Translations under genes and position numbers: made by a program
Part shown: positions 1 through 64,000 of the stretch, in pieces
Position numbering within the stretch: the stretch's first letter is position 1
Layout: every line of letters starts with the position of its first letter
Notes under the pieces: model-generated
Seen by the model: only the letters and a program-made list of their open reading frames with translations
Told to the model about the DNA's origin: nothing
The model's database searches: none
Assembly: GCA_937918935.1 (NCBI GenBank)
Contig: CAKZSI010000041.1
Location: forward strand, 1 to 64,000
Direction of reading: 5' to 3'
DNA length: 64,000 bases
Source of the DNA: an uncultured Chloroflexales bacterium
GTDB taxonomy: Bacteria > Chloroflexota > Chloroflexia > Chloroflexales > Chloroflexaceae

Positions 1-70
1 CGAGGGTTTCAAGCGGCCCATCCTCGGCACTCGCTGCGGTGAGCCTGAACAGGCGCACCTGCGGCCCGGA
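1..70. other. Window edge, no supportable gene
   Basis: Forward frame 3 stays open until a TGA at 72-74 and frame 1 until a TGA at 40-42, so the tail of an upstream gene could end here. Too little sequence is present to choose a frame or a product. Confidence 0.3.
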
Positions 71-99
71 TTGAGTTTGCGCGATGCTGATGGTATAAT
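71..99 (+). promoter_or_regulatory. Sigma-70-type promoter of the FHA/winged-helix gene
   Basis: A -35 box TTGAGT at 71-76 and a perfect -10 box TATAAT at 94-99 are separated by 17 bp. Transcription would begin near 106, leaving a leader of about 180 nt before the ATG at 286. The leader holds a G-rich segment (120-200) resembling intergenic repeats elsewhere in the window, such as 21030-21075. Confidence 0.75.
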
Positions 100-285
100 C
101 AGCCAGACTACGCTGAGAGGCGGGGAGGTTCGGAGGGGCGCTGTCCCTCTGAAAGAAAAGCAAAAGGGTTTCTGTTTGGGGATCGCAGACCCCCGACCCC
201 CGCTTGCAGCGGCCTTGCCGCGAACTGATAACGTAACGACAACACCCGGTTACGCAAGTTTCAACGCTGTCTGGAGGAACGCGGC

Positions 286-939
286 ATGCACCCTGTGCCC
301 GCTCCCAAACTTGTCATAAAGCGCCAGGGCGGTCAGTTCCGCGAGCTTGAGTGGACCACCGATGTGATCACCATCGGGCGTGACGGGTCCAACGATGTTA
401 TCATTGACCACCCGCTGGCCTCCCGGCGCCACGCCCGGCTCGAGCGCACCGAGGATGGCTTCGCCGTGCGTGATCTTGAGAGCACCAACGGAACCTTTGT
501 CAACCAGGAGCGGATCGCGGGGCTGTGCCTGCTCCATAATCAGGACCAGATCATCATCGCCGATACGGTCATTGTTTTTCACGACCCTGAAGCCACGGTC
601 AAGGGCGCCCTGCCGCCCGAGGTCCTGCGCGCCGTGCGCGAAGAGTTGCGTGTGGATAGCCGCGCCAAGGAAGTCTATATCAAAGGGCAATTGCTCAGGC
701 CGCCGCTGACGGTTAAAGAGTTTCAACTGCTGGAGTTGCTCTACGAACGCCGGGGGCAGGTGGTGAGCAAGGACGAGATCGCCCGCCAGGTGTGGGACTA
801 CGAGGTGTTTGACTATAACGCGATTGACGCGCTGGTCTACCGCCTGCGCCAGCGCATCGAGCCGGATCATAGCAATCCCCGCTACCTGATCACCCAGCGG
901 GGCTTTGGGTACAGGCTGGTGACCACGCCGGAAAGCTGA
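286..939 (+). CDS. FHA domain protein with C-terminal winged-helix DNA-binding domain
   Basis: A 217-residue likely transcription regulator. Residues about 10-100 form an FHA fold, with GR at 31-32, SRRH at 46-49 and STNGTF at 66-71, the conserved phosphothreonine-binding positions. Residues about 117-215 match an OmpR/PhoB-type winged helix, ending in the typical ITQRGFGYRL hairpin. There is no receiver domain, so FHA replaces it: binding would be gated by a phosphothreonine partner instead of phospho-Asp. That mode of action is inferred. The ATG at 286 follows a GGAGG site, and a strong promoter lies at 71-99. A Ser/Thr kinase gene at 4826 is a plausible upstream partner but not a proven one. 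Confidence 0.88.
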   Translation: MHPVPAPKLVIKRQGGQFRELEWTTDVITIGRDGSNDVIIDHPLASRRHARLERTEDGFAVRDLESTNGTFVNQERIAGLCLLHNQDQIIIADTVIVFHDPEATVKGALPPEVLRAVREELRVDSRAKEVYIKGQLLRPPLTVKEFQLLELLYERRGQVVSKDEIARQVWDYEVFDYNAIDALVYRLRQRIEPDHSNPRYLITQRGFGYRLVTTPES

Positions 940-1058
940 CTCCGCCAGTCGGGCGCCGGTAGGTGTTCCTTGCGAGGAGCACATGCCTTCCCCGTTCCCC
1001 TTCCAGTTCAACCGTTCGGAAGCACGGTGTCAGTTCACTAACCTGCAGGCGTCGAGCT

Positions 1059-2357
1059 ATGACCAGCATCTCCCTCAGTGCTCCCCGGCGGCTGCGCGGC
1101 ATTGTGCACGTTCCGGGAGATAAGTCGATCTCTCACCGGGCGGTGATCCTGAATGCCGTCGCCGGGGGGCCGGCTCGCATCACCAATTTCCTCCCCGGGG
1201 CCGATTGTCTCTCCACCATCGCCTGTGTGCGCGCCCTGGGGGTCGTGGTCGAGCACGAAGGCGCCGAGGTGCAGGTGCATGGCGCTGGCCTGCACGGGCT
1301 GCGCGAACCCACTGATGTGCTGGACTGCGGCAATTCCGGCACTACCCTGCGCCTGCTCACCGGCCTGCTCGTTGGTGCCCCGCTCTTCGCTGTGCTGACC
1401 GGCGATGCCTCGCTGCGCTCCCGACCACAGCGCCGCATCGTGGTCCCGTTGCGGGCCCTGGGCGCATGGCTCGATGGGCGCGACGACGGCGATCGCGCGC
1501 CCCTCGCCGTGCGTGGCGCGCGCCTCCAGGGTGGCCAGTATGCCCTGCCCGTCGCTTCGGCCCAGGTGAAATCGGCCCTGCTCCTCGCCGCGCTCGCCGG
1601 TGAAGGACCGCTCACCCTCACCGGCCAGATCGCCAGCCGTGACCATACCGAGCGCATGTTGCGGGCCATGGGGGTTGACCTCCAGATAAACCCCGAACAG
1701 ATCGTCCTGCAACCGCCAACCGATCCGTTGCTGCCCTACCCGCTCTCGCTGCGCGTGCCGGGCGACCCCTCCTCCGCAGCGTTCTGGTGGGTGGCCGCCG
1801 CCATTCATCCCGACGCCGAGTTGACGACGGTTGGCGTGTGTCTGAATCCGACCCGCACCGGGGCGCTCGATGTGCTGCGGGCCATGGGTGCGGCGGTCGA
1901 GATTACCGATGAATGCCTCGAGGGGAGCGAGCCGGTTGGCAATGTCACCGTGCGGTCCTCGGCTCTGCACGGCGTCACCATTGGCGGGGATCTCATCCCC
2001 CGCCTGATCGATGAGATTCCCGTCCTGGCCGTCGCCGCCGCCTGTGCCACGGGGGATACGCTCATCCGCGATGCGCAGGAACTGCGCGCCAAGGAGACCG
2101 ACCGCATTGCCACCGTTGCCGCGGGTCTCGCCGCCCTGGGGGTCGGCGTTGAGCCAACCGCCGATGGGATGGCTATCGTGGGGCGCGGTGGTCCTGCCCT
2201 TAAGGGGGCCGAGTTGTACAGCCACGGTGACCACCGGCTCGCTATGGCCTGGGCCATTGCCGCCCTCGTCGCTTCCGGCACGACGCGGATCCACGATCCC
2301 CAAGCCGTCGCCGTCAGCTATCCAGGGTTCTGGGAGACGCTCGCGGAGGTGCAATGA
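1059..2357 (+). CDS. aroA: 3-phosphoshikimate 1-carboxyvinyltransferase (EPSP synthase)
   Basis: A 432-residue enzyme of the shikimate pathway that joins phosphoenolpyruvate to shikimate-3-phosphate in the cytoplasm. Visible family motifs are PGDKSISHR near residue 19 (Lys22), GNSGTTLRLL, the RLIDEIPVLA segment with the catalytic Asp, and ELRAKETDR. The frame is open upstream to 963, but homology begins just after the ATG at 1059 and the upstream residues are low-complexity, so 1059 is preferred although its ribosome site is weak. The stop overlaps the next start as ATGA, implying translational coupling to the hypothetical gene at 2354. Confidence 0.96.
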   Translation: MTSISLSAPRRLRGIVHVPGDKSISHRAVILNAVAGGPARITNFLPGADCLSTIACVRALGVVVEHEGAEVQVHGAGLHGLREPTDVLDCGNSGTTLRLLTGLLVGAPLFAVLTGDASLRSRPQRRIVVPLRALGAWLDGRDDGDRAPLAVRGARLQGGQYALPVASAQVKSALLLAALAGEGPLTLTGQIASRDHTERMLRAMGVDLQINPEQIVLQPPTDPLLPYPLSLRVPGDPSSAAFWWVAAAIHPDAELTTVGVCLNPTRTGALDVLRAMGAAVEITDECLEGSEPVGNVTVRSSALHGVTIGGDLIPRLIDEIPVLAVAAACATGDTLIRDAQELRAKETDRIATVAAGLAALGVGVEPTADGMAIVGRGGPALKGAELYSHGDHRLAMAWAIAALVASGTTRIHDPQAVAVSYPGFWETLAEVQ

Positions 2358-3001
2358 GCGAACACTATACCTTTACCGTCGAAGTCTACACCAATGCGCT
2401 GGTGGTTACCGGGAGCTACGATTTACCCCTCTACCGTCGGGTGAGCGACGCCCTCAACAGCGGGTTGCACCGCTTTATTACCCTGCGCGACGCCAGCGTG
2501 GCCCCCCTCTGGCGGCCCCAGCAGGCCCGGCGTGTCCCGCAGATCCTGGTAGATTGGAGCGGCGCATTGCTCGTTGCCACCATTGCCGAGCCGCTGCCGC
2601 CGCCTGATTTCCACGTTCCTACCCCGCCGCGCGATACGCAGCCGATGATGTTCTTCACCTCGATGTTCGCCCTGCGCGCCGATTTTTTCAAACGCACCGA
2701 TATGGAACTGATCGTCATGCTCCGCGAAATGACCGATGAGTTCGTGCCCCTCACCGGTGTGACGATCTACCCCCTGCAGGGCGCCGCGCCCTTCAATCGC
2801 GAGTTCGTCTGCCTTAACCGGCGCTATGTACAGGCACTCTACGCGATCGGCGCGGAGATCGCCCATGCCCCTCTGCCCGCGCCGAACCCCGAGGTGTTCG
2901 TGCCGCCTGCCGTTCCCACCTCCCCTCCTCCTGCCGAAACCGAAGCCCCTCCCGCAGCCGTCGAAACCGGTGCCCCGGCGCCCGATACCGATCAGTCTTG
3001 A
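2354..3001 (+). CDS. Hypothetical protein coupled to aroA
   Basis: A 215-residue soluble protein I do not recognise. Residues 1-165 look like a compact alpha/beta domain rich in hydrophobic strands, and the last 45 residues are a Pro/Ala/Glu-rich tail, probably disordered. There is no signal peptide or membrane helix. The ATG overlaps the aroA stop by four bases, so it is almost certainly co-translated with aroA. That position alone does not show a role in aromatic amino-acid synthesis. Base composition matches its neighbours. Confidence 0.75.
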   Translation: MSEHYTFTVEVYTNALVVTGSYDLPLYRRVSDALNSGLHRFITLRDASVAPLWRPQQARRVPQILVDWSGALLVATIAEPLPPPDFHVPTPPRDTQPMMFFTSMFALRADFFKRTDMELIVMLREMTDEFVPLTGVTIYPLQGAAPFNREFVCLNRRYVQALYAIGAEIAHAPLPAPNPEVFVPPAVPTSPPPAETEAPPAAVETGAPAPDTDQS

Positions 3002-3326
3002 TGCTGTAAGACAGAGTTCGCACCTGCCTTGCCGTTGGTGGAGCGCGGGGAGGTCCGGTCCTGCGCGTCTCTGCCGAGAAACGCTCCTGAAGCGTTTGTT
3101 CAGGTAATGTTCATCCGCCTCTGGTATGACTCCACTGGTACAGTGGGTGTGACCGTACTGCAACGAAACTTCCCCTGAGCGGGGCGGCTCAGAGGGCCAG
3201 AGCCTTTTCGAAAGCCAGGTTCCGGTGCGGCGCGGCTTTGCCGCCCCGCACCGGAACGTGAAATCCTGCCGGGGCCGCAGGCCCCCGCATCCTCCGTCGA
3301 GGCGAGGTCTCGTTGTAGTGCTAACA
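3002..3326. other. Intergenic region with hairpins, no gene
   Basis: No convincing reading frame. It contains the hairpin at 3079-3097 and a longer GC-rich imperfect stem at about 3220-3253 around a GGTGCGG/CCGCACC pair. A similar GC-rich motif occurs near 21075-21110. Confidence 0.6.
3079..3097 (+). terminator. Possible terminator after the aroA operon
   Basis: AAACGCT and AGCGTTT form a perfect 7-bp stem around a 5-nt loop, followed by a short T-rich run (TTTGTT). It lies 78 bp after the stop of the second operon gene. The stem is short, so this is tentative. Confidence 0.45.
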
Positions 3327-3538
3327 CCAATACTTTTCAAATAAGCGCGTTACTCCCTCCCAACCCTCCCCCGTTGGGGGAGGGCTTCCGGCGCCCCTCT
3401 CGGTTGGGGCGGTTCGGAGGCATACCGACGGCTCGCCAGCACGTGACCCGCCGTGCGCTGCATCCGGCTCTTCCCCCCGGCGGGGGGGGTTGGGAGGAGG
3501 GCCTTGCCGTAAGCCTTGTCTTATTTGAAAAGTATTGG
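3327..3538. mobile_element. MITE-like element with perfect 19-bp terminal inverted repeats
   Basis: The left end ccaatacttttcaaataag (3327-3345) is the exact reverse complement of 3520-3538. The arms are AT-rich, unlike the surroundings, while the 212-bp interior is GC-rich and itself partly self-complementary (CCCTCCCAACCC near the left, GGGTTGGGAGG near the right). It carries no transposase. It sits directly upstream of galE and ends 44 bp before the preferred start. No clear target-site duplication was seen. Confidence 0.72.
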
Positions 3539-3581
3539 CGCCAACACGCATTACCGTCGTCTCGTCCAAGGAGCCTTACCA

Positions 3582-4580
3582 GTGAAAATCCTTGTCACCG
3601 GTGGCGCCGGATACATCGGCTCCATCACCACTGCCGAACTGATCGCCGCCGGCCACCGGGCCGTCGTCTTCGACAACTTCTACCAGGGCCATGCCGCCGC
3701 AGTTCCGCCTGAGGCGGCATTGATCCAGGGCGACCTGGCCGATATTGCCAGTGTACGCGCCGCCTTCGCCGCCCATCCCGATATTGATGGGATCATGCAC
3801 TTCGCTTCCTATACTCTCGTCGGCGAAAGCATGGAGAAGCCGCTACGCTATCTGCGCGACAATGTCGTGACCGCCGGCAATCTGCTCGAGGCGGCGATGG
3901 AAGCCGGAGTGCGGCGCTTTATTCTCTCCTCCACTGCCAACCTCTTCGATGAGCCGGAGAAGATGCCGATCGAGGCTGATAACAAAATCGTGCCCGGTTC
4001 GCCCTATGGCGAGTCGAAGTTTTTCGTTGAGCGCATGCTGTACTGGTTCGAGCGCATCTATGGCCTGAAGTACGCCTGTCTGCGCTACTTTAACGCCAGC
4101 GGCGACACCCCTCACCGCGGCGAGGACCACGATCCCGAGACCCATCTTATTCCCCTGGTGCTCCAGGTGGCCCTTGACCAGCGCCCCCATATTACCGTCT
4201 TTGGCAATGATTATCCTACCCCTGACGGCACCTGCATTCGCGACTACATTCACGTGGTCGATCTCGCCCAGGCCCATATTCTGGCGATGGAGGCCCTTGA
4301 CCGCCTCGGCTCGCGCAAGTACAACCTGGGTAATGGCAATGGCTTTAGCGTGCTCGAGGTGATCGAGGCTGCCCGCAAGGTGACCGGCCATCCCATTCCT
4401 CATGTCATCGGCCCGCGTCGCCCCGGCGATCCGGCGGTGCTGATCGCATCCTCTGAGGCCATTCGCGCTGAACTGGGCTGGCAACCGCGCTTTACCGACA
4501 TTGAAACGATCGTCGCCAGTGCCTGGGAGTGGCACCGTAATTATCCCCATGGCTATCCGCACAAGGGCGCGGGGAGGTGA
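3582..4580 (+). CDS. galE: UDP-glucose 4-epimerase
   Basis: A 332-residue NAD-dependent short-chain dehydrogenase/reductase-type epimerase that interconverts UDP-glucose and UDP-galactose. The N-terminal [10 protein letters not shown] binds NAD, and Tyr142 and Lys146 in SPYGESK form the catalytic pair. The RYFNASG and [12 protein letters not shown] segments are typical of GalE. The GTG at 3582 is chosen because an AAGGAG site sits 8 nt upstream and homology starts there. An in-frame upstream start at 3516 would lie inside the repeat element. With ugd at 58422 it could supply nucleotide sugars for envelope polysaccharide. Confidence 0.95.
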
Positions 4581-4589
4581 TGGATCTGG

Positions 4590-4595
4590 TACAAT
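4590..4595 (+). promoter_or_regulatory. Candidate -10 box upstream of the kinase gene
   Basis: TACAAT preceded by CTGG. The same GGTACAAT form occurs upstream of etfB (47137-47142) and near 37270. No clear -35 box is visible, so support is modest. Confidence 0.35.
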
Positions 4596-4698
4596 AGCGA
4601 GCGCTTGCACCCGCTTCCTCCCAGGGGTGGGGTATGGGGCGACTCTGGCGCGACCCGGAGGCAGCGGCTTGCGCTCTCGCTAACGAGGCAGGGGCGTG

Positions 4699-4817
4699 GG
4701 GGAAACCTGGTTTCCCCATACTAACCGGTGATAGGACGCCCGCACCCTCCCGCGGGCCGCGGCGAGGGGCAACCTGGTTGCCCCTGGTTTGCCTTCTGTG
4801 GTGCGGCGAAGCCGCAC
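4699..4817. repeat. Three consecutive perfect hairpins in the kinase leader
   Basis: GGGGAAACC-T-GGTTTCCCC at 4699-4717, GGGGCAACC-T-GGTTGCCCC at 4766-4784 and GTGCGGC-GAA-GCCGCAC at 4801-4817. The first two are members of the window-wide intergenic palindrome family. The third ends only 8 nt before the preferred ATG at 4826 and could hide the start region. Confidence 0.75.
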
Positions 4818-4825
4818 GGACCCGT

Positions 4826-6811
4826 ATGAACGTTCCCGGCCGGATCGGCAACTATACGCTGGAGCATCCGCTCGGCCGCGGCGCATCCAGCCAGGTCTGG
4901 CTGGCGCGCCATCAGCAACTCCCCGATCACGTGGTGGCCGTCAAGCTTCTGACCGACCAGGCGCCCGAGGCGGTGCGCCGTTTTCAACGCGAAGCGGCCA
5001 TCGCTGCGCGCCTGCGCCATCCCCATATCGTGCACATTTACGACTATGGGGTGGTTCCCCCGTTTCACTATGCCATCCTGGAACATATTGACGGCGTGAC
5101 GCTGCGCGAGCGGCTCGCGCGGCAGGGGCGCCTGCCGGCGCTCGAGGCGCTGGCGATCTTCCGGCAAATTGCTCGGGCCCTGGATTATGCCCACGGCCTC
5201 AACGTCGTTCACTGCGATGTTTCGCCAGCGAATATTCTGATCGAACGCCAGGGCAACCGGGCGGTCCTTACCGATTTCGGCATCGCCCGCGATCGCAACG
5301 CGCTGGCGACCGGGCCGCGGGTGGTGATGGGTACGCCCGGCTACCTCTCGCCAGAGCACGCCAACCCGTCCAGCCTCACCCACCTGTCCGACATCTTCTG
5401 CCTGGGGGTAGTGTTCTACCACATGCTCGCCGGCGCGCTGCCATGGCCCGAGCCGCCCGGTCTGCCCGGCGGTCCGTCCTTCGGCCCTCCCACGCCACTC
5501 AACGCCCATCGGGTGTCCGGTGTTCCCGCCGCTATTGACGGTGTGTTCGCTCGCCTGCTGGCCCTTGACCCGGCCCACCGCTTTCCCTCTGCCGGGGACG
5601 CGGTCGAGGCCCTCGATCTGCTCTTCAAGCGCCACGACCAGCCCACCCGGGCGCTCGACACCGGCGCCCGGGCGCCGGCCCGGCCGGTCGAACTGGAAAC
5701 CGGGGATCCGGATCCGGCCCCCGTCGAGGTGGTTCTGGGTCCCGAGCTGGATCCTGAGCCTCTCCAGAGAGCCGTGGGCCGGGCGGCCCGGTTGCGCGAT
5801 CCGGCGATCCTCAGCGGCATTCTGGATGCCTATGCCGCCGAGGGGCGCTTCGGCCTGCGCCGGAAGTGGCTCGGACGGCTCGCCCGCTTTCACAAGGTGA
5901 CCAGCCGCAACGTGTTTTTCTACCGGCTGCGCGTGCTCTACGAGTGCCGTAGCCAGCTCGAAACCGACGAGCAGCCCGATCGCAAGGCGGCCAATTATCC
6001 CCTCAAGCCGCCCATGGATCGCTGGGCGGCGCCGTTGCCGCCGGCACGCGAGTTTGCCGACCAGCCCGGCGGGCGCGTGTTCGTCCCCGGGTCGACCCGG
6101 GTGGTGACCTGCGACACGTGCGCGGGCGACGGGGTGCTGGTGTGCAATCAGTGTGAGGGCCGGCGGCGGGTGTACGCGCCCCGCCCCGCCACCTCCCTCG
6201 CCATTGGGGCGGCGGGCAAGAGCGATGCTCTGTCGCAAGTGCGCGGGCTTGACCAACGCCTGACCGCTTCGTCGCCTGCCAGTGCGGAGTCCGGCTTCAT
6301 CCTCGTGCCCTGCCCGGCCTGCGACGGGCGCGGCGGCAACGCCTGCGACCGCTGCGCGGGCACAGGGCGCCTCGTTCAGCGCCAGACTTTTCATTGGAGC
6401 CGCCAGGCACGCGCTTTCGAGGGGCAAGATGAGCATCCGGCCCTCGATGTGGAGTGGCTGCTGCGCGTCTGCACTCCCGAGGTGGTTTACTGCCAGTCGC
6501 AGGCCGGCGATCCGCGCCCCGAATGGTCGCTCGTGCCGCCCCTCGCCGCCCTGCTCACCGAAGCTCGCGCCGCCGAAAACGATGAGACGCGCATCGTTCT
6601 CGCCGAAGTCACCGTGAGCTTCGTGCCCGTTACCGATGTCGTCTTCGACCTCGGCCAGCCGGGTGACGCGGGGCTGTATCGCCTGACCATCTACGGCTTT
6701 GAAAACCGCATCCCCCCTGACTGGCGCTTCCTCAACTGGGAACGGGTGATCCTCATTGCGGTCATCGTCGTTCTGGCGCTTGTGGCGGCGATCCTGGGGG
6801 GGGTGCGATGA
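4826..6811 (+). CDS. Membrane-anchored Ser/Thr protein kinase with DnaJ-like zinc modules
   Basis: A 661-residue Hanks-type kinase. Residues 10-280 form the catalytic domain, with Lys40 in VAVK, HCD at 129-131 (Cys replaces the usual Arg, so a non-RD kinase), DFG beginning at Asp150 and the GTPGYLSPE segment. Two DnaJ-like zinc modules follow: Cys429/432/440/443 and Cys496/499/507/510, each with CxxCxG spacing. One hydrophobic helix ends the protein (about 638-658), so the kinase should face the cytoplasm. The ATG at 4826 is chosen because kinase homology begins there. An open frame from 4634 runs through repeat DNA and is rejected. Substrates are unknown. Confidence 0.9.
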   Translation: MNVPGRIGNYTLEHPLGRGASSQVWLARHQQLPDHVVAVKLLTDQAPEAVRRFQREAAIAARLRHPHIVHIYDYGVVPPFHYAILEHIDGVTLRERLARQGRLPALEALAIFRQIARALDYAHGLNVVHCDVSPANILIERQGNRAVLTDFGIARDRNALATGPRVVMGTPGYLSPEHANPSSLTHLSDIFCLGVVFYHMLAGALPWPEPPGLPGGPSFGPPTPLNAHRVSGVPAAIDGVFARLLALDPAHRFPSAGDAVEALDLLFKRHDQPTRALDTGARAPARPVELETGDPDPAPVEVVLGPELDPEPLQRAVGRAARLRDPAILSGILDAYAAEGRFGLRRKWLGRLARFHKVTSRNVFFYRLRVLYECRSQLETDEQPDRKAANYPLKPPMDRWAAPLPPAREFADQPGGRVFVPGSTRVVTCDTCAGDGVLVCNQCEGRRRVYAPRPATSLAIGAAGKSDALSQVRGLDQRLTASSPASAESGFILVPCPACDGRGGNACDRCAGTGRLVQRQTFHWSRQARAFEGQDEHPALDVEWLLRVCTPEVVYCQSQAGDPRPEWSLVPPLAALLTEARAAENDETRIVLAEVTVSFVPVTDVVFDLGQPGDAGLYRLTIYGFENRIPPDWRFLNWERVILIAVIVVLALVAAILGGVR

Positions 6812-7132
6812 CCTGGTAGAGGGGGGCGCCGAGCCGGCAGCCCTGAGTTCCCCGCGCTCCTGATCACAGGGGCACTTTCGCTTTTAGCAAACATCCTCCC
6901 TGACAATCACCAGATCAGTCCTGAATACATCTTTACCGGATATATGCCGGTAATTGCGATCGTGTATGGTACATCGCAGAGCCGGGCATAGTCTTGCCAA
7001 TAGCCCGGTATCAGCCTTGCTGCGCGTCACTCTAATATCCCATCCCAGGACTGGTCTTTTTCATCCCATCATAGTGTGGCGCAGCCGCGGAGGCTTCGGT
7101 CAGGCGGATCCATTATGCAAGGAGCGTAGGGC
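6812..7132. other. Intergenic region before the adhesin gene
   Basis: About 320 bp with no gene, less GC-rich than its neighbours. A dyad TACCGG-N7-CCGGTA at 6934-6952 could be an operator or a small hairpin. The adhesin gene's ribosome site lies at the right edge. Confidence 0.5.
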
Positions 7133-10100
7133 ATGGACCATGCACACGGACGATCTCGCCACCTACATGTCTTGACGCGAAGACCGGCGCTCTTCGGGGG
7201 CCTGCTGGCCCTTGTTGCGTTGCTCCTGGGTCTCGCGGGGATCGGTGCTCTCCTCGCCAATCCGATTGTGACGGTGCAGTTGCAGGGCTCGAGTATCCCG
7301 GAGGGTGACAGCGGGACCTCGACCGCCACCTTCACCGTGAACCTCTCCCAGGCCCTTGGTGCCGGACAGCAGATTGTCCTGGCGGTCACCACTGATGCCG
7401 GCCCCTCCAACCAGGCCACGGCGGGGGCCAGTTGCGGCTCCGGGGTTGATTACGTGAGCAACTCGGCTACCCTGACCTTCAATCCCGGCGATGTTTCGCA
7501 GACCTTCGCGGTCACCATCTGTGGCGATACGGTGGACGAACTCAACGAATCGTTCGTGGTGCGCGTCACCGTGCAGAGTTCGAATGTGGCCACGGTCCAG
7601 CCGCCTGTGGGCCAGTCTACTGAGGTTGTTGCAATTATTACCGATGATGATAATCCTACGGTCCAGAGCATCAACGCGCCTTCGGTGCTGGAGCACGCCG
7701 GCCCGCTGAACTTTGTGGTGACCCTCAGCGCGCCGCCGATCGAGAATGTCGTGATCGCCTATTCGACCGGCGCCGTCGGTGATACGGCGACGGCGACCAC
7801 TGCCTGCCCCGCTGTTGGCAATGCAACCCAGGATTATGTCGGCGTCACCAATGGGACGCTGGTGATCCCTGCGGGCCAGGATACAGGCACGATTGCCATC
7901 CAGGTCTGTGATGATGCGATCCCGGAGCCTCCCGGTACCGAGACGATGACCCTCGTGCTGGATTCGCTGAACTCCTTTAGCGTGAATCTTCCGTTCGGGC
8001 AATCTACCGCCACCGGTACGATCCAGGACTCCAACGCCGCCCCGACGATACCTCCCTCGCAGACCTTCAATGTGGATGAAAACAGTCCGATCGGTACAGC
8101 AGTTTCCCCGGCGCCGGGCCAGATCACGGTCAGTGACCCTGACGGCCCCGGAACCACTTTCACGGTGACCGGCGGCACCGGTCAGGGTCTTTTCACCGTG
8201 AATGCCACGAGCGGGGCGATCACTACGAACCAGGTCTTCGACTTTGAGACCCCGCCCACCAGCTACACGCTGACGGTGCAGGTCTGCGATGGCGGCACGC
8301 CCAACCGCTGCGCGAGTGGAACGGTGACGATCAATATCAATGACGTCAACGACCCGCCGGTGGTGACGGGGGCGACCTTCAGCATCGCGGAGAACAGCGC
8401 GGTGGGGACGAACGTGGGCACGCCGGTGGCGGCGACCGACCCGGACGTGCCGGCGCAGACCCTGACTTACAGCATCACCGCGGGGAATACCGGGAGCGCC
8501 TTCGCCATCAACGCCAGTACGGGTCAGATCACCGTCAACGGGGCGCTGGATTACGAGACCCTGAACACCTACACCCTGACGGTGCAGGTGTGCGACAATG
8601 GTACGCCCAGTCAGTGCGGCACGGGCACGGTCACGATCAATGTGACCGACGTGAACGAGGCGCCGGTGGTGACGGGGGCGACCTTCAGCGTCGCGGAGAA
8701 CAGCGCGGTGGGGACGAACGTGGGCACGCCGGTGACGGCGACCGACCCGGACGTGCCGGCGCAGACGCTGAGCTACAGCATCACCGCGGGGAACACGGGG
8801 GGCGCCTTCGCCATCAACGCCAGCACAGGGCAGATCACTGTGGCCGCCGCAGTGCTGGATTACGAGACGACACCCACCTACACGCTGACGGTGCAGGTGT
8901 GCGACGATGGTACGCCCAGTCAGTGCGGCACGGGCACGGTCACGATCAATGTGCTGGATCAGAACGAAGCTCCTCCGGCAATCACGTCTGGCCAGAGCTT
9001 CAACGTGGCCGAGAACAGCGCCAACGGCACGGCGGTGGGGACGGTGGCGGTGACCGACCCCGACGGACCGACGGCCACGCGCACGTTTACCATTACGGCG
9101 CCTGCCGGGGCGCCCTTTGCCATCAGTTCGCCTGGCGGTGAGATCACCGTCAATGGGACGCTGGATTATGAGAACCTGAATAGCTACACACTGAGCATTC
9201 AGGTCTGCGATGGCGGTACGCCCAGTCTCTGCGGCACGGGCGCGGTGACGGTGAACGTGACCGACGTGAACGAGCCGCCTACGGTAGACCTGAACGGCGC
9301 GGCCCCCGGTGTGAATTACACCGCCACCTATACCGAACAGGCCGCGCCCACGACGATTGTTGACGCGGCGGCGGACGTGACCGATCCCGATACCACCTCG
9401 CCCAACAATCAGATCGCCACCCTCACAGCTACCATAACCGACTGTGAGGCAACCGAGAGTTTGAGCGCCAGTTCAGGAATGTGGAATGCGGCGACGTGTA
9501 CCTTTACGGTGACCGGGCCGCTGAGCACCGCAGCTATGAGCGTCGTGCTCCAGAGCCTGAGCTACGCCAGCACGTCCGACACCCCGCCGGCTTCGCGGAC
9601 AATTACTGTGGTCGCCACCGACAACGGCACACCGCAGCAGACCAGCCCGGTGGCAACCATCACCCTCAACATCACGCCGGTGGATGATCCGCCCACGCTC
9701 ATCAACAACGGCCTGACCGTGGGCGAGGGGCAGAGCGCGGCAATCTCAGCCGCGGCGTTGCAGGCGGTTGATCCCGACACGCCGCCCGCCAATCTGAGCT
9801 TTACGCTCACAGCGCTGCCCGCACGCGGCGAGTTGCGCCTGAATGGCGTGCTCCTCACCGGCGGCAGCTTTACCCAGGCCAATATCAACGCCGGGCAACT
9901 GGTTTACACCCACGACGGCTCGGAGACTACCAGCGACAGCTTCAGCTTTACCCTGAGTGATGGGACCACGACCCTGCCCGTGGCGACGTTCACTATTACG
10001 ATCACGCCGGAGAACGACGACCCGGTGCTGACTACTAGCCCCGGGGCCACGCCGTATGTGCAGGGGCAGCCGCCGGTGGTTATCGATCCCGGCGTGACTG

Positions 10101-11254
10101 TGACGGATGCGGATAGCCCGAACTTCGGCGGCGGCAGCCTGAGCGTTACGCTGACCGGTGGCGGGTCGCAGGATCAACTCGGTGTGCTCAACCAGGGTAA
10201 TGGCCCGGGCCAGATCGGTGTGAGCGGGGGCATCGTGCGCTACGGCGGGGCGCCGATCGGCTCGCTGAGCGTGAGCAGCGGCGGCCCGCTGGTGGTGCTG
10301 TTCAACGCCAGCGCCACACCCGACGCTGTGCAGGCCCTGACGCGGGCGATCACCTTCGCCATTCCGAGCGGGACGGCCGCCAGTGGCCCGCGCACGGCGA
10401 CGTTTATCGTCAGTGACGGCGCGGGCGGCAACAGCGCCCCGGCGACGAAGGTGATTGACGCCAACCTGCTGCCGCTTGCGGTCAATGACACGCAGCAGGT
10501 GGTCATGAACACCCCCAGCCGCCTGGCGGTGCTGGCCAATGACTCTGACCCCGATGGCGACCCGCTGACCATCACCGCGGTCGGCGCTCCCGGCAATGGG
10601 AGCGTGCAGATCATCGAGAATGGCCAGGCGCTGCGCTACACGCCGGGCGCGGGGTATCAGGGGCCGGATAGCTTCACCTACACCATCAGCGATGGTCGCG
10701 GCGGCACGGCGACCGCGACCGTCAACCTCACGGTCGAGCGGGCGCGTATCTTGCTGCCCTACATCCACGACCGCCCGGTGGAACCTGACCTGGTGGTGGA
10801 CTTCAGGCTCGTTCCCGCGAGTCCCCGCGCCTTTATGCCCGCCAGGGTCGAGGTGACGGTGACCAACCGCGGGCGTGGGCCGGCCTCGAACTTCTGGGTG
10901 GACTTCTATGTCAACCCGCGCGAGGCGCCCACGGTCAACCAGCCGTGGAACGAACTCTGCCGCGACCGCAACTGCCGGGGCATCGCCTGGTTCTACGAGG
11001 GAACCCTCCGTCCGGGTGAGAGTGTGACCCTCATCAGCACGCCGCAGAGCGCGGACAATCCCAACGGCTACCAGCCCCGCTACACGATCTGGGATGGGTT
11101 CTTTGAAAACGGGTCGTACACCCTGTACGCCTATGTGGATAGCTGGAACCGTGACAGCAGCGGCACGGCCCGCGATCCGCGCGGCGCGATCGCCGAGGAG
11201 AACGAGGATAACAACCGCGCCGAGCGGCAGGTGACCGTCGAGGTTGATCGCTAG
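7133..11254 (+). CDS. Giant exported Calx-beta/cadherin/CARDB adhesin-like protein
   Basis: A 1373-residue secreted protein. A positively charged start and hydrophobic segment (about 20-45) form a signal sequence. Two Calx-beta-like domains follow (about 43-165 and 180-300), then four cadherin-like repeats (about 303-406, 408-512, 511-610, 613-715) with DEN, DPD and DVND calcium-site motifs. Further Ig/cadherin-like modules run to about 1112, a tandem-95-like module spans about 1117-1203, and a CARDB-like domain ends the chain. No C-terminal anchor is visible. A likely role is calcium-dependent cell-cell or surface adhesion, which is inference from the domains. The ATG follows AAGGAG. The exported protein at 11346 lies just downstream. 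Confidence 0.88.
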   Translation: MDHAHGRSRHLHVLTRRPALFGGLLALVALLLGLAGIGALLANPIVTVQLQGSSIPEGDSGTSTATFTVNLSQALGAGQQIVLAVTTDAGPSNQATAGASCGSGVDYVSNSATLTFNPGDVSQTFAVTICGDTVDELNESFVVRVTVQSSNVATVQPPVGQSTEVVAIITDDDNPTVQSINAPSVLEHAGPLNFVVTLSAPPIENVVIAYSTGAVGDTATATTACPAVGNATQDYVGVTNGTLVIPAGQDTGTIAIQVCDDAIPEPPGTETMTLVLDSLNSFSVNLPFGQSTATGTIQDSNAAPTIPPSQTFNVDENSPIGTAVSPAPGQITVSDPDGPGTTFTVTGGTGQGLFTVNATSGAITTNQVFDFETPPTSYTLTVQVCDGGTPNRCASGTVTININDVNDPPVVTGATFSIAENSAVGTNVGTPVAATDPDVPAQTLTYSITAGNTGSAFAINASTGQITVNGALDYETLNTYTLTVQVCDNGTPSQCGTGTVTINVTDVNEAPVVTGATFSVAENSAVGTNVGTPVTATDPDVPAQTLSYSITAGNTGGAFAINASTGQITVAAAVLDYETTPTYTLTVQVCDDGTPSQCGTGTVTINVLDQNEAPPAITSGQSFNVAENSANGTAVGTVAVTDPDGPTATRTFTITAPAGAPFAISSPGGEITVNGTLDYENLNSYTLSIQVCDGGTPSLCGTGAVTVNVTDVNEPPTVDLNGAAPGVNYTATYTEQAAPTTIVDAAADVTDPDTTSPNNQIATLTATITDCEATESLSASSGMWNAATCTFTVTGPLSTAAMSVVLQSLSYASTSDTPPASRTITVVATDNGTPQQTSPVATITLNITPVDDPPTLINNGLTVGEGQSAAISAAALQAVDPDTPPANLSFTLTALPARGELRLNGVLLTGGSFTQANINAGQLVYTHDGSETTSDSFSFTLSDGTTTLPVATFTITITPENDDPVLTTSPGATPYVQGQPPVVIDPGVTVTDADSPNFGGGSLSVTLTGGGSQDQLGVLNQGNGPGQIGVSGGIVRYGGAPIGSLSVSSGGPLVVLFNASATPDAVQALTRAITFAIPSGTAASGPRTATFIVSDGAGGNSAPATKVIDANLLPLAVNDTQQVVMNTPSRLAVLANDSDPDGDPLTITAVGAPGNGSVQIIENGQALRYTPGAGYQGPDSFTYTISDGRGGTATATVNLTVERARILLPYIHDRPVEPDLVVDFRLVPASPRAFMPARVEVTVTNRGRGPASNFWVDFYVNPREAPTVNQPWNELCRDRNCRGIAWFYEGTLRPGESVTLISTPQSADNPNGYQPRYTIWDGFFENGSYTLYAYVDSWNRDSSGTARDPRGAIAEENEDNNRAERQVTVEVDR
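8355..8966 (+). repeat. Two near-identical 306-bp tandem copies inside the adhesin gene
   Basis: The segments starting at 8355 and 8661 are almost the same at DNA level over long stretches and encode cadherin-like repeats 2 and 3. The period is exactly 102 codons. The neighbouring repeats at 8040 and 8970 are clearly diverged, pointing to recent duplication or gene conversion of this pair. Confidence 0.85.
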
Positions 11255-11345
11255 CCCCAGGTTCGAGGGTGGGGGAGGTCGCCTGGCCCTTCCCCACCCA
11301 ACCGACGGACCAGGCTGGCTCAACTGTTGCTTCAGGAGGTTTTGT

Positions 11346-12095
11346 ATGCGACGCCAGATTGCCAGTGTGACCCTGATGCTCTGCGGCGCGATCCTGTTGA
11401 TGTTGGGGATGGTGGTGGTTCCCGCGCCTGTGCCGGTGGCGGCGGGACCGGCGCTCCAGCCCTCGCCGCGCCCGCCGCTGGAACCGACTGCTCCGCCGGA
11501 GGGTGGTCTGCCCGCGCCCACGCCGATCCCCTACGGGCGAGTGACGGGAACGATCATTGACCTTCGCACGGGCGCCCCGGCCCCGGGCAAACTGGTTGTG
11601 ATCGGCGACTCAACCGTGATCAGTGACGCGAACGGCAATTACGACCGCTGGGTGGTGAGCGGCTTCTACGATCTCTATCTCAGATTGCGTGACGGCGAGG
11701 GGCGGGTGATCCAGCCACCCCAGCAGATCGCCGTGGGTAACGGCGATACGGTGGTGGTGCACCTGTTCTTCACCAGCGAAGCGCCGGTCGCCCCGGCAGC
11801 GCCCGAGCCGACTGCAACGGCGGCGCCCGAGCCGACTGCGACGGCGGCGCCCCTCCCGATACCAACGCCCACCCCTGGCGAGGTGGTGGCGGTCGCGCCG
11901 GTCTCGCTGCCCAGGACGGCGGCGACCGGTGCGAGCGTGCCCGGGCCGCTGCTGCTGGCGGGCGCGGCGCTGCTGGGCCTGGGCGCGTTGCTGCAGGTGC
12001 GCCCGCGCCGCCGCGCCGCCCGGCGCCAGGAGGCCGATCAGCGCCTGCTACGGCGGATGCTGGCGACCCCGCCCGAGGAGTCCTCAGAAGAGTAG
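11346..12095 (+). CDS. Exported carboxypeptidase-regulatory-like protein with sortase-like LPRTA tail
   Basis: A 249-residue exported protein. A signal peptide occupies about residues 1-32, followed by a Pro-rich linker. A carboxypeptidase-regulatory-like beta-sandwich (about 60-140) is recognisable from the VTGTIIDLRTGAPAPG and ISDANGNYD segments. A repeated EPTATAAP linker leads to LPRTA at 188-192, a hydrophobic helix at about 201-218 and an Arg-rich end. That order of motif, helix and basic tail is the layout of a cell-wall sorting signal, although A replaces the usual final G. If no sortase exists, it would simply be a membrane-anchored lollipop protein. The ATG at 11346 follows an AGGAGG site. 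It probably forms an operon with the adhesin. Confidence 0.85.
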   Translation: MRRQIASVTLMLCGAILLMLGMVVVPAPVPVAAGPALQPSPRPPLEPTAPPEGGLPAPTPIPYGRVTGTIIDLRTGAPAPGKLVVIGDSTVISDANGNYDRWVVSGFYDLYLRLRDGEGRVIQPPQQIAVGNGDTVVVHLFFTSEAPVAPAAPEPTATAAPEPTATAAPLPIPTPTPGEVVAVAPVSLPRTAATGASVPGPLLLAGAALLGLGALLQVRPRRRAARRQEADQRLLRRMLATPPEESSEE

Positions 12096-12114
12096 AGTCT
12101 GTCGTTCTGGTCGT

Positions 12115-12180
12115 GTGGAGGTGTAGAGCAACGGCAAGGCTTGATTCCCATCGCTTTGACGGTCTGCTCCACACCTCCAC
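12115..12180. repeat. 16-bp inverted repeat between convergent genes
   Basis: GTGGAGGTGTAGAGCA (12115-12130) pairs with 12165-12180 with one mismatch across a 34-nt loop. It lies between the ends of the sorting-signal gene and the R2lox gene, where a two-way transcription stop would be expected. There is no T-run. Confidence 0.55.
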
Positions 12181-12242
12181 GAACTGGTCAGCAGGGAAGC
12201 GAAGCAACTGTCCGGCGGTGGCGCCCGGGTCTGAAATACACC

Positions 12243-13139
12243 TTACCCATCGTCCTCGGCAATCACGCGGGTGGTCACACGCTCGATCTCGGCGAGACTC
12301 TTGCCACGGGCGCTCTCCAGACGCTCGAGACGCTTCTGGAACTGGGCCAGGGCGTAGGCCGAGAAGGTCTCCATCTGGAGGTTAAAGGGCATCACCTCGT
12401 AGCACTGAAAAGCCTCGTCGATCACACCCATGGCATAGAGCAGCAATTCGCTCATGCGCGCCTCGATAGGCGCCCAGAGGGCATCATCGGCGGCGATGAG
12501 CCGCGAGAGCAGGTAAACGCCATAGGCGATATGGCGCGACTCGTCCTGCTTGAGGAGCCGGATGCCCTCGCGGGTGCCGGGCAGGAGATCGTTGGCCTCG
12601 AGCATGGTGAAGTAGGCGTGGTAGCCGGTCTCGGCGAGCACGCCTTCGACGATCATGTTGTAGGTGAGAGCCGCTTCGGCCTGGGCCAGGGGTGAGGCGT
12701 CGTTGACCAGGCGGCCCATCGCCGCGGGCAGGGCCTCGTAGATCAGCGCGCGAAAACTGGGCGTGTGGTAGCGGCTCAGGTCGTGGTCGGTCGCGGCGAC
12801 TTCGTCGAGGAAGCGGGCGAAGAAGTCGGTATGCTTGGCCTCCTCAAAGAGGAAGGTGGTCAGAAACAGTTCCTCCTCAACCCGGCCCTCGCGGGCCACC
12901 GCCTGCACCAGCGGCAGCAAGTCGAGGGTCACGGCCTCTTCGCCGGCCTGGAAGAGGGCGGTCAGGCGCAGCAAGAGGTCGCGCTCAGGCTCGCTGAGGC
13001 GCTGCCAGTCGGCGGCGTCGCGGGACAGATCGATCGCACCGGGGTTCCAGACGCCGAGGCGCTTCGCCTTCTCGAAGAGGCGCATCGGCGGGCTGTCGCG
13101 GCGCAGGCCGCGAGTGGTGGTGGCGAAACTGGTGTGCAT
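12243..13139 (-). CDS. R2-like ligand-binding oxidase (R2lox)
   Basis: A 298-residue ferritin-like protein, related to the ribonucleotide reductase small subunit but belonging to the R2lox group, which binds a Mn/Fe centre and a fatty acid. All metal ligands can be placed: Glu67, Glu100, His103, Glu165, Glu200 and His203. Val70 and Tyr160 match the pair that forms the unusual ether cross-link in studied R2lox proteins. The WNP segment after KAKRLG and the FQAGEEAVTLD segment are characteristic. The ATG at 13139 follows AAAGGGA. An open frame continues to 13427 but lacks homology. It lies 95 bp downstream of the L,D-transpeptidase gene on the same strand. Its physiological substrate is unknown. 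Confidence 0.92.
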   Translation of the reverse strand: MHTSFATTTRGLRRDSPPMRLFEKAKRLGVWNPGAIDLSRDAADWQRLSEPERDLLLRLTALFQAGEEAVTLDLLPLVQAVAREGRVEEELFLTTFLFEEAKHTDFFARFLDEVAATDHDLSRYHTPSFRALIYEALPAAMGRLVNDASPLAQAEAALTYNMIVEGVLAETGYHAYFTMLEANDLLPGTREGIRLLKQDESRHIAYGVYLLSRLIAADDALWAPIEARMSELLLYAMGVIDEAFQCYEVMPFNLQMETFSAYALAQFQKRLERLESARGKSLAEIERVTTRVIAEDDG

Positions 13140-13234
13140 GGGGTTCCCTTTGAACACATACGTAGGGGCGAACAACCGGTCGCATCCGCCGTGGGTGGCC
13201 GGCCGCCCGCATGAATGCATAACCGCCCCCGCGC

Positions 13235-14455
13235 CTACCATCGCACGCTGACAGGGGTGCCCAGAGGCGCCCAGCCGTAGAGCCAGGCCGCCGACGCGAC
13301 GGGCAGGTTGATGCAGCCGTGACTGCGACGCACGCCCGTGCCGAACTGGTTGTGCCAGTAGGTGCCATGGAGCGCCACACCGCCAACGATGTACATGGCG
13401 TGGGGCACATCGGGCACGTTCCAGCACTCGCCGCCAGCGCAGCCGCGCATCGTCTGCGAGCGCACCTTGTAGTAGATGGCGAAGCGACCCACCGGGGTGT
13501 TAAAGCCGTCGCGCCCGGTAGAAACCGGCGCGTCAAAGACCATGCGCTGACCCTCGTAGGCGTAGAGCCACTGGTCGCTCAGGTCCACGATGATGCTTTT
13601 GCCGCCGGAGGAGGGGGCCGGAGCGGCTCGGGCCGGGGCCGGCGCCGGAGGAGCGGACGTGGGTGCGGCCGGAGCCGGCGCAGGTGCGGCAGGCGCCTCG
13701 GTGGCAGGTGGGGCGGCGGCGGGGGCGGCATTGAGTGGTTGGGCAGGCGCGGCCGGTTCGGGAAGAGCCTGGCCGCCGTTGTCAACCACGAGCGCCCCGT
13801 CCGGCGCGCCCGGCGAGGTGGGCAAGCCGCGGAGGAGCGCCAGATCGCGCCCCAGGCCGCCGATCTGCACGGCCTCCGCTGGCGGCGCGTCGGGGTAATG
13901 CTCGAGACGCACCCGCTCGAAATACTGGACGAGCGCCAGCCGCGGGCCGATGTACTCCCAGGCCGGCGCGCCGATCGGCAAGCCGAAGACTTCCAGGCCG
14001 CCATTCGCTTCCCAGTAGCTCAGGAACGGCGGGCCGACCGTGTACCCCGTTTCGGGAAACAGGCGCGTGTCGGGCGGCAGTTCGGCCACCGGCGCGGGCG
14101 GATCGAAGCGCCGCCAGAGGGCTTCGCTGTATTCGGCCCCCAGCCGCCCGCGCAGGATGGCGCCCCCGTACTCCGGGTGCAACTCCAGGCGCCCGCGCTC
14201 GAAATACTGCACTGTCAGACCATTCTCGACCAGATGGGGGGTGATCGGCGGGCCGAGGGTCAGCGCGCCGTTGCTGTCGCGCCAGTGGCCGAGAAAGCCG
14301 TACTCGTTGCTCAGACGCTGGCCCGTGGCGGCAAAAAAGAGCGCGTTGTCCATCGCTACGCTCTGGCGCGGCGCTACCCATGCTCCGACGATGATCCCCA
14401 GCAACAGACTGCCTACGCATGCCGAAAGAAAGCGTCGGGTGAGCCGGAAGCGCAT
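13235..14455 (-). CDS. Exported L,D-transpeptidase (YkuD family)
   Basis: A 406-residue envelope enzyme. An N-terminal hydrophobic segment (about 8-30) is a signal or anchor. Residues 40-200 hold two similar units with LGPPIT and GLPIGAP turns and QYFER motifs, a module common in exported proteins of this phylum. A long Pro/Ala-rich linker (about 215-275) follows. The C-terminal YkuD domain has the HGTYWHN strand and the SHGCINL motif with catalytic Cys381. It would form 3-3 peptidoglycan cross-links or attach proteins to the wall. An AGGAG site precedes the ATG at 14455. It probably shares a transcript with the R2lox gene. Confidence 0.93.
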   Translation of the reverse strand: MRFRLTRRFLSACVGSLLLGIIVGAWVAPRQSVAMDNALFFAATGQRLSNEYGFLGHWRDSNGALTLGPPITPHLVENGLTVQYFERGRLELHPEYGGAILRGRLGAEYSEALWRRFDPPAPVAELPPDTRLFPETGYTVGPPFLSYWEANGGLEVFGLPIGAPAWEYIGPRLALVQYFERVRLEHYPDAPPAEAVQIGGLGRDLALLRGLPTSPGAPDGALVVDNGGQALPEPAAPAQPLNAAPAAAPPATEAPAAPAPAPAAPTSAPPAPAPARAAPAPSSGGKSIIVDLSDQWLYAYEGQRMVFDAPVSTGRDGFNTPVGRFAIYYKVRSQTMRGCAGGECWNVPDVPHAMYIVGGVALHGTYWHNQFGTGVRRSHGCINLPVASAAWLYGWAPLGTPVSVRW

Positions 14456-14956
14456 GGTCGACTCCTGGAGCGTTCACGAACGGACAACAACAACCATCGA
14501 GCGCCGGCTGTCAACTCGAACCATCATGCTCGCGATGCTTCGATCGCCCTTCCGGCGCGCCACGAGGGGGACGATGCTCTGTTCGCATTATAGCGCCGCG
14601 TGATGGGTTGTCAAGGGTATTTGAGGCGATCATGCCTTTACTATGGTCTACGTATTACCGATGCCCTTGACAATCTAATGATGATGGAGACGCCAGGTTT
14701 CCCCGTGTCCCCGCCAGACGAGCGGGATTGGGAGGGTGCAGGTTTCCCAGGAACGCAAAAACTCCGCGTGTCGCAGGGTTGCGCCCCGGGCGCAACGCCT
14801 GACGACTTGTGGTACCATGAAGCTGATGCCGCGATGTGGCTCCCTTTCCCGTTGGGATGGGCGCGGTGAGGCCCAAACCTCCGCATTTCCCCTGAGCGAG
14901 ATACGATGGGCCGCGCGGCGAAACTATGTCAACAACCCACTGGAGGACCCTGACCC
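14456..14956. other. Intergenic region before prfB
   Basis: About 500 bp between divergent genes. Several short open frames are present, but none has a credible start or homology. A perfect hairpin GTTGCGCC-CCG-GGCGCAAC lies at 14778-14796. Part of 14686-14760 resembles the GGTTTCCCC/GGGAGGG intergenic repeats seen elsewhere. Confidence 0.55.
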
Positions 14957-16058
14957 ATGCAAGAACTTGATACCGAACTCGATGAACTGCGCGAACGGCT
15001 GGCCCTGATCCGGGGGCATCTTTGACCTGTCCAGCAAACAGGCCCAGATCGCGACCCTGGAAGAACAGGCCGCCGATCCGAACCTCTGGAACGACCCCCG
15101 CGCGGCCCAGGCGGTGATGCAGCGCCTCACACGCCTGAAAGAAGAAGTGGGCCGCTGGGCATCCCTTGAGGAGCGGTTGCGTAGCCTGGGCGAACTGCTT
15201 GAACTTGCCGAGGCCGAAGGTGATGACTCGCTCCGCAACGAGATCGCAGGCGATCTCCGCAGCGCAGCGCATGAGTTGCAGCAGTTTGAACTGGCCCTGT
15301 TGCTCAGCGGCCCCTACGACGACCGCGATGCCTTTATCTCTATTCAGGCCGGTATGGGCGGCACCGACGCCCAGGACTGGGCCGAAATGCTTCTGCGCAT
15401 GTACATTCGCTGGGCCGAGTCACGGGGCTACGAGGTGCACGTGGTTGATCAGAGCGAGGGCGATGAGGCGGGGATCAAAAGCGCCACACTGGAGGTGCGC
15501 GGTCCCTACGCCTACGGCTACGCGCGCGCCGAAGCCGGTGTGCATCGCCTGATCCGCCTGTCGCCGTTCAATGCCGCCCATACCCGGCAGACTTCCTTCG
15601 CCCGCGTTGAGGTCATGCCCGAGGTGGACGATGCCCCCGAGGTGATGATCAAGCCCGAAGATCTGCGCATCGACGTGTTTCGCTCGGGCGGTCACGGCGG
15701 CCAGGGGGTGAATACCACCGACTCGGCGGTGCGCCTGACCCACCTGCCCACGGGTATTGTGGTGGTATGTCAGAACGAGCGTTCGCAATTGCAGAACCGC
15801 GAGACGGCATTGCGGGTGCTGCGTGGCCGCTTGCTCGAGCGCGAGTTGCAGCGGCAGGCCGAAGAACGCGCACGCCTGCGCGGCGATTATCGTGACGCCG
15901 CCTTTGGCAGCCAGATGCGCACCTACTATCTGCATCCTTCGACGCTGGTGAAGGATCATCGCACCAACTACGAGACGAGCAATGTGCAGGCGGTGCTCGA
16001 TGGACAGATCGACGATTTCATCGAAGCCTACCTGCGCTGGAACGTTGCCGCCCAGTGA
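14957..16058 (+). CDS. prfB: Peptide chain release factor 2, made by programmed +1 frameshift
   Basis: RF2 recognises UGA and UAA stop codons. The ATG at 14957 opens 22 codons that end at CTT, then an in-frame TGA at 15023-15025. Shifting +1 resumes at GAC (15024) and gives 366 residues in all, the normal RF2 length. SPF, the stop-codon recognition tripeptide, is at 202-204 and GGQ at 247-249, matching known RF2 spacing. The stop overlaps the GTG of the next gene, so the two are coupled. Annotated without the shift, the gene would appear N-terminally truncated or broken. It is neither. Confidence 0.96.
15012..15026 (+). promoter_or_regulatory. RF2 autoregulatory frameshift signal
   Basis: GGGGG (15012-15016) is the internal Shine-Dalgarno-like stimulator. 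It is followed by CAT and the slippery CTT-TGA-C (15020-15026). This layout matches the well-studied bacterial prfB site, where low RF2 activity lets the ribosome slip past UGA. Confidence 0.95.
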
Positions 16059-17380
16059 AGAAGATTGCTCGCTACCTGCTGGTCCTCGTGCTGCTGGCAG
16101 TCGCCCTGCTGGCGCCTGCGGTGATCGCCCGTCCCGCCGAGGGCATCCGGGTCGTTGCGGCGACCGCCCGCTCCGAGTTTCCCGCCCGCATCACCTTTGA
16201 TCTCACCGCCGAGGCGGATGTGGGCGAAATTGTAGCGGCCCAGTTGCTCTACGGCGCGACGCGCCAGAATGTGCTCACGGTCGTAGATGTGCCGGTCACC
16301 CCGGGCCGGCGGATCGAGACGCGCCACGTGCTGGACACCGAAGTGTACTACTATCCGCCGGGCACGGCCATTTCCTATCGCTGGGCGCTTCGCGACGCCA
16401 GCGGCGCCGAAGTGATCACCCCGCCCGCCGAGGTGATTCACCACGACGCGCGCTTTCCCTGGGCCGAACGCACCGAACGCAACGTGACCGTGTTCTGGTA
16501 CCAGGGCGGCGTGGCGTTTGGCGAGGTGTTGATCAACGTGGCGACCGCGGGGCTTGACCGCATCGCGGCGGCGATCGGGGCGGAACTGGAGGAGCCGGTG
16601 CGCATCTATGTCTACGCTTCCAAAGCCGATTTGCGCACCGCACTCCAGGCGAACTCGGTCGAATGGGTGGGCGGCCAGGCTTTCACCGATCTGGGTGTTA
16701 TCATCGGCGCCATTGCGCCCGGCGACGTTGCCGAGGCCGGGCGGCTGATCCCCCACGAACTGGCCCACCAGGCGCTGGCGCAGTTGACCGACAACCCCTA
16801 CGGCGGGCCGCCCCCCTGGTTCGATGAGGGGTTGGCGATGTATGCCCAGGTCCAACCTGATGCGTGGATCGACGCACGCCTGGATGAGGCCGCGCGCCAG
16901 GGGCGTCTGATCCCCCTGGAGGCCCTTGCTGCCAGTTTCCCCGCCGATACCGATCAGGCCCTGCTCTCCTATGCGCAGAGCCAGGCGCTGGTAGAGTACC
17001 TTATCACGACCTATGGCACCGATAAGGTGCGGGCGCTGGCCCTGGCCTTCGCCGCCGCAACACCGGTGGACCAGGCGCTGCAAACGGTGATCGGGCGCAG
17101 CGTAGATGAACTGGACGCCGAGTGGCGCGCGACCCTGCCGCCTCAGGAGCAGTCTATTGCTCCTACGCCGGTTCCCCGAACCGCGCCCGCCGATCGCTTC
17201 GCCGAGCCGCCGGTGGGCATGCCAGGTGTGGACGTGGCCTCGCCCGGCGGGTCAGAGTCTGCCGGAGTTCCGATGTTGCCCCTGGTTGCCGGTGCACTGT
17301 TCTGTGGCACGGGTCTGGTGGCGGCCGGGGCTGTGGCGCTGCTGCTCGCCCGACGCGCAGCGGCAATAAAGAGCCGCTGA
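16055..17380 (+). CDS. Membrane-anchored gluzincin-type metallopeptidase (peptidase MA-like)
   Basis: A 441-residue exported protein. A signal peptide covers residues 1-25 and a beta-rich domain runs to about 150. The zinc peptidase domain has HELAH (His234, Glu235, His238) and the third ligand Glu258 in WFDEG, 20 residues further on, as in the peptidase MA/M1-like group. A Pro-rich linker and one hydrophobic helix (about 410-432) anchor the C-terminus. The catalytic domain should be outside the cell. The GTG start overlaps the prfB stop, so translation is coupled to RF2, which is an odd partner. Substrate unknown. Confidence 0.88.
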   Translation: MKKIARYLLVLVLLAVALLAPAVIARPAEGIRVVAATARSEFPARITFDLTAEADVGEIVAAQLLYGATRQNVLTVVDVPVTPGRRIETRHVLDTEVYYYPPGTAISYRWALRDASGAEVITPPAEVIHHDARFPWAERTERNVTVFWYQGGVAFGEVLINVATAGLDRIAAAIGAELEEPVRIYVYASKADLRTALQANSVEWVGGQAFTDLGVIIGAIAPGDVAEAGRLIPHELAHQALAQLTDNPYGGPPPWFDEGLAMYAQVQPDAWIDARLDEAARQGRLIPLEALAASFPADTDQALLSYAQSQALVEYLITTYGTDKVRALALAFAAATPVDQALQTVIGRSVDELDAEWRATLPPQEQSIAPTPVPRTAPADRFAEPPVGMPGVDVASPGGSESAGVPMLPLVAGALFCGTGLVAAGAVALLLARRAAAIKSR

Positions 17381-17399
17381 GATGAACGCGGGCGGATGC

Positions 17400-17418
17400 G
17401 GGAGGGCTTCGCCCTCCC
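17400..17418. repeat. GGGAGGGC palindrome, family B
   Basis: GGGAGGGC-TTC-GCCCTCCC, a perfect 8-bp stem in the gap between the peptidase and HIT genes. The same core recurs at 43536, 45569 and 59762. Confidence 0.75.
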
Positions 17419-17503
17419 AGGGAAACCCCTGTGCATCCCGGTAGTGGCGGGGAAGCCCCCCTGGCTGCCGGTAAGTCAGGACACGCTCAACGAGGAGCAA
17501 CCG

Positions 17504-18058
17504 ATGGAAACCAAATTCACACCCTGGCGCATGAAGTACATCAAGCAAGGCGATGGCAAAGCGGACGGGGGGTGCATCTTCTGCGCCATAGCGGCGGCGC
17601 CGCCCGAGACCGACGCGGAGCATCTGGTATTGTATCGGGGCGAACGCTGTTTCGTGCTGCTGAACCTCTACCCCTACAACCCCGGGCACCTGATGGTGGT
17701 CACCAATGCCCACACCGCCGATCTCGCCGGCCTCGACACGGCCACGGCCGAAGAACTCTTCACCCTGACCCGGCGCAGCGTAGGCGTGCTGGAAGCGGAG
17801 TACGGGCCGCATGGCTTCAATCTGGGGATCAACCTGGGACGGACGGCAGGGGCGGGTATCGCCGAGCATCTGCACATGCACATCGTGCCGCGTTGGAACG
17901 GGGACGCGAACTTTCTGCCGATCGTGGGCGGCACGCGCCTCATCCCCGAAGATCTGAGCGGTACGTACCAGCGGCTCCGACCGCGGTTCGACGCATTGCG
18001 TTGTGAGGACGAGGAACGCTCGCGGGGGGCGATCTGCTGTTCCGGCGCCGAAGGGTAG
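17504..18058 (+). CDS. HIT-family nucleotide hydrolase or transferase
   Basis: A 184-residue histidine-triad protein. The HLHMHIVPRW motif near residue 125 is the HIT signature and carries the catalytic His. An upstream CIFC pair near residues 25-28 is typical of the zinc-binding branch seen in Ap4A phosphorylase-like members. It likely cleaves dinucleoside polyphosphates or nucleotidyl conjugates in the cytoplasm; the precise substrate cannot be read from sequence. The ATG at 17504 follows GAGGAG. An in-frame extension back to 17396 crosses a family B repeat and is rejected. Confidence 0.92.
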   Translation: METKFTPWRMKYIKQGDGKADGGCIFCAIAAAPPETDAEHLVLYRGERCFVLLNLYPYNPGHLMVVTNAHTADLAGLDTATAEELFTLTRRSVGVLEAEYGPHGFNLGINLGRTAGAGIAEHLHMHIVPRWNGDANFLPIVGGTRLIPEDLSGTYQRLRPRFDALRCEDEERSRGAICCSGAEG

Positions 18059-18062
18059 GGGA

Positions 18063-18240
18063 GTGGCCCGGCGCAGGAGGGTCCCGGCGGGCCGCCCTCG
18101 CGGGAAAATACCCTTGCAGAGCCTGTCTTTGCCCGGGGGAGGGTCCGGGCAGGCTGTGCCCTCGCAGGAGAATACCCTTTCGAGCGTATCCTTGCCCGGG
18201 GGAGGGTCCGGGAGGGTGCAGCCCGCCCGGGAAAACGCTT
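18063..18240. repeat. Three imperfect tandem copies of a 63-bp GC-rich unit
   Basis: Copies begin near 18066, at 18129 and at 18192. The last two both open with TTGCCCGGGGGAGGGTCCGG and are exactly 63 bp apart. Each ends in a GGGAAAAYRCYYT-like stretch. The unit resembles other intergenic repeats of this window, for example 27752-27780 in reverse. It lies between convergent genes. Confidence 0.7.
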
Positions 18241-18257
18241 TACAACCCGTTGACGCG

Positions 18258-18629
18258 CTAGAGCAGCGTGATCTCGATCATCTCCAGCAGTTGATCAAGG
18301 TCAAACGGCTTCTGGATAATCACTGCGCCTTCGGCCTCCAGGTCGGCGAACCAGGGTTTGCGGCTCAAAGCGGTCATAAAAATGATCGGAATGCCATCGT
18401 CCTGGAGGCGCTCTTTGATGCGCTGGAACACTTCGACGCCGTCCATGTTCGGCATCATCACATCGCTTAACACCAGTCCTGGTTTGAGGGTTTCGAGCAT
18501 CTGCAGACCCTCAAGACCATCGGGCGCCAGCACGACGTCGTAGCCGGCGTTGCGCAGGGCGTACTCTAACACGGCCTGCAGCGCCAGGTCGTCGTCCATG
18601 ATGAAAATGGTACCCTTCGTCTCCGCCAT
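18258..18629 (-). CDS. Stand-alone response regulator receiver protein
   Basis: A 122-residue single-domain receiver. Asp12-14 form the acidic pocket, Asp56 in LVLSD is the phosphoacceptor, Thr near residue 84 and Lys near 106 (QKPF) complete the switch. There is no output domain, so it acts by protein contact or in a phosphorelay. No sensor gene is adjacent; the soluble histidine kinase at 23462 is one possible partner. The ATG at 18629 has a GGAGG site 5 nt upstream. A longer frame to 18698 would overlap the probable promoter. Confidence 0.9.
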   Translation of the reverse strand: MAETKGTIFIMDDDLALQAVLEYALRNAGYDVVLAPDGLEGLQMLETLKPGLVLSDVMMPNMDGVEVFQRIKERLQDDGIPIIFMTALSRKPWFADLEAEGAVIIQKPFDLDQLLEMIEITLL

Positions 18630-18696
18630 GGTCTCCTCCCGCCCTGCCAGTCGTGGTGACACTGTAACGTACCAGGCGTCACGAGAATTGTTTGCC

Positions 18697-18702
18697 ATTA
18701 TA
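18697..18702 (-). promoter_or_regulatory. Candidate -10 box of the receiver gene
   Basis: TATAAT on the minus strand, about 68 bp before the ATG. No good -35 box is seen at the expected distance. Confidence 0.4.
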
Positions 18703-18761
18703 ACAGGGTTTGCAGCGCGTATTTTTATACGTTGTATTTTCTAGGAACAAACGTGAACATC

Positions 18762-18778
18762 GGGAAAGCGGGTTTCCC
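18762..18778. repeat. GGGAAA/TTTCCC palindrome, family A member
   Basis: GGGAAA-N5-TTTCCC, with a weaker second copy at 18836-18849. It lies between divergent genes (receiver and thioesterase). Confidence 0.55.
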
Positions 18779-18906
18779 TGCGCCCCTGCCCGCCGGGCGA
18801 CCGACGGCAGCGCAATCTTCGGGGTTGGGCGTAGAGAAACCTGCTTTCCCCCACACCTTCTCCTCGGAGGAACCCGCGCTTTCCCCGCGTTACAATCAGG
18901 AGCCCT

Positions 18907-19374
18907 ATGAATGACCTGCCGCAGCTTCTGGCCGAGTATCCGTTCGTGCACTGGGAGACGGTACGCTTCCGCGATCTCGATGCCTTTGGGCACGTTAACA
19001 ATGCGGTGTACGCCACCTATCTGGAGGCCGCGCGGATCGCGTATTTGCTCGATCTGACCGGGGCCTCGCTGATGGAGATGGGCATCATTCTGGCCGAGCA
19101 GACCATCAGTTACAAACGGCCGGCGTATTTCGGGGAGCGTCTGGCGATCGGGGTGCGGGTGACCATGTTTGGCAAGAAGAGTTTCACAATGGAGTACGTA
19201 GTGGCGCGGGCAGGTGATGGCGCGATAATCGCTACTGGCCAGAGCGTGCAGGTAGCCTACGATTACACGACGGAGCGCACCGTCGCCGTGCCAGAGGCGC
19301 TGCGCGCGGCAGTGGCGCAGCGTCAGGCGGGGCGCGAGCCATGCCATGAGGGCGAGGCGGGCGAGGGGGTGTGA
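18907..19374 (+). CDS. Acyl-CoA thioesterase, 4-hydroxybenzoyl-CoA thioesterase type
   Basis: A 155-residue hotdog-fold protein. RFRDLDAFGHVNN near residues 20-32 is the family signature with catalytic Asp25, and YLEAAR follows on the central helix. It likely hydrolyses acyl-CoA or acyl-ACP thioesters in the cytoplasm; the chain preference is unknown. The ATG follows AGGAG. The last 15 residues are Glu/Gly-rich and probably disordered. Nothing beside it points to a specific pathway. Confidence 0.88.
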   Translation: MNDLPQLLAEYPFVHWETVRFRDLDAFGHVNNAVYATYLEAARIAYLLDLTGASLMEMGIILAEQTISYKRPAYFGERLAIGVRVTMFGKKSFTMEYVVARAGDGAIIATGQSVQVAYDYTTERTVAVPEALRAAVAQRQAGREPCHEGEAGEGV

Positions 19375-19521
19375 CGCTACTGCTTCGGCCTTACTCGGCG
19401 CCCACTATGCTGTCGGAGGGCACAGCTCTCAGCGCCTCCCGTGGACGGGTACGCAACGGGCCGCGCCGCGAAACTCCGGCTTCGTGGTGCATCGGGCGAG
19501 TTTTCGAACGGGAGGGTCTGG

Positions 19522-19536
19522 GAGGGCAAAGCCCTC
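19522..19536. repeat. GAGGGC palindrome, family B member
   Basis: GAGGGC-AAA-GCCCTC preceded by GGGAGGGTCTG, between convergent genes. The same preceding motif appears at 45561-45568. Confidence 0.6.
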
Positions 19537-19567
19537 GCCCTTTCATGTAACGTGCCGGATGCGCCAC

Positions 19568-20986
19568 TTAGCGTTGCAAAGCGACGACGAAACTGGCCTC
19601 GCCGAAGGGTTGGTCTTTGATGCGCACGTGGAGAGTGGTGGCGCTGTTATTCAGCGGCTGGTTGACGATGGCAACGCCGCGCTCCTGTGTGCCCGGGGCC
19701 ACGCGGATGGTTGAGGGTTCGGAGGCGTCGTCATCAATCACGTATTCGTTGCCGAGGCCATCGCTGATGCGGATGTTGTCGCGGTCGAGGGGGAACTCGA
19801 TCAAACGGTCCGAGTTATTTTGCACGCTCCAGGTGAGGTGGACGGCGCCGTCGCAGGTGGAGATGCGTTCGAGGGCCACCACCACCTCCGGCAGAGGAGC
19901 GGTGGCGCTCCCGCCTTCGGCGATGCTGCGCCAGCTTCCGCTGACGCTATCAAAGCGTTTGGCGACCACCTGGTAGCCGGCCCACAGGCAGCTCTGCTCG
20001 GAGGCGCCGAGGGGAAAGGCGGCGCTGCCAGCAGGCACGCCGGTGACTTCGACCAGCGGCGCGGGGGGGGCGTCGGCGACGGGGATCAGGCGGGTGGGGC
20101 GCAGGAGCAGCGCCAGGGCCAGGATGGCGGCCAGTGCGGTCAGGGCGACAGCCAGGCGCCCGGTGGCGCTGCGCGTGGCCATCAGGGCGCGCTGCCAGGG
20201 GCCTCGGGGCCGCACCGCTTCGGCAGTGTCGGGTTCGCCGGCGGGTAACGCGGGGGTGCCGTCGTCGACGGGGGCCGGGGTAGGTTCGCGCCGGGGCGTG
20301 GCCTCCACCGCCACAACGGCATTTCCCTGCCCGCCAACAGCTTCAGCCGGGTCGGCGGCCAGATCCGGGTCGCTGATCACCCCGCGGAGCACGGTGTTGA
20401 TCTCCTGCCAGGGTGTCAGGCGCAGCATCTGAGGGATGGCCAGCATCTCCTCCTCGGTCAACTCGATCTCCGACGAGCGCTCGGTGATCACGTAGGCCGG
20501 CAATTCGTCCATGCCCTTCAGTTCGACCTTCCAGTCAAGTTCGATCTCCGAGCCTTCCTGGATGGACGGTGCGATCACTACCACCCGCTTGCAGGTGCGA
20601 AAATCAACGTCGTTGATCTTCTGAGCGGGGAGGAACTCGCTGCGGTGCTCGTTGAGGTAGTTGGTGAGGGCGTGGAAGTAGGAGATGACCTGGTTGTAGG
20701 GGTTCTTGCGGCCTGGATTGAGGCGCTTGCGTTCGCCGTTGCGCCCCTCGACGAACCAGGGGCCGTTGACGCTGCCGATCACCCGCCCGTCGCACTGCTT
20801 CAGTTCGATAATGAAGACGGCGTCGTGCTTGATGATCACCAGATCAATCGTGCGCCCGCCCACGCTGAAGTTGGCCAGAATGAGGTACAGCCCCTCCAGA
20901 CGATCCAGGCCCCGGGCCAGGGCCATAATCGCGCGGCGCTCGTTGGGATGTTCTGGTTTTTCGCCGATCCAGACCTGAACTGCCAT
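19568..20986 (-). CDS. NERD-domain membrane protein
   Basis: A 472-residue protein. Residues about 10-140 form a NERD (nuclease-related) domain with the DLVII and FIIELKQCDG strands that match the conserved Asp and Glu-x-Lys of this nuclease-like fold. A variable linker leads to one membrane helix (about 278-300). The last 140 residues look like an Ig-like extracellular domain, similar to DUF4352-type folds, with two cysteines. DNA cleavage is possible but unproven, and the sensor-like topology may suit another role. The start at 20986 lacks a good ribosome site, so it is less certain than the rest. Confidence 0.82.
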   Translation of the reverse strand: MAVQVWIGEKPEHPNERRAIMALARGLDRLEGLYLILANFSVGGRTIDLVIIKHDAVFIIELKQCDGRVIGSVNGPWFVEGRNGERKRLNPGRKNPYNQVISYFHALTNYLNEHRSEFLPAQKINDVDFRTCKRVVVIAPSIQEGSEIELDWKVELKGMDELPAYVITERSSEIELTEEEMLAIPQMLRLTPWQEINTVLRGVISDPDLAADPAEAVGGQGNAVVAVEATPRREPTPAPVDDGTPALPAGEPDTAEAVRPRGPWQRALMATRSATGRLAVALTALAAILALALLLRPTRLIPVADAPPAPLVEVTGVPAGSAAFPLGASEQSCLWAGYQVVAKRFDSVSGSWRSIAEGGSATAPLPEVVVALERISTCDGAVHLTWSVQNNSDRLIEFPLDRDNIRISDGLGNEYVIDDDASEPSTIRVAPGTQERGVAIVNQPLNNSATTLHVRIKDQPFGEASFVVALQR

Positions 20987-21213
20987 GGGTTTATTTCGGA
21001 TTGTGGGTTTTGGATTGCTAACGAGACTTCTCCTTGTACGGGAGGCTCGGAGGGGTGAAGTTCCTCTGAAAACCCCTTTCCGGTGCGGTGCAGCGACGCT
21101 CGCCGCACCGGGGGTTGCGGGGGGGCGCGTTCCCTCCGAACCTCCCGTACAAGAAAGAATTTCATTGTGCTATGAGCACGCGGGTTGACGAAAGGCTTTT
21201 CGTCCCAATCGGA
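20987..21213. repeat. GC-rich repeat region between NERD gene and uvrB
   Basis: Starts with the dispersed motif TTTCGGATTGTGG, also seen at 53239-53251, followed by a CTCGGAGGGG segment (21043-21056) and a partly complementary CCTCCGAACC (21133-21142). No reading frame is credible. Confidence 0.5.
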
Positions 21214-23241
21214 TCAGGTGTCCAGCGCCAGCGTCTTCCTGAGTTCGACGATCTGATCGCGCAGGCTGGCCGCCTTCTCGAACTGAAGATCGCGGGCGGC
21301 CTGCTTCATTTGTTTTTCAAGATCCTTGATCAGCTTGTTGACCTCGTCGCGCGGAATCTCGGCCAGCACGGGGTGCGGGGTCTCGTCGCGGGGGCCAACA
21401 CTGTAGGCGGCGCGCTCTTCGGCCATGCGCTTGATGCGGTCGGTGAGATCGCGCACGTTTTTGGAGATGCCCACCGGGGTGATATTGTGGCGCAGGTTGT
21501 GGGCCATCTGAATATCGCGGCGGCGCCGGGTCTCGCGAATGGCGGCCTCCATCGAGGGGGTGATGGTGTCGGCATACATGATCACCTGGCCGTCAATATG
21601 GCGGGCGGCGCGGCCAATCGTCTGGATCAGCGAGGTCTCGGAACGCAGGTAGCCCTCTTTGTCGGCGTCGAGGATGCAGACCAGACTGACCTCAGGCAGA
21701 TCGAGGCCCTCCCGGAGCAGGTTGATGCCTACGACGACATCGTACACCCCCAGGCGCAGGTCGCGCAGGATCTCGACCCGCTCGAGGGTGTCAATGTCGG
21801 CGTGGAGGTACATGGTGCGAATGCCGACTTCGCGCAGGTAATCGGCCAGATCCTCGGCCATGCGCCTGGTGAGGGTGGTGACGAGCACGCGCTGTTTGCG
21901 CTCGACACGCTGGCGCACCTCGGCAATCAGGTCGTCAACCTGACCTCTGGTGGGGCGCACGTGGACGACGGGGTCGAGCAGGCCGGTAGGGCGGATGATC
22001 TGTTCGACGATCTGTTCGCTGTGCTCGCGCTCGTAGGGGCCGGGTGTGGCCGAGACATAGATGGCCTGGTAGAGGTGCTGCTCGAACTCCTCGAAGCGCA
22101 GCGGGCGGTTGTCGAGGGCCGATGGCAGGCGGAAGCCGTAGTCCACCAGGGTCTGCTTGCGCTGGCGGTCGCCCAGGTACATGCCGCGCACCTGGGGCAG
22201 GGTGATGTGGCTCTCGTCAACGAAGACGAGAAAATCGTCGGGGAAATAGTCGAGGAGCGTCCAGGGCGTCTGGCCGGGGGTGCGCCCGTCCATGTGGCGG
22301 GAGTAGTTCTCGATGCCCGAGCAGTAGCCGACCTCACTCAGCATTTCGAGGTCGTACATGGTGCGCTGCTTGAGTCGGGCGGCTTCGAGGACTTTGCCGG
22401 TGCTCTCCAGTTCACGCAGGCGCTCGCCGAGTTCGTCCTGGATGCTGCGCATCGCGATGGCGAGTTGTTCTCTGGTGGTGACGAAGTGCCTGGCCGGGTA
22501 GATGTCCACCGCAGTGCGGGTGAGGAGCACCTCGCCGGTGAGCGGCTCGAACTCGCTGATGCGTTCGACTTCATCGCCCCAGAACTCGATGCGCACGGCC
22601 GTCTCGCTGTTGGCGGGTAGAATGTCAAGGGTGTCTCCGCGCACGCGAAACGTGCCCCGGTGAAAATCAACATCGTTGCGCTCGAATTGCAAGTCGATCA
22701 ACTGGCGCAGCAGCTTGTCGCGGTTGCGAACCTCGCCCTGGCGCACGGAGATGACCACCTGGCCGTAGTCATGGGGCGAACCGAGGCCGTAGATGGCCGA
22801 AACCGAGGCCACAATGAGCACATCACGGCGGGTGAAGAGGGCCTGGGTAGCGGCGTGACGCAGGCGGTCGATCTCTTCGTTGATCTGGGCCTCTTTTTCG
22901 ATGTAGAGATCCCTGGAGGGAACGTAGGCCTCGGGGGTGTACTCGTCATAGTACGAGATGAACATCTCCACCGCTGCGTCGGGCAGAAAGTCGCGGAACT
23001 CGGCCCAGAGCTGGGAGACGAGGGTCTTGTTATGGGCGAGGACCAGGGTTGGGCGCTGGATCTGGGCGAAAATGTTGGCCATCACGAAGGTCTTCCCGGT
23101 GCCGGTGGCCCCGAGCAGGGTCTGATGGCGATAGCCGTTGCGCAGGCCCTGGACGAGCTTTTCGATGGCCCGGGGCTGGTCGCCGGTGGGAGCGTAGGGC
23201 GCTTCAACACGGAAGGACATAGCGTCTTCAGGGGTAGCCAT
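21214..23241 (-). CDS. uvrB: Excinuclease ABC subunit B
   Basis: A 675-residue nucleotide-excision-repair helicase that loads with UvrA, verifies damage and recruits UvrC. Walker A is GATGTGKTF near residue 40, and the [12 protein letters not shown] segment of the beta-hairpin region, the DESH box and the [11 protein letters not shown] helicase motif are visible. The C-terminal UVR motif (about 637-672) contacts UvrC. The length is normal. The start may be 23241 or an ATG seven codons later at 23220; neither has a strong ribosome site. It is transcribed from its own probable promoter at 23277-23282. Confidence 0.97.
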
Positions 23242-23276
23242 CCCGACCGGGATGCCGTTGCCGCGAAACCACTTGC

Positions 23277-23282
23277 ATTATA
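23277..23282 (-). promoter_or_regulatory. Candidate -10 box of uvrB
   Basis: TATAAT on the minus strand, 36 bp before the upstream ATG. The -35 region is not recognisable. No obvious LexA-type dyad was found here. Confidence 0.45.
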
Positions 23283-23406
23283 ACCCACCGGTTGGGGGTT
23301 TGCATGGGTGTGACGAAATGTTGTACATGCTCCCCATCGCCCGGCGGCTGAAGCCGGCGCCGTCTTGCCGAGGCCACTGAGCGGGTTTTCGTCCCCGCCA
23401 TTGAGT

Positions 23407-23431
23407 AGGGGCGGCCCTCGTGGCCGCCCCT
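23407..23431. repeat. AGGGGCGGCC hairpin downstream of the kinase gene
   Basis: AGGGGCGGCC and GGCCGCCCCT form a 10-bp stem around a 5-nt loop. It lies 31 bp past the stop of the histidine kinase gene and may end its transcript, although there is no T-run. Confidence 0.5.
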
Positions 23432-23461
23432 GCCTGGCGCGTGGCCGCCCCTGACCTGCTG

Positions 23462-25378
23462 TCATTGCTGTAGGCCGAAGGGGTCCTGGCTTACAGAAGA
23501 GAACTCAACCGGCGGGGAATCGGGCGCGTACAGCGTCGGCGCCGAGGTGCTTGCCGGCAGGTAGATGAGCACCGTCGTGCCCCGATTGGGGGCGCTGGAG
23601 ACCGCGATCGCGCCGCGGTGGCCGCGGACGATCCCCTGCAAGGCGGCCAGGCCCAGGCCGCGCCCGCTGAATTTGGTGCTGAAGAACGGCTCGAACATGC
23701 GTGAGCATGTAGCTTCGTCCATGCCGCAGCCGGTATCGCTGACGCTCATGCGCACATACTGGCCAGGCGAAAGACCCGCGCCGCAGATCAACTGCTCGAT
23801 CCGGGCCTGATCGAGGTCCTCAACGACCGTCTCCAGGGTGATCTGGCCCGGCTGATCGCCGAGGGCTTCGTTGGCGTTGACGAGGAGGTTCAGGATCACC
23901 TGGCGGATCTGGGAGGCATCGGCCTCGATGAGGGGGAGGCTGGCAGTAAGACGCTGCTGCACAGTGGTATGGCGGCTGAGCGTCGAACGCAGCAGATCCA
24001 CCATCTCGTGGATCAGTTCGTTGAGTTGTATGGGCTGGGTCAGGAAGCGGCCCTTGCCAGCGTAGGCCAGCATCTGGGCGGTCAGATCGGTGGCGCGCTG
24101 GACGCCCTGCACGATAGCTTCGACGCTTTCGCGAGGGGGCGAGCCGGGGGGCAGGTCGAGCAGGGCCAGTTCGGCGTGGCCATTGATGGCCGCGAGGAGG
24201 TTGTTAAAGTCGTGGGCCAGCCCGCTGGCCAGGATGCCGATGCTCTCGTGGTGCTGCGCTTCCTGGATCTGGCGCTCAAAGGCGAGGCGCTCCTCTTCGT
24301 GGCGCCTGCGCTCAGTGATGTCCAGGGCAACGCGCCCGATGGCGATGATCGCCCCATCGGCGCCGCGGATAGGAAAACTGTGCATCAGCCACACGCTGCC
24401 GGTCAGGTCAAGACTACTATATTCGCACGTGATGTGCTCGCCGGTTTGCTGAATGTGCAGGCGTTCCTGCTCTGCCATCCGCACAACCTCGGGCGGGTAG
24501 AACGGGTCGGCTGTCTGGCCCAGGATCTGCTCGGGTGTTGTCAGGCCAAGCGCGTGTAAGAAATGCTTGTTTACCAGAATAAAACGCCCTTCCAGATCCT
24601 GTATAGTAATTACTGCTGGAATATGATCGAGAGAACTATGCAAAAAAGCCTGCTGTTGTTGGAGTTCGAGCGAAATCCGCTGTCGCTCGCGCACCTCGGC
24701 TTGTAGTTCGGCAATCGTGGCGCGAAGGTGGGCCGTGCGAGCCTCGATCTGTTGCTCCAGATGCTGGTTGAGGCGTTCAAGCTTGCGTTCGGCGCGGCGA
24801 CGGGCCTGGAGTTCGGCCAGGATTTGCCGGTTAGTCTCCGCCAGGCGGGTGAGCAGGGCATCGTGTTCACGCTGCGAGCGCCACTGCGCGCTGATGTCGC
24901 GCAGGTACACGATGAAACGTGGGGCTAACCCCTGCAGATCGGGAACCGTTACCGCTCCGAGTTCAAACGCCTGCAGATCGTCCCTACCGGATCTGGTGGT
25001 AAAACTGGTGCGTTGATGAGCGGTGTGATTTGCGCTCACCTGATTCAGGTGGAGCAAGACGACAGAGGCGATGTCCGGGCCAACCAGCGAGCCGAGTGGC
25101 TGGCCAATAGCTTGCTCGGCTGTCGTACCGCTCAACTTCTCAAAGGAAGGGTTGACATAGAGCACCCGAGGCCCAGGCGGATCGAGAGGGGCAGCTTCCA
25201 CGACGACAATCGCCGCCCGGGCATACCAGAGCAGTGTCTCGAAGAGGTGCAACCGCGTCTGAATCTGCTCGGGCGTCGCGGCAATGATACTGTGGAGGCG
25301 TCGATTCTCGGCTTCAAGTTCGGCCAGACGCTGGCGCAGGGCCTCGAGTTCGTTCACGGGTGCCATGACTGGTTCCAT
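23462..25378 (-). CDS. Soluble PAS-domain sensor histidine kinase
   Basis: A 638-residue kinase with no membrane segments. A short coiled coil starts the chain, followed by a PAS domain (about 45-170), a longer coiled coil (about 175-255) and a second PAS domain (about 255-370). The phosphoacceptor is His389 in SGLAHDFNN. The ATPase domain has NLLVNANEAL (N box), DTGCGMD (G1) and GRGLGLAA (G2). It senses an intracellular cue, perhaps redox or a ligand bound by PAS. No response regulator is adjacent; the receiver at 18258 is a candidate partner. The start may be 25378 or 25366. Confidence 0.92.
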   Translation of the reverse strand: MEPVMAPVNELEALRQRLAELEAENRRLHSIIAATPEQIQTRLHLFETLLWYARAAIVVVEAAPLDPPGPRVLYVNPSFEKLSGTTAEQAIGQPLGSLVGPDIASVVLLHLNQVSANHTAHQRTSFTTRSGRDDLQAFELGAVTVPDLQGLAPRFIVYLRDISAQWRSQREHDALLTRLAETNRQILAELQARRRAERKLERLNQHLEQQIEARTAHLRATIAELQAEVRERQRISLELQQQQAFLHSSLDHIPAVITIQDLEGRFILVNKHFLHALGLTTPEQILGQTADPFYPPEVVRMAEQERLHIQQTGEHITCEYSSLDLTGSVWLMHSFPIRGADGAIIAIGRVALDITERRRHEEERLAFERQIQEAQHHESIGILASGLAHDFNNLLAAINGHAELALLDLPPGSPPRESVEAIVQGVQRATDLTAQMLAYAGKGRFLTQPIQLNELIHEMVDLLRSTLSRHTTVQQRLTASLPLIEADASQIRQVILNLLVNANEALGDQPGQITLETVVEDLDQARIEQLICGAGLSPGQYVRMSVSDTGCGMDEATCSRMFEPFFSTKFSGRGLGLAALQGIVRGHRGAIAVSSAPNRGTTVLIYLPASTSAPTLYAPDSPPVEFSSVSQDPFGLQQ

Positions 25379-25410
25379 GAAACTCTGGTACTGAGGGTTC
25401 TTTCAGAAGA

Positions 25411-25425
25411 GGAAACCAGGTTTCC
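25411..25425. repeat. GGAAACC palindrome, family A member
   Basis: GGAAACC-A-GGTTTCC, perfect, 33 bp upstream of the histidine kinase ATG. It is followed by the CCGCGCCCCGG tail seen after several other members. Confidence 0.7.
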
Positions 25426-25597
25426 CCGCGCCCCGGTCTGGGGAGGGGGTGTGGAGGCTTGATCCTTCCAGAAACCCTGTTACATGCCTGAGGGTATCAT
25501 AGCAAATACATGTATCCAGCACATACACCAGGGTGCGAAGGCGATGCTGTCAGAGATGGTCGTGGGTGCCGGTCATAGTTGTATCATGAGGCAATGC

Positions 25598-25622
25598 AGC
25601 GCCGGCCCGGCGGGCCGGCGCT
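25598..25622. terminator. Strong hairpin downstream of the SIMPL gene
   Basis: AGCGCCGGCCC-GGC-GGGCCGGCGCT, a perfect 11-bp GC-rich stem 52 bp beyond the SIMPL stop. There is no T-run, so termination is inferred from position and stem strength. Confidence 0.5.
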
Positions 25623-25673
25623 ACGCGATGAGCAGGGCCGAAAGCGCCGGGTCGGCGCGACGCCATTACCCTC

Positions 25674-26423
25674 TTAGCGCAGTTCGTAGGTGACCTGGAT
25701 GTGCGCGGTGACGGTCTGTTCGCCGGGCTGCACCGGTACCGGCGCGCCGGCCTGGGCGGCATTGTCGCGCATCATCGCGGGCAGGGGCGTGATGGCGCCG
25801 GGGTTCTCAGTAATGACCAGCACGCTGCCGAGCGCGGCGCCGCCGGCGCGGGCGTACTGCTCGGCGCGGGCGCGCGCATCGGCCATTGCCGCGTCGCGAG
25901 CCTGCTCCTGGACGGCCCTGGGATCGCTCAAACCGAAGCTGATGCCATAGACGCGGTTGGCGCCAACCTGCACCACCTGATCGAGCAGGGCGCCGGCCTG
26001 CGCCAGGTCACGAATGGTGACCTGTACCATGTTGCTCACCGTGTAGCCGGTGATGGTGCGACCTTCGTTCCCGTAAGCGGCGTAGATGTTAAAGCCCGTC
26101 GTCTGAATGTCTTTCTCGGCCACGCCGAGGGCCTTGAGCTGGTCAATGATGGCCTGCACCTGGGCGGTGTTCTGCGCCAGGGCCTCCTGGGTGGTCGGGG
26201 CAGTGGTTTCGACGCCCAGGTGCACCACCGCCAGGTCGGGGGTGACACGCACCTCACCCTGGCCGGTTACGGTGACCTGCCGCATTCCGGGGACGCCAAC
26301 ACTCTGTGCCTGGGCCGGCGCCGGGCGCGCGAAGGTCAGGCCGGCCAGGGCGCCAATGGCCAGCACGGCCACGAGCAATGCGCCGGCCAGCACGCCAATG
26401 AGGGTAGAATTGCGGGTGTCCAT
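25674..26423 (-). CDS. SIMPL-domain (DUF541) exported protein
   Basis: A 249-residue protein with a signal or anchor helix at about 8-32 and a SIMPL domain over the rest, recognised by the VTVTGQGEVRVTPDLA start and the repeated alpha/beta pattern ending in QVTYELR. Family members are periplasmic or surface proteins of unclear function. The ATG at 26423 has AGGAG 8 nt upstream. An in-frame extension to 26654 covers repeat DNA and is not used. Confidence 0.9.
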   Translation of the reverse strand: MDTRNSTLIGVLAGALLVAVLAIGALAGLTFARPAPAQAQSVGVPGMRQVTVTGQGEVRVTPDLAVVHLGVETTAPTTQEALAQNTAQVQAIIDQLKALGVAEKDIQTTGFNIYAAYGNEGRTITGYTVSNMVQVTIRDLAQAGALLDQVVQVGANRVYGISFGLSDPRAVQEQARDAAMADARARAEQYARAGGAALGSVLVITENPGAITPLPAMMRDNAAQAGAPVPVQPGEQTVTAHIQVTYELR

Positions 26424-26637
26424 AGGTGTACTCCTGCGCGAGGCGGGCAACGCCCGCGGATCATCTGTCGTCAAGAGTACAACGTTGGTTCGGGCGCAAA
26501 AGTTCCCGCTTGCAGAGGGATGCGGCGATCCGGTCGCCCTGCGCCCCTGCAACGCGGGCGGCCCCACCGCTGGACAGCGGAAGCCCGGGCAATCGGGTTT
26601 CTCCGTGCCCCTGCCCGTGGGCGGGCCGTGGGACCTT

Positions 26638-27726
26638 TCAGGCCCGCCGGCCATTCAACGCGCGCAGGGCGTCGGCGCGCCCCTGGGTGAAGAGGCGATG
26701 ATGGTTGACGCTCTCATAGTCAATGATCCAGTCGAGGGGCATCAGCGTGAGGGGGGCGATCACCGTTGGCAGGGCGATGGGCCGGGGCACGGGACCGGGA
26801 GGCAGTTCCAGGCCGGCGGCGCGCAGGCGCGCCATGGCCTCGGCCAGGCGGTTACGTTGCTCCAGGGCCTCGAAGGCCATGCGGTAAGAAGCCAGGAGCG
26901 TCCAGTCGAGGGCCAGGGTGGCGGCCTGCACCAGATCGCGCGGGGCGGCAAGCGACGGCTCGTGAGGGGACGGACTCCAGGGCGTCATTATGACCACCAG
27001 GATGTCGAGATCATCCTCGCCGGCCAGGTCAATCACCGGCTCGAGGGGCGTATTGGCGATCACCGCCCCGTCCCAGTACTTGCGCTGGCCGATCTCGGTC
27101 CAGGGATAAACGACCGGAATACTGCACGAGGCCAGGAGGTGATCGATGCCGATCATCTGCGCAGGGTGGCCCTGGAACGGCCGGTTGCAGAAGACCTCGA
27201 GGGCGCCGCTCTGCAACTCGGTGGCGGTGATCAGCAGGGCGGGTGCGTCGGGGCCGTTGATGCGCCGAAAGTCCATCCAGGCGGCGAGGGTGTGGCGCCA
27301 GGGGGTAGTATCAAGTAGACTGCGGAAGGGCCGGGCGCGAAAGAGCGCCCCGAGGCGCTCCAGGAGGCTCGCGGCACTCCGGGCGCGTTCGATGGGGGGC
27401 AGGCCATAGCGGCTGGCCCCGCCGCGGGTCTGTGAGGTCAGCACGTTACGCAGGAGAAAGCGTAGCAATGGGCGGGTTACTGGCGGCAGGTCATGGGAGA
27501 GGCGATGCACGTCCTCGGTGTGCATTCGCAGCCACAACTCACGCAGGCGGGCGACGGGCAGCCCGGAGGCCAGCGCCGCAGCATTGATCGCCCCGATCGA
27601 GGTGCCGGCGACGATGTCAGGGCCGCGACCGTCTTCCATCCAGCCTGTTTCGACCAGCGCCTCGATCACGCCGACATGGTAGGCGCCGCGGGCGCCACCG
27701 CCCGAGAGAACCAGGGCTTTTTTCAT
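26638..27726 (-). CDS. Patatin-like phospholipase
   Basis: A 362-residue lipid acyl hydrolase. GGGARG at 9-14 forms the oxyanion hole, Ser43 in GTSIG is the nucleophile, and Asp219 in YWDGAV completes the Ser-Asp dyad. There is no signal peptide, so it probably acts on the inner face of the membrane or on cytoplasmic lipid. Its own start lies beside the intergenic region shared with the beta-glucosidase gene. The ribosome site is weak, but homology begins at this ATG. Confidence 0.93.
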   Translation of the reverse strand: MKKALVLSGGGARGAYHVGVIEALVETGWMEDGRGPDIVAGTSIGAINAAALASGLPVARLRELWLRMHTEDVHRLSHDLPPVTRPLLRFLLRNVLTSQTRGGASRYGLPPIERARSAASLLERLGALFRARPFRSLLDTTPWRHTLAAWMDFRRINGPDAPALLITATELQSGALEVFCNRPFQGHPAQMIGIDHLLASCSIPVVYPWTEIGQRKYWDGAVIANTPLEPVIDLAGEDDLDILVVIMTPWSPSPHEPSLAAPRDLVQAATLALDWTLLASYRMAFEALEQRNRLAEAMARLRAAGLELPPGPVPRPIALPTVIAPLTLMPLDWIIDYESVNHHRLFTQGRADALRALNGRRA

Positions 27727-27904
27727 AGGCCGCTAAAAGGTGGTCTGGGACGGCGCAACCCTCCCGGACCCTCCCGATGAAACAGAGTTCGTCATAGTAC
27801 AAACGTCAGGGTAGCCGCGATTTCACCAGCGGGGTCAGGGTCTTTCCTGGGAGGGTGCGGTTCCCAGATCCTCGCTACCACTCGATAGGGGAGATGACGC
27901 AAGG

Positions 27905-27971
27905 ACCTGACCGGTCGGCGCACGGGCGATTCCTGTTCATGCGGCGGTATCCTGGCGCCGACCGGTCAGGT
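27905..27971. promoter_or_regulatory. Perfect 17-bp inverted repeat, probable paired operator
   Basis: acctgaccggtcggcgc (27905-27921) is the exact reverse complement of 27955-27971. Each arm contains the palindrome GACCGGTC, and the two centres are 51 bp apart, close to five helical turns. It lies between the divergent patatin and beta-glucosidase genes, 70 bp before the beta-glucosidase ATG. A pair of repressor sites on one face of the helix fits, but a hairpin is an alternative. Bases 27727-27904 contain a CCTCCCGGACCCTCCCG repeat and no gene. Confidence 0.6.
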
Positions 27972-28040
27972 CTCACATGCGGTCTATGTTCAATTATCTG
28001 GTAGCCTCCCTGGCTCATTTGCACATCAGGTAGAAACACA

Positions 28041-29408
28041 ATGACTCAACTCACCTTCCCGCCCGGCTTTGTGTGGGGCGCGGCGACGGCGGCCTACCAG
28101 ATCGAGGGCGCCTGGAACGAAGATGGCCGGGGCGAGAGCATCTGGGACCGCTTCACCCACACGCCGGGCAAGATTGCCGATGGCAGCACCGGCGATGTCG
28201 CCTGCGATCACTACCATCGCTGGCAGGAAGACGTCGAACACATGGCCGCGCTGGGGCTAAAGAGCTACCGTTTCAGCATCGCCTGGCCGCGAATCCTGCC
28301 AACCGGTGCTCCGCCGATCAACGAAAAGGGGCTGGATTTTTACCGTCGCCTGATTGCCGCGCTGAACGAGCGGGGCATCATACCCAATGTGACCCTCTAT
28401 CACTGGGATCTGCCGCAGGCCCTGGAAGACAGAGGCGGCTGGGCCAACCGCGACACGGCCCTGCGCTTCGCCGAGTACGCTGCGCTGCTGTTCCGTCGCC
28501 TGGGCGCCGATGTGCCGCTGTGGGTAACCCACAATGAGCCATTCATCCAGACCTTCTACGGCTACGGCACGGGCGAATACGCCCCGGGCCGGCGCGATCC
28601 CCGGGTCATGCTGAGCGTGGCTCACCATCTGCTGCTCTCGCACGGATTGGCGGTACAGGCCTTCCGGGCCGAGTTTCCGTCGGGACCTGCCGGGGAGGCC
28701 CCTTGCCCGCAGATCGGCATCGTGCTGATCCTCTGGCCCCACCATCCGGCCTCGCAGCGGCCCTGGGACCTGCGGGCCAGCCGCTTCGCCGACGGGGCCA
28801 CCAACCGCCTGTTTCTGGAGCCGCTGTTTCGTGGGCGCTACCCCGAGGATGTGCTGCGCCACTTCGCCCGGCGCGGCATCCGTCCCGCCATACGGCCCGG
28901 CGATCTACAGGTGATCAATGTTCCGATTGATTTTCTGGGTCTCAACACCTATTCGCGACTGGTGACCCGGTTCGATCCCCTCGATCTGATTGGCGGTGCG
29001 CGGCAGGCGGCCTCATCGGGGCCGACCACGGCGATGGGCTGGGAGATCTACCCGCCGTGCATCATCGAGACGCTGCGGCAGGCGCGGGCCTACACCTCCG
29101 TGCCGCTCTACATCACCGAAAACGGTGCGGCCTTCGACGATGCCGTCGCTCCCGACGGCGGCGTCCATGATGACGCGCGCGTCGCCTACCTGCGCGAGCA
29201 CATCGCCATGGCGCACCGGGCCATCCAGGAGGGGATCGACCTGCGCGGCTACTACGTCTGGACATTACTGGACAACTTCGAGTGGTCGCACGGCTTCAGC
29301 AAGCGGTTCGGGCTGCTCTACACCGATTACGCCAGCAGGCGGCGCATCTGGAAGCGTTCAGCGCACTGGTACCGGGAGGTGATTTCCCGGAACGGGCTAG
29401 AGGTGTGA
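28041..29408 (+). CDS. Beta-glucosidase, glycoside hydrolase family 1
   Basis: A 455-residue cytoplasmic enzyme that releases glucose from beta-linked disaccharides or aryl glucosides. The acid/base Glu166 is in THNEPF and the nucleophile Glu360 in YITENGAAFDD. The N-terminal FPPGFVWGAATAAYQIEGA and the YHWDLPQALED segments are classic GH1. No signal peptide is present. Its upstream inverted repeat suggests regulation by sugar. The ribosome site (CAGGTAG) is weak. A ROK kinase at 55736 could act on the glucose released. Confidence 0.97.
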   Translation: MTQLTFPPGFVWGAATAAYQIEGAWNEDGRGESIWDRFTHTPGKIADGSTGDVACDHYHRWQEDVEHMAALGLKSYRFSIAWPRILPTGAPPINEKGLDFYRRLIAALNERGIIPNVTLYHWDLPQALEDRGGWANRDTALRFAEYAALLFRRLGADVPLWVTHNEPFIQTFYGYGTGEYAPGRRDPRVMLSVAHHLLLSHGLAVQAFRAEFPSGPAGEAPCPQIGIVLILWPHHPASQRPWDLRASRFADGATNRLFLEPLFRGRYPEDVLRHFARRGIRPAIRPGDLQVINVPIDFLGLNTYSRLVTRFDPLDLIGGARQAASSGPTTAMGWEIYPPCIIETLRQARAYTSVPLYITENGAAFDDAVAPDGGVHDDARVAYLREHIAMAHRAIQEGIDLRGYYVWTLLDNFEWSHGFSKRFGLLYTDYASRRRIWKRSAHWYREVISRNGLEV

Positions 29409-29529
29409 TCAGGGGGAGTGCCCCTGTGGAGGATGGGGAGACCTGGTTGCCAGGGTACGTAATGGAGGGCTGCGCGACGGGCTGCCTCACGGTTGTTCCT
29501 CACTCACCCCCGCCGCACCGCGATCGGCG

Positions 29530-29566
29530 CCTCCTCCCTCCGCACCGCAGGGAGAGAGGGAGGAGG
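29530..29566. repeat. 11-bp inverted repeat between convergent genes
   Basis: CCTCCTCCCTC (29530-29540) and GAGGGAGGAGG (29556-29566) pair perfectly around 15 nt. It sits between the ends of the beta-glucosidase gene and the next minus-strand gene. Confidence 0.5.
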
Positions 29567-29594
29567 TCAGGGGGAGGCTGAGCATCGCTTCTTA

Positions 29595-30035
29595 TCAAAC
29601 AAGATGCGAATAATCAGCCGAGGAGGGCGTTTCGGGGGGCGGGGCGAGCTGGGAGGCCAGACCCTCTTCGACGGCGACGGCCGCGATGGGCAGCAGCGGC
29701 ACCATGGCCAGGTTGTAGCGCTCAGCCGCGGCGCCTCGCAGGCGCAGCACCTTCTGGCCAAAGAAGATCACCGCCGGCAGCATGGCTGGAACCACGCCCA
29801 GCACCAGCACGCGCGGGAGCCAGCGCTCGCGTGGCAGCCGGCCCAGCAGCGCCTGGATGAGCGTGCTGATTGCCAGGGTATTGAAGACGAGCCGGGTGTG
29901 TTCGGCGGTACTCTCGTCGCGGAGACTCAGGTAGGGGATTTTGGGCCAGAACTGCTTGCTGTTGCCATGGAGGATGACCATCACAACCATGTTCATCAGC
30001 ACGAAGACGACACGTTCAAGCACTGCACGCCACAT
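29595..30035 (-). CDS. Hypothetical four-helix membrane protein
   Basis: A 146-residue protein I do not recognise. Four hydrophobic stretches (about 9-26, 50-66, 75-95 and 108-126) suggest a small integral membrane protein with a polar C-terminal tail. The ATG at 30035 follows GGAGGGAAGG. An open frame to 30209 adds only low-complexity basic residues. No neighbour suggests a role. Confidence 0.6.
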   Translation of the reverse strand: MWRAVLERVVFVLMNMVVMVILHGNSKQFWPKIPYLSLRDESTAEHTRLVFNTLAISTLIQALLGRLPRERWLPRVLVLGVVPAMLPAVIFFGQKVLRLRGAAAERYNLAMVPLLPIAAVAVEEGLASQLAPPPETPSSADYSHLV

Positions 30036-30242
30036 CGGCCTTCCCTCCTCTTCGCGGGCACGGCGGGGGCGCCGGCAACCCCGGACTTCTCCGACTATAC
30101 GCCGCGCGGGGCGGGGAACCGGTAAAGACCCGCCTACCGGGGATTGCGGTCCGCCAACTGTAGGTGACGGCAGAGCCTGAGGTTTGTCGAAAAGCCTTCC
30201 CTGATGCAAAAAACACCTTGCGCGGTCATGCGGAAGGCAGGA

Positions 30243-31394
30243 TCAGAGGAGATCCCGCGCCAGATCATCCAGGAACTCGCTCATGATCGGCCGTTGCAGA
30301 TCAATGTCAATCAGGAAAGCGTCGTGCCCGGCGTTGCTCGGCAGGTCCAGGTGTTCGACGGGGCGACCCTGGCGCGCCAGGGCATCGGCGATGGCGCGCG
30401 ACTCGGCGGTGGGGTAGAGCCAGTCGCTGCTGAAAGAGAGGAGCAGCGTGGGTCCCTGCACGCGGGAGAGGGCCGCGTCGAGCGAGCCGTAGCGCGCCGG
30501 CAGGTCCCAGTAGTCCATGGCCTTGGTAATGTAGAGGTAGGAATTGGCGTCGAAGCGGGCGTTGAAGCTATCACCCTGGTATTCGAGGTAGCTCTCGACG
30601 GCGAATTCCTGTTCCAGGCTGAAGGCAAGATCATCGCCGCGCTGGAGGCGGCGTCCGAACTTGGCCTCAAGCGAGGGTTCGCTGAGGTAGGTGACGTGGC
30701 CGATCATACGGGCCACGGCCAGGCCGTCGCAGGGCGGCTCTCCGCCGTAGTAATCGCCGTTGCGCCAGCGGGGGTCGCTCATGATCGCCCGGCGCCCGAT
30801 GCTGTTCCAGGCGATGGTCTGAGGGCTGGAGCGGGCGCTGGTGGCGAGGAGGATGGCGCCGCCCACGCGCTGGGGGTAGGCGGTGGCCCATTCGAGGGCC
30901 TGAAAGCCGCCCATGGAGCCGCCGGCCACGGCCAGGAGCCGGGTGATGCCCAGGGCATCGATCAGGCGGGTCTGGGCGCGCACCATGTCGCCAATGGTGA
31001 TCACCGGGAAGCGCGCGCCGAAGGGCCGCCCGGTGTAGGGGTTGCGGCTCGAGGGGCCGGTGGAACCCTGGCAGCCGCCGATCACATTCGAGCAGATCAC
31101 GAAGTAGCGATCGGTATCGAAGGGCCGCCCCGGCCCCACCATGGCGTCCCACCAGCCCGGCTTGCGGTCGCCGGGGCTGTAGCGCCCGGCGGCATGGGCG
31201 TCGCCCGAGAGGGCGTGGAGCAGGAGGATGGCGTTGCTGCGCTCGGGGTTGAGTTCACCGTAGGTTTCGAACGCCAGGGTGACCGGCGAGAGCGTTGCGC
31301 CGCTATCCAGCGGCAGCGGTTCGGTCCAGGTCAGATACTGGCGGTGAACGATGCCGACGCCTTCGGGCGCGAAATGTGTCTGTGGTGCAGTCAT
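30243..31394 (-). CDS. metX: Homoserine O-acetyltransferase
   Basis: A roughly 383-residue alpha/beta-hydrolase that acetylates homoserine with acetyl-CoA, the first committed step of direct-sulfhydrylation methionine synthesis. The nucleophile Ser is in GGSMGG, with LSSDWLYP carrying the Asp and NAGHDAFL the His of the triad. The [10 protein letters not shown] start and the GGCQGSTGP segment are typical. Two starts are possible. ATG 31394 keeps only the conserved protein. GTG 31460 overlaps the metY stop as GTGA but adds 22 low-complexity residues across a hairpin (31414-31441). The gene lies in the riboswitch-controlled operon. Confidence 0.94.
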
Positions 31395-31456
31395 AGCTGT
31401 CGCGGCGCGGCGGGTAGGGGCGCGGCGCGCCACGCCCCTACTCGCGGCGTGAATGG

Positions 31457-32830
<1,374 letters not shown>

Positions 32831-32880
32831 TTACGATCTGGGAGGGCGCAGCCTTCCTGTCCCCGCCCCTGAGGCGGGGG

Positions 32881-32905
32881 CGTGGGGAACGCGGGGTTCC
32901 CCACG
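32881..32905. repeat. CGTGGGGAAC palindrome in the metY leader
   Basis: CGTGGGGAAC and GTTCCCCACG pair perfectly around 5 nt, a variant of the family A palindrome. It lies between the riboswitch terminator and the metY start, so it is transcribed whenever the terminator is read through. Confidence 0.65.
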
Positions 32906-32952
32906 CCCCGGCAGGATTCCCCGCCCTGCTCCACCCGGCGGGTCGTGGGTAC

Positions 32953-32983
32953 AAAAAAGCCCTCATCGGCGTTCGATGAGGGC
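32953..32983 (-). terminator. Intrinsic terminator of the SAM-I riboswitch
   Basis: On the minus strand GCCCTCATCG and CGATGAGGGC form a 10-bp stem, followed directly by TTTTTT. Its 5-prime arm contains CTCATC, which can pair instead with GATGAG of the riboswitch P1 stem. That provides the antiterminator and explains SAM-dependent control. Confidence 0.93.
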
Positions 32984-33019
32984 AGTCACTCGCGATACAG
33001 GGTATGGATCGCCTGGCGT

Positions 33020-33155
33020 GCCGCTCATCTTCCAGATTCTTCTGACGGAATTGGCACCGTGCCAGGGCATCAAGGCGACGACGTTGTCGCCTGACGCACC
33101 CGGTGGTTGCCGCGGTTTCACAGGGCCGGTCCCTCCACCGCTCTGGATGAGCTGC
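33020..33155 (-). promoter_or_regulatory. SAM-I (S-box) riboswitch
   Basis: Read on the minus strand, the element starts with CTCATCCAGAGCGGTGGAGG, continues with GGGACCGGCCCTGTGAAACC and GCGGCAACC, includes ACGGTGCCAATTCCG, and closes with GAAGATGAG, which pairs with the opening CTCATC to form P1. These are the conserved blocks of the SAM-I consensus in the right order. High SAM should stabilise P1 and allow the terminator at 32953-32983 to form, switching off metY-metX. Confidence 0.96.
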
Positions 33156-33183
33156 GCGTCTGGTTGTCTATGTGCTGGTTCAG

Positions 33184-33213
33184 ATAATAGCAGACCGGGG
33201 CGAGACTTGTCAA
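33184..33213 (-). promoter_or_regulatory. Promoter of the metY-metX operon
   Basis: Minus-strand -35 TTGACA (33213-33208) and -10 TATTAT (33189-33184) are 18 bp apart. Transcription would start about 20 nt before the riboswitch. Bases 33214-33436, between this promoter and smc, hold a GC-rich inverted segment and no gene. Confidence 0.85.
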
Positions 33214-33436
33214 GTACTTGAGTAAGCGAGTGTTGACGCTTAAGAAATCTGGTTGTGCGGCGCGGTCCTGGGTGTACGCCGGGAGACGCGGAGGACCGCG
33301 CCCTCCGCCTGTTCCGCCCGCGGCAGTAGACTTGTGCAGGCTGGATCGGGATGCGCGCCGACCGCGGGCGGAGAAGGAAGTTGCGGGGAGGCGTAGCCTC
33401 CCAGCGCCCCTCCATGCTGACGGTGAAGGCGAGGCG

Positions 33437-36400
33437 TTACGACGCGGACATGTAGCTCTCCACGCGCAGCGAGATGGTGCGCGAGCTGCCGTCATCGCCC
33501 ATGCTGACGCCGTAGAGCGTATCGGCGACCTCGATGGTGCCGCGGTTGTGGGTGATGAGGATGAACTGGGTGCGGGCGCTGAGGCGCCGCAGGGCGTCAC
33601 GGAAGCGACCGACGTTGGTTTCGTCAAGGGCGGCGTCGGTTTCGTCGAGGATGCAGAAGGGGCTGGGGTTGACGCTGAGGATGGCGAAGAGCAGCGCCGC
33701 AGCGGTGAGGGCACGCTCGCCGCCGGAGAGGAGGGAGATGTTCTGCTGCTTCTTGCCGGGGGGGCGCACGATGATCTCGACGCCCGGAGGTCGCCCTTCG
33801 GCCGCCTGGTTCTCGCCCTCGGCGATGGCTTCGCCGCCTTCACCGCCGATCAGCGCCAGTTTCGCTGAGCCGCCGCCGAAGAGTTCGACGAAGCTGCGCT
33901 CGAACTCGGCGGCCACGGCGTGGAAGGTGGCGGTGAAGCGGTTGTGCATCACCCGGTCGAGTTCGCCGATCAGTTCCATCAGCGTGGCGCGGGCCTCGCG
34001 CAGGTCGTCGATCTGGGCGCGGAGGTGGCGCTGGCGCTCGGTGGTTTCGTCATACTCTTCCAGCGCCAGCGGGTTGACCGGCCCGAGGCGCAGGATGCGC
34101 GTCCTCAGGGCTTCGATGGCGCGTTGCAGGGCCTCAATCGGGATAGGGGCGTCCTGCTCCTGTTCGGCTGCGCCGTTGGCGGGGGCGGGCGCGGGGTCAA
34201 GCTCCACGCCATCGGCGGCGGCGCGCTCGAAGAGAGTCTCCTGGCGGTCCTGGGCGCGCTGGGCCTCCAGAGCGGCGCGGCTGTGAGCGCTTTCCTGTTC
34301 CAGCAGGGCGGCGGTGGCGGCGGCTTCGCGTTCTTCCAGTTCGCCAAGGCGGGTCTCTTCTTCGCGCAGTTGGGCTTCGGCGGGGTCGATGCGCGCCCGC
34401 AGGGCGTCTATCGCGGCGAGGAGGGCGGCGTGTTCGGCTTCGCGGCGGGCGTGGGCGGCGTCAAGTTCGGCGCGTTCGGCCCGCAGGGCGGCGCCGGCCT
34501 CGGCCACGTCCTGTTCCTGGCGCGCGAGCAGTTCCAGGCTCTGGGTATGGGCGGCGCGGAGTTGCTCGGCGGCGCGGAGCCGGCCCTCGGCGGCGTTGGC
34601 CTCGGCGCGCAGGGCCGCCAGGCGCTCCTGGATGGCGCGGTCCTCCCCGGCGGCCTGCTCCTGGCGCGCGCGGGCTTCGGCCAGAGCAGCCTCGGCGGCG
34701 CGGCTGGCCCCTTCAGCGGCTTGCAGGCCCGCAGTAGCTTCCTGAAGCTCAGCGGCAAGGGCGACCCGCTCGTCAGCCAGGGCGGCGCGGCGCCGGGCGG
34801 CCCAGTCCTGTTCCTGTCCGGCCCGCGTCAGGTCGTGGCGGGCATGCTCAAAGCCGGACCGGGCAGCCTCGACCTGGCGCTGGCGTTCGCGTGCGAGGGC
34901 CTCCAGGTCGCGCAGGCGCGCGGCATGGGCCTGGAGCGCGGCGTCCGCTTCGGCCACACTGGCTGTGGCGCGCTCCAGGTCGGCCCGTGCGGCGGCGACC
35001 AGGGAGGGCAGTTCGCGCAGTTCGCGCTCGCGGCGCAGCGCGCCGCTCTCCTTCGTCTGGGCGCCGCCCGTCACCGCGCCACCGCCGCTCACCTGCTCCC
35101 CGCCGAGGGTGACGATTGTCCAGCCGCCGCCCAGGCGCCGCAGTTCGACGCGGGCGGCGGCAAGGTCGCGCACGATCAGCACCCGCCCGAGGAGCTGGTG
35201 CACCACCGCCGCGTAGCGGGGGGCGTACTCCACCAGGTCGGCGGCGATACCGAGCACGTCGGGGTTGTCTCGCTCCCCGGGCGGGACGGGGCCGGGCGCC
35301 CGGCTGACCAGTGTATCCAGGGGCAGAAAGGTCGCCCGTCCGGCGCCGGAACGCTTCAGTTCGGCGATGGCGGCCTCGGCGTCTTCCCAGCGCTCCACCA
35401 CAATGTTTTGCAGGCGGGCGCCAAGGGCCACTTCGATGGCCGTTTCGAGGTCAGCGGGGGAGCGAATGAGCGACTGGACCAGAGCGAAGCCGGGACGTCC
35501 GGTGCGTTCGGCCCATTGCAAGGCGGCCCGTGCGCCGGCGAAGACGCCGGTGTAGGCGCGGGCCAGGCGTTCGAGCGCTTCGAAACGCGCCTCGGCGTCG
35601 GTCAGGGTGCGGCGGGCGGCGGTGCGGACCTCTTCGGCCCGGGCGCGGCTGGTGCGCATGTCGTCGAGTTCGGCGCGAGCGTTCTGAAGGGCGGCGATGG
35701 CGCTCTGTTGGGCCGCTTCGGCCTGCTCCAGCGCGAGGCGGGCCTGCTCCACACGCTCCTCGGCGGCGGCGCGCCGGCTCGCGGCCCCGGCCACCGCGGC
35801 GTCCAGGTCGGTGCTCTCGCGGGCCAGGCGCTCCATGCGGGCGGAAAGTTGCTCGGCGCGGGCGCGTTGCTCGGTCACGGCGCGGGCTGCCCGGAGGGCG
35901 GCGTTCTCAGCCTCGCGCAGGGCGGCGATGCGGGCGCGATCGGCTTCGGCGCGGGCGGCTCCTTCGGCCTCGGCGGCGGCCAGAGCCTCCTGGCGGGCGT
36001 GGAGGGCCGTCTCGGCGCGGGCGACCTCGGCGGCTGCAAGGGCCAGTTGCTCCTCGAGTTGCTGGCGGCGCAGGGCCAGGGCGTTACGCTGGCGTTCAAA
36101 ATCCTCGCCCCGGCGGGTCAGGGCGGCCGCGCGCTCGGCGCCGACGGCCAGGTCGCGCTGGAGTGCCTCGGCCCGGCGGTGCAGGTCGCTGCTCTGCTGG
36201 TGCATAGCGCCCAGGTCGTCGCGGCGGGTGCGCAGGGCGCCGCGGAGGGCCTGGAGTTCGGCGGCCACACCCGCCTGGGTGGCGTGGGCGCGGGCCAGTT
36301 CGGCATCGAAGCGGGCCAGTTCGGCCCGCGCGCGGGCGCTGTAGGCGCAGGCCGCCCGCCACTGGTGGGTGTAGAACTGCTGTTGAAGCTGGCGCAGTTC

Positions 36401-37051
36401 GGCGGACAACTCGCGGTGCTGGCGGGCCTGGGCAGCCTGGCGCTTGAGACTGCGCAGGCGCGGCTCCAGCTCGGCGAGCAGATCATCGAGGCGGTTGAGG
36501 TTGGCCTCGGTCTCGCGCAGGCGGCGCAGGGCCTCGGCCTTGCGCGCCTCGAAGCCACCGATCTCGGCGGCGTCCTCGAAGAGGCGGCGCCGCTCCTCGG
36601 GCCGCAGGGTCAGCGCGGCGTCCACCAGACCCTGGTTGATCAGCGTGTAGGAGCCGCCCAGCGGCTCGGTGGCCTCGAGCACATCGCGCAGGCGCACGCG
36701 GGCGCGGTTGATGAAATACTCGTTGTCGCCGGTGCGGGTGGCTCGGCGGGTGATGGTCACCTCATCGAAATCCAGGGGCAGCAGGCGGTCGCTATTGTCA
36801 ATCGTCAGCGAGACCTCGGCCAGCCCGGCGGGGGGGCGGCGCCCGCCGCCGGCGTAGATCAGTTCCTCGGAGCGTTTGCAGCGCAGCGTGGACAGGCTCT
36901 GCTCGCCGAGCACCCAGCGCACCGCATCGGCGAGATTAGATTTCCCGCTCCCATTCGGCCCTACAATAGCCGTGACGCCAGGGCGGAACTCCAGCACGGT
37001 GCGAGTGGCGAAGGTCTTGAAACCCTGGATCTCGAGGCGTTTGAGGTGCAT
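33437..37051 (-). CDS. smc: Chromosome segregation protein SMC
   Basis: A 1204-residue ATPase that organises the chromosome with ScpA and ScpB. Walker A GPNGSGKS is at 31-38. Long coiled coils run on either side of a hinge at about 515-660, marked by a Gly-rich [12 protein letters not shown] region. The C-terminal head has LLSGGERAL near residue 1105 and the [12 protein letters not shown] Walker B near 1133. Full length for the family. The coiled coils are very rich in Ala, Glu and Arg. That produces long antisense open frames, which are not genes. The ATG at 37051 has only a weak ribosome site but sits exactly at the family start. Confidence 0.97.
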
Positions 37052-37170
37052 TGTGGTGGCTCATTGGGGGCGGTGTGGCATAAGAGGTATTGTACCGCAG
37101 CTTATGAAGATCACCTACCTGTTCGGGTATGCCAGGCAGGGCTCGTGCAAAGTCCATCTCACACGGTGGG

Positions 37171-37218
37171 ATGTGGGGCGGCGTAGCCGCCCCACATCGG
37201 GGTCTGGGGCTTGCCCCA
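37171..37218. repeat. Two adjacent hairpins upstream of smc
   Basis: ATGTGGGGCGGC-GTA-GCCGCCCCACAT at 37171-37197 is a perfect 12-bp stem, and TGGGGC-TT-GCCCCA at 37205-37218 follows. Nearly the same pair appears, in reverse order, at about 47018-47062. Confidence 0.7.
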
Positions 37219-37415
37219 TTGACCTGGCGTAAGCTCTGACTATTGTGGACCCAGGCGGTTGCCACGGGCTGTGGGCTGTGGTACAATCTCCGAAATTCCA
37301 GGCATAACGCATTCGCAAACGGTATCGAGATCCGGCCACGGGCGCCGCATCGCAGCTCGGTCGCTGCAGTGAAAGCGATGGGGGAAAACGGTGTTTCTCC
37401 GCGCCCCCCTCTGAT

Positions 37416-37550
37416 TAGTCTGTAAACGAAATCTTTCGCGCCACCCCCGTCCCCTCCCCAATCCTCCCCTGCTGAGGAAGGGAGACTGACTCCCCCCCAG
37501 CGGAGGAGGCTGGGAGAGAAACAATCTCACGAACCTCACTTTACAGACTA
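37416..37550. mobile_element. MITE-like element with TAGTCTGTAAA ends
   Basis: TAGTCTGTAAA (37416-37426) is repeated in exact inverse at 37540-37550. The 135-bp interior is C-rich in the left half and G-rich in the right half, so the whole RNA could fold back. A related 93-bp element is at 55483-55575, and one-ended relatives lie at 54403 and 63732. It lies between smc and the amino-acid transporter operon. No transposase. Confidence 0.65.
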
Positions 37551-37560
37551 CTGATGACAA

Positions 37561-37588
37561 TCTAAAATCTAAAATCTAAAATCCAAAA
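37561..37588. repeat. Short AT-rich tandem repeat
   Basis: Three copies of TCTAAAA and one TCCAAAA in a row. A related AATCCAAAATCG stretch lies at 44641-44652, just before the zinc-ribbon/FHA gene end. It is conspicuous in this GC-rich background. Confidence 0.7.
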
Positions 37589-37684
37589 TCGAATAAGGCC
37601 CAGCTTCCCTTCCAGTGGTTCGCCGCGGCGTCTGGCCCCGAAACGGTCGGCGGTCCAGCGCCGCTCAGTGTATTGAGGAGACCC

Positions 37685-38836
37685 ATGAAGCGACAGATGC
37701 TCGCAGTGCTGGCCGGCGCGCTTGCCCTGTTCCTGGCGGCGTGCGGCGGTCAGCAGCCCCAGACGGCGGCCACTCAGCCGCCCGCCGCCGCTACCGAGGC
37801 CCCGGCGGCGGTGGCCCCGACCGCGGCGCCCGCCGCCACCGCTGCCCCCGCGCCCGGAGGCGGCGCCGCCACGCAGCCCACCGCTGGCGGGCGCCTGCAG
37901 ACAATCATTAGCCGCGGCAAGCTGATCTGCGGCGTGAACCAGGTGCTGCCCGGCTTCGGCAACGTTGACAGCGCCGGCAATTTCAGTGGCTTTGATGTTG
38001 ACTTCTGCAAGGCCGTCGCCGCGGCGATCTTCGATGATCCGACCAGGGTTGAGTATCGCCCCCTGACCGCCCAGGAGCGCTTCACGGCACTGCAATCGGG
38101 CGAGATCGATGTGCTGATCCGCAACACTACGTGGACGCTCACCCGCGACGGCTCGGTCGGCCTCGACTTCGGCCCGGTCACCTTCTACGATGGCCAGGGC
38201 ATGATGGTGCGTAAGGACAGCGGCATTGAGACCCTGGAGGACATGGACGGCGCGCGCATCTGCGTGCAGACCGGCACCACCACCGAGTTGAACCTGGCCG
38301 ACAACTTCCGCCAGCGCAACCTGAAGTTCGAGGCAGTGGTCTTCCAGGAGGCTGACCCGACCTTTGCGGCTTATGACAGCGGTCAGTGCGATGGCTTCAC
38401 CACCGACAAGTCGGGCCTGGTGAGCTACCAGACCAAGGCTACCAACCCGGCCGACCACAAGATCCTCGATGTGACCATGTCGAAGGAACCGCTGGCGCCC
38501 TCCGTGTTGCAGGGCGACGCGCAGTGGGCCGACGCAGTGCGCTGGGTGGTCTTCGCGACATTCCAGGGGGAAGAGTTCGGGATCACCTCGGCCAATATTG
38601 GTGATTTCGCCAATAGCCAGGACCCCAACATCCGCCGCTTCCTCGGCCTGGAGGGCGAACTGGGCCAGGGCATTGGCCTGCCCAACGACTTCGCCGCGCG
38701 GGTGATCCGCCACGTGGGCAACTACGCGGAGATCTACAACCGCAACCTGGGGCCCGATACGCCTTTCAACCTGCCCCGCGGTCTGAATACGCTTTACACC
38801 GATGGCGGGTTGCTCTACTCGCCGCCGTTCCGATAG
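37685..38836 (+). CDS. Polar amino-acid ABC transporter, substrate-binding lipoprotein
   Basis: A 383-residue solute-binding protein of the general L-amino-acid (AapJ) type. A signal peptide ends in the lipobox LAAC, so it should be lipid-anchored at Cys21. An Ala/Pro/Thr-rich linker follows to about residue 70. The binding domain starts at GKLICGVNQVLPGFG and includes GFDVDFCKAVAAAIF and the QTGTTTELNL hinge. It delivers acidic or broad-range amino acids to the permeases encoded next. ATG 37685 follows AGGAG. The 125 bp after it contain a short CTGAGGCGC tandem repeat (38841-38879). Confidence 0.92.
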   Translation: MKRQMLAVLAGALALFLAACGGQQPQTAATQPPAAATEAPAAVAPTAAPAATAAPAPGGGAATQPTAGGRLQTIISRGKLICGVNQVLPGFGNVDSAGNFSGFDVDFCKAVAAAIFDDPTRVEYRPLTAQERFTALQSGEIDVLIRNTTWTLTRDGSVGLDFGPVTFYDGQGMMVRKDSGIETLEDMDGARICVQTGTTTELNLADNFRQRNLKFEAVVFQEADPTFAAYDSGQCDGFTTDKSGLVSYQTKATNPADHKILDVTMSKEPLAPSVLQGDAQWADAVRWVVFATFQGEEFGITSANIGDFANSQDPNIRRFLGLEGELGQGIGLPNDFAARVIRHVGNYAEIYNRNLGPDTPFNLPRGLNTLYTDGGLLYSPPFR

Positions 38837-38961
38837 GTCACTGAGGCCCTGAGGCGTTGACGCGCTGAGGCGCTGAGGAGGAGGTTTACCAGGGGCGGCG
38901 AGAAGGGGCACGAATCCGGTCTCTGCCGCCCCCGGGCCGCATTGCAAGCGAGGGGTGCCGT

Positions 38962-40158
38962 ATGGCCGCCACCACGCCGCCCGGTCAGCCGGCGAGCATT
39001 CCCTTTTACCGCGACACGCGGGTCATCGCCATTCTCGTGCAGGTGGCCTTCGCGCTTGTGGTGATCGGGACATTCTGGTTCCTCTACAGCACCATGATGG
39101 ACGGGTTGCGGCGGGCCAATCTGCTGCCGAGCTTCGCGTTCCTGCGGCAGCCGGCCGGCTTCCCCATCAGCGAGTCGCCCATCCCCTTTGATCCCTCACG
39201 AACCTATGGCTACGCCTTCCTGGTGGGCGTCCTCAACACCCTGCGCGTCGCCGGGATAGGCATCGTGCTGGCCACCATCCTTGGCATCATCCTGGGCGTC
39301 TGCCGGCTCTCGAACAACTGGCTGCTGCGCAACATCGCTACCGTCTATGTGGAGATCGTGCGCAACGTCCCGCTGCTGCTGCAACTGCTGTTCTGGTTCG
39401 CCATGACCCAGGCCTTTCCGCGGGTGCAGGAGGCCATCAGCGTCGGCGGTTTGCTCTTCCTGCACAACCGCGGCGTGACAATTGCCTGGCCCCGGGCCAA
39501 TGCTGACTTCGGCGCCTGGACGCCCTGGCTCTGGGCGGGCCTGCTGGCCGGAGCGGGCTTCTACATCGCGCGGCGGGTGCAGTTCGCCCGGCGCGACCGG
39601 CCGGGCGTGGCCCTGCCCTGGGCGCTGCTGATCGCTGCCGGGATCGCACTGCTGGGCTTTGTGGCAACCCGCCTCGTGGCCGGCCAGTGGCCGGTGATGC
39701 TGGAGATCCCTGAGTTGCAGCGCTTCGGCTTCAGCGGCGGCGTGACCCTCACCACCAACTTCGCCGCGCTGCTCTTCGGCCTGGTGATCTACACTGCCAC
39801 CTTCATCGGCGAGATCGTGCGCAGCGGCATCCAGGCGGTCAACAAGGGTCAGCGCGAGGCCGCCCGCGCCCTCGGCCTGACCAACGGCCAGACCCTGCGC
39901 CTGGTAATCTTCCCCCAGGCGCTGCGGATCATTATCCCGCCCCTGACCAGCCAGTACCTCAACCTGACCAAGAACAGCAGCCTCGCCGTTGCCATCGGCT
40001 TTCCCGACCTCTTCGCCATCGCCGGCACGACCCTGAACCAGACCGGGCAGGCTGTTCCGGTGATCCTGATGGTCATGGCCTCGTACCTGAGCATCAGTCT
40101 GCTCACCTCTCTGTTGATGAACTGGTACAACAAGCGCATGCAGCTCGTGGAGAGGTGA
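38962..40158 (+). CDS. Polar amino-acid ABC transporter permease (AapQ type)
   Basis: A 398-residue inner-membrane permease. It has an extended N-terminal half like AapQ, with a first helix at about 28-50 and further helices in the second half. The EAA loop is REAARALGLTNGQTLRLVIF, which contacts the ATPase. A G-rich site precedes the ATG. The next permease begins 4 bp after its stop, indicating a single operon and a heterodimeric channel. Confidence 0.93.
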   Translation: MAATTPPGQPASIPFYRDTRVIAILVQVAFALVVIGTFWFLYSTMMDGLRRANLLPSFAFLRQPAGFPISESPIPFDPSRTYGYAFLVGVLNTLRVAGIGIVLATILGIILGVCRLSNNWLLRNIATVYVEIVRNVPLLLQLLFWFAMTQAFPRVQEAISVGGLLFLHNRGVTIAWPRANADFGAWTPWLWAGLLAGAGFYIARRVQFARRDRPGVALPWALLIAAGIALLGFVATRLVAGQWPVMLEIPELQRFGFSGGVTLTTNFAALLFGLVIYTATFIGEIVRSGIQAVNKGQREAARALGLTNGQTLRLVIFPQALRIIIPPLTSQYLNLTKNSSLAVAIGFPDLFAIAGTTLNQTGQAVPVILMVMASYLSISLLTSLLMNWYNKRMQLVER

Positions 40159-40162
40159 CACA

Positions 40163-41389
40163 ATGGCGACCGAAGCCTCGCAACCCCGTACCCGCGCCCC
40201 GCGCCCGAGCATCGGCGCGCTGGAGTGGCTGCGCCAGAACCTGTTCAGCACCTGGTGGAACTCGCTACTCAGCATTGTCCTGTTGTTCCTGGTCTTCCAG
40301 GCTCTCAGCAGCCTGCTGCGCTGGGTCGTCACCACCGAGGGCTGGATCGCCGTGACGAGCAACGCGCGCCTGCTGCTGGTCGGGCGGTACCCGCCCGACC
40401 AGATCTGGCGCCCCGAACTGGTGGTGATGCTGATCGCCTTACTGCTCGGCCTTAGCGGCGGGGTCTGGCGGGGCATTCCGCTGGTCCTCGCCGCAGGGTT
40501 CAGCGTGGCGATGGCCGTTCTGGGGGTCCTTTCCCTGGGGCTGCCACCCGACCAGGCGCCGCCGGTCTTCTCCACGCGGCTGTTTCTCTTTGGCGTGGCG
40601 GCCCTGGCAGCCCTGGGGATCGCTGCCGGCTGGCGCCTGCGCGAGGCCCTGCGCTGGCCGCTGGTGGCGGGGTGGATCTTGCTCTATCCCGCGACCATCC
40701 TGATCCTGCGCGGCGTGGGCGACGCCACGATCGGCACCAACCTCTGGGGCGGTTTGATGCTCACGCTGATCCTGGCGGTCAGCGGCATCGTGCTCTCCTT
40801 TCCCCTGGGGGTGCTGCTGGCCCTGGGCCGGCGCAGCAATCTGCCGGTGATCAAGTGGTTCTGCGTGGGCTACATCGAACTGATCCGCGGCGTGCCGCTG
40901 GTGACGGTGCTCTTCATGGCCTCGCTGATGCTGCCGCTGTTCCTGCCCGCGAACGTGCGCGTTGACGCCGTGGTGCGTGCCATCGTCGCCGTGACGCTCT
41001 TCAGCGCGGCCTACCTGGCCGAAAACGTGCGCGGCGGGTTGCAGTCTATTCCCAGGGGTCAGGTCGAGGCGGCGCGCGCTCTGGGCCTCAATGTGGTGCA
41101 GACCACTCTGCTGATCACTCTGCCCCAGGCCCTGCGGGCGGTCATCCCGGTGCTGGTGGGCCAGTTCATCGCCCTGTTCAAGGACACCTCACTGGTGGTG
41201 ATCATCGGCCTGATGGACCTGCTGGGGGCCGCGCAGGCGATCTATACCCAGCCGCAGTGGTTCGGCATCCCCGGCGGCGTCTGGCGCGAAACGTTCTTCG
41301 TCGTGGCGGGGATCTACTGGATCTTTAGCTTCACCATGTCGCGCACGGCGCGCCAGATTGAAACCAATGTGAACGTGGGTAGATTGTAG
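40163..41389 (+). CDS. Polar amino-acid ABC transporter permease (AapM type)
   Basis: A 408-residue permease, the likely partner of the preceding one. Hydrophobic helices cover about 30-55, 75-200 and the transport core from about 190, and the EAA loop is VEAARALGLNVVQTTLLITL. AapM proteins normally have the long N-terminal extension seen here. GAGG lies 7-10 nt before the ATG, inside the preceding gene's end. The binding protein and ATPase genes flank this pair. Confidence 0.93.
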   Translation: MATEASQPRTRAPRPSIGALEWLRQNLFSTWWNSLLSIVLLFLVFQALSSLLRWVVTTEGWIAVTSNARLLLVGRYPPDQIWRPELVVMLIALLLGLSGGVWRGIPLVLAAGFSVAMAVLGVLSLGLPPDQAPPVFSTRLFLFGVAALAALGIAAGWRLREALRWPLVAGWILLYPATILILRGVGDATIGTNLWGGLMLTLILAVSGIVLSFPLGVLLALGRRSNLPVIKWFCVGYIELIRGVPLVTVLFMASLMLPLFLPANVRVDAVVRAIVAVTLFSAAYLAENVRGGLQSIPRGQVEAARALGLNVVQTTLLITLPQALRAVIPVLVGQFIALFKDTSLVVIIGLMDLLGAAQAIYTQPQWFGIPGGVWRETFFVVAGIYWIFSFTMSRTARQIETNVNVGRL

Positions 41390-41435
41390 GGGCAAAATAC
41401 GGTTCGTCCAGTTGGGACAACATCGCGGGCCGGGG

Positions 41436-41460
41436 AATGGGAAAACCCGGTTTCCCCATT
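41436..41460. repeat. AATGGGAAAACC palindrome, family A member
   Basis: AATGGGAAAACC with GGTTTCCCCATT, a 25-bp palindrome with one mismatched pair, between the second permease and the ATPase genes of the same operon. A hairpin here could tune relative expression. Confidence 0.7.
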
Positions 41461-41494
41461 TCCAGATCAGGCATCCGGAGGCGCTGGCAAAGTC

Positions 41495-42247
<753 letters not shown>

Positions 42248-42265
42248 GCTGCGCCGCTGCTGGAA

Positions 42266-42294
42266 GGTGTGGGGAAACCTGGTTTCCCCACACC
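42266..42294. terminator. 29-bp perfect palindrome, probable two-way terminator
   Basis: GGTGTGGGGAAACC-T-GGTTTCCCCACACC. It fills the 62-bp gap between the converging transporter and M24 peptidase genes. No T-run follows on either strand, so termination is inferred from position and stem. It is a full-length family A member. Confidence 0.6.
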
Positions 42295-42309
42295 CCTCCA
42301 GAGGCCCAG

Positions 42310-43428
42310 TTACTCCCCTACGATGCGCAACTCGCGCCCAAAGGTCGTGAGGCTGCGGGCGCCGTCCGCGGTGATCACCACGTCGTCCTCGATGCGCGCG
42401 CCGGTGACGCCGGGCAGGTAGATGCCCGGCTCGACCGTGAAGGTCGTGCCGGGACGCAGGGGTTCGTCGTTGCCGGCGACAATGTTCGGCGGCTCGTGGG
42501 TCTCGAGGCCGAAGCCATGGCCGGTACGGTGGATGAAGTACTCACCGTAGCCGCCCTGCTCGATCACCGCCCGCGCCGCGGCGTCAATCGCCGCGCCGCT
42601 AGCCCCCGGACGGGCCGCCGCGCGCCCCGCCTCGTTGGCCCGCAACACCAGGTCGTAGATCCGCCGTGCCGTTTCTCCCGGCTCGCCAATCGCCACCGTG
42701 CGCGTAATGTCGGAGATGTAGCCCTGATAGCGCGCGCCGCAGTCGAGGATCACCAGATCGCCGGGTTGCAGCGGGCGGTCGCTGTTGCTGTGGTGCGGAT
42801 TGGCCGCGTTGGGTCCCGCGGCGACGATGTTCTCGAAGCTCTCGCCCTCGGCGCCCGCGGCGAGAATGGCCTCGGAACACAGCCGCGAGACCTGGCGTTC
42901 GGTCATGCCCAGGCGGATCTGGGCGATGGTGCGTTCCAGGGCGCTCTCAACGATCCGCACCGCCTGTTCGATGGCCGCCAGTTCCGCGGCATCCTTCACC
43001 ATACGCAGATCGGCGAGGAGAGGGGTGGCGTCGCGAGTGCGCAGATCGGGGATGGCCGCCTCGAGGGCGCGCAGTTCCATCACGCGCATAGCGGTGTATT
43101 CGACCGCCAGGACGCGCCCGTGGGCATTGAGGCCGAAGGCGGCGGCGACGGCGGCGGCCAGGGCCGTGGTAGAACCCTCGGCGTCGTGCCAGGGGAAGTA
43201 GCGCATGGGGATGTGCGTGGCGGCCTGAGCACGCCCGTGCTCCAGCGCCGGAAGGACGAGGCACGGCGGCGCTCCATCGGCGGACACGAGGGCCAGGGTC
43301 AGGCGTTTGCCGGGGTGGAAGCTCAGCCCGCTCAGGTAGGCCAGGTTGGCGTCGGGCATAAGCGCCAGCCCGTCGAGCTGCTGGTCGCGCAGGGCCTCAA
43401 TGAGGCGCTGGAGGCGCCGGGGATGCAT
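42310..43428 (-). CDS. M24-family metallopeptidase (Xaa-Pro aminopeptidase type)
   Basis: A 372-residue pita-bread peptidase. Dimetal ligands are visible as the two Asp residues in ILDCGARYQGYISDITRT, the His in HRTGHGFGLETHE, and the Glu residues in TVEPGIY and IEDDVVIT. It removes N-terminal residues from X-Pro peptides or cleaves X-Pro dipeptides in the cytoplasm. The N-terminal creatinase-like domain covers about 1-125. AAGGAG lies 6 nt before the ATG. Not linked functionally to its neighbours by anything visible. Confidence 0.93.
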   Translation of the reverse strand: MHPRRLQRLIEALRDQQLDGLALMPDANLAYLSGLSFHPGKRLTLALVSADGAPPCLVLPALEHGRAQAATHIPMRYFPWHDAEGSTTALAAAVAAAFGLNAHGRVLAVEYTAMRVMELRALEAAIPDLRTRDATPLLADLRMVKDAAELAAIEQAVRIVESALERTIAQIRLGMTERQVSRLCSEAILAAGAEGESFENIVAAGPNAANPHHSNSDRPLQPGDLVILDCGARYQGYISDITRTVAIGEPGETARRIYDLVLRANEAGRAAARPGASGAAIDAAARAVIEQGGYGEYFIHRTGHGFGLETHEPPNIVAGNDEPLRPGTTFTVEPGIYLPGVTGARIEDDVVITADGARSLTTFGRELRIVGE

Positions 43429-43535
43429 GGTGGCTCCTTGATGCCGAATGGGCCGTATTCCTCGGTGGGGTTAACACTGAGTATTACCCCTGCCGGGAAG
43501 GCCGGCTTTCCCCTCTTCCCGCCGGAATAATGTTC

Positions 43536-43558
43536 CTGGGAGGGCTATGCCCTCCCAG
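43536..43558. repeat. CTGGGAGGGC palindrome, family B
   Basis: CTGGGAGGGC-TAT-GCCCTCCCAG, a perfect 10-bp stem. A second perfect stem GTGCCTCTCC/GGAGAGGCAC follows at 43592-43620, 25 bp beyond the stop of the reductase gene, and may end its transcript. Confidence 0.8.
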
Positions 43559-43644
43559 CCCCCCACCGGCAGCAGTGCGATGCTCCACTCCGTGCCTCTC
43601 CATCTACGCTGGAGAGGCACGGCGCCGGGGAAGGGTGCAGACCC

Positions 43645-44586
43645 TCACCCATCCTCCGGCAAGGCCCCGCGGGCGGCCAGTTCCTGGGGCAGCAGGGCGT
43701 GGTACAGGAAGCTGTGGACCGGGGTGGGCACACCGGCAGCCTGGCCGAGGCGCACCACCGCGCCATTCTGCGCCTCCAGTTCCGAAGGCCGGCCCTCCAT
43801 GATGTCGCGCTGCATCGAGGCGGTACTCTCGTAGGGCAGGGTGTCGAGGAAGCGCAACGTTGCCTCAACCTGGGTGGGGGCGACGGCCACGCTACGAGCG
43901 TTGGCCACCGCCACCACCTCGCGCAGCGCCGCCTCGGCCAGCGCCCGGGTGCCGGGCAATCGCAGCCAGACTCCGAGCGGTGTGCGGGTGACGGCGCCGA
44001 GGCCACTCCAGGTACACACGAGCATGAACTTTTCCCAGATCGCCACGTGGATGTCGGGCGGGACGATGGCGCCAAAGCCCGACTCAATAAAGGCGGCTCG
44101 CAGGGTTTCGACGCGGGCGCTGCGCCGGTTGTCCAGCTCGCCAAAGATGATCGTCGGCTCGGCCCCCACGTGGCGAATGACCCCGGGAGCGGCGATGTAG
44201 GCGATGATGCGGCACAGCCCGCCGAGCACATGGTTCGCCCCCAGGGCCTCGGCGAGGATCTCGTGGGCCTCGACGCCGTTGAGCAGCGGCAGCACCACCG
44301 TCGCGGGGCCGATCAGCGGCGCCAGCGTGGGGGCCGCCTCGATGAGTTGCCAGGTCTTCACCGCCACCAGCACCAGATCCACGGGCCCGACGGCTGCGGG
44401 ATCGCCCGTGGCCCCGGCGGGCCGCGCGCTGAAGGAGTCCTTCAGGCTCTCAACGCGCAGCCCGGCGGCCCGCACGGCCTCCAGATGCGCGCCCCGGCCG
44501 ATCAGGTGGACCTCGTGGCCGGCCCGCGCCAGATGCGCGCCAAAGTATCCGCCCACCCCGCCCGGGCCGAAGACCGCAATACGCAT
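43645..44586 (-). CDS. Ketopantoate reductase family protein (2-dehydropantoate 2-reductase)
   Basis: A 313-residue NADPH-dependent reductase of the PanE/ApbA family. GPGGVGGYFGAHLARAG at residues 8-24 binds the cofactor, and the catalytic Lys lies in IWEKFML near residue 180. In the pathway it reduces ketopantoate to pantoate for coenzyme A. The family also has paralogues of other specificity and no other pan gene is nearby, so the symbol is withheld. AAGGAG lies 6 nt before the ATG at 44586. Confidence 0.88.
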   Translation of the reverse strand: MRIAVFGPGGVGGYFGAHLARAGHEVHLIGRGAHLEAVRAAGLRVESLKDSFSARPAGATGDPAAVGPVDLVLVAVKTWQLIEAAPTLAPLIGPATVVLPLLNGVEAHEILAEALGANHVLGGLCRIIAYIAAPGVIRHVGAEPTIIFGELDNRRSARVETLRAAFIESGFGAIVPPDIHVAIWEKFMLVCTWSGLGAVTRTPLGVWLRLPGTRALAEAALREVVAVANARSVAVAPTQVEATLRFLDTLPYESTASMQRDIMEGRPSELEAQNGAVVRLGQAAGVPTPVHSFLYHALLPQELAARGALPEDG

Positions 44587-44654
44587 CGAGATCTCCTTAT
44601 AGCAATTCCTGTTGAATACGGCGCATGCGCATCATCCAACAATCCAAAATCGTA

Positions 44655-45365
44655 TTACAGCTCCACGCGCAGACGCAGGTTCCCCAGGCGCAACTCATCG
44701 CCCTGTTTGAGCGGCGTGGGCTGGCGCGGGCTCAGGCGGGCGGCGTTGAGGAAGGTTCCGTTGGTGCTGTCGAGATCCTCAACCATAATCTGGCCGGCCT
44801 GCACGAAGAGGCGTGCGTGGCGGCGGCCCACGCCCAGATTGATCCCATCGTAATCGGTCAGATCCACGTCGGGGAAGAAATTGCTCACCGCGTCGGCGCG
44901 GCCAACCAGGGCCTGCGGCGCGGACGGCAGGGCTACCGCGACGCCCGAGGGCTGCACAATCAGCCGCGCTGGAGCCAGAGTGGCCCGTGGGGGCGGAGCG
45001 GGCGCTACCGGCGGCGGGGCGGGCGCCACCGGCGGGGTGGCCGGCGCGACCGGGCGGGGCGGCGGGTAGGCGGGTTGGGGCGGCACGCCGCCGTAGGCCG
45101 GCGTGGGGGCCACCGGGCGTGGCGCGCCGAGCAAGGGCGCGCCGCAGTTGTCGCAAAACGCCTCGCCGGGGATGACCGCCACTCCGCACTGCGGGCAGGT
45201 AGATGGTCCGGCAGTGGCGGGGGCGGCGACCGTCCCGGGGCGCCCGGTCGCCGGAGGCGGCGCGGCCGGACCCTGCGCGGGCACCGGGATCATGACCGCG
45301 CCACACTGGTCGCAGTAGCGCGCGGAAGGGGGATTCTCAACACCACATTGCGGACAAAACGGCAT
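44655..45365 (-). CDS. Double zinc-ribbon FHA domain protein
   Basis: A 236-residue protein. Two zinc ribbons begin the chain, with CPQCG/CDQCG at about 4-22 and CPQCG/CDNCG at about 55-73. A Pro/Ala-rich linker fills the middle. The C-terminal FHA domain (about 145-236) has GRRHARLF and DSTNGTFLN. It should bind phosphothreonine on a partner, plausibly a kinase product. ATG 45365 is where the first CxxC begins. An upstream extension crosses two palindromic repeats. The window has one other FHA protein, at 286. Confidence 0.9.
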   Translation of the reverse strand: MPFCPQCGVENPPSARYCDQCGAVMIPVPAQGPAAPPPATGRPGTVAAPATAGPSTCPQCGVAVIPGEAFCDNCGAPLLGAPRPVAPTPAYGGVPPQPAYPPPRPVAPATPPVAPAPPPVAPAPPPRATLAPARLIVQPSGVAVALPSAPQALVGRADAVSNFFPDVDLTDYDGINLGVGRRHARLFVQAGQIMVEDLDSTNGTFLNAARLSPRQPTPLKQGDELRLGNLRLRVEL

Positions 45366-45481
45366 AGGTTCCCACTCCGAGGTATCTGTGCGGTACGTAT
45401 AGTTTGATGTCGTAGTGATAAGACTGCGCCCGGAAACGCCTTGTTGCAGGGTACTATAGCACACCCCGCGCCACCTGCAAC

Positions 45482-45518
45482 CAGGGGCGGGGGGAAACCC
45501 GGTTTCCCCCCGCCCCTG
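45482..45518. repeat. 37-bp perfect palindrome, largest family A member
   Basis: An 18-bp stem, CAGGGGCGGGGGGAAACC and its exact complement, around a single C. It lies in the divergent gap between the zinc-ribbon/FHA and acyl-CoA dehydrogenase genes. Confidence 0.8.
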
Positions 45519-45568
45519 CCTGAAGATCGGGTTCGGGACGGCGACACCCTCCCGCCGGCAGGGAGAGT

Positions 45569-45591
45569 CTGGGAGGGCAAAGCCCTCCCAG
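45569..45591. repeat. CTGGGAGGGC palindrome, family B
   Basis: CTGGGAGGGC-AAA-GCCCTCCCAG, perfect and with the same arms as the copy at 43536. It is preceded by GGGAGAGT. Confidence 0.8.
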
Positions 45592-45639
45592 GGAAACGCA
45601 TGTATTCCCCAGGGCAAGCAGGTGGCCCCATCCCCCTGC

Positions 45640-45645
45640 TATAAT
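45640..45645 (+). promoter_or_regulatory. Candidate -10 box of the acyl-CoA dehydrogenase gene
   Basis: TATAAT, 38 bp before the ATG. The -35 region is poor. Confidence 0.45.
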
Positions 45646-45683
45646 GCGAAGCACGCCAAGCAGAACACGAGGGAGCAGCATCC

Positions 45684-46931
45684 ATGGACCTCACCGCCGG
45701 CTACGAGATGTTTCTGACCCAGGAGCACGCCATACTCCGGCAAACGGTGCGCCAGTTTGCCGAGAAGGAGGTCGCACCGTTCATTCGCGCCTGGGATCGT
45801 TCGGGCGCCGAGCAGCACGAAGGCCCCGAAACACGCCCGCACATCCGCCCCGTGCTGAAGCGGATGGGTGAACTGGGCTTCCTGGGCATCTGCCTGCCCC
45901 GGCGCTATGGCGGCGCAGGGATGGATTACCTGGCCCTCGCGGTGGTCTGTGAGGAACTCGAACGGGTAGACAGCTTCCTGCGCGTGGTGATGTCGGTGCA
46001 CACTGGCCTCAACTCGCTGAGCCTCTTCCAGTGGGGCAGCGAGGAGCAGAAGCAGCGGTACCTGGTTCCCCAGGCCCGGGGCGAGCAACTCGCCGGCTAC
46101 TGCCTCACCGAGCCTGATTCGGGCACCGATGCCGCCGCCATGCGCGCTACCGCCCGCCGTGATGGTGATGGCTACATCCTCAACGGCGAAAAGACCTGGA
46201 TCAGCCTGGCCGACATCGCCGACAACTTCCTGGTGATGGCCAAGACCGATCCGGACCAGGGTGCGCGCGGCATCTCAGCCTTCATCGTCGAGCGGCGCTG
46301 GCCGGGGGTCTCTAGCCAGCCTATCCATGGGAAGCTGGGGGTGCGCGCCGGCAACACTGGCAGCGTCATTTTTCAGGATGTGCGGGTGCCCGCGGCCAAC
46401 CGCCTCGGCGAGGAGGGTGAGGGCTTCAAAATCGCCATGGCCGCGCTCGACAACGGGCGCTACACCGTGGCAGCCGGCGCCACCGGTCTGATACAGGCCA
46501 GCCTGGAGGCCAGCCTGCGCTACGCCCGCGAACGCCACACCTTCGGCAGGCCCATTGCCGAGCACCAACTTGTCAAGCGCATGCTCAGCCACATGGTTCG
46601 CAAGCTCGACACCTCGCGGCTGCTGGTCTACCGGGCGGGCTGGATGAAGAACCGTGGCCTGCGTAACACGCGCGAAACCACCCTGGCCAAGTGGCATGCC
46701 ACCGTATCGAGTTTCGAGTGCGCCGATGATGCCATTCAGATCCACGGCGCCTACGGCTACGCGGATGAGTATCCGGTGGAACGTTACCTGCGCAATGCCC
46801 GTGGGGCGGTGATCTACGAGGGCACCCGCGAACTGCAGGAGTTGTTGCAGGCCGATTTCGCCCTCGGCTACCGTATCAACCCGCCGCTGCGCCGCGAACT
46901 CCCCGCGTATGACCCCGAGGCGTGGGGTTGA
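45684..46931 (+). CDS. Acyl-CoA dehydrogenase
   Basis: A 415-residue flavoprotein that introduces a trans-2 double bond into acyl-CoA and passes electrons to ETF. The YCLTEPDSGTDAAAMRATA and WISLADIADNF segments bind FAD and substrate. The catalytic base is Glu379 in IYEGTREL. The substrate class (short, branched or glutaryl-like) cannot be fixed by eye. etfB and etfA start about 270 bp downstream on the same strand, so the group forms an oxidation and electron-transfer unit. GAGGGAG precedes the ATG. Confidence 0.94.
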   Translation: MDLTAGYEMFLTQEHAILRQTVRQFAEKEVAPFIRAWDRSGAEQHEGPETRPHIRPVLKRMGELGFLGICLPRRYGGAGMDYLALAVVCEELERVDSFLRVVMSVHTGLNSLSLFQWGSEEQKQRYLVPQARGEQLAGYCLTEPDSGTDAAAMRATARRDGDGYILNGEKTWISLADIADNFLVMAKTDPDQGARGISAFIVERRWPGVSSQPIHGKLGVRAGNTGSVIFQDVRVPAANRLGEEGEGFKIAMAALDNGRYTVAAGATGLIQASLEASLRYARERHTFGRPIAEHQLVKRMLSHMVRKLDTSRLLVYRAGWMKNRGLRNTRETTLAKWHATVSSFECADDAIQIHGAYGYADEYPVERYLRNARGAVIYEGTRELQELLQADFALGYRINPPLRRELPAYDPEAWG

Positions 46932-47205
46932 CAGCCGGGTCGAAAGTGCGGATTATACGCGCGTATTAGGAAGCGACCCCGACTTCCCCGGTGTTGCGAA
47001 CCCGCGATGCAACGTCTTTGGGGCACGTCCCAACATTGACCCTGTGGGGCGGTGTAGCCGCCCCGCGGCCCGCCGCCGGAGGCGGCCTGGCCCGGTGCAA
47101 ACATGTGAGGTCTGGGACAAGGGACGGAGAACGTGGTACAATCGGTGGCGTTACAGGTGCCGGTAGGGTGTCGCGCAGGCGGCGCCCCGACGAAGGAGCT
47201 TGGGC
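46932..47205. other. Intergenic region before etfB with hairpins and a -10 box
   Basis: TGTGGGGCGG and CCGCCCCGCGG form an imperfect hairpin near 47042-47066, resembling the pair at 37171. A TACAAT -10 box preceded by GTGG lies at 47137-47142, 64 bp before the etfB ATG. It contains no gene. Confidence 0.5.
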
Positions 47206-47982
47206 ATGCACATCGTCGTGTGTATGAAGCAGGTCCCTCGGGACAACTCGGTCAAGATCAACCCTGACCTGAGCATCAACGCTGACGGGATCGAGAAGAT
47301 CATCAACCTGTTCGACGAGTACGCGATCGAGGAAGGGATTATCTGGAACGAGAAGCACGGCGGGAAGCTGACTGTTCTCTCGATGGGCACCGACGAGTGG
47401 GTTGAGCAGATGCGCCGCGCCCTGGCAATGGGCGCCACCGACTCGCTGCTGCTGAAGGATCCGGCGTTTGCCACGCTCGACACGATCGCCGCGGCGAAGG
47501 TGGTGGCGGCGGCGATCCGCAAGCTTGGCGACGTGGATCTGATCCTCACGGGCCGGAACAGCACCGATGATGAGAGCGGCGCCTTTGCCCCCGCCCTGGC
47601 GCGGGTCCTGGGCTGGCCCCAGCTCACCTATGTGGGGAAGGTGATTGATGTCAATCCCGGCAGCAAGACGATTACCGCCGAGCGGCATCTTGAGACGGTG
47701 GTGGAGACGGTGACCGCGCCGTTGCCCGCCGTGGTGAGCGTGATCAAGGACATCAACAACCCGCGCTATCCCTCACTGCTGAAGATCAAGAAAGTCGCCA
47801 AGGTGGAGCCGCCGGTGTGGACGGCAGCCGATCTGGGCGTCAGTGGCCTTACGCCGACGGTCACGGTGACGCAGCGCGTGCCGCCGCCGCCGCGTCCGAG
47901 CGGCGAGACGATCGACGGCCCCGACGCGGCCGCCAAGGTGAAGAAACTGGTCGATAAGCTGCTGGAGAACCAGATTATCTAG
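47206..47982 (+). CDS. etfB: Electron transfer flavoprotein, beta subunit
   Basis: A 258-residue subunit of the ETF heterodimer that receives electrons from acyl-CoA dehydrogenases. The MHIVVCMKQVPRDN start, LFDEYAIEEG and the AMP-site LTGRNSTDDESG are typical. AAGGAG sits 7 nt before the ATG at 47206, so the TTG two codons earlier is not used. The alpha subunit gene follows after 69 bp, and an acyl-CoA dehydrogenase gene precedes it. Confidence 0.95.
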   Translation: MHIVVCMKQVPRDNSVKINPDLSINADGIEKIINLFDEYAIEEGIIWNEKHGGKLTVLSMGTDEWVEQMRRALAMGATDSLLLKDPAFATLDTIAAAKVVAAAIRKLGDVDLILTGRNSTDDESGAFAPALARVLGWPQLTYVGKVIDVNPGSKTITAERHLETVVETVTAPLPAVVSVIKDINNPRYPSLLKIKKVAKVEPPVWTAADLGVSGLTPTVTVTQRVPPPPRPSGETIDGPDAAAKVKKLVDKLLENQII

Positions 47983-48051
47983 CGCAGGCGTTGCCCCTCC
48001 GCGCCCGCGGCGCGGGAAGGCGCTGGCAGCGTTGTGTCGCAGGAGGAACAT

Positions 48052-49029
48052 ATGCCGGGCGTACTGGTTTATGTGGAGCAGGTAGACGGCGAGATCGCCG
48101 CCGTCACGCGGGAGTTGCTGGGCAAGGGCAAGGAACTGGCGGCCGCCCTCGGCGGCCCGCTGAGTGCCGTGGTGGTGGGCAGCGGCGTGGGCGCGGTGGC
48201 CGAGAAAGCGGCGGCCTACGGCGCCGATACGGTGTATACCGTTGACGATCCGCGGCTCTCCCCCTACACGACCGATGGGCATGTGGCGGCGGCAAAGGTC
48301 GCCGTGGCCGCGGCGCAGCCCGCACTGATCCTCGCGGGGGCCAGTTTCCAGATGCGCGACTTTGGCGCGGCCCTGGCCGCCGATCTGGATGCCGGGCTGG
48401 TGGTGGACGCAATCGATCTGAAGGCCGAGGGTGGCGCGGTGACCGCGGTGCGCCCCTCCCACGGCGGGAACGTGATCAACACCTACGCCTTCGCCGCCGG
48501 CCGGCCGGTGGTGGCCCTGGTGCGCAAGCAGAGTTTCCCTGAGGCCCAGCCCGGCGCCGCTGCCGGCAGTGTGCAGGCGCTGGCCCTCGATGGCGCGGAG
48601 ATCCGCACTACCGTGAATAGCGTCGCGCCCAAGACCGGCGCCGTCAACCTCACCGACGCGGCTATTATCGTGACTGGCGGGCGTGGCCTCGGCGACAAGG
48701 ACAACTACTACAAGCTCATCCCGCCCCTGGCCGAGGCCCTTGGCGGCGCCTACGGCGCCTCGCGCGCCATCGTGGACGCTGGCTGGGTGCCCTACGAGCA
48801 CCAGGTCGGCCAGACCGGCAAGACCGTCTCGCCCAGGCTCTACGTGGCCTGCGGTGTCTCCGGGGCTATCCAGCACCTGGCAGGTATGCGCACCAGCCGC
48901 AACATCGTGGCGATCAACAAAGACCCGGAGGCCCCAATCTTCCGTGTCGCCACCTTTGGCCTGGTTGGCGATGTGAACGAGGTCCTGCCCCTGCTGACCC
49001 AGGAACTGAAGAGCCGCCTCAGCCGGTAG
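48052..49029 (+). CDS. etfA: Electron transfer flavoprotein, alpha subunit
   Basis: A 325-residue subunit carrying FAD. The C-terminal FAD domain (from about residue 195) includes GGRGLGDKDNYY, VDAGWVPYEHQVGQTGKTV and YVACGVSGAIQHLAGM, all well conserved. AGGAGG lies 5 nt before the ATG at 48052, which is preferred over the GTG at 48034. With etfB it links the dehydrogenase upstream to the respiratory chain through an ETF-quinone oxidoreductase, which is not in this window. Confidence 0.96.
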   Translation: MPGVLVYVEQVDGEIAAVTRELLGKGKELAAALGGPLSAVVVGSGVGAVAEKAAAYGADTVYTVDDPRLSPYTTDGHVAAAKVAVAAAQPALILAGASFQMRDFGAALAADLDAGLVVDAIDLKAEGGAVTAVRPSHGGNVINTYAFAAGRPVVALVRKQSFPEAQPGAAAGSVQALALDGAEIRTTVNSVAPKTGAVNLTDAAIIVTGGRGLGDKDNYYKLIPPLAEALGGAYGASRAIVDAGWVPYEHQVGQTGKTVSPRLYVACGVSGAIQHLAGMRTSRNIVAINKDPEAPIFRVATFGLVGDVNEVLPLLTQELKSRLSR

Positions 49030-49043
49030 GATCTGGATGGCAG

Positions 49044-49058
49044 GGAAACCTGGTTTCC
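49044..49058. repeat. GGAAACC palindrome, family A member
   Basis: GGAAACC-T-GGTTTCC, 14 bp after the etfA stop. A second hairpin GGGGGAGGGA/TCCCTCCCCC follows at about 49074-49106. Together they may end the etf transcript. Confidence 0.65.
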
Positions 49059-49207
49059 TCGCATCCCTGCACCGGGGGAGGGAGGGCGTTGCTCTCCCTC
49101 CCCCTCCGTCTTGATGCACCGCATCGACATACGACTCGCAAGACTCTCGCCTGCTGCTCTCAGGCGTCGGTATTCGGAATTGTGAAGAAAAATTCCCGAA
49201 ATTGGTA

Positions 49208-49236
49208 TGGACGTGGTGCAATCTTTTCGCTATACT
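49208..49236 (+). promoter_or_regulatory. Promoter of the small membrane-protein gene
   Basis: TGGACG (49208-49213) and TATACT (49231-49236) are 17 bp apart. The leader to the ATG at 49413 would be about 170 nt. Bases 49107-49207 are relatively AT-rich with nothing else recognisable. Confidence 0.55.
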
Positions 49237-49412
49237 ACCTTGTACAAGATAACGACGCATGCCGACCGTGGCGGCGGCGCTGTCGGTAATGGACTGACAT
49301 CCAGATTGCGACAAAGCGTTTCCTGCGGGGAAAGGAAGGTTTTCCTGTCCCTCTCTCCCGGAACCTGTTGGGATCAGCGTGTCAGGCCAGCAGGTTGAAA
49401 GGATTACAAGCT

Positions 49413-49550
49413 ATGAGCGCACTCGTTCTCCTTGCTATCGCCATCGTTCTCGCCCTCGTCTCCGTCGCCGCGCTACGCAAGGTACAGCAGGCTCCCGCCC
49501 GCGTCGTTATAGAGCCAGATACGCTCCTGCGTCGCCGCCGCCGCCAGTAG
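49413..49550 (+). CDS. Probable 45-residue single-span membrane microprotein
   Basis: A small protein with a hydrophobic helix at residues 2-21 and a basic tail ending in five Arg and a Gln. An AAAGGA site lies 11 nt upstream and a credible promoter is at 49208-49236. The positive tail should stay inside. I do not recognise it. The promoter, ribosome site and clear membrane topology argue that it is real. Confidence 0.5.
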   Translation: MSALVLLAIAIVLALVSVAALRKVQQAPARVVIEPDTLLRRRRRQ

Positions 49551-49875
49551 GCCCCTTCGGCTACGCATTACGTTACCCTGATACGTCCTTTTCCTTCACG
49601 TTCTGCGCCTGGCAGCTATTACACCGGTTCATAACGGCTCGTTTTCGAGGCTTCCGCAACATCTGATCCATTTTCACCGCGCCCGGCAACCACGGCCCAT
49701 TCAGCGGGCTTTCATTGGGTATCGGGAAGCAATCCTCTATACTGAGAGGCGGCAGTGGAACTTCCACCGCCGCCTTCTCGTCTATCCATAGTGGTAACTG
49801 CTGCCGCGGGCTTCCTGCGATGGATCGCGATCAGGTTGCCTGATGATATTACGTAGCTTGCGAGGAGCGTCGGCT
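49551..49875. other. Intergenic region before the ABC export operon
   Basis: Less GC-rich than average. A hairpin GGCGGC-AGTGG/CCACCGCCGCC at about 49749-49775 is followed by TTCTCGTC, a weak terminator. A minus-strand open frame at 49573-49767 has two CxxC-like cysteines but only a GTG start without a ribosome site, and is not annotated. Confidence 0.5.
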
Positions 49876-52278
49876 GTGTCCCGATCCATCCGTCGTTTGC
49901 TTCCCATCCTGCTGATAATGCCGATCCTGACCGCCACCCTGGCGCCGACAGGGCGAGCCGCCCCTTCCGCCGCGGAGGCGATCAGCCTGACTGCCCGTCC
50001 TGCCTATGAAGGTGTCTTTCGCCCTGACCGATGGATGCCGATCATCGTTGAAGTGGCCAACGAGGGCGTTGATCGGAACCTGGAGGTGCGCGTCGGCACA
50101 CGCGAGGGCGCCCAGTACGCCAGGGTTATTGATTTGCCGCACCGTGGGCGTAAGGTGGCGCCCATCTATGTCTTCCTGACCCCTGCCTCGCGGCGGCTGC
50201 GGGTGCAGGCGCTTGACGCCGGTCAGGAACTTGCCGCTGCGACCCTGCAACTACCTCCGTTCAATCCCCTGGCCCGTTACGTCGCGGTAGTTGGGCAGGA
50301 GGGCACGTCGGTGCCCCTGCCTGCGCGTCTCTCCGGCGGATCTGTGCTCGTCCCGATTACGTTGCGCCTTGAAGAAATGCCTGAGCACGCCCTGGGTTTC
50401 AGCGTGTTCGATACCGTCATTCTGGAAGATGCCCCCACCGAGGAATTGAACGAACGCCAGCGTGCGGCGCTCGGCGAGTGGGTACTCCGAGGCGGCCAGG
50501 TGATCCTCGGCGGAGGGGACGGTCTGCGCCGCTCACTGGCTGGCCTGCCCGCAAGCCTGCGGACGGTAACGGTGACCGCGGTTGAGCAGACTCCTGTTAC
50601 GACGCTGTTCGGGGCCGATGCCGGGGCCGGGTCGGTGCCGCTGGCCCGCCTGACGCCTCTACGCAGCGCCGACAAGCCTGCTCCCTACGCCGTGCCGCTG
50701 TTTGCCGGTGCAAGCGTGGCCGCTCTGGAGCAGAGCCTGGGGCGCGGCGTGATTACCGTGGCGCCCTGGCCGCTTGCGCATCCTGCGGTGCGAGCGTGGA
50801 CCGAGGCGCCGAAGGTGTGGGAGGTGTTGCTACATCCCCTCGCGCCCCCGCCCCCGGGTTTCGAGGCTCAGGCCATGAGCCTGGACAGCTTCCTTGAAGG
50901 CAGCCTGGCCGCCAGCCTCACCAGCCTGCCGGAGCTGGAGTTCCCGCCCCTGGGCTTGCTGGCCGGATTGCTGCTGGCCTATATTGTCCTGGTCGGGCCC
51001 GTCACCTATCTGGTGCTGCGCCGCTTCGACCGGCAGGCCTGGGGATGGGTGGCAGTGCCGGCGATAACCCTGATCTTTACCGGGTTAACCTATGGCGTCG
51101 GCTACGTCCAGCGGGGCGGTGACGTGCTGCTGGGCTCGGTCAACCTGATCGAGTTGCTTGACGATGACGGTGATCTGGCTCGTGTACGTTCCTTTGTGGG
51201 GCTGTTCTCGCCTCAACGGCGCAGCTACAGCCTGCACGTCGCAACAGCAAACGACGCTGCCCTGATGCTGCGCCCGGTCTCTGTCCAGGGGCCGTGGGAC
51301 CCCGGGGCCGCTGGCGGGGGGGTGTTTCTCCAGGAAACTGAGGCGGGCGCGAAGGCCGACGCTTTCGAGGTGGCTCAGTGGTCTATGCGTGCATTGAGCG
51401 CTGACGTGATTACCAGTGCAACAGGACTTGTTGCGCGTGTCACCATCGCCGGCGACGAGGTGCGCGGGGAGGTCGAGAACCGCAGTGATCAGGTGCTGGC
51501 GGATGTCGCTCTGGTGCAGGGCGATCGGGTGGCGCGGCTGGGTGATCTGGCGCCAGGTGAGCGGCGCAGCGGTCTCCTGCAGCGCCGGCGTACGGCCCAG
51601 CCGTTTGGGCCGATCATCCCCCTGGGGTACCTGATCTACAGCGACGAAATTGACCGTCAGGGTCAACCCGGCGGACAACCGCTGGCTGCCGGGTTGCAGC
51701 AGCGTAGCCGCATTCTCGATGCCTTCTACAGCTACGGGTTGTCCCTTCAGAACGGTCAGCCGCTGGTGATCGCCTGGAGCGACGTGCCTGGCCTGACGAC
51801 GGTCCTCGAAGGGACGCGGGCGAGCAGCCAGCATACCACGCTCATCACCGGAAGGCCGCAGATGATGGTTGCCGGCGATACCGTGACCCTGGGGCGAGGT
51901 TGGTTTGCTCCCCGCTTTGAAAGCCCCGGCACCACGACCTGCATGGGCGGTCAGGGTCTGGGCCTGCTCTTGCGGCCCGATCCGGCGGTGGTGAACCTGG
52001 TGTTGCCCCGCGACCTGTACGGGCTGCGACCCCAGGTGATGACCCTGGAGACCGGTTCCGATGGGCCCTGGCAACATACTACTGTGGTTGAACTGTACAA
52101 TTGGAACACGGGCGCCTGGGAAGCCCAAACCCTCACGCGCCGTTCGCAGCCCATTGACGACCCGGAGCGTTTCCTGGGCAGCAATGGCGCCATCCGAGTG
52201 CGGTTGAGTCACCCCCAGGGGGAGGCCGGCGCCGTATGCGTGTATGTAGATGCCACCATAAAGGGACGCATGCCATGA
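49876..52278 (+). CDS. Large exported membrane protein of an ABC export operon
   Basis: An 800-residue protein I do not recognise by name. A signal peptide covers about residues 1-30. The large N-terminal part is beta-rich, and around residues 125-260 it resembles the GATase-like domain of Gld-type ABC auxiliary proteins. Two membrane helices lie near 360-385 and 395-420, followed by a second beta-rich domain. GTG 49876 has AGGAG 8 nt upstream and is preferred to the ATG at 49843. The stop overlaps the ATG of the ABC ATPase gene, so this protein is probably part of that transporter. Confidence 0.72.
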   Translation: MSRSIRRLLPILLIMPILTATLAPTGRAAPSAAEAISLTARPAYEGVFRPDRWMPIIVEVANEGVDRNLEVRVGTREGAQYARVIDLPHRGRKVAPIYVFLTPASRRLRVQALDAGQELAAATLQLPPFNPLARYVAVVGQEGTSVPLPARLSGGSVLVPITLRLEEMPEHALGFSVFDTVILEDAPTEELNERQRAALGEWVLRGGQVILGGGDGLRRSLAGLPASLRTVTVTAVEQTPVTTLFGADAGAGSVPLARLTPLRSADKPAPYAVPLFAGASVAALEQSLGRGVITVAPWPLAHPAVRAWTEAPKVWEVLLHPLAPPPPGFEAQAMSLDSFLEGSLAASLTSLPELEFPPLGLLAGLLLAYIVLVGPVTYLVLRRFDRQAWGWVAVPAITLIFTGLTYGVGYVQRGGDVLLGSVNLIELLDDDGDLARVRSFVGLFSPQRRSYSLHVATANDAALMLRPVSVQGPWDPGAAGGGVFLQETEAGAKADAFEVAQWSMRALSADVITSATGLVARVTIAGDEVRGEVENRSDQVLADVALVQGDRVARLGDLAPGERRSGLLQRRRTAQPFGPIIPLGYLIYSDEIDRQGQPGGQPLAAGLQQRSRILDAFYSYGLSLQNGQPLVIAWSDVPGLTTVLEGTRASSQHTTLITGRPQMMVAGDTVTLGRGWFAPRFESPGTTTCMGGQGLGLLLRPDPAVVNLVLPRDLYGLRPQVMTLETGSDGPWQHTTVVELYNWNTGAWEAQTLTRRSQPIDDPERFLGSNGAIRVRLSHPQGEAGAVCVYVDATIKGRMP

Positions 52279-53234
52279 CCCCGGCGATCGAGACGGTCAA
52301 TCTCACGCGGCGCTATGGTCGGATGGTTGCTCTCGACCACCTGAACCTGACAGTGGCTCGGGGAAGCATTTATGGCTTTATCGGTCCGAACGGCGCCGGC
52401 AAGACGACCACTCTGCGCCTGCTCGCCGGACTGATCGAGCCGACCTCGGGCGAAGTGCGCTTGATGGGGCAACGGCTCATCCCCGGCGGCGGTCAGCGCC
52501 TGGTGGGCTACATGCCCGACTTCTTCGGCGTCTATGACGATCTGCGGGTCTGGGAGTATCTCGACTTTTTCGCGCGCTGCTATGGGTTGGAAGCGGCGCG
52601 CCGCCGCCGGACGGTTGACGAGTTGCTCAACCTGGTCGATCTGGCCGATCGGCGCAACGCCTATGTGCAGAGCCTGTCGCGGGGCATGCAGCAACGGCTC
52701 TGCCTGGCCCACGCGCTGGTGCATGATCCGCCCGTGTTGCTGCTCGACGAACCGGCGAGTGGTCTGGACCCCCGGGCGCGGGTGGAGTTGCGGGAATTGT
52801 TGCGCACCCTGCGCGACATGGGCAAGACGGTGCTGGTCAGTTCGCACATTTTGAGTGAACTGGCCGAGGTGTGTAACGAGATCGGGATCATCGACAGCGG
52901 CAAGATGATTGTCAGCGGGCCAGTGGAGATGGTGCGCCGGCAGTTGGCAGGGAGCACCCGGCTACGCATCCGCGTGCTGCGGGGCCTGGAGACGGCCCGT
53001 GCGTTGCTGCAGCAACTGGAGGCCACCCCGGAGGAGGAACTGCCGCGGCTGCGCGGCGTGCGGGCCGATCCTTCCGACGAGGCGGTCGTGCTGGTCGAGG
53101 TGGAAGAGAGCGGCGAAGAGCGGCAGGCAGCGCTGCTGACGCGCCTGGTGCAGGCGGGAGTAGTGATCAGCGAATTCCGTGCCCAGGCGGAGAATCTGGA
53201 GGAGTTGTTCTTGCGCCTGACAACCGCGGAGTAA
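52275..53234 (+). CDS. ABC transporter ATP-binding protein
   Basis: A 319-residue export-type ATPase. Walker A is GPNGAGKTT near residue 38, the signature LSRGMQQRL, Walker B LLLDEPASGLDP and H-loop SSHILSEL are present. A C-terminal domain of about 100 residues follows, common in CcmA/NatA-like exporters. The ATG at 52275 overlaps the preceding stop (ATGA). Its permease is encoded 84 bp downstream. Confidence 0.92.
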   Translation: MTPAIETVNLTRRYGRMVALDHLNLTVARGSIYGFIGPNGAGKTTTLRLLAGLIEPTSGEVRLMGQRLIPGGGQRLVGYMPDFFGVYDDLRVWEYLDFFARCYGLEAARRRRTVDELLNLVDLADRRNAYVQSLSRGMQQRLCLAHALVHDPPVLLLDEPASGLDPRARVELRELLRTLRDMGKTVLVSSHILSELAEVCNEIGIIDSGKMIVSGPVEMVRRQLAGSTRLRIRVLRGLETARALLQQLEATPEEELPRLRGVRADPSDEAVVLVEVEESGEERQAALLTRLVQAGVVISEFRAQAENLEELFLRLTTAE

Positions 53235-53318
53235 TATCATTTCGGATTGTGGATTGCTGCATAGGGCGTCCCGGTTCGACCTGGTGATGAGGCGCGTAGC
53301 ATAATCAGGAACTGGTAT

Positions 53319-54347
53319 ATGCGGGGAATACGCCTCCAGCGACCACAGATCAACCCGATCATCGTGCGCGAAGTGCGCACACGCATGCGGGGCGCGCGGC
53401 CCTACGTCGTGCTGACCGTCTTTCTCGCGCTGCTGGCCCTGACCGGCGTAGGGATCTTTCAGTTGATGGCGCAGCAGGCGCGCTTTGGCGGCGTACTCCT
53501 GAGCGCGCAGGTGGGCCAGGGGCTGTTCAAGGGTCTGGCCTTTGTGGAGTTGCTGCTGGTGGTATTTCTGGCGCCGGCGATGACCAGCGGGGCCATCAGT
53601 GGCGAGCGGGAGGGGTTAACCTACGACATGCTCCTGGCCACGCCCCTGCGGCCCGAACAGGTGTTGTGGGGTAAACTGGTGGCGGCCTTGAGTTACCTGT
53701 TCGTGCTGATCTTTGCCGCCGTACCGGTGTTCAGCGTGGTATTCGTCTTTGGCGGGGTCGAGCCGCTGGCCCTGCTGAAGGCGTTGGCGCTGCTGGTGAT
53801 GACGACGATCTTCTTCGGGACGCTGGGGTTGTTCTGCTCAGCCTTGTTACAGCGGACGACCCGGGCGACGGTGGTGGTCTACGCGCTGGTATTGCTGCTG
53901 CTGGGGGCGCCGCTGCTGCTTGCGATGGTCTGGGGACAATTCTCATCCCCGCCCGGGCAGGCGCCTCCGCCGTCGCTGGTGTACCTGCAGCCCTTCAGCG
54001 CGCTGATGGCGATCACCACGATCACTCCATCCGCTGGCCAGGAGATGAACTTCTTCGGCTACGGCGATCCCGTGAGCGGCCTGCCGTTCCTGATGCTGCT
54101 GTGGCCCGGGGTGATCCACTACGGGCCGGCGGGGCCGATCGTTGTGCCGGTCTACCGGGCAACGCTGATCTTCTACGGCCTGCTGACAGTCCTGCTGGGT
54201 TGGGCCACGGCGCATCTGATGCTGCCGGGGCGACGCTGGCGCCCGCGCCGAAGCGATCTGGGGTTCGTCCTGCTGCTGCTGGTGATCGGTCTGGCGGCCT
54301 ATGCCTGGCGTGACTGGTGGTATGTAGCGCCGCCGCGCATGGGGTGA
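53319..54347 (+). CDS. ABC-2 type transporter permease
   Basis: A 342-residue integral membrane protein with about eight hydrophobic helices. The NPIIVREVRTRMRGARPY start and the LVFLAPAMTSGAISGEREGLTYDMLLATPL segment are typical of ABC-2 permeases. It forms a channel with the ATPase encoded upstream. The substrate is unknown. The large auxiliary protein suggests cell-envelope export rather than drug efflux. Confidence 0.88.
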   Translation: MRGIRLQRPQINPIIVREVRTRMRGARPYVVLTVFLALLALTGVGIFQLMAQQARFGGVLLSAQVGQGLFKGLAFVELLLVVFLAPAMTSGAISGEREGLTYDMLLATPLRPEQVLWGKLVAALSYLFVLIFAAVPVFSVVFVFGGVEPLALLKALALLVMTTIFFGTLGLFCSALLQRTTRATVVVYALVLLLLGAPLLLAMVWGQFSSPPGQAPPPSLVYLQPFSALMAITTITPSAGQEMNFFGYGDPVSGLPFLMLLWPGVIHYGPAGPIVVPVYRATLIFYGLLTVLLGWATAHLMLPGRRWRPRRSDLGFVLLLLVIGLAAYAWRDWWYVAPPRMG

Positions 54348-54358
54348 AGGATCAAACA

Positions 54359-54384
54359 GGGGAACCCGGAACACTGGGTTCCCC
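54359..54384. repeat. GGGGAACCC inverted repeat after the export operon
   Basis: GGGGAACCC and GGGTTCCCC pair perfectly around 8 nt, 12 bp past the permease stop. It may act as a terminator and is a family A variant. Confidence 0.6.
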
Positions 54385-54402
54385 GATCGGTTATCTACTC
54401 TA

Positions 54403-54540
54403 CAGTCTGTGAACCAGGTTTCCCGGTAACCTCATCCCTTCCCCGACGCTCCCCCGCCGGGGGAGGATGCGTGACTCTTCCCCCAACGGGGGGAGGCTGG
54501 GAGGGGGGCAGAAACGTCAGGAAACTTCGTTCCCATCAAG
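54403..54540. repeat. C-rich/G-rich element with one CAGTCTGTGAAC end
   Basis: The left end resembles the TAGTCTGTAAA element at 37416, and the interior holds CTCCCCCGCCGGGGGAG and CCCCCCAACGGGGGG palindromes. The right end is degenerate. It fills most of the gap between convergent genes. Confidence 0.5.
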
Positions 54541-54592
54541 GAATAGACGTGCGGAAACCAGGTTGCCCGATGCCCGGCTGGACCTGAAACTT

Positions 54593-55252
54593 TCAGATCA
54601 GGCTGCGCAGAACGCCCACGACGCGCCCCTGGATGCGCACATTCTCGGGGGAGGTATAAATGGGTTGCATGGTGCTGTTGGCAGGCTGGAGGCGGATCCG
54701 GTTCCCCTCGTGGTAGAACTTCTTGAGGGTCACCGCATTCTCATCGACGATCCACGCGGCAACCATCTGGCCGTTCTCGGCGTCCACCTGGTGGCGCAGC
54801 AGCACGATGTCTCCATCGTCGATCAGCGCATCGATCATCGATAGGCCGCGCACCCGCAGGGCGAACACAGCGTTGAGCTTTTCCGGGGGGACGATCTCGG
54901 CGGGTACTTCAATCTTCTCAGCGCCCTCTGGATCCACCTCTTGCGGGTCGGGGAGCGGGGAACCGGCTGTGATCACCCCCAGCAGCGGCACCTGGCCGCC
55001 TCTGCCGGTCAGGCTGAGCGGGGCAACCTCCTTCCGCGCCAGGGTGATCCCGCGCGACACTTTCCCTTCCCGATTGATCCAGCCTTTCTCCTTCAGGGCC
55101 TTGAGGTTGTAGGCCACCACCGAGGTCGAGCTAATATTGAGTTCACCCTTGATATCGCGAATGGCTGGTGCGTAGCCGTTCTTACTTATGAACTCCTCAA
55201 TGTAATCCAGCATCTCTTTCTGACGCTGAGAAAGTCCGTTGCCTCTACGCAT
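54593..55252 (-). CDS. lexA: LexA repressor (SOS regulator)
   Basis: A 219-residue repressor that cleaves itself when RecA is activated by DNA damage. The winged-helix domain covers about 1-65 with NGYAPAIRDIKGELNISSTSVVAYNLK. The cleavage site is Ala-Gly in ITAGSP. The catalytic Ser is in RGLSMIDAL and the Lys in AVTLKKFY. ATG 55252 lies after a purine-rich GGGGAAG. A frame back to 55294 is not needed. A good promoter lies upstream at 55394-55423. uvrB, an SOS gene in many bacteria, is elsewhere in this window, but no shared operator was recognised. Confidence 0.96.
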   Translation of the reverse strand: MRRGNGLSQRQKEMLDYIEEFISKNGYAPAIRDIKGELNISSTSVVAYNLKALKEKGWINREGKVSRGITLARKEVAPLSLTGRGGQVPLLGVITAGSPLPDPQEVDPEGAEKIEVPAEIVPPEKLNAVFALRVRGLSMIDALIDDGDIVLLRHQVDAENGQMVAAWIVDENAVTLKKFYHEGNRIRLQPANSTMQPIYTSPENVRIQGRVVGVLRSLI

Positions 55253-55393
55253 GCTTCCCCATCCTTTCCATGGCCGCAGCCCGGATGGGGCCAACGGCGA
55301 GCTTCCAATTAACGATGCGCACTATGCGAATCAATATGCACGGCGCGTGCAGAACGGCACAGCCGGACGTGCCGGAGTAGAACTTTTGTCGCA

Positions 55394-55423
55394 AGTATAG
55401 CAAAGAAAACACTTGTGCGTCAA
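55394..55423 (-). promoter_or_regulatory. lexA promoter
   Basis: Minus-strand -35 TTGACG (55423-55418) and -10 TATACT (55399-55394), 18 bp apart. The leader to the ATG is about 135 nt. No clear self-binding dyad was found in it. Confidence 0.72.
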
Positions 55424-55482
55424 GAGGGGTGTCAGGGTTTGGGTGAAGTCCGTCTCTCACAGCGAGGTGTCGGGCGGCGTAG

Positions 55483-55575
55483 TACTCTGTGAACTACGTC
55501 TTTCCGGCGCCTCCCCCGAACGGGGGGCGCCTGGGAGGGGTGGCGCACATGCAAGGAAACTTACTTCACAGACTA
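55483..55575. mobile_element. Small element with TAGTCTGTGAA-type ends
   Basis: TACTCTGTGAA at 55483-55493 faces its near complement at 55565-55575 (one mismatch). The 93-bp interior has a CGCCTCCCCCG/CGGGGGGCG fold-back. Related to the element at 37416-37550. Confidence 0.55.
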
Positions 55576-55722
55576 GCAGCCGCCCAACGGTCAATTGTCG
55601 GTGGTTCTGGCGCTACAGCCGACAACATCACCAATAAGAACCGGGCTTTGGGGCGTGCCCCAGAGCCTTTGCATCAGTCCTGCCTGGAAGGGAGGGGCGC
55701 TCCGGCCCTCCTGGCAGCGTGC

Positions 55723-55728
55723 TATAAT
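55723..55728 (+). promoter_or_regulatory. -10 box of the ROK kinase gene, implying a leaderless mRNA
   Basis: A perfect TATAAT ends only 8 bp from the ATG at 55736. Transcription would start within about one base of the start codon. No -35 consensus or Shine-Dalgarno sequence is present. Confidence 0.6.
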
Positions 55729-55735
55729 CGCGGGT

Positions 55736-56671
55736 ATGGAGCAGGTGATCGCAGTTGATCTGGGGGGCACGTTTCTGCGCGCCGCGCTGGTAACGGCGCG
55801 GGGGCAGGTGCTGGCCCACGAGCGCGTTCCCACGCAGGTTGAAGCCGGCCCCACGGTGGTGATCGGGCGGGTGGTGGAGTTGATCCAGCGTATGCGCGCC
55901 AGGCTGCCCGAGGACGCGACCCTGCTCGGGGTGGGCATCGGTGCGCCTGGTCCCCTCGATCCGGCCACAGGGATGGTCTACTCGCCGCCAAATATGCCCG
56001 GCTGGCACACGGTGCCCCTGCGGTCCATGGTCGCCGAGGCCACCGGACTGCCGGTGGAACTGGCCAACGACGCCAATGTCGCCGCACTGGGCGAGTGGCG
56101 CTTCGGGGGCGGCCGGGGCCGGCAACATATGGTTTACGTCACCGTCAGCACCGGTATTGGTGGAGGGGTGATCAACGACGGGCGCCTGCTGTTGGGGCGC
56201 ATGGGCGCAGGCGCCGAGTTGGGGTTCATGGTTCTCGATACCGAACGGGGCGCGGTGTGGGAGGATCTGGCCTCGGGCACGGCCCTGGGCCGCGCTGCAG
56301 CCGCGGCGATGCCCGCGCGCCCGGAGAGCCTGTTGCACCGGCGGGCCACGCCGGCCACGGTGACCGGCGCGGACGTGGCCGCAGCGGCGGCTGCGGGCGA
56401 CGCGCTCGCAATCGAGTTGATGGCCCGTGAGGCGCGGTTGCTCGGCCTGGGGTTCGCCTCGATCCTGCACGTCTTCAGCCCTGAGATTCTGATTGCCGGT
56501 GGCGGGGTGATCTTGAACAATCCGGGCTTGCTCGAACAGGCCCGGGCGATTGCCTACGCCCATGTCAAGGTGGCCCTCTATCGCGACGTGCCGATCATCG
56601 CCGCGACCCTGGGCGATCACGCCGGTCTGCTCGGTGCCGCCGCGCTGGTGCTGGCCGCCCGTGAGAGATAA
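55736..56671 (+). CDS. ROK-family sugar kinase, probable glucokinase
   Basis: A 311-residue ATP-dependent kinase. The N-terminal DLGGTFLRAAL binds phosphate, GIGAPGPLDPATG and the ELANDANVAALGEW catalytic-Asp region are typical, and VYVTVSTGIGGGVI follows. The usual HxCxCGxxGC zinc motif is missing, consistent with the glucokinase subgroup of ROK proteins. It likely makes glucose-6-phosphate, which would suit the beta-glucosidase at 28041. The ATG is chosen for homology and the adjacent -10 box; the mRNA is probably leaderless. Confidence 0.9.
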   Translation: MEQVIAVDLGGTFLRAALVTARGQVLAHERVPTQVEAGPTVVIGRVVELIQRMRARLPEDATLLGVGIGAPGPLDPATGMVYSPPNMPGWHTVPLRSMVAEATGLPVELANDANVAALGEWRFGGGRGRQHMVYVTVSTGIGGGVINDGRLLLGRMGAGAELGFMVLDTERGAVWEDLASGTALGRAAAAAMPARPESLLHRRATPATVTGADVAAAAAAGDALAIELMAREARLLGLGFASILHVFSPEILIAGGGVILNNPGLLEQARAIAYAHVKVALYRDVPIIAATLGDHAGLLGAAALVLAARER

Positions 56672-56725
56672 GAGATTCTCCGGTAATGTTGGTGTGAATG
56701 ATGCCTGGTCCGACAATGCGACGTC

Positions 56726-56775
56726 GGCTCGGAGGGGCCTCTGGCCCCCTCCGAGCCTCCCCTAACAGGGGAAAG
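56726..56775. repeat. Two hairpins between the ROK and FecR-like genes
   Basis: GGCTCGGAGGGGCC with GGCCCCCTCCGAGCC (one bulged base) at 56726-56757, then TCCCCT-AAC-AGGGGA. They resemble the GGCTCGGAGGGG segment at 21042. Confidence 0.65.
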
Positions 56776-56800
56776 TTTCGTTGTCGTGCCAGGCGACAGT

Positions 56801-58222
56801 ATGTCTATGAGCTATGCTGAACCATCGCCAGTTCTGCGGAACGCTGCGCGCCAGCGCACGTTGCTGCTGGCCTGGCTGACGCTGCTGTTCTTTTTCGCCC
56901 TCTTCGCCGGGATGCTCTCCTGGGTGCTGTGGACCGGGCGTGAAGTCTACCGCACGGCTACCGAGTCACGCGAGGCGGTGCTGATCGTGCGCGGTCGCGC
57001 CGAGGCGATCGCCTGGCGACCGGCCCATCGAACGGTGTATCAGGCCCCGCGGGACCAGCAGCCGCTCGCCGAGGGTGACTCGGTGCGGATTGTCGCTTCT
57101 GCCGGTTATGGTCAGTTGGCCAGTGTGCGCCTGTTTGAGGAGAGCCAGCTCGATCTGTGGGCCGGCGCCGAGATGTCCATTGAGGCGCTGCGCACCAGTC
57201 GCTGGCACAGCGGCACCCTGGAGATCGCCATTCGTCAGCGCGCAGGTTATGTGCGCTACGACATCAAACCCAACCAGCGCTACGAGCAGGCGCGTTACAC
57301 GGTGCGCGTGGCCGATGCGCTGCTTGATCTGGCGCCTGGGGGTAGTTACAGCGTCGAGTTGCTTCCTCCCGAGCGGGCGGTGTTGCGGCCCGATGGCGGC
57401 AATCCCTTCTCCGCCGATGTGGCAGTGCGCAGCGGCGTGGCAGTGGTTCACGGCACCGATGGGCGCAGCGTCGAGGTGCGGCCCCGCGAACGCATCGTGC
57501 TTGATCCGGCCGGCGTGCCCGGCCTGGTGGTTCCTGCCCGTTGGGAGTTGATCCGCGATGGTGGCTTCAGCCAGTTCAGCGAGGTGGAATACAACAATAC
57601 CACGCGCCAGGATGAACCGACGCTGCCCAGGGCCACCACCTGGCGGGTCTACTCGGGTCCGGAACTGCCGCTCGAACAACAGGGGTTCTTCCGCCTCTCG
57701 TCGATCTGCCGCCCCCAGCTCCCCGAAGGAAGTTGCGGCCCCGATGACCGGCGTGTGGCGGCCTGGTTCTACCGGCCCGGCAACCAGACCAGCGGCTTTA
57801 CCACGGGTATCAAACAAGACCTGGGAGCGCGGGGCGAGGGGATTGATATCTCGGAGTACCGCTCGCTGCGCTTTTCGCTCTGGGCACGTATTCTCTACCA
57901 GTCGCTCAACGATGTGGGCGACCGCGGTACGGAGTGCCCGGTGATGATCCGCCTGGTGGCAAAGCGCAATTCTCCTGCCGATCCGGAAGAGGAACGTGTC
58001 GTCTGCGTCTACAGCGACAACGATGATCAGCCGCCCCGGGTGACCCAACCCGGCGTGATCTATATCCCCATTGAACGGGCCGCCTGGGCCAATATCAGCT
58101 TTGATTTGCGCGATGAAGAGTGGCTCCCTGACTATCGCCTCTTGCGCAGCATCGAGATCTATGCCAATGGGCACGACTATGATTCGCGGGTGACGGAGGT
58201 GTCGCTGATTGGTGAGCAGTGA
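56801..58222 (+). CDS. Single-span membrane protein with FecR-like domain
   Basis: A 473-residue protein. One membrane helix near residues 22-47 puts most of the chain outside. Residues about 80-230 resemble a FecR domain (QLASVRLFEESQLDLWAGAEM, then a VRYDI strand). The last 200 residues are beta-rich, like a carbohydrate-binding jelly roll. FecR domains usually pair with ECF sigma factors, yet none is adjacent. ATG 56801 is used; GTG 56786 and ATG 56807 are alternatives. Role unknown. Confidence 0.7.
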   Translation: MSMSYAEPSPVLRNAARQRTLLLAWLTLLFFFALFAGMLSWVLWTGREVYRTATESREAVLIVRGRAEAIAWRPAHRTVYQAPRDQQPLAEGDSVRIVASAGYGQLASVRLFEESQLDLWAGAEMSIEALRTSRWHSGTLEIAIRQRAGYVRYDIKPNQRYEQARYTVRVADALLDLAPGGSYSVELLPPERAVLRPDGGNPFSADVAVRSGVAVVHGTDGRSVEVRPRERIVLDPAGVPGLVVPARWELIRDGGFSQFSEVEYNNTTRQDEPTLPRATTWRVYSGPELPLEQQGFFRLSSICRPQLPEGSCGPDDRRVAAWFYRPGNQTSGFTTGIKQDLGARGEGIDISEYRSLRFSLWARILYQSLNDVGDRGTECPVMIRLVAKRNSPADPEEERVVCVYSDNDDQPPRVTQPGVIYIPIERAAWANISFDLRDEEWLPDYRLLRSIEIYANGHDYDSRVTEVSLIGEQ

Positions 58223-58239
58223 GGGTCAGGGGCTTACCG

Positions 58240-58345
58240 TGCCCCTGACCATGGGGCGGCCTGGTGGGGGCGCAGCCCTCCAGAAACCCGATTGCCCGTG
58301 TCCGATGGGAGGGTCTGGGAGGCCGCAGCCCCCCGGAAGCCTCCT
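58240..58345. repeat. Degenerate GGGAGGG repeat region
   Basis: GGGAGGGTCTGGGAGG (58307-58322) and related GGGGGCGCAGCCCTCC (58267-58282) are divergent members of family B. No gene. Confidence 0.5.
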
Positions 58346-58421
58346 TTCCACGACATGCGTGTAAGGAGAGTTGCCGCTGCGCCGTATCATATCAAGAGAA
58401 AGAGCAGAGGGCTGACGCCGT

Positions 58422-59714
58422 ATGCAAACCATCTGTGTTGTCGGTACCGGTTATGTGGGTCTTACCACGGCGGTCTGCTTTGCCGACCTGGGCAATCGGG
58501 TCACCGGGGTGGAGATCGATCTGCACAAACTGGATCTGCTGCGGAGCGGTAAGACGCCGATCTACGAGCCCGGTTTGCAGGAGTTGCTGGAGCGGAACAT
58601 GCGCGCCGGGCGCCTGAGTTTTACCGACGACTACGCCGTGGCGCTCGAGGGCGCCGAACTGGTGTTCATCACTGTCGGCACCCCCATGGGCCCCAATGGC
58701 GCCGCCGACCTGAGTCAGGTCGAGGCCGCCGCCGCCAGCATTGGCCGCCACCTCACCCGCAACGCGATCATCATTGATAAGAGCACCGTCCCTGTCGGCA
58801 CCGGTGATATGGTCTTCGAGATCATTCGCGCCCACACCCGGCCCGACGTGCGCTTCAGCGTGGTCTCCAACCCCGAGTTTTTGCGCGAGGGCAGCGCCCT
58901 CAGCGACTTTTTCAAGCCCGACCGCATCGTGCTCGGCTCGACCGACCGGGCGGCGGCGGAGGCGGTGGCGGAACTCCACGCCCCCCTGGGCGCGCCGGTG
59001 ATCATCACCGATTTGCGCACCGCGGAGATGATCAAGTACGCCTCGAACGCCTTTCTGGCGACGCGGATCTCGTTCATCAACGAGATCGCCCAGATCTGCG
59101 AGAAGCTGGGGGCGGACGTGAAGGAGGTGGCGCGGGGGATGGGGGCCGACCGGCGCATCGGGCCGCACTTCCTGGAGGCCGGGGTGGGCTACGGGGGTTC
59201 GTGCTTTCCGAAGGACGTGCTGGCGCTGCACCACATGGCGGCCTCGGCGGGCTGCCATCCGCAGTTGCTGCAGGCGGTGATGGATATTAACCAGAGCGCC
59301 CGCGATCGCTTCATTGACAAGTTACGCGATATTCTCGGCAGCTTTGAGGGCATGTTGATCGGCGTGCTGGGGTTGTCGTTCAAGCCGAACACCGACGATA
59401 TGCGCGAGGCGCCCAGTGTGGACATCATCAACGCCTTGCAACGGGAGGGCGCACGGGTCAAAGCCTACGATCCGGTGGCGATGGAGGTCGCCGGCGAACT
59501 CCTGCCCAGGGTGACCTACTGCGCCACGGCGCTCGATGTGGCCAAGGAGGCCGACGCGCTGCTGATTATCACCGAATGGAACGAGTTCAAGCAATTGCCT
59601 TTCGAAAAGATCAAGCAGTACATGCGTCGCCCGATCATCCTGGACGGGCGCAACGTCTACGACCCGGTGGAGATGGCCGCGAAGGGTTTTATTTATCGTG
59701 GCGTGGGTCGTTAG
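58422..59714 (+). CDS. ugd: UDP-glucose 6-dehydrogenase
   Basis: A 430-residue NAD-dependent enzyme that oxidises UDP-glucose to UDP-glucuronate. VVGTGYVGLTTA at the N-terminus binds NAD. The catalytic Cys261 is in GGSCFPKD, and the SNPEFLREGSA segment and the GLSFKPNTDDMREAPS C-terminal domain are classic. The product feeds exopolysaccharide or envelope glycan synthesis. The nearby FecR-like membrane protein has no clear link. Distinct from galE at 3582. Confidence 0.96.
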   Translation: MQTICVVGTGYVGLTTAVCFADLGNRVTGVEIDLHKLDLLRSGKTPIYEPGLQELLERNMRAGRLSFTDDYAVALEGAELVFITVGTPMGPNGAADLSQVEAAAASIGRHLTRNAIIIDKSTVPVGTGDMVFEIIRAHTRPDVRFSVVSNPEFLREGSALSDFFKPDRIVLGSTDRAAAEAVAELHAPLGAPVIITDLRTAEMIKYASNAFLATRISFINEIAQICEKLGADVKEVARGMGADRRIGPHFLEAGVGYGGSCFPKDVLALHHMAASAGCHPQLLQAVMDINQSARDRFIDKLRDILGSFEGMLIGVLGLSFKPNTDDMREAPSVDIINALQREGARVKAYDPVAMEVAGELLPRVTYCATALDVAKEADALLIITEWNEFKQLPFEKIKQYMRRPIILDGRNVYDPVEMAAKGFIYRGVGR

Positions 59715-59761
59715 GCGCTTTGCGGCTTCGCCGCATGGTACCAGGATAAGAGGTTATTCTC

Positions 59762-59784
59762 CTGGAAGGGCGAAGCCCTCCCAG
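59762..59784. repeat. CTGGAAGGGC palindrome, family B
   Basis: CTGGAAGGGC-GAA-GCCCTCCCAG, one mismatch to the 43536 and 45569 copies, followed by ACTCTCCCAGAC. It lies 27 bp before the acpS GTG, so it may affect that gene's expression. Confidence 0.75.
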
Positions 59785-59811
59785 ACTCTCCCAGACCTCC
59801 TGGAGTTGGCG

Positions 59812-60210
59812 GTGATCTACCACGGGGTTGATATCATTGAGGTCGCGCGCATCCGGCGCGCCGCGGAACGCTGGGGGATGCGCTTTCTCCAGCGTGTTTT
59901 CACCCCGGTGGAACTGGCCGACTGCGGGGTGGGCGGGCCGGCGCCGCGCTATGAGTCGCTGGCGGCGCGCTGGGCGGCCAAAGAAGCCATGGCCAAGGCC
60001 CTGGGCGCAGGTCTGCGTGGTTCAGGTGGCAGTGCGAAGGGTTTTCGCTTTCAGGAGATCGAAGTGGTCCGTGGGCCGGATGGACGCCCCGAGTTGCGCC
60101 TCTCCGGCGCGGCAGCCGCTACCGCTGCCCGGGTGGGGCTGGGTTCGCTTGCGCTCAGCCTCTCGCATACTCACGACCACGCCGTTGCCAGTGTGATCGG
60201 TCTGATATGA
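59812..60210 (+). CDS. acpS: Holo-[acyl-carrier-protein] synthase
   Basis: A 132-residue enzyme that transfers phosphopantetheine from coenzyme A to ACP. GVDIIEVARI near the start and AAKEAMAKALG carry the metal-binding Asp and Glu. GTG 59812 is preferred: GGAG lies 7 nt upstream and the conserved protein begins there. An upstream frame crosses the family B palindrome. The nnr gene follows, an arrangement seen in many bacteria where acpS and yjeF-type genes are neighbours. Confidence 0.95.
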   Translation: MIYHGVDIIEVARIRRAAERWGMRFLQRVFTPVELADCGVGGPAPRYESLAARWAAKEAMAKALGAGLRGSGGSAKGFRFQEIEVVRGPDGRPELRLSGAAAATAARVGLGSLALSLSHTHDHAVASVIGLI

Positions 60211-60217
60211 AACACGA

Positions 60218-60232
60218 GGAAACCGAGTTTCC
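60218..60232. repeat. GGAAAC palindrome, family A member
   Basis: GGAAAC-CGA-GTTTCC, 7 bp after the acpS stop, followed by CCTTGCCCCTGCCGG as seen after other members. Confidence 0.6.
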
Positions 60233-60340
60233 CCTTGCCCCTGCCGGTGGATGGGCGCCGGTGGCCCCCTTCGGGGCTTACATGCGACCGGCATATAACG
60301 CGCGTGGTAGAATACCTGAGGAAAGACCGGAGGGGGAAGT

Positions 60341-61963
60341 ATGCGCCTGGTGACCACTGCGCAGATGCGCGCTCTGGAACAGGCCGCCGTGGACTCCGGG
60401 GCCACCTGGGACGGGTTGATGGAGCAGGCCGGCTGGGGCGTGGCCCAGGAAGCCCTGCGCCTGCTCGGTCCGGTCGCGGGCCGGCGCGTCCTGGTCCTCG
60501 TTGGTCCCGGCAACAATGGCGGCGATGGACTGGTCGTCGCGCGCCATCTCCACGATGCGGGCGCGCTGGTGACGCTGTACCTCTGGCGCCGGCGCGGCCC
60601 CGAGGGGGACGCGAACTGGCAGCGTTGTCGCGCGCGCAAGATCCGCGAGGCGCTCGCCGAGGACGATCCGCGCCAGATGACCCTGCGCGATCTGGCGCAG
60701 GAGGCCGATCTGGTTGTTGATGCCCTGCTGGGTATGGGCATCAGCCGGCCCCTCGAGGGCGAACTGGCAGCGATTGTTGAGATGGTCAACGCCGTGCGGG
60801 CCGCGCGCCCGTCCGCTCTGTGGGTACTGGCGGTGGATCTGCCGACCGGGGTCAACTCGGATACAGGAGCGGTGGGTAGTACGGCGATTCGCGCCGATGT
60901 GACGGTGGCGACGGGGCTGCCGAAACGGGGACTGCTTCTCTTTCCTGGCAGGGACCACGTGGGCCGCCCGGTTCTGGCAGAGATTGGCATTCCGGCGCAG
61001 GCCCTGGAGGAGGTCATGAGCGCGATCCTGACGGATGAGGAGGCGCGGCGCCTGGCACCCGTCCGTCCCGCCGATGCCCACAAGGGCAGTTTTGGCAAGG
61101 TGCTGGTGGTGGCCGGATCGCTCAATTATCCCGGCGCAGCGTCGCTGGCCTGCGCCGGGGCTGCGCGGGTGGGCGCGGGGTTGGTCACGCTGGCCACTGG
61201 ACGCACTGTGCTGCTGGCAGGCGGTCGCCCGCTCGAGGTGACCTTGCTGCCGCTGGCCGAAGGCGAGTGGGGCGCGATCGGTCCGAACGCGGTCGAGGAG
61301 CTTGAGGAACATCTGCCAGGCTACACGGCGCTGTTGCTGGGACCCGGGCTTGGCCTGGCCGAGTGCACCCGCGAGTTTGTGCAGCGGCTCTTTGGCCTCG
61401 AACGCCCCCGTCCGAAAACGCGGGTCGGCTTTGTCGCCGGTGCCATTGGCGATGAGCAGGCGGTCGCGACCAAACTCGAACAGTTGCCGCCCACGGTGCT
61501 CGATGCCGATGGACTGAACATCCTGGCCGTGGTAGAAGGGTGGGACGCACGCCTGCCACGCGAGCGTTTTGTGTTGACCCCCCATCCGGGTGAGATGCGA
61601 CGGTTGCTGAAGGAGGAAACCCTGCCGGGCGATCCGCTGGCGGTGGCGACGGAGGCCGCCACGCGCTGGGGCCAGGTGGTGGTGCTGAAGGGTGCGACGA
61701 CGGTCATCGCTGCGCCCGATGGCCACAGCCTGGTGCATAGCCAGCCGAACCCGGCTCTTGCTACCGCCGGGACCGGGGATGTGCTGGCTGGCGCGATTGC
61801 CGGGTTGCTCGCCCAGGGCCTGGCGCTCTACGACGCGGCGGCCCTGGGGGTCTATCTGCACGGCGCGGCGGGGGCGCGGGTGCGCGAGGACCTGGGCGAT
61901 GCCGGCGCCCTGGCCAGTGACCTGCTGCTGGAACTGCCGCGGGCGCTCAAGGCGCTCAGGTAG
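60341..61963 (+). CDS. nnr: Bifunctional NAD(P)H-hydrate repair enzyme
   Basis: A 540-residue fusion. The N-terminal YjeF_N domain (about 1-215), with [16 protein letters not shown] and [11 protein letters not shown], is the NAD(P)HX epimerase. The C-terminal ribokinase-like domain (about 220-540), with [26 protein letters not shown] and [15 protein letters not shown], is the ADP-dependent dehydratase. Together they repair hydrated nicotinamide cofactors. A purine-rich GGAGGGGG site precedes the ATG. A TAGAAT -10 box lies at 60308-60313. Confidence 0.96.
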
Positions 61964-62016
61964 GCGAAGCCCGCCCAGGGCCTCTGGAGGGTTGCCCACA
62001 CGAAAGCAGGCTGTCT

Positions 62017-63327
62017 ATGCGCGCGGTAGAGTTGATCGCCAAAAAGCGGGACGGCCACGCCCTCAGCAGCGCGGAGATCGCCTGGCTGATCGAGCAGTAC
62101 GTCGCCGGGACCGTCCCCGATTATCAAATGAGCGCGTGGGCGATGGCGGTGGTGTTGCGCGGCATGGATGAGCGCGAGACCGCTGATCTGACCATCGCCA
62201 TGGCCCGTAGCGGCCGTATGCTCGACCTGCACGATCTGGCGCCGATCACTGTGGACAAGCACTCCACCGGCGGGATCGGCGACAAGACGACGCTGGTGGT
62301 CGCGCCGCTGGTGGCGGCGGTGGGCCTGCCAGTGGCCAAAATGAGCGGGCGCGCCCTTGGCTTTACCGGCGGCACAGTGGACAAACTGGAGAGCATCCCC
62401 GGCTTCCGTGCCACGCTGAACGCGGCGGAGTTCCGGCGCCTGGTGCGTGAGGTGGGCCTGGTGGTGGCCGCGCAGAGCGAGGATCTGGCGCTGGCGGACA
62501 AGAAGTTCTATGCGCTGCGCGATGTTACCGCGACGGTGGAGTCGATTCCGCTGATCGCCGCCAGTGTAATGAGCAAAAAACTCGCCGCCGGGGCAGACTG
62601 TCTGGTGCTGGACGTCAAGTACGGGCGGGGCGCCTTTATGCACACGCTCGAGGAGGCCCGGGAGTTGGCCCGGCGCATGGTGGCGATTGGCCGCCACGCG
62701 GGGCGGCGCGTGGCCGCGGTGATCAGTTCGATGCAACAGCCCCTGGGGTACAATATCGGCAACGCCCTGGAGGTGCGCGAGGCCATCGCCGCGCTGCACG
62801 GTCACGGCCCGGCGGATGTGGTGGAACTTAGTTTGATCCTCGGCGCGCAACTGGTGCAACTGGCCGGTCTCCGCGATAATGAGGCAGAGGCCCGGGCGCT
62901 GGTGCGCGAGGCCCTGGACCGTGGTGAGGCCCGGGCTATGTTCCGCCGCATGGTGGCAGCCCAGGGCGGCGATGTGAGCTACATTGATGCCCCGGAACGG
63001 CTGCCTTCCGCCCCGGTGCAGCGTGATGTCCCGGCGCCGCGGAGCGGCTACGTGACCGCGATTGATGGTATGGCCCTTGGCCTGGCCGTAAATGCCCTCG
63101 GTGGCGGACGCGCGCGCAGGGACGCACCGATTGACCCGGCCGTGGGCCTGGTGCTGCGCGCCAGAATTGGCGATGCTGTGACCGCGGGCGCGCCGCTGGC
63201 GACCATCCACGCCGCCAGTGATGGCGATGCGGAGCAGGTGTTGCCAGCGTTGATCGCCGCCTTCACGCTCGGCGACGCGCCGGTGACGCCGCCAGCGTTG
63301 GTGGAAGAGATCATCAGGGAGGTTTGA
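62017..63327 (+). CDS. Pyrimidine-nucleoside phosphorylase
   Basis: A 436-residue enzyme that splits thymidine or uridine with phosphate into base and (deoxy)ribose-1-phosphate. [20 protein letters not shown] binds phosphate, and [17 protein letters not shown] is the family signature. The C-terminal lid domain begins near residue 345. Specificity for thymidine only or both pyrimidines cannot be decided, so no symbol is given. The next gene starts 7 bp downstream, implying an operon. Confidence 0.94.
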
Positions 63328-63334
63328 AGAACCT

Positions 63335-63730
63335 ATGCCGATCTACGAATATCTTTGCCCGGAGTGCAATGGCAAGTTTCAAAAACTTGTGCGCGGCTTC
63401 GCCGACCCGCCGGGTCTGGTTTGCCCCCGCTGCGGCAGCGGCGATGTGCGTCGCGCCGTCTCACGCTTCGCCACCCTCAAGTCGGAGGATGACCGGATCG
63501 AGTCCCTCGCCGATCCCGCCAACCTTGCCGGCCTTGATGAGAGTGACCCGCGCTCGATCGCCCGCTGGGCCAAACGCCTGGGCAAGGAACTGGGTGAGGA
63601 CGCCGGAGAGGACTGGGACGAGATGGTGGACCAGATGCTCGAAGAGGAGCTTGAGGGCGAGGGTGCTGAAGAAGGCGAGGAGCGGCCAGAGGGCGCGTCC
63701 AGAGGGGTTGATGATCTGGGATGGGCATAA
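63335..63730 (+). CDS. FmdB-type zinc-ribbon protein
   Basis: A 131-residue small protein. Its first 40 residues form a zinc ribbon with MPIYEYLCPECNGKF and CPRCGSG, as in the FmdB/putative regulatory protein family. The rest is acidic and probably disordered. A GGAGG site precedes the ATG. The function of the family is unclear; a role in regulation is only suggested by name. Close packing to the phosphorylase gene indicates co-transcription. Confidence 0.85.
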   Translation: MPIYEYLCPECNGKFQKLVRGFADPPGLVCPRCGSGDVRRAVSRFATLKSEDDRIESLADPANLAGLDESDPRSIARWAKRLGKELGEDAGEDWDEMVDQMLEEELEGEGAEEGEERPEGASRGVDDLGWA

Positions 63731-63731
63731 T

Positions 63732-63838
63732 TAGTTTGTAAAGCAAGTTTCTTGGCATTTCCGCCCCCCTCCCAGCCTCCCCCCAACGGGGGGAGGCGCC
63801 CGGCTCCCTCCCCCGGCGGGGGAGGGTTGGGGAGGGGG
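63732..63838. repeat. C-rich/G-rich fold-back element
   Basis: TAGTTTGTAAAG (63732-63743) resembles the ends of the 37416 element. CCCCCCTCCCAGCCTCCCCC (from 63763) faces GGGGGAGGGTTGGGGAGGGG near 63819-63837. The right terminal repeat is missing or degenerate. Confidence 0.55.
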
Positions 63839-63891
63839 CGGGGGTGTAGCGAAAGTAGAGCTACACGCCGGCGAAAGGATACACGTAACGC

Positions 63892-64000
63892 ATGTTCAAA
63901 CGACTCTTCGGGCGTCGCCAGGATGCCCCACGTACCGAGGAAGAGGCGCAGCGCGAGGAAGAGCAGGTTGTCCAGAGTCTCGAAAAGTCGCGCCAGGGCG
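63892..64000 (+). CDS. ftsY: Start of a probable signal recognition particle receptor gene
   Basis: Only the first 36 codons lie in the window. The MFKRLFGRR start, a Glu/Gln-rich acidic stretch and the QSLEKSRQG motif match the N-terminus of FtsY, which targets ribosomes to the membrane with Ffh. The GTPase domain would be beyond the edge, so the call rests on this short segment. AAAGGAT lies about 11 nt before the ATG. Confidence 0.6.
   Translation, partial: MFKRLFGRRQDAPRTEEEAQREEEQVVQSLEKSRQG

Follow-up and report, generated by a model that had tools for sequence, protein, structure and literature searches.

P0001, a 249-residue protein encoded in the window (the whole stretch of 64,000 nucleotides that was analysed), carries an LPRTA sorting signal that is conserved in its homologues, and its gene forms a conserved pair with that of a giant adhesin. 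Beyond the signal, the membrane helix and an Arg cluster, its tail runs on into a cytoplasmic DxxLLxxLL-type motif, which recurs in the cytoplasmic segment of one class of sortases, represented in the same genome by the C36 sortase, and is absent from 21 other LPxT tails. It is tentatively proposed, with something short of even confidence, that P0001 is a sortase substrate which tethers the giant adhesin and is docked with a C36-class sortase through the shared motif.

Sortase substrate choice is thought to depend on the motif on the outer side of the membrane. A motif inside the membrane, common to a sortase class and a substrate family, would add a second recognition layer, and it is this sharing, as far as sequence comparison goes, that appears to be new. 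No report of a motif shared by sortase and substrate was found in a search of the literature on sortases and Chloroflexota surface proteins, a search conducted mostly outside subscription papers.

P0001 and its sorting signal

The earlier note described a small surface protein with a sorting-like tail (LPRTA, helix, Arg tail), and the translation bears this out (Table 1). It overlooked the 22 residues that follow the Arg cluster and contain the conserved cytoplasmic motif. The N-terminal hydrophobic segment is recognizable by eye in both the sequence and the structure model. A lipoprotein anchor was considered and rejected: the Cys of the signal segment lies outside any lipobox, as judged by eye, and is not conserved in all homologues. 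The structure model, built on an alignment of five sequences, has a mean pLDDT of 58.8 and can be relied on for the beta domain alone, for which Foldseek finds transthyretin-like domains of carboxypeptidases and Gram-positive pilins; the match of Pfam CarboxypepD_reg to the same domain is below its cut-off. This domain is a possible adhesin-binding part of P0001, and a Pro-rich stretch lies between it and LPRTA.

Table 1. Features of the P0001 locus, with positions in the window
Feature	Position	Strand	Basis
Giant adhesin, 1373 aa, with Calx-beta, cadherin-like and CARDB-like domains	7133..11254	+	ORF, Pfam
Adhesin terminal CARDB-like domain, conserved beside P0001 homologues	10736..11251	+	fold match to CARDB structures
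AGGAGG, probable ribosome-binding site, just before ATG	11334..11339	+	sequence
P0001, 249-aa surface protein	11346..12095	+	translation of the window
Signal-peptide-like segment, residues 1–24	11346..11417	+	sequence; helix 2–24 in model
Transthyretin-like beta domain, residues 63–142	11532..11771	+	model pLDDT ~80 over most; Foldseek
LPRTA sorting motif, residues 188–192	11907..11921	+	sequence, homologue alignment
Transmembrane helix, residues 200–218	11943..11999	+	sequence and model
Arg cluster, residues 219–227	12000..12026	+	sequence
Cytoplasmic DxxLLxxML motif and Pro, residues 231–243, common to the C36 sortase	12036..12074	+	sequence comparison

P0001 has the layout of an LPXTG-type substrate, with LPxT, a hydrophobic helix and basic residues near the C-terminus. 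Against the curated LPXTG anchor model TIGR01167 it scores 12.5 bits, short of the cut-off of 15.9, which only one protein of its own genome exceeds. Of the 61 genomes searched in the order, 47 give a match to P0001 at E <= 0.01, with weak and low-complexity rows counted. Named relatives identified through P0001 comprise a Chloroflexaceae bacterium, a Chloroflexus sp. and two Chloroflexota bins. Of 32 homologue loci read, 31 include the 3' end, and in every one of these LPxT precedes the helix; L029, whose gene continues past the edge of its contig, is outside this count. Since L, P and T are invariant in 26/26 aligned homologue tails and LPxT is present in 31/31 homologues, the LPRTA of P0001 is beyond chance. 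The fifth position of the motif varies between relatives (A in 21, G in 6, N in 3 and S in 1 of the 31), which makes the sortase with relaxed motif choice suggested in the earlier note plausible; a simple membrane anchor, its other suggestion, is possible. In many relatives a second LPxT (LPYTG, LPFTG, LPDTS or LPNTS) is located ~20–40 residues ahead of the conserved one (L016, L018, L019, L021, L022, L038 and L039; also L011–L013 and L015).

The same note had called a sorting signal unexpected here and had advised a search of the genome for sortases and other such tails. The genome (4.6 Mb in 85 contigs, Chloroflexaceae-like) contains four genes that exceed the Pfam cut-off for sortases and encodes four further secreted proteins with LPxT-like tails, LPGTS on C40, LPATS on C2, LPATG on C7 and LPNGNTG on C44, the gene of the last adjoining a sortase gene. 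Sortases are present in 61/61 genomes of the order searched, where LPxTG, LPxTS and LPxTA are frequent tail motifs. The signal is therefore ordinary in this genome and order, and the expectation that LPRTA would be out of place was wrong. Nor does the genome present the case that would have refuted the note, a lack of both sortases and other such tails. Searching with a degenerate DNA pattern for LPxT tails gave zero matches, and its control gave six. Two of the own-genome sortases, both on C44, have additional features: L004:1228-1926 resembles a lipoprotein (LLAGC), and L003:637-1938 has repeats like those of the YkuD protein ahead of the sortase domain.

Class D sortases recognize LPxTA signals (PMC5148588). 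The LPxTA motif of P0001 is similar, but none of the own-genome sortases reaches the cut-off of a class D model, the best scores being 47.2 vs 165 bits for NF033746 and 52.3 vs 140 bits for NF058671.

The giant adhesin and the conserved gene pair

The giant adhesin has a hydrophobic segment at its N-terminus, and a C-terminal membrane helix is not seen. Its terminal domain is encoded directly upstream of the P0001 homologue and on the same strand in 20/20 loci picked for holding such a homologue, the remaining neighbours being variable. Outside the terminal domain, the adhesins of relatives vary in size and composition. The two are paired in 39 of 47 homologue hits, the pairs coming from 33 genomes (hits down to E 1.6e-6, with weaker rows and G020:C286:9168, a further segment of one gene, left out), and five genomes contain two or more diverged adhesin/P0001 pairs. 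Two of the eight unpaired homologues, both from G014, start within 20 bases of a contig end.

Matches to the adhesin domain without an adjoining P0001 homologue make up 33 of 72, these being the best among the matches listed, with weaker rows left out. Twenty further loci were read, 16 with an unpaired adhesin domain and four with a diverged pair. Two of the 16, L081 and L089, have an LPxT-tailed gene directly downstream, and that of L081 may be, by its sequence match (E 0.008), a remote P0001 homologue. At L080 there is a protein that ends in a membrane helix and basic tail, the downstream sequence of L091 and L093 is too short to judge, and the other unpaired loci show neither feature.

The conservation of the gene pair supports a functional pair, and with it the suggestion of the earlier note that P0001 could tether the adhesin; the suggestion gains in support and stops short of proof. 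The tether is drawn by analogy with ScaE of Ruminococcus flavefaciens, a sortase-anchored cohesin scaffoldin (PMC5301203). ScaE is a small LPxTG-type anchored protein with a single domain for the C-terminal module of a large partner from the same cluster, an arrangement proposed here for P0001. The ScaE domain is a cohesin with measured binding, whereas in P0001 the domain is transthyretin-like and its binding putative, the signal is LPxTA and the inner tail bears a motif. Pfam and fold searches of P0001 and the adhesin found no cohesin, only carboxypeptidase-regulatory-like or transthyretin-like and CARDB-like domains. The proposed adhesin-tether pair provides surface gene candidates in those filamentous Chloroflexota that glide, by means of proteins that PMC7004002 lists as unknown.

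Two further observations concern the locus. The extreme C-ends of adhesins in many relatives carry a short hydrophobic-Pro-x-Arg(-Pro) motif, e.g. ELPIRPAKP or VIPKRPLHP (L062–L064, L070, L071, L073–L082, L090 and L094–L097), which is absent from the own genus and the G031-like genus. An L,D-transpeptidase (YkuD) gene is located near the pair on the minus strand (window positions 13235–14455) and nearby in several relatives too.

A cytoplasmic motif in candidate substrate tails and in one sortase class

After the Arg cluster, the tails of P0001 homologues run on into one or two copies of DxxLLxxLL. Of 30 tails, 27 contain it (40 copies vs 1.04 expected on shuffles); the 30 are a set selected by script for LPxT and enough sequence beyond it, which drops L029 (off contig) and the short, motif-less L030 and includes L027 by way of its second LPxT. 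Four short tails, L024, L027, L030 and L034, have no motif though their 3' ends are present. Among other LPxT tails from relatives the motif is found in 0/21, a set that includes orthologous pairs and comes from 23 loci viewed among the stronger of the matches listed, less two without LPxT and helix. In the own genome, LPxT tails other than that of P0001 stop soon past the basic residues.

A profile of the substrate tail gave weak matches in the sortase N-terminus of two relatives (E 0.7 and 1.6). Sixty-three sortases, a choice from the matches listed, were then read, and 53 of these form one class, as judged by a common pre-helix segment and a mostly TLITCTNWDTQRL-like active site. The motif is located in the cytoplasmic N-terminus of all 17 class sortases of the first batch (17 copies vs 0.27 on shuffles) and of 35 of the 36 in the second, L160 being the exception. 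In the own-genome C36 sortase it reads DDDDLLRELL.

Score matrices made from one family were applied to the other; each was made from related sequences rather than from independent events, and the 831 background ORFs include unreal frames. With the substrate-only matrix the pre-helix site is the best window in 50/53 class sortases; 32 of the 53 fall in the top 1% of background and 12 lie above all background. The reversed matrix places 5/53 in the top 1% and none above all background. Sortases of other classes were ruled out as carriers, with 0/10 in the top 1% under the substrate-only matrix. With the sortase-only matrix 25 of 32 homologues have their best window in the substrate tail, and 11 score above all background; the motif of P0001 itself is weaker than most, with 10/831 background ORFs scoring higher. 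A combined profile, searched against eight whole genomes, ranks the C36 sortase first and P0001 second in their own genome, both being training sequences, and the reversed combined profile gives no match better than E 0.15.

The best of the class models for the C36 sortase is that of class E, NF033747, at 69.7 vs 160 bits, and the enzyme has a cytoplasmic N-terminal extension ahead of the membrane helix, a trait of this class. It is assigned to neither class D nor class E, as both models are far under their cut-offs. Its sequence relatives of known structure include class C enzymes and SrtE1, the class E sortase of Streptomyces coelicolor. SrtE1 is the nearest precedent: its cytoplasmic extension is essential in vivo, loss of the acidic part leading to a null phenotype, and the authors speculate on an interaction of the extension, with no partner named (PMC5148588). 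The C36-class sortases likewise have a cytoplasmic N-terminal extension with an acidic stretch. The SrtE1 substrates carry LAxTG, in contrast to the candidate substrate here, which has LPxT[AGNS] and whose tail has a motif in common with the extension of the C36-class sortases. The shared motif makes the contact of the SrtE1 extension a testable question.

The linker between the membrane helix and the catalytic domain of the class sortases, L001 included, contains a conserved LP[FYVIA][TVIES]-type stretch, mostly LPFT(T/R/A)P, in all 51 linkers that could be delimited by script. The stretch looks like a built-in pseudo-substrate and may be compared with the linker tripeptide seen in the active site of SrtE1 (PMC5148588).

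Proposed docking and anchoring, and alternative readings

We infer cleavage, an acting sortase of the C36 class, docking and tethering as follows. P0001 would be exported and stay in the membrane through its C-terminal helix with the tail inside the cell, where it would meet the C36-class sortase through the shared cytoplasmic site before cleavage. As the same motif is present in both cytoplasmic segments, the two tails probably bind a common cytoplasmic partner or else one another. The sortase would then cut after the Thr (LPRT/A) and join P0001 to the envelope, and the transthyretin-like domain would hold the terminal CARDB-like domain of the adhesin non-covalently. That the choice of substrate is set by the inner DxxLLxxLL contact as well as by the outer LPxT is possible, if doubtful; were it true, it would explain the cytoplasmic extensions of class E-like sortases.

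Because other proteins apparently carry the motif as well, DxxLLxxLL could instead dock many membrane-bound envelope proteins on one cytoplasmic hub, and be shared for localisation rather than by a dedicated pair. This reading, judged somewhat unlikely, accounts for eight combined-profile matches outside the sortase and P0001 families below E 0.15, where the reversed profile has none, and for motif-bearing matches, some of them weaker, in LCP-like proteins of two genera, the C-tail of an LspA-like protein, an FtsK-like linker, a LysM protein and kinases, all named from reading the sequences by eye. It is also in line with the sortases that retain the motif where P0001 is missing (G007, G022 and G029, at E <= 0.01). 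These genomes tell against the docking and tether proposal, as do G008, G015, G026 and G037, whose sortases keep the motif although the homologue has one of the four short tails, the adhesin matches without an adjoining P0001 homologue, the weak motif of P0001 itself and its low score in the LPXTG model. However, these other carriers are weak, the first two ranks in the own genome belong to the sortase and P0001, albeit as training sequences, and a general localisation signal sits poorly with its absence from the 21 other LPxT tails. GpsB-type hubs of Firmicutes bind a short Arg-rich motif in the cytoplasmic tails of wall enzymes. They resemble the proposal in that a short motif in cytoplasmic tails recruits several wall proteins to one hub, but the motif shared by P0001 and the sortase is Leu-rich and its hub only postulated.

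Cleavage would strip the conserved cytoplasmic motif from the exposed protein, a cost avoided if P0001 stays uncut and links the adhesin to a cytoplasmic partner, e.g. for surface movement or gliding, with LPxT unused by a sortase. The Chloroflexus gliding proteins, listed as unknown, leave room for such a coupling (PMC7004002), which is nevertheless improbable: a plain anchor fails to explain an LPxT that is invariant in 31/31 homologues while the other sequence from domain to helix varies, and sortases are encoded in every genome searched.

Short amphipathic helices near membranes are common, and in several genera the sequence on either side of the motif is not the same in sortase and substrate, as would be expected if LLxxLL had arisen convergently as a membrane-surface helix in both proteins, with no specific partner. 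The success of the reciprocal matrices, which include the acidic and Pro flanks, argues against such convergence, as does the fall from 32/53 to 5/53 in the top 1% on reversal, and the 21 other LPxT tails lie near the same membrane without the motif; convergence is considered improbable. Docking of P0001 with the C36-class sortase is retained as the tentative proposal.

Among the other apparent carriers, L198 (G031) and L196 (G042) are, by eye, LCP-like wall-polymer ligases with a Cys/His motif, in which DxxLLxxLLxxP is located directly before the membrane helix.
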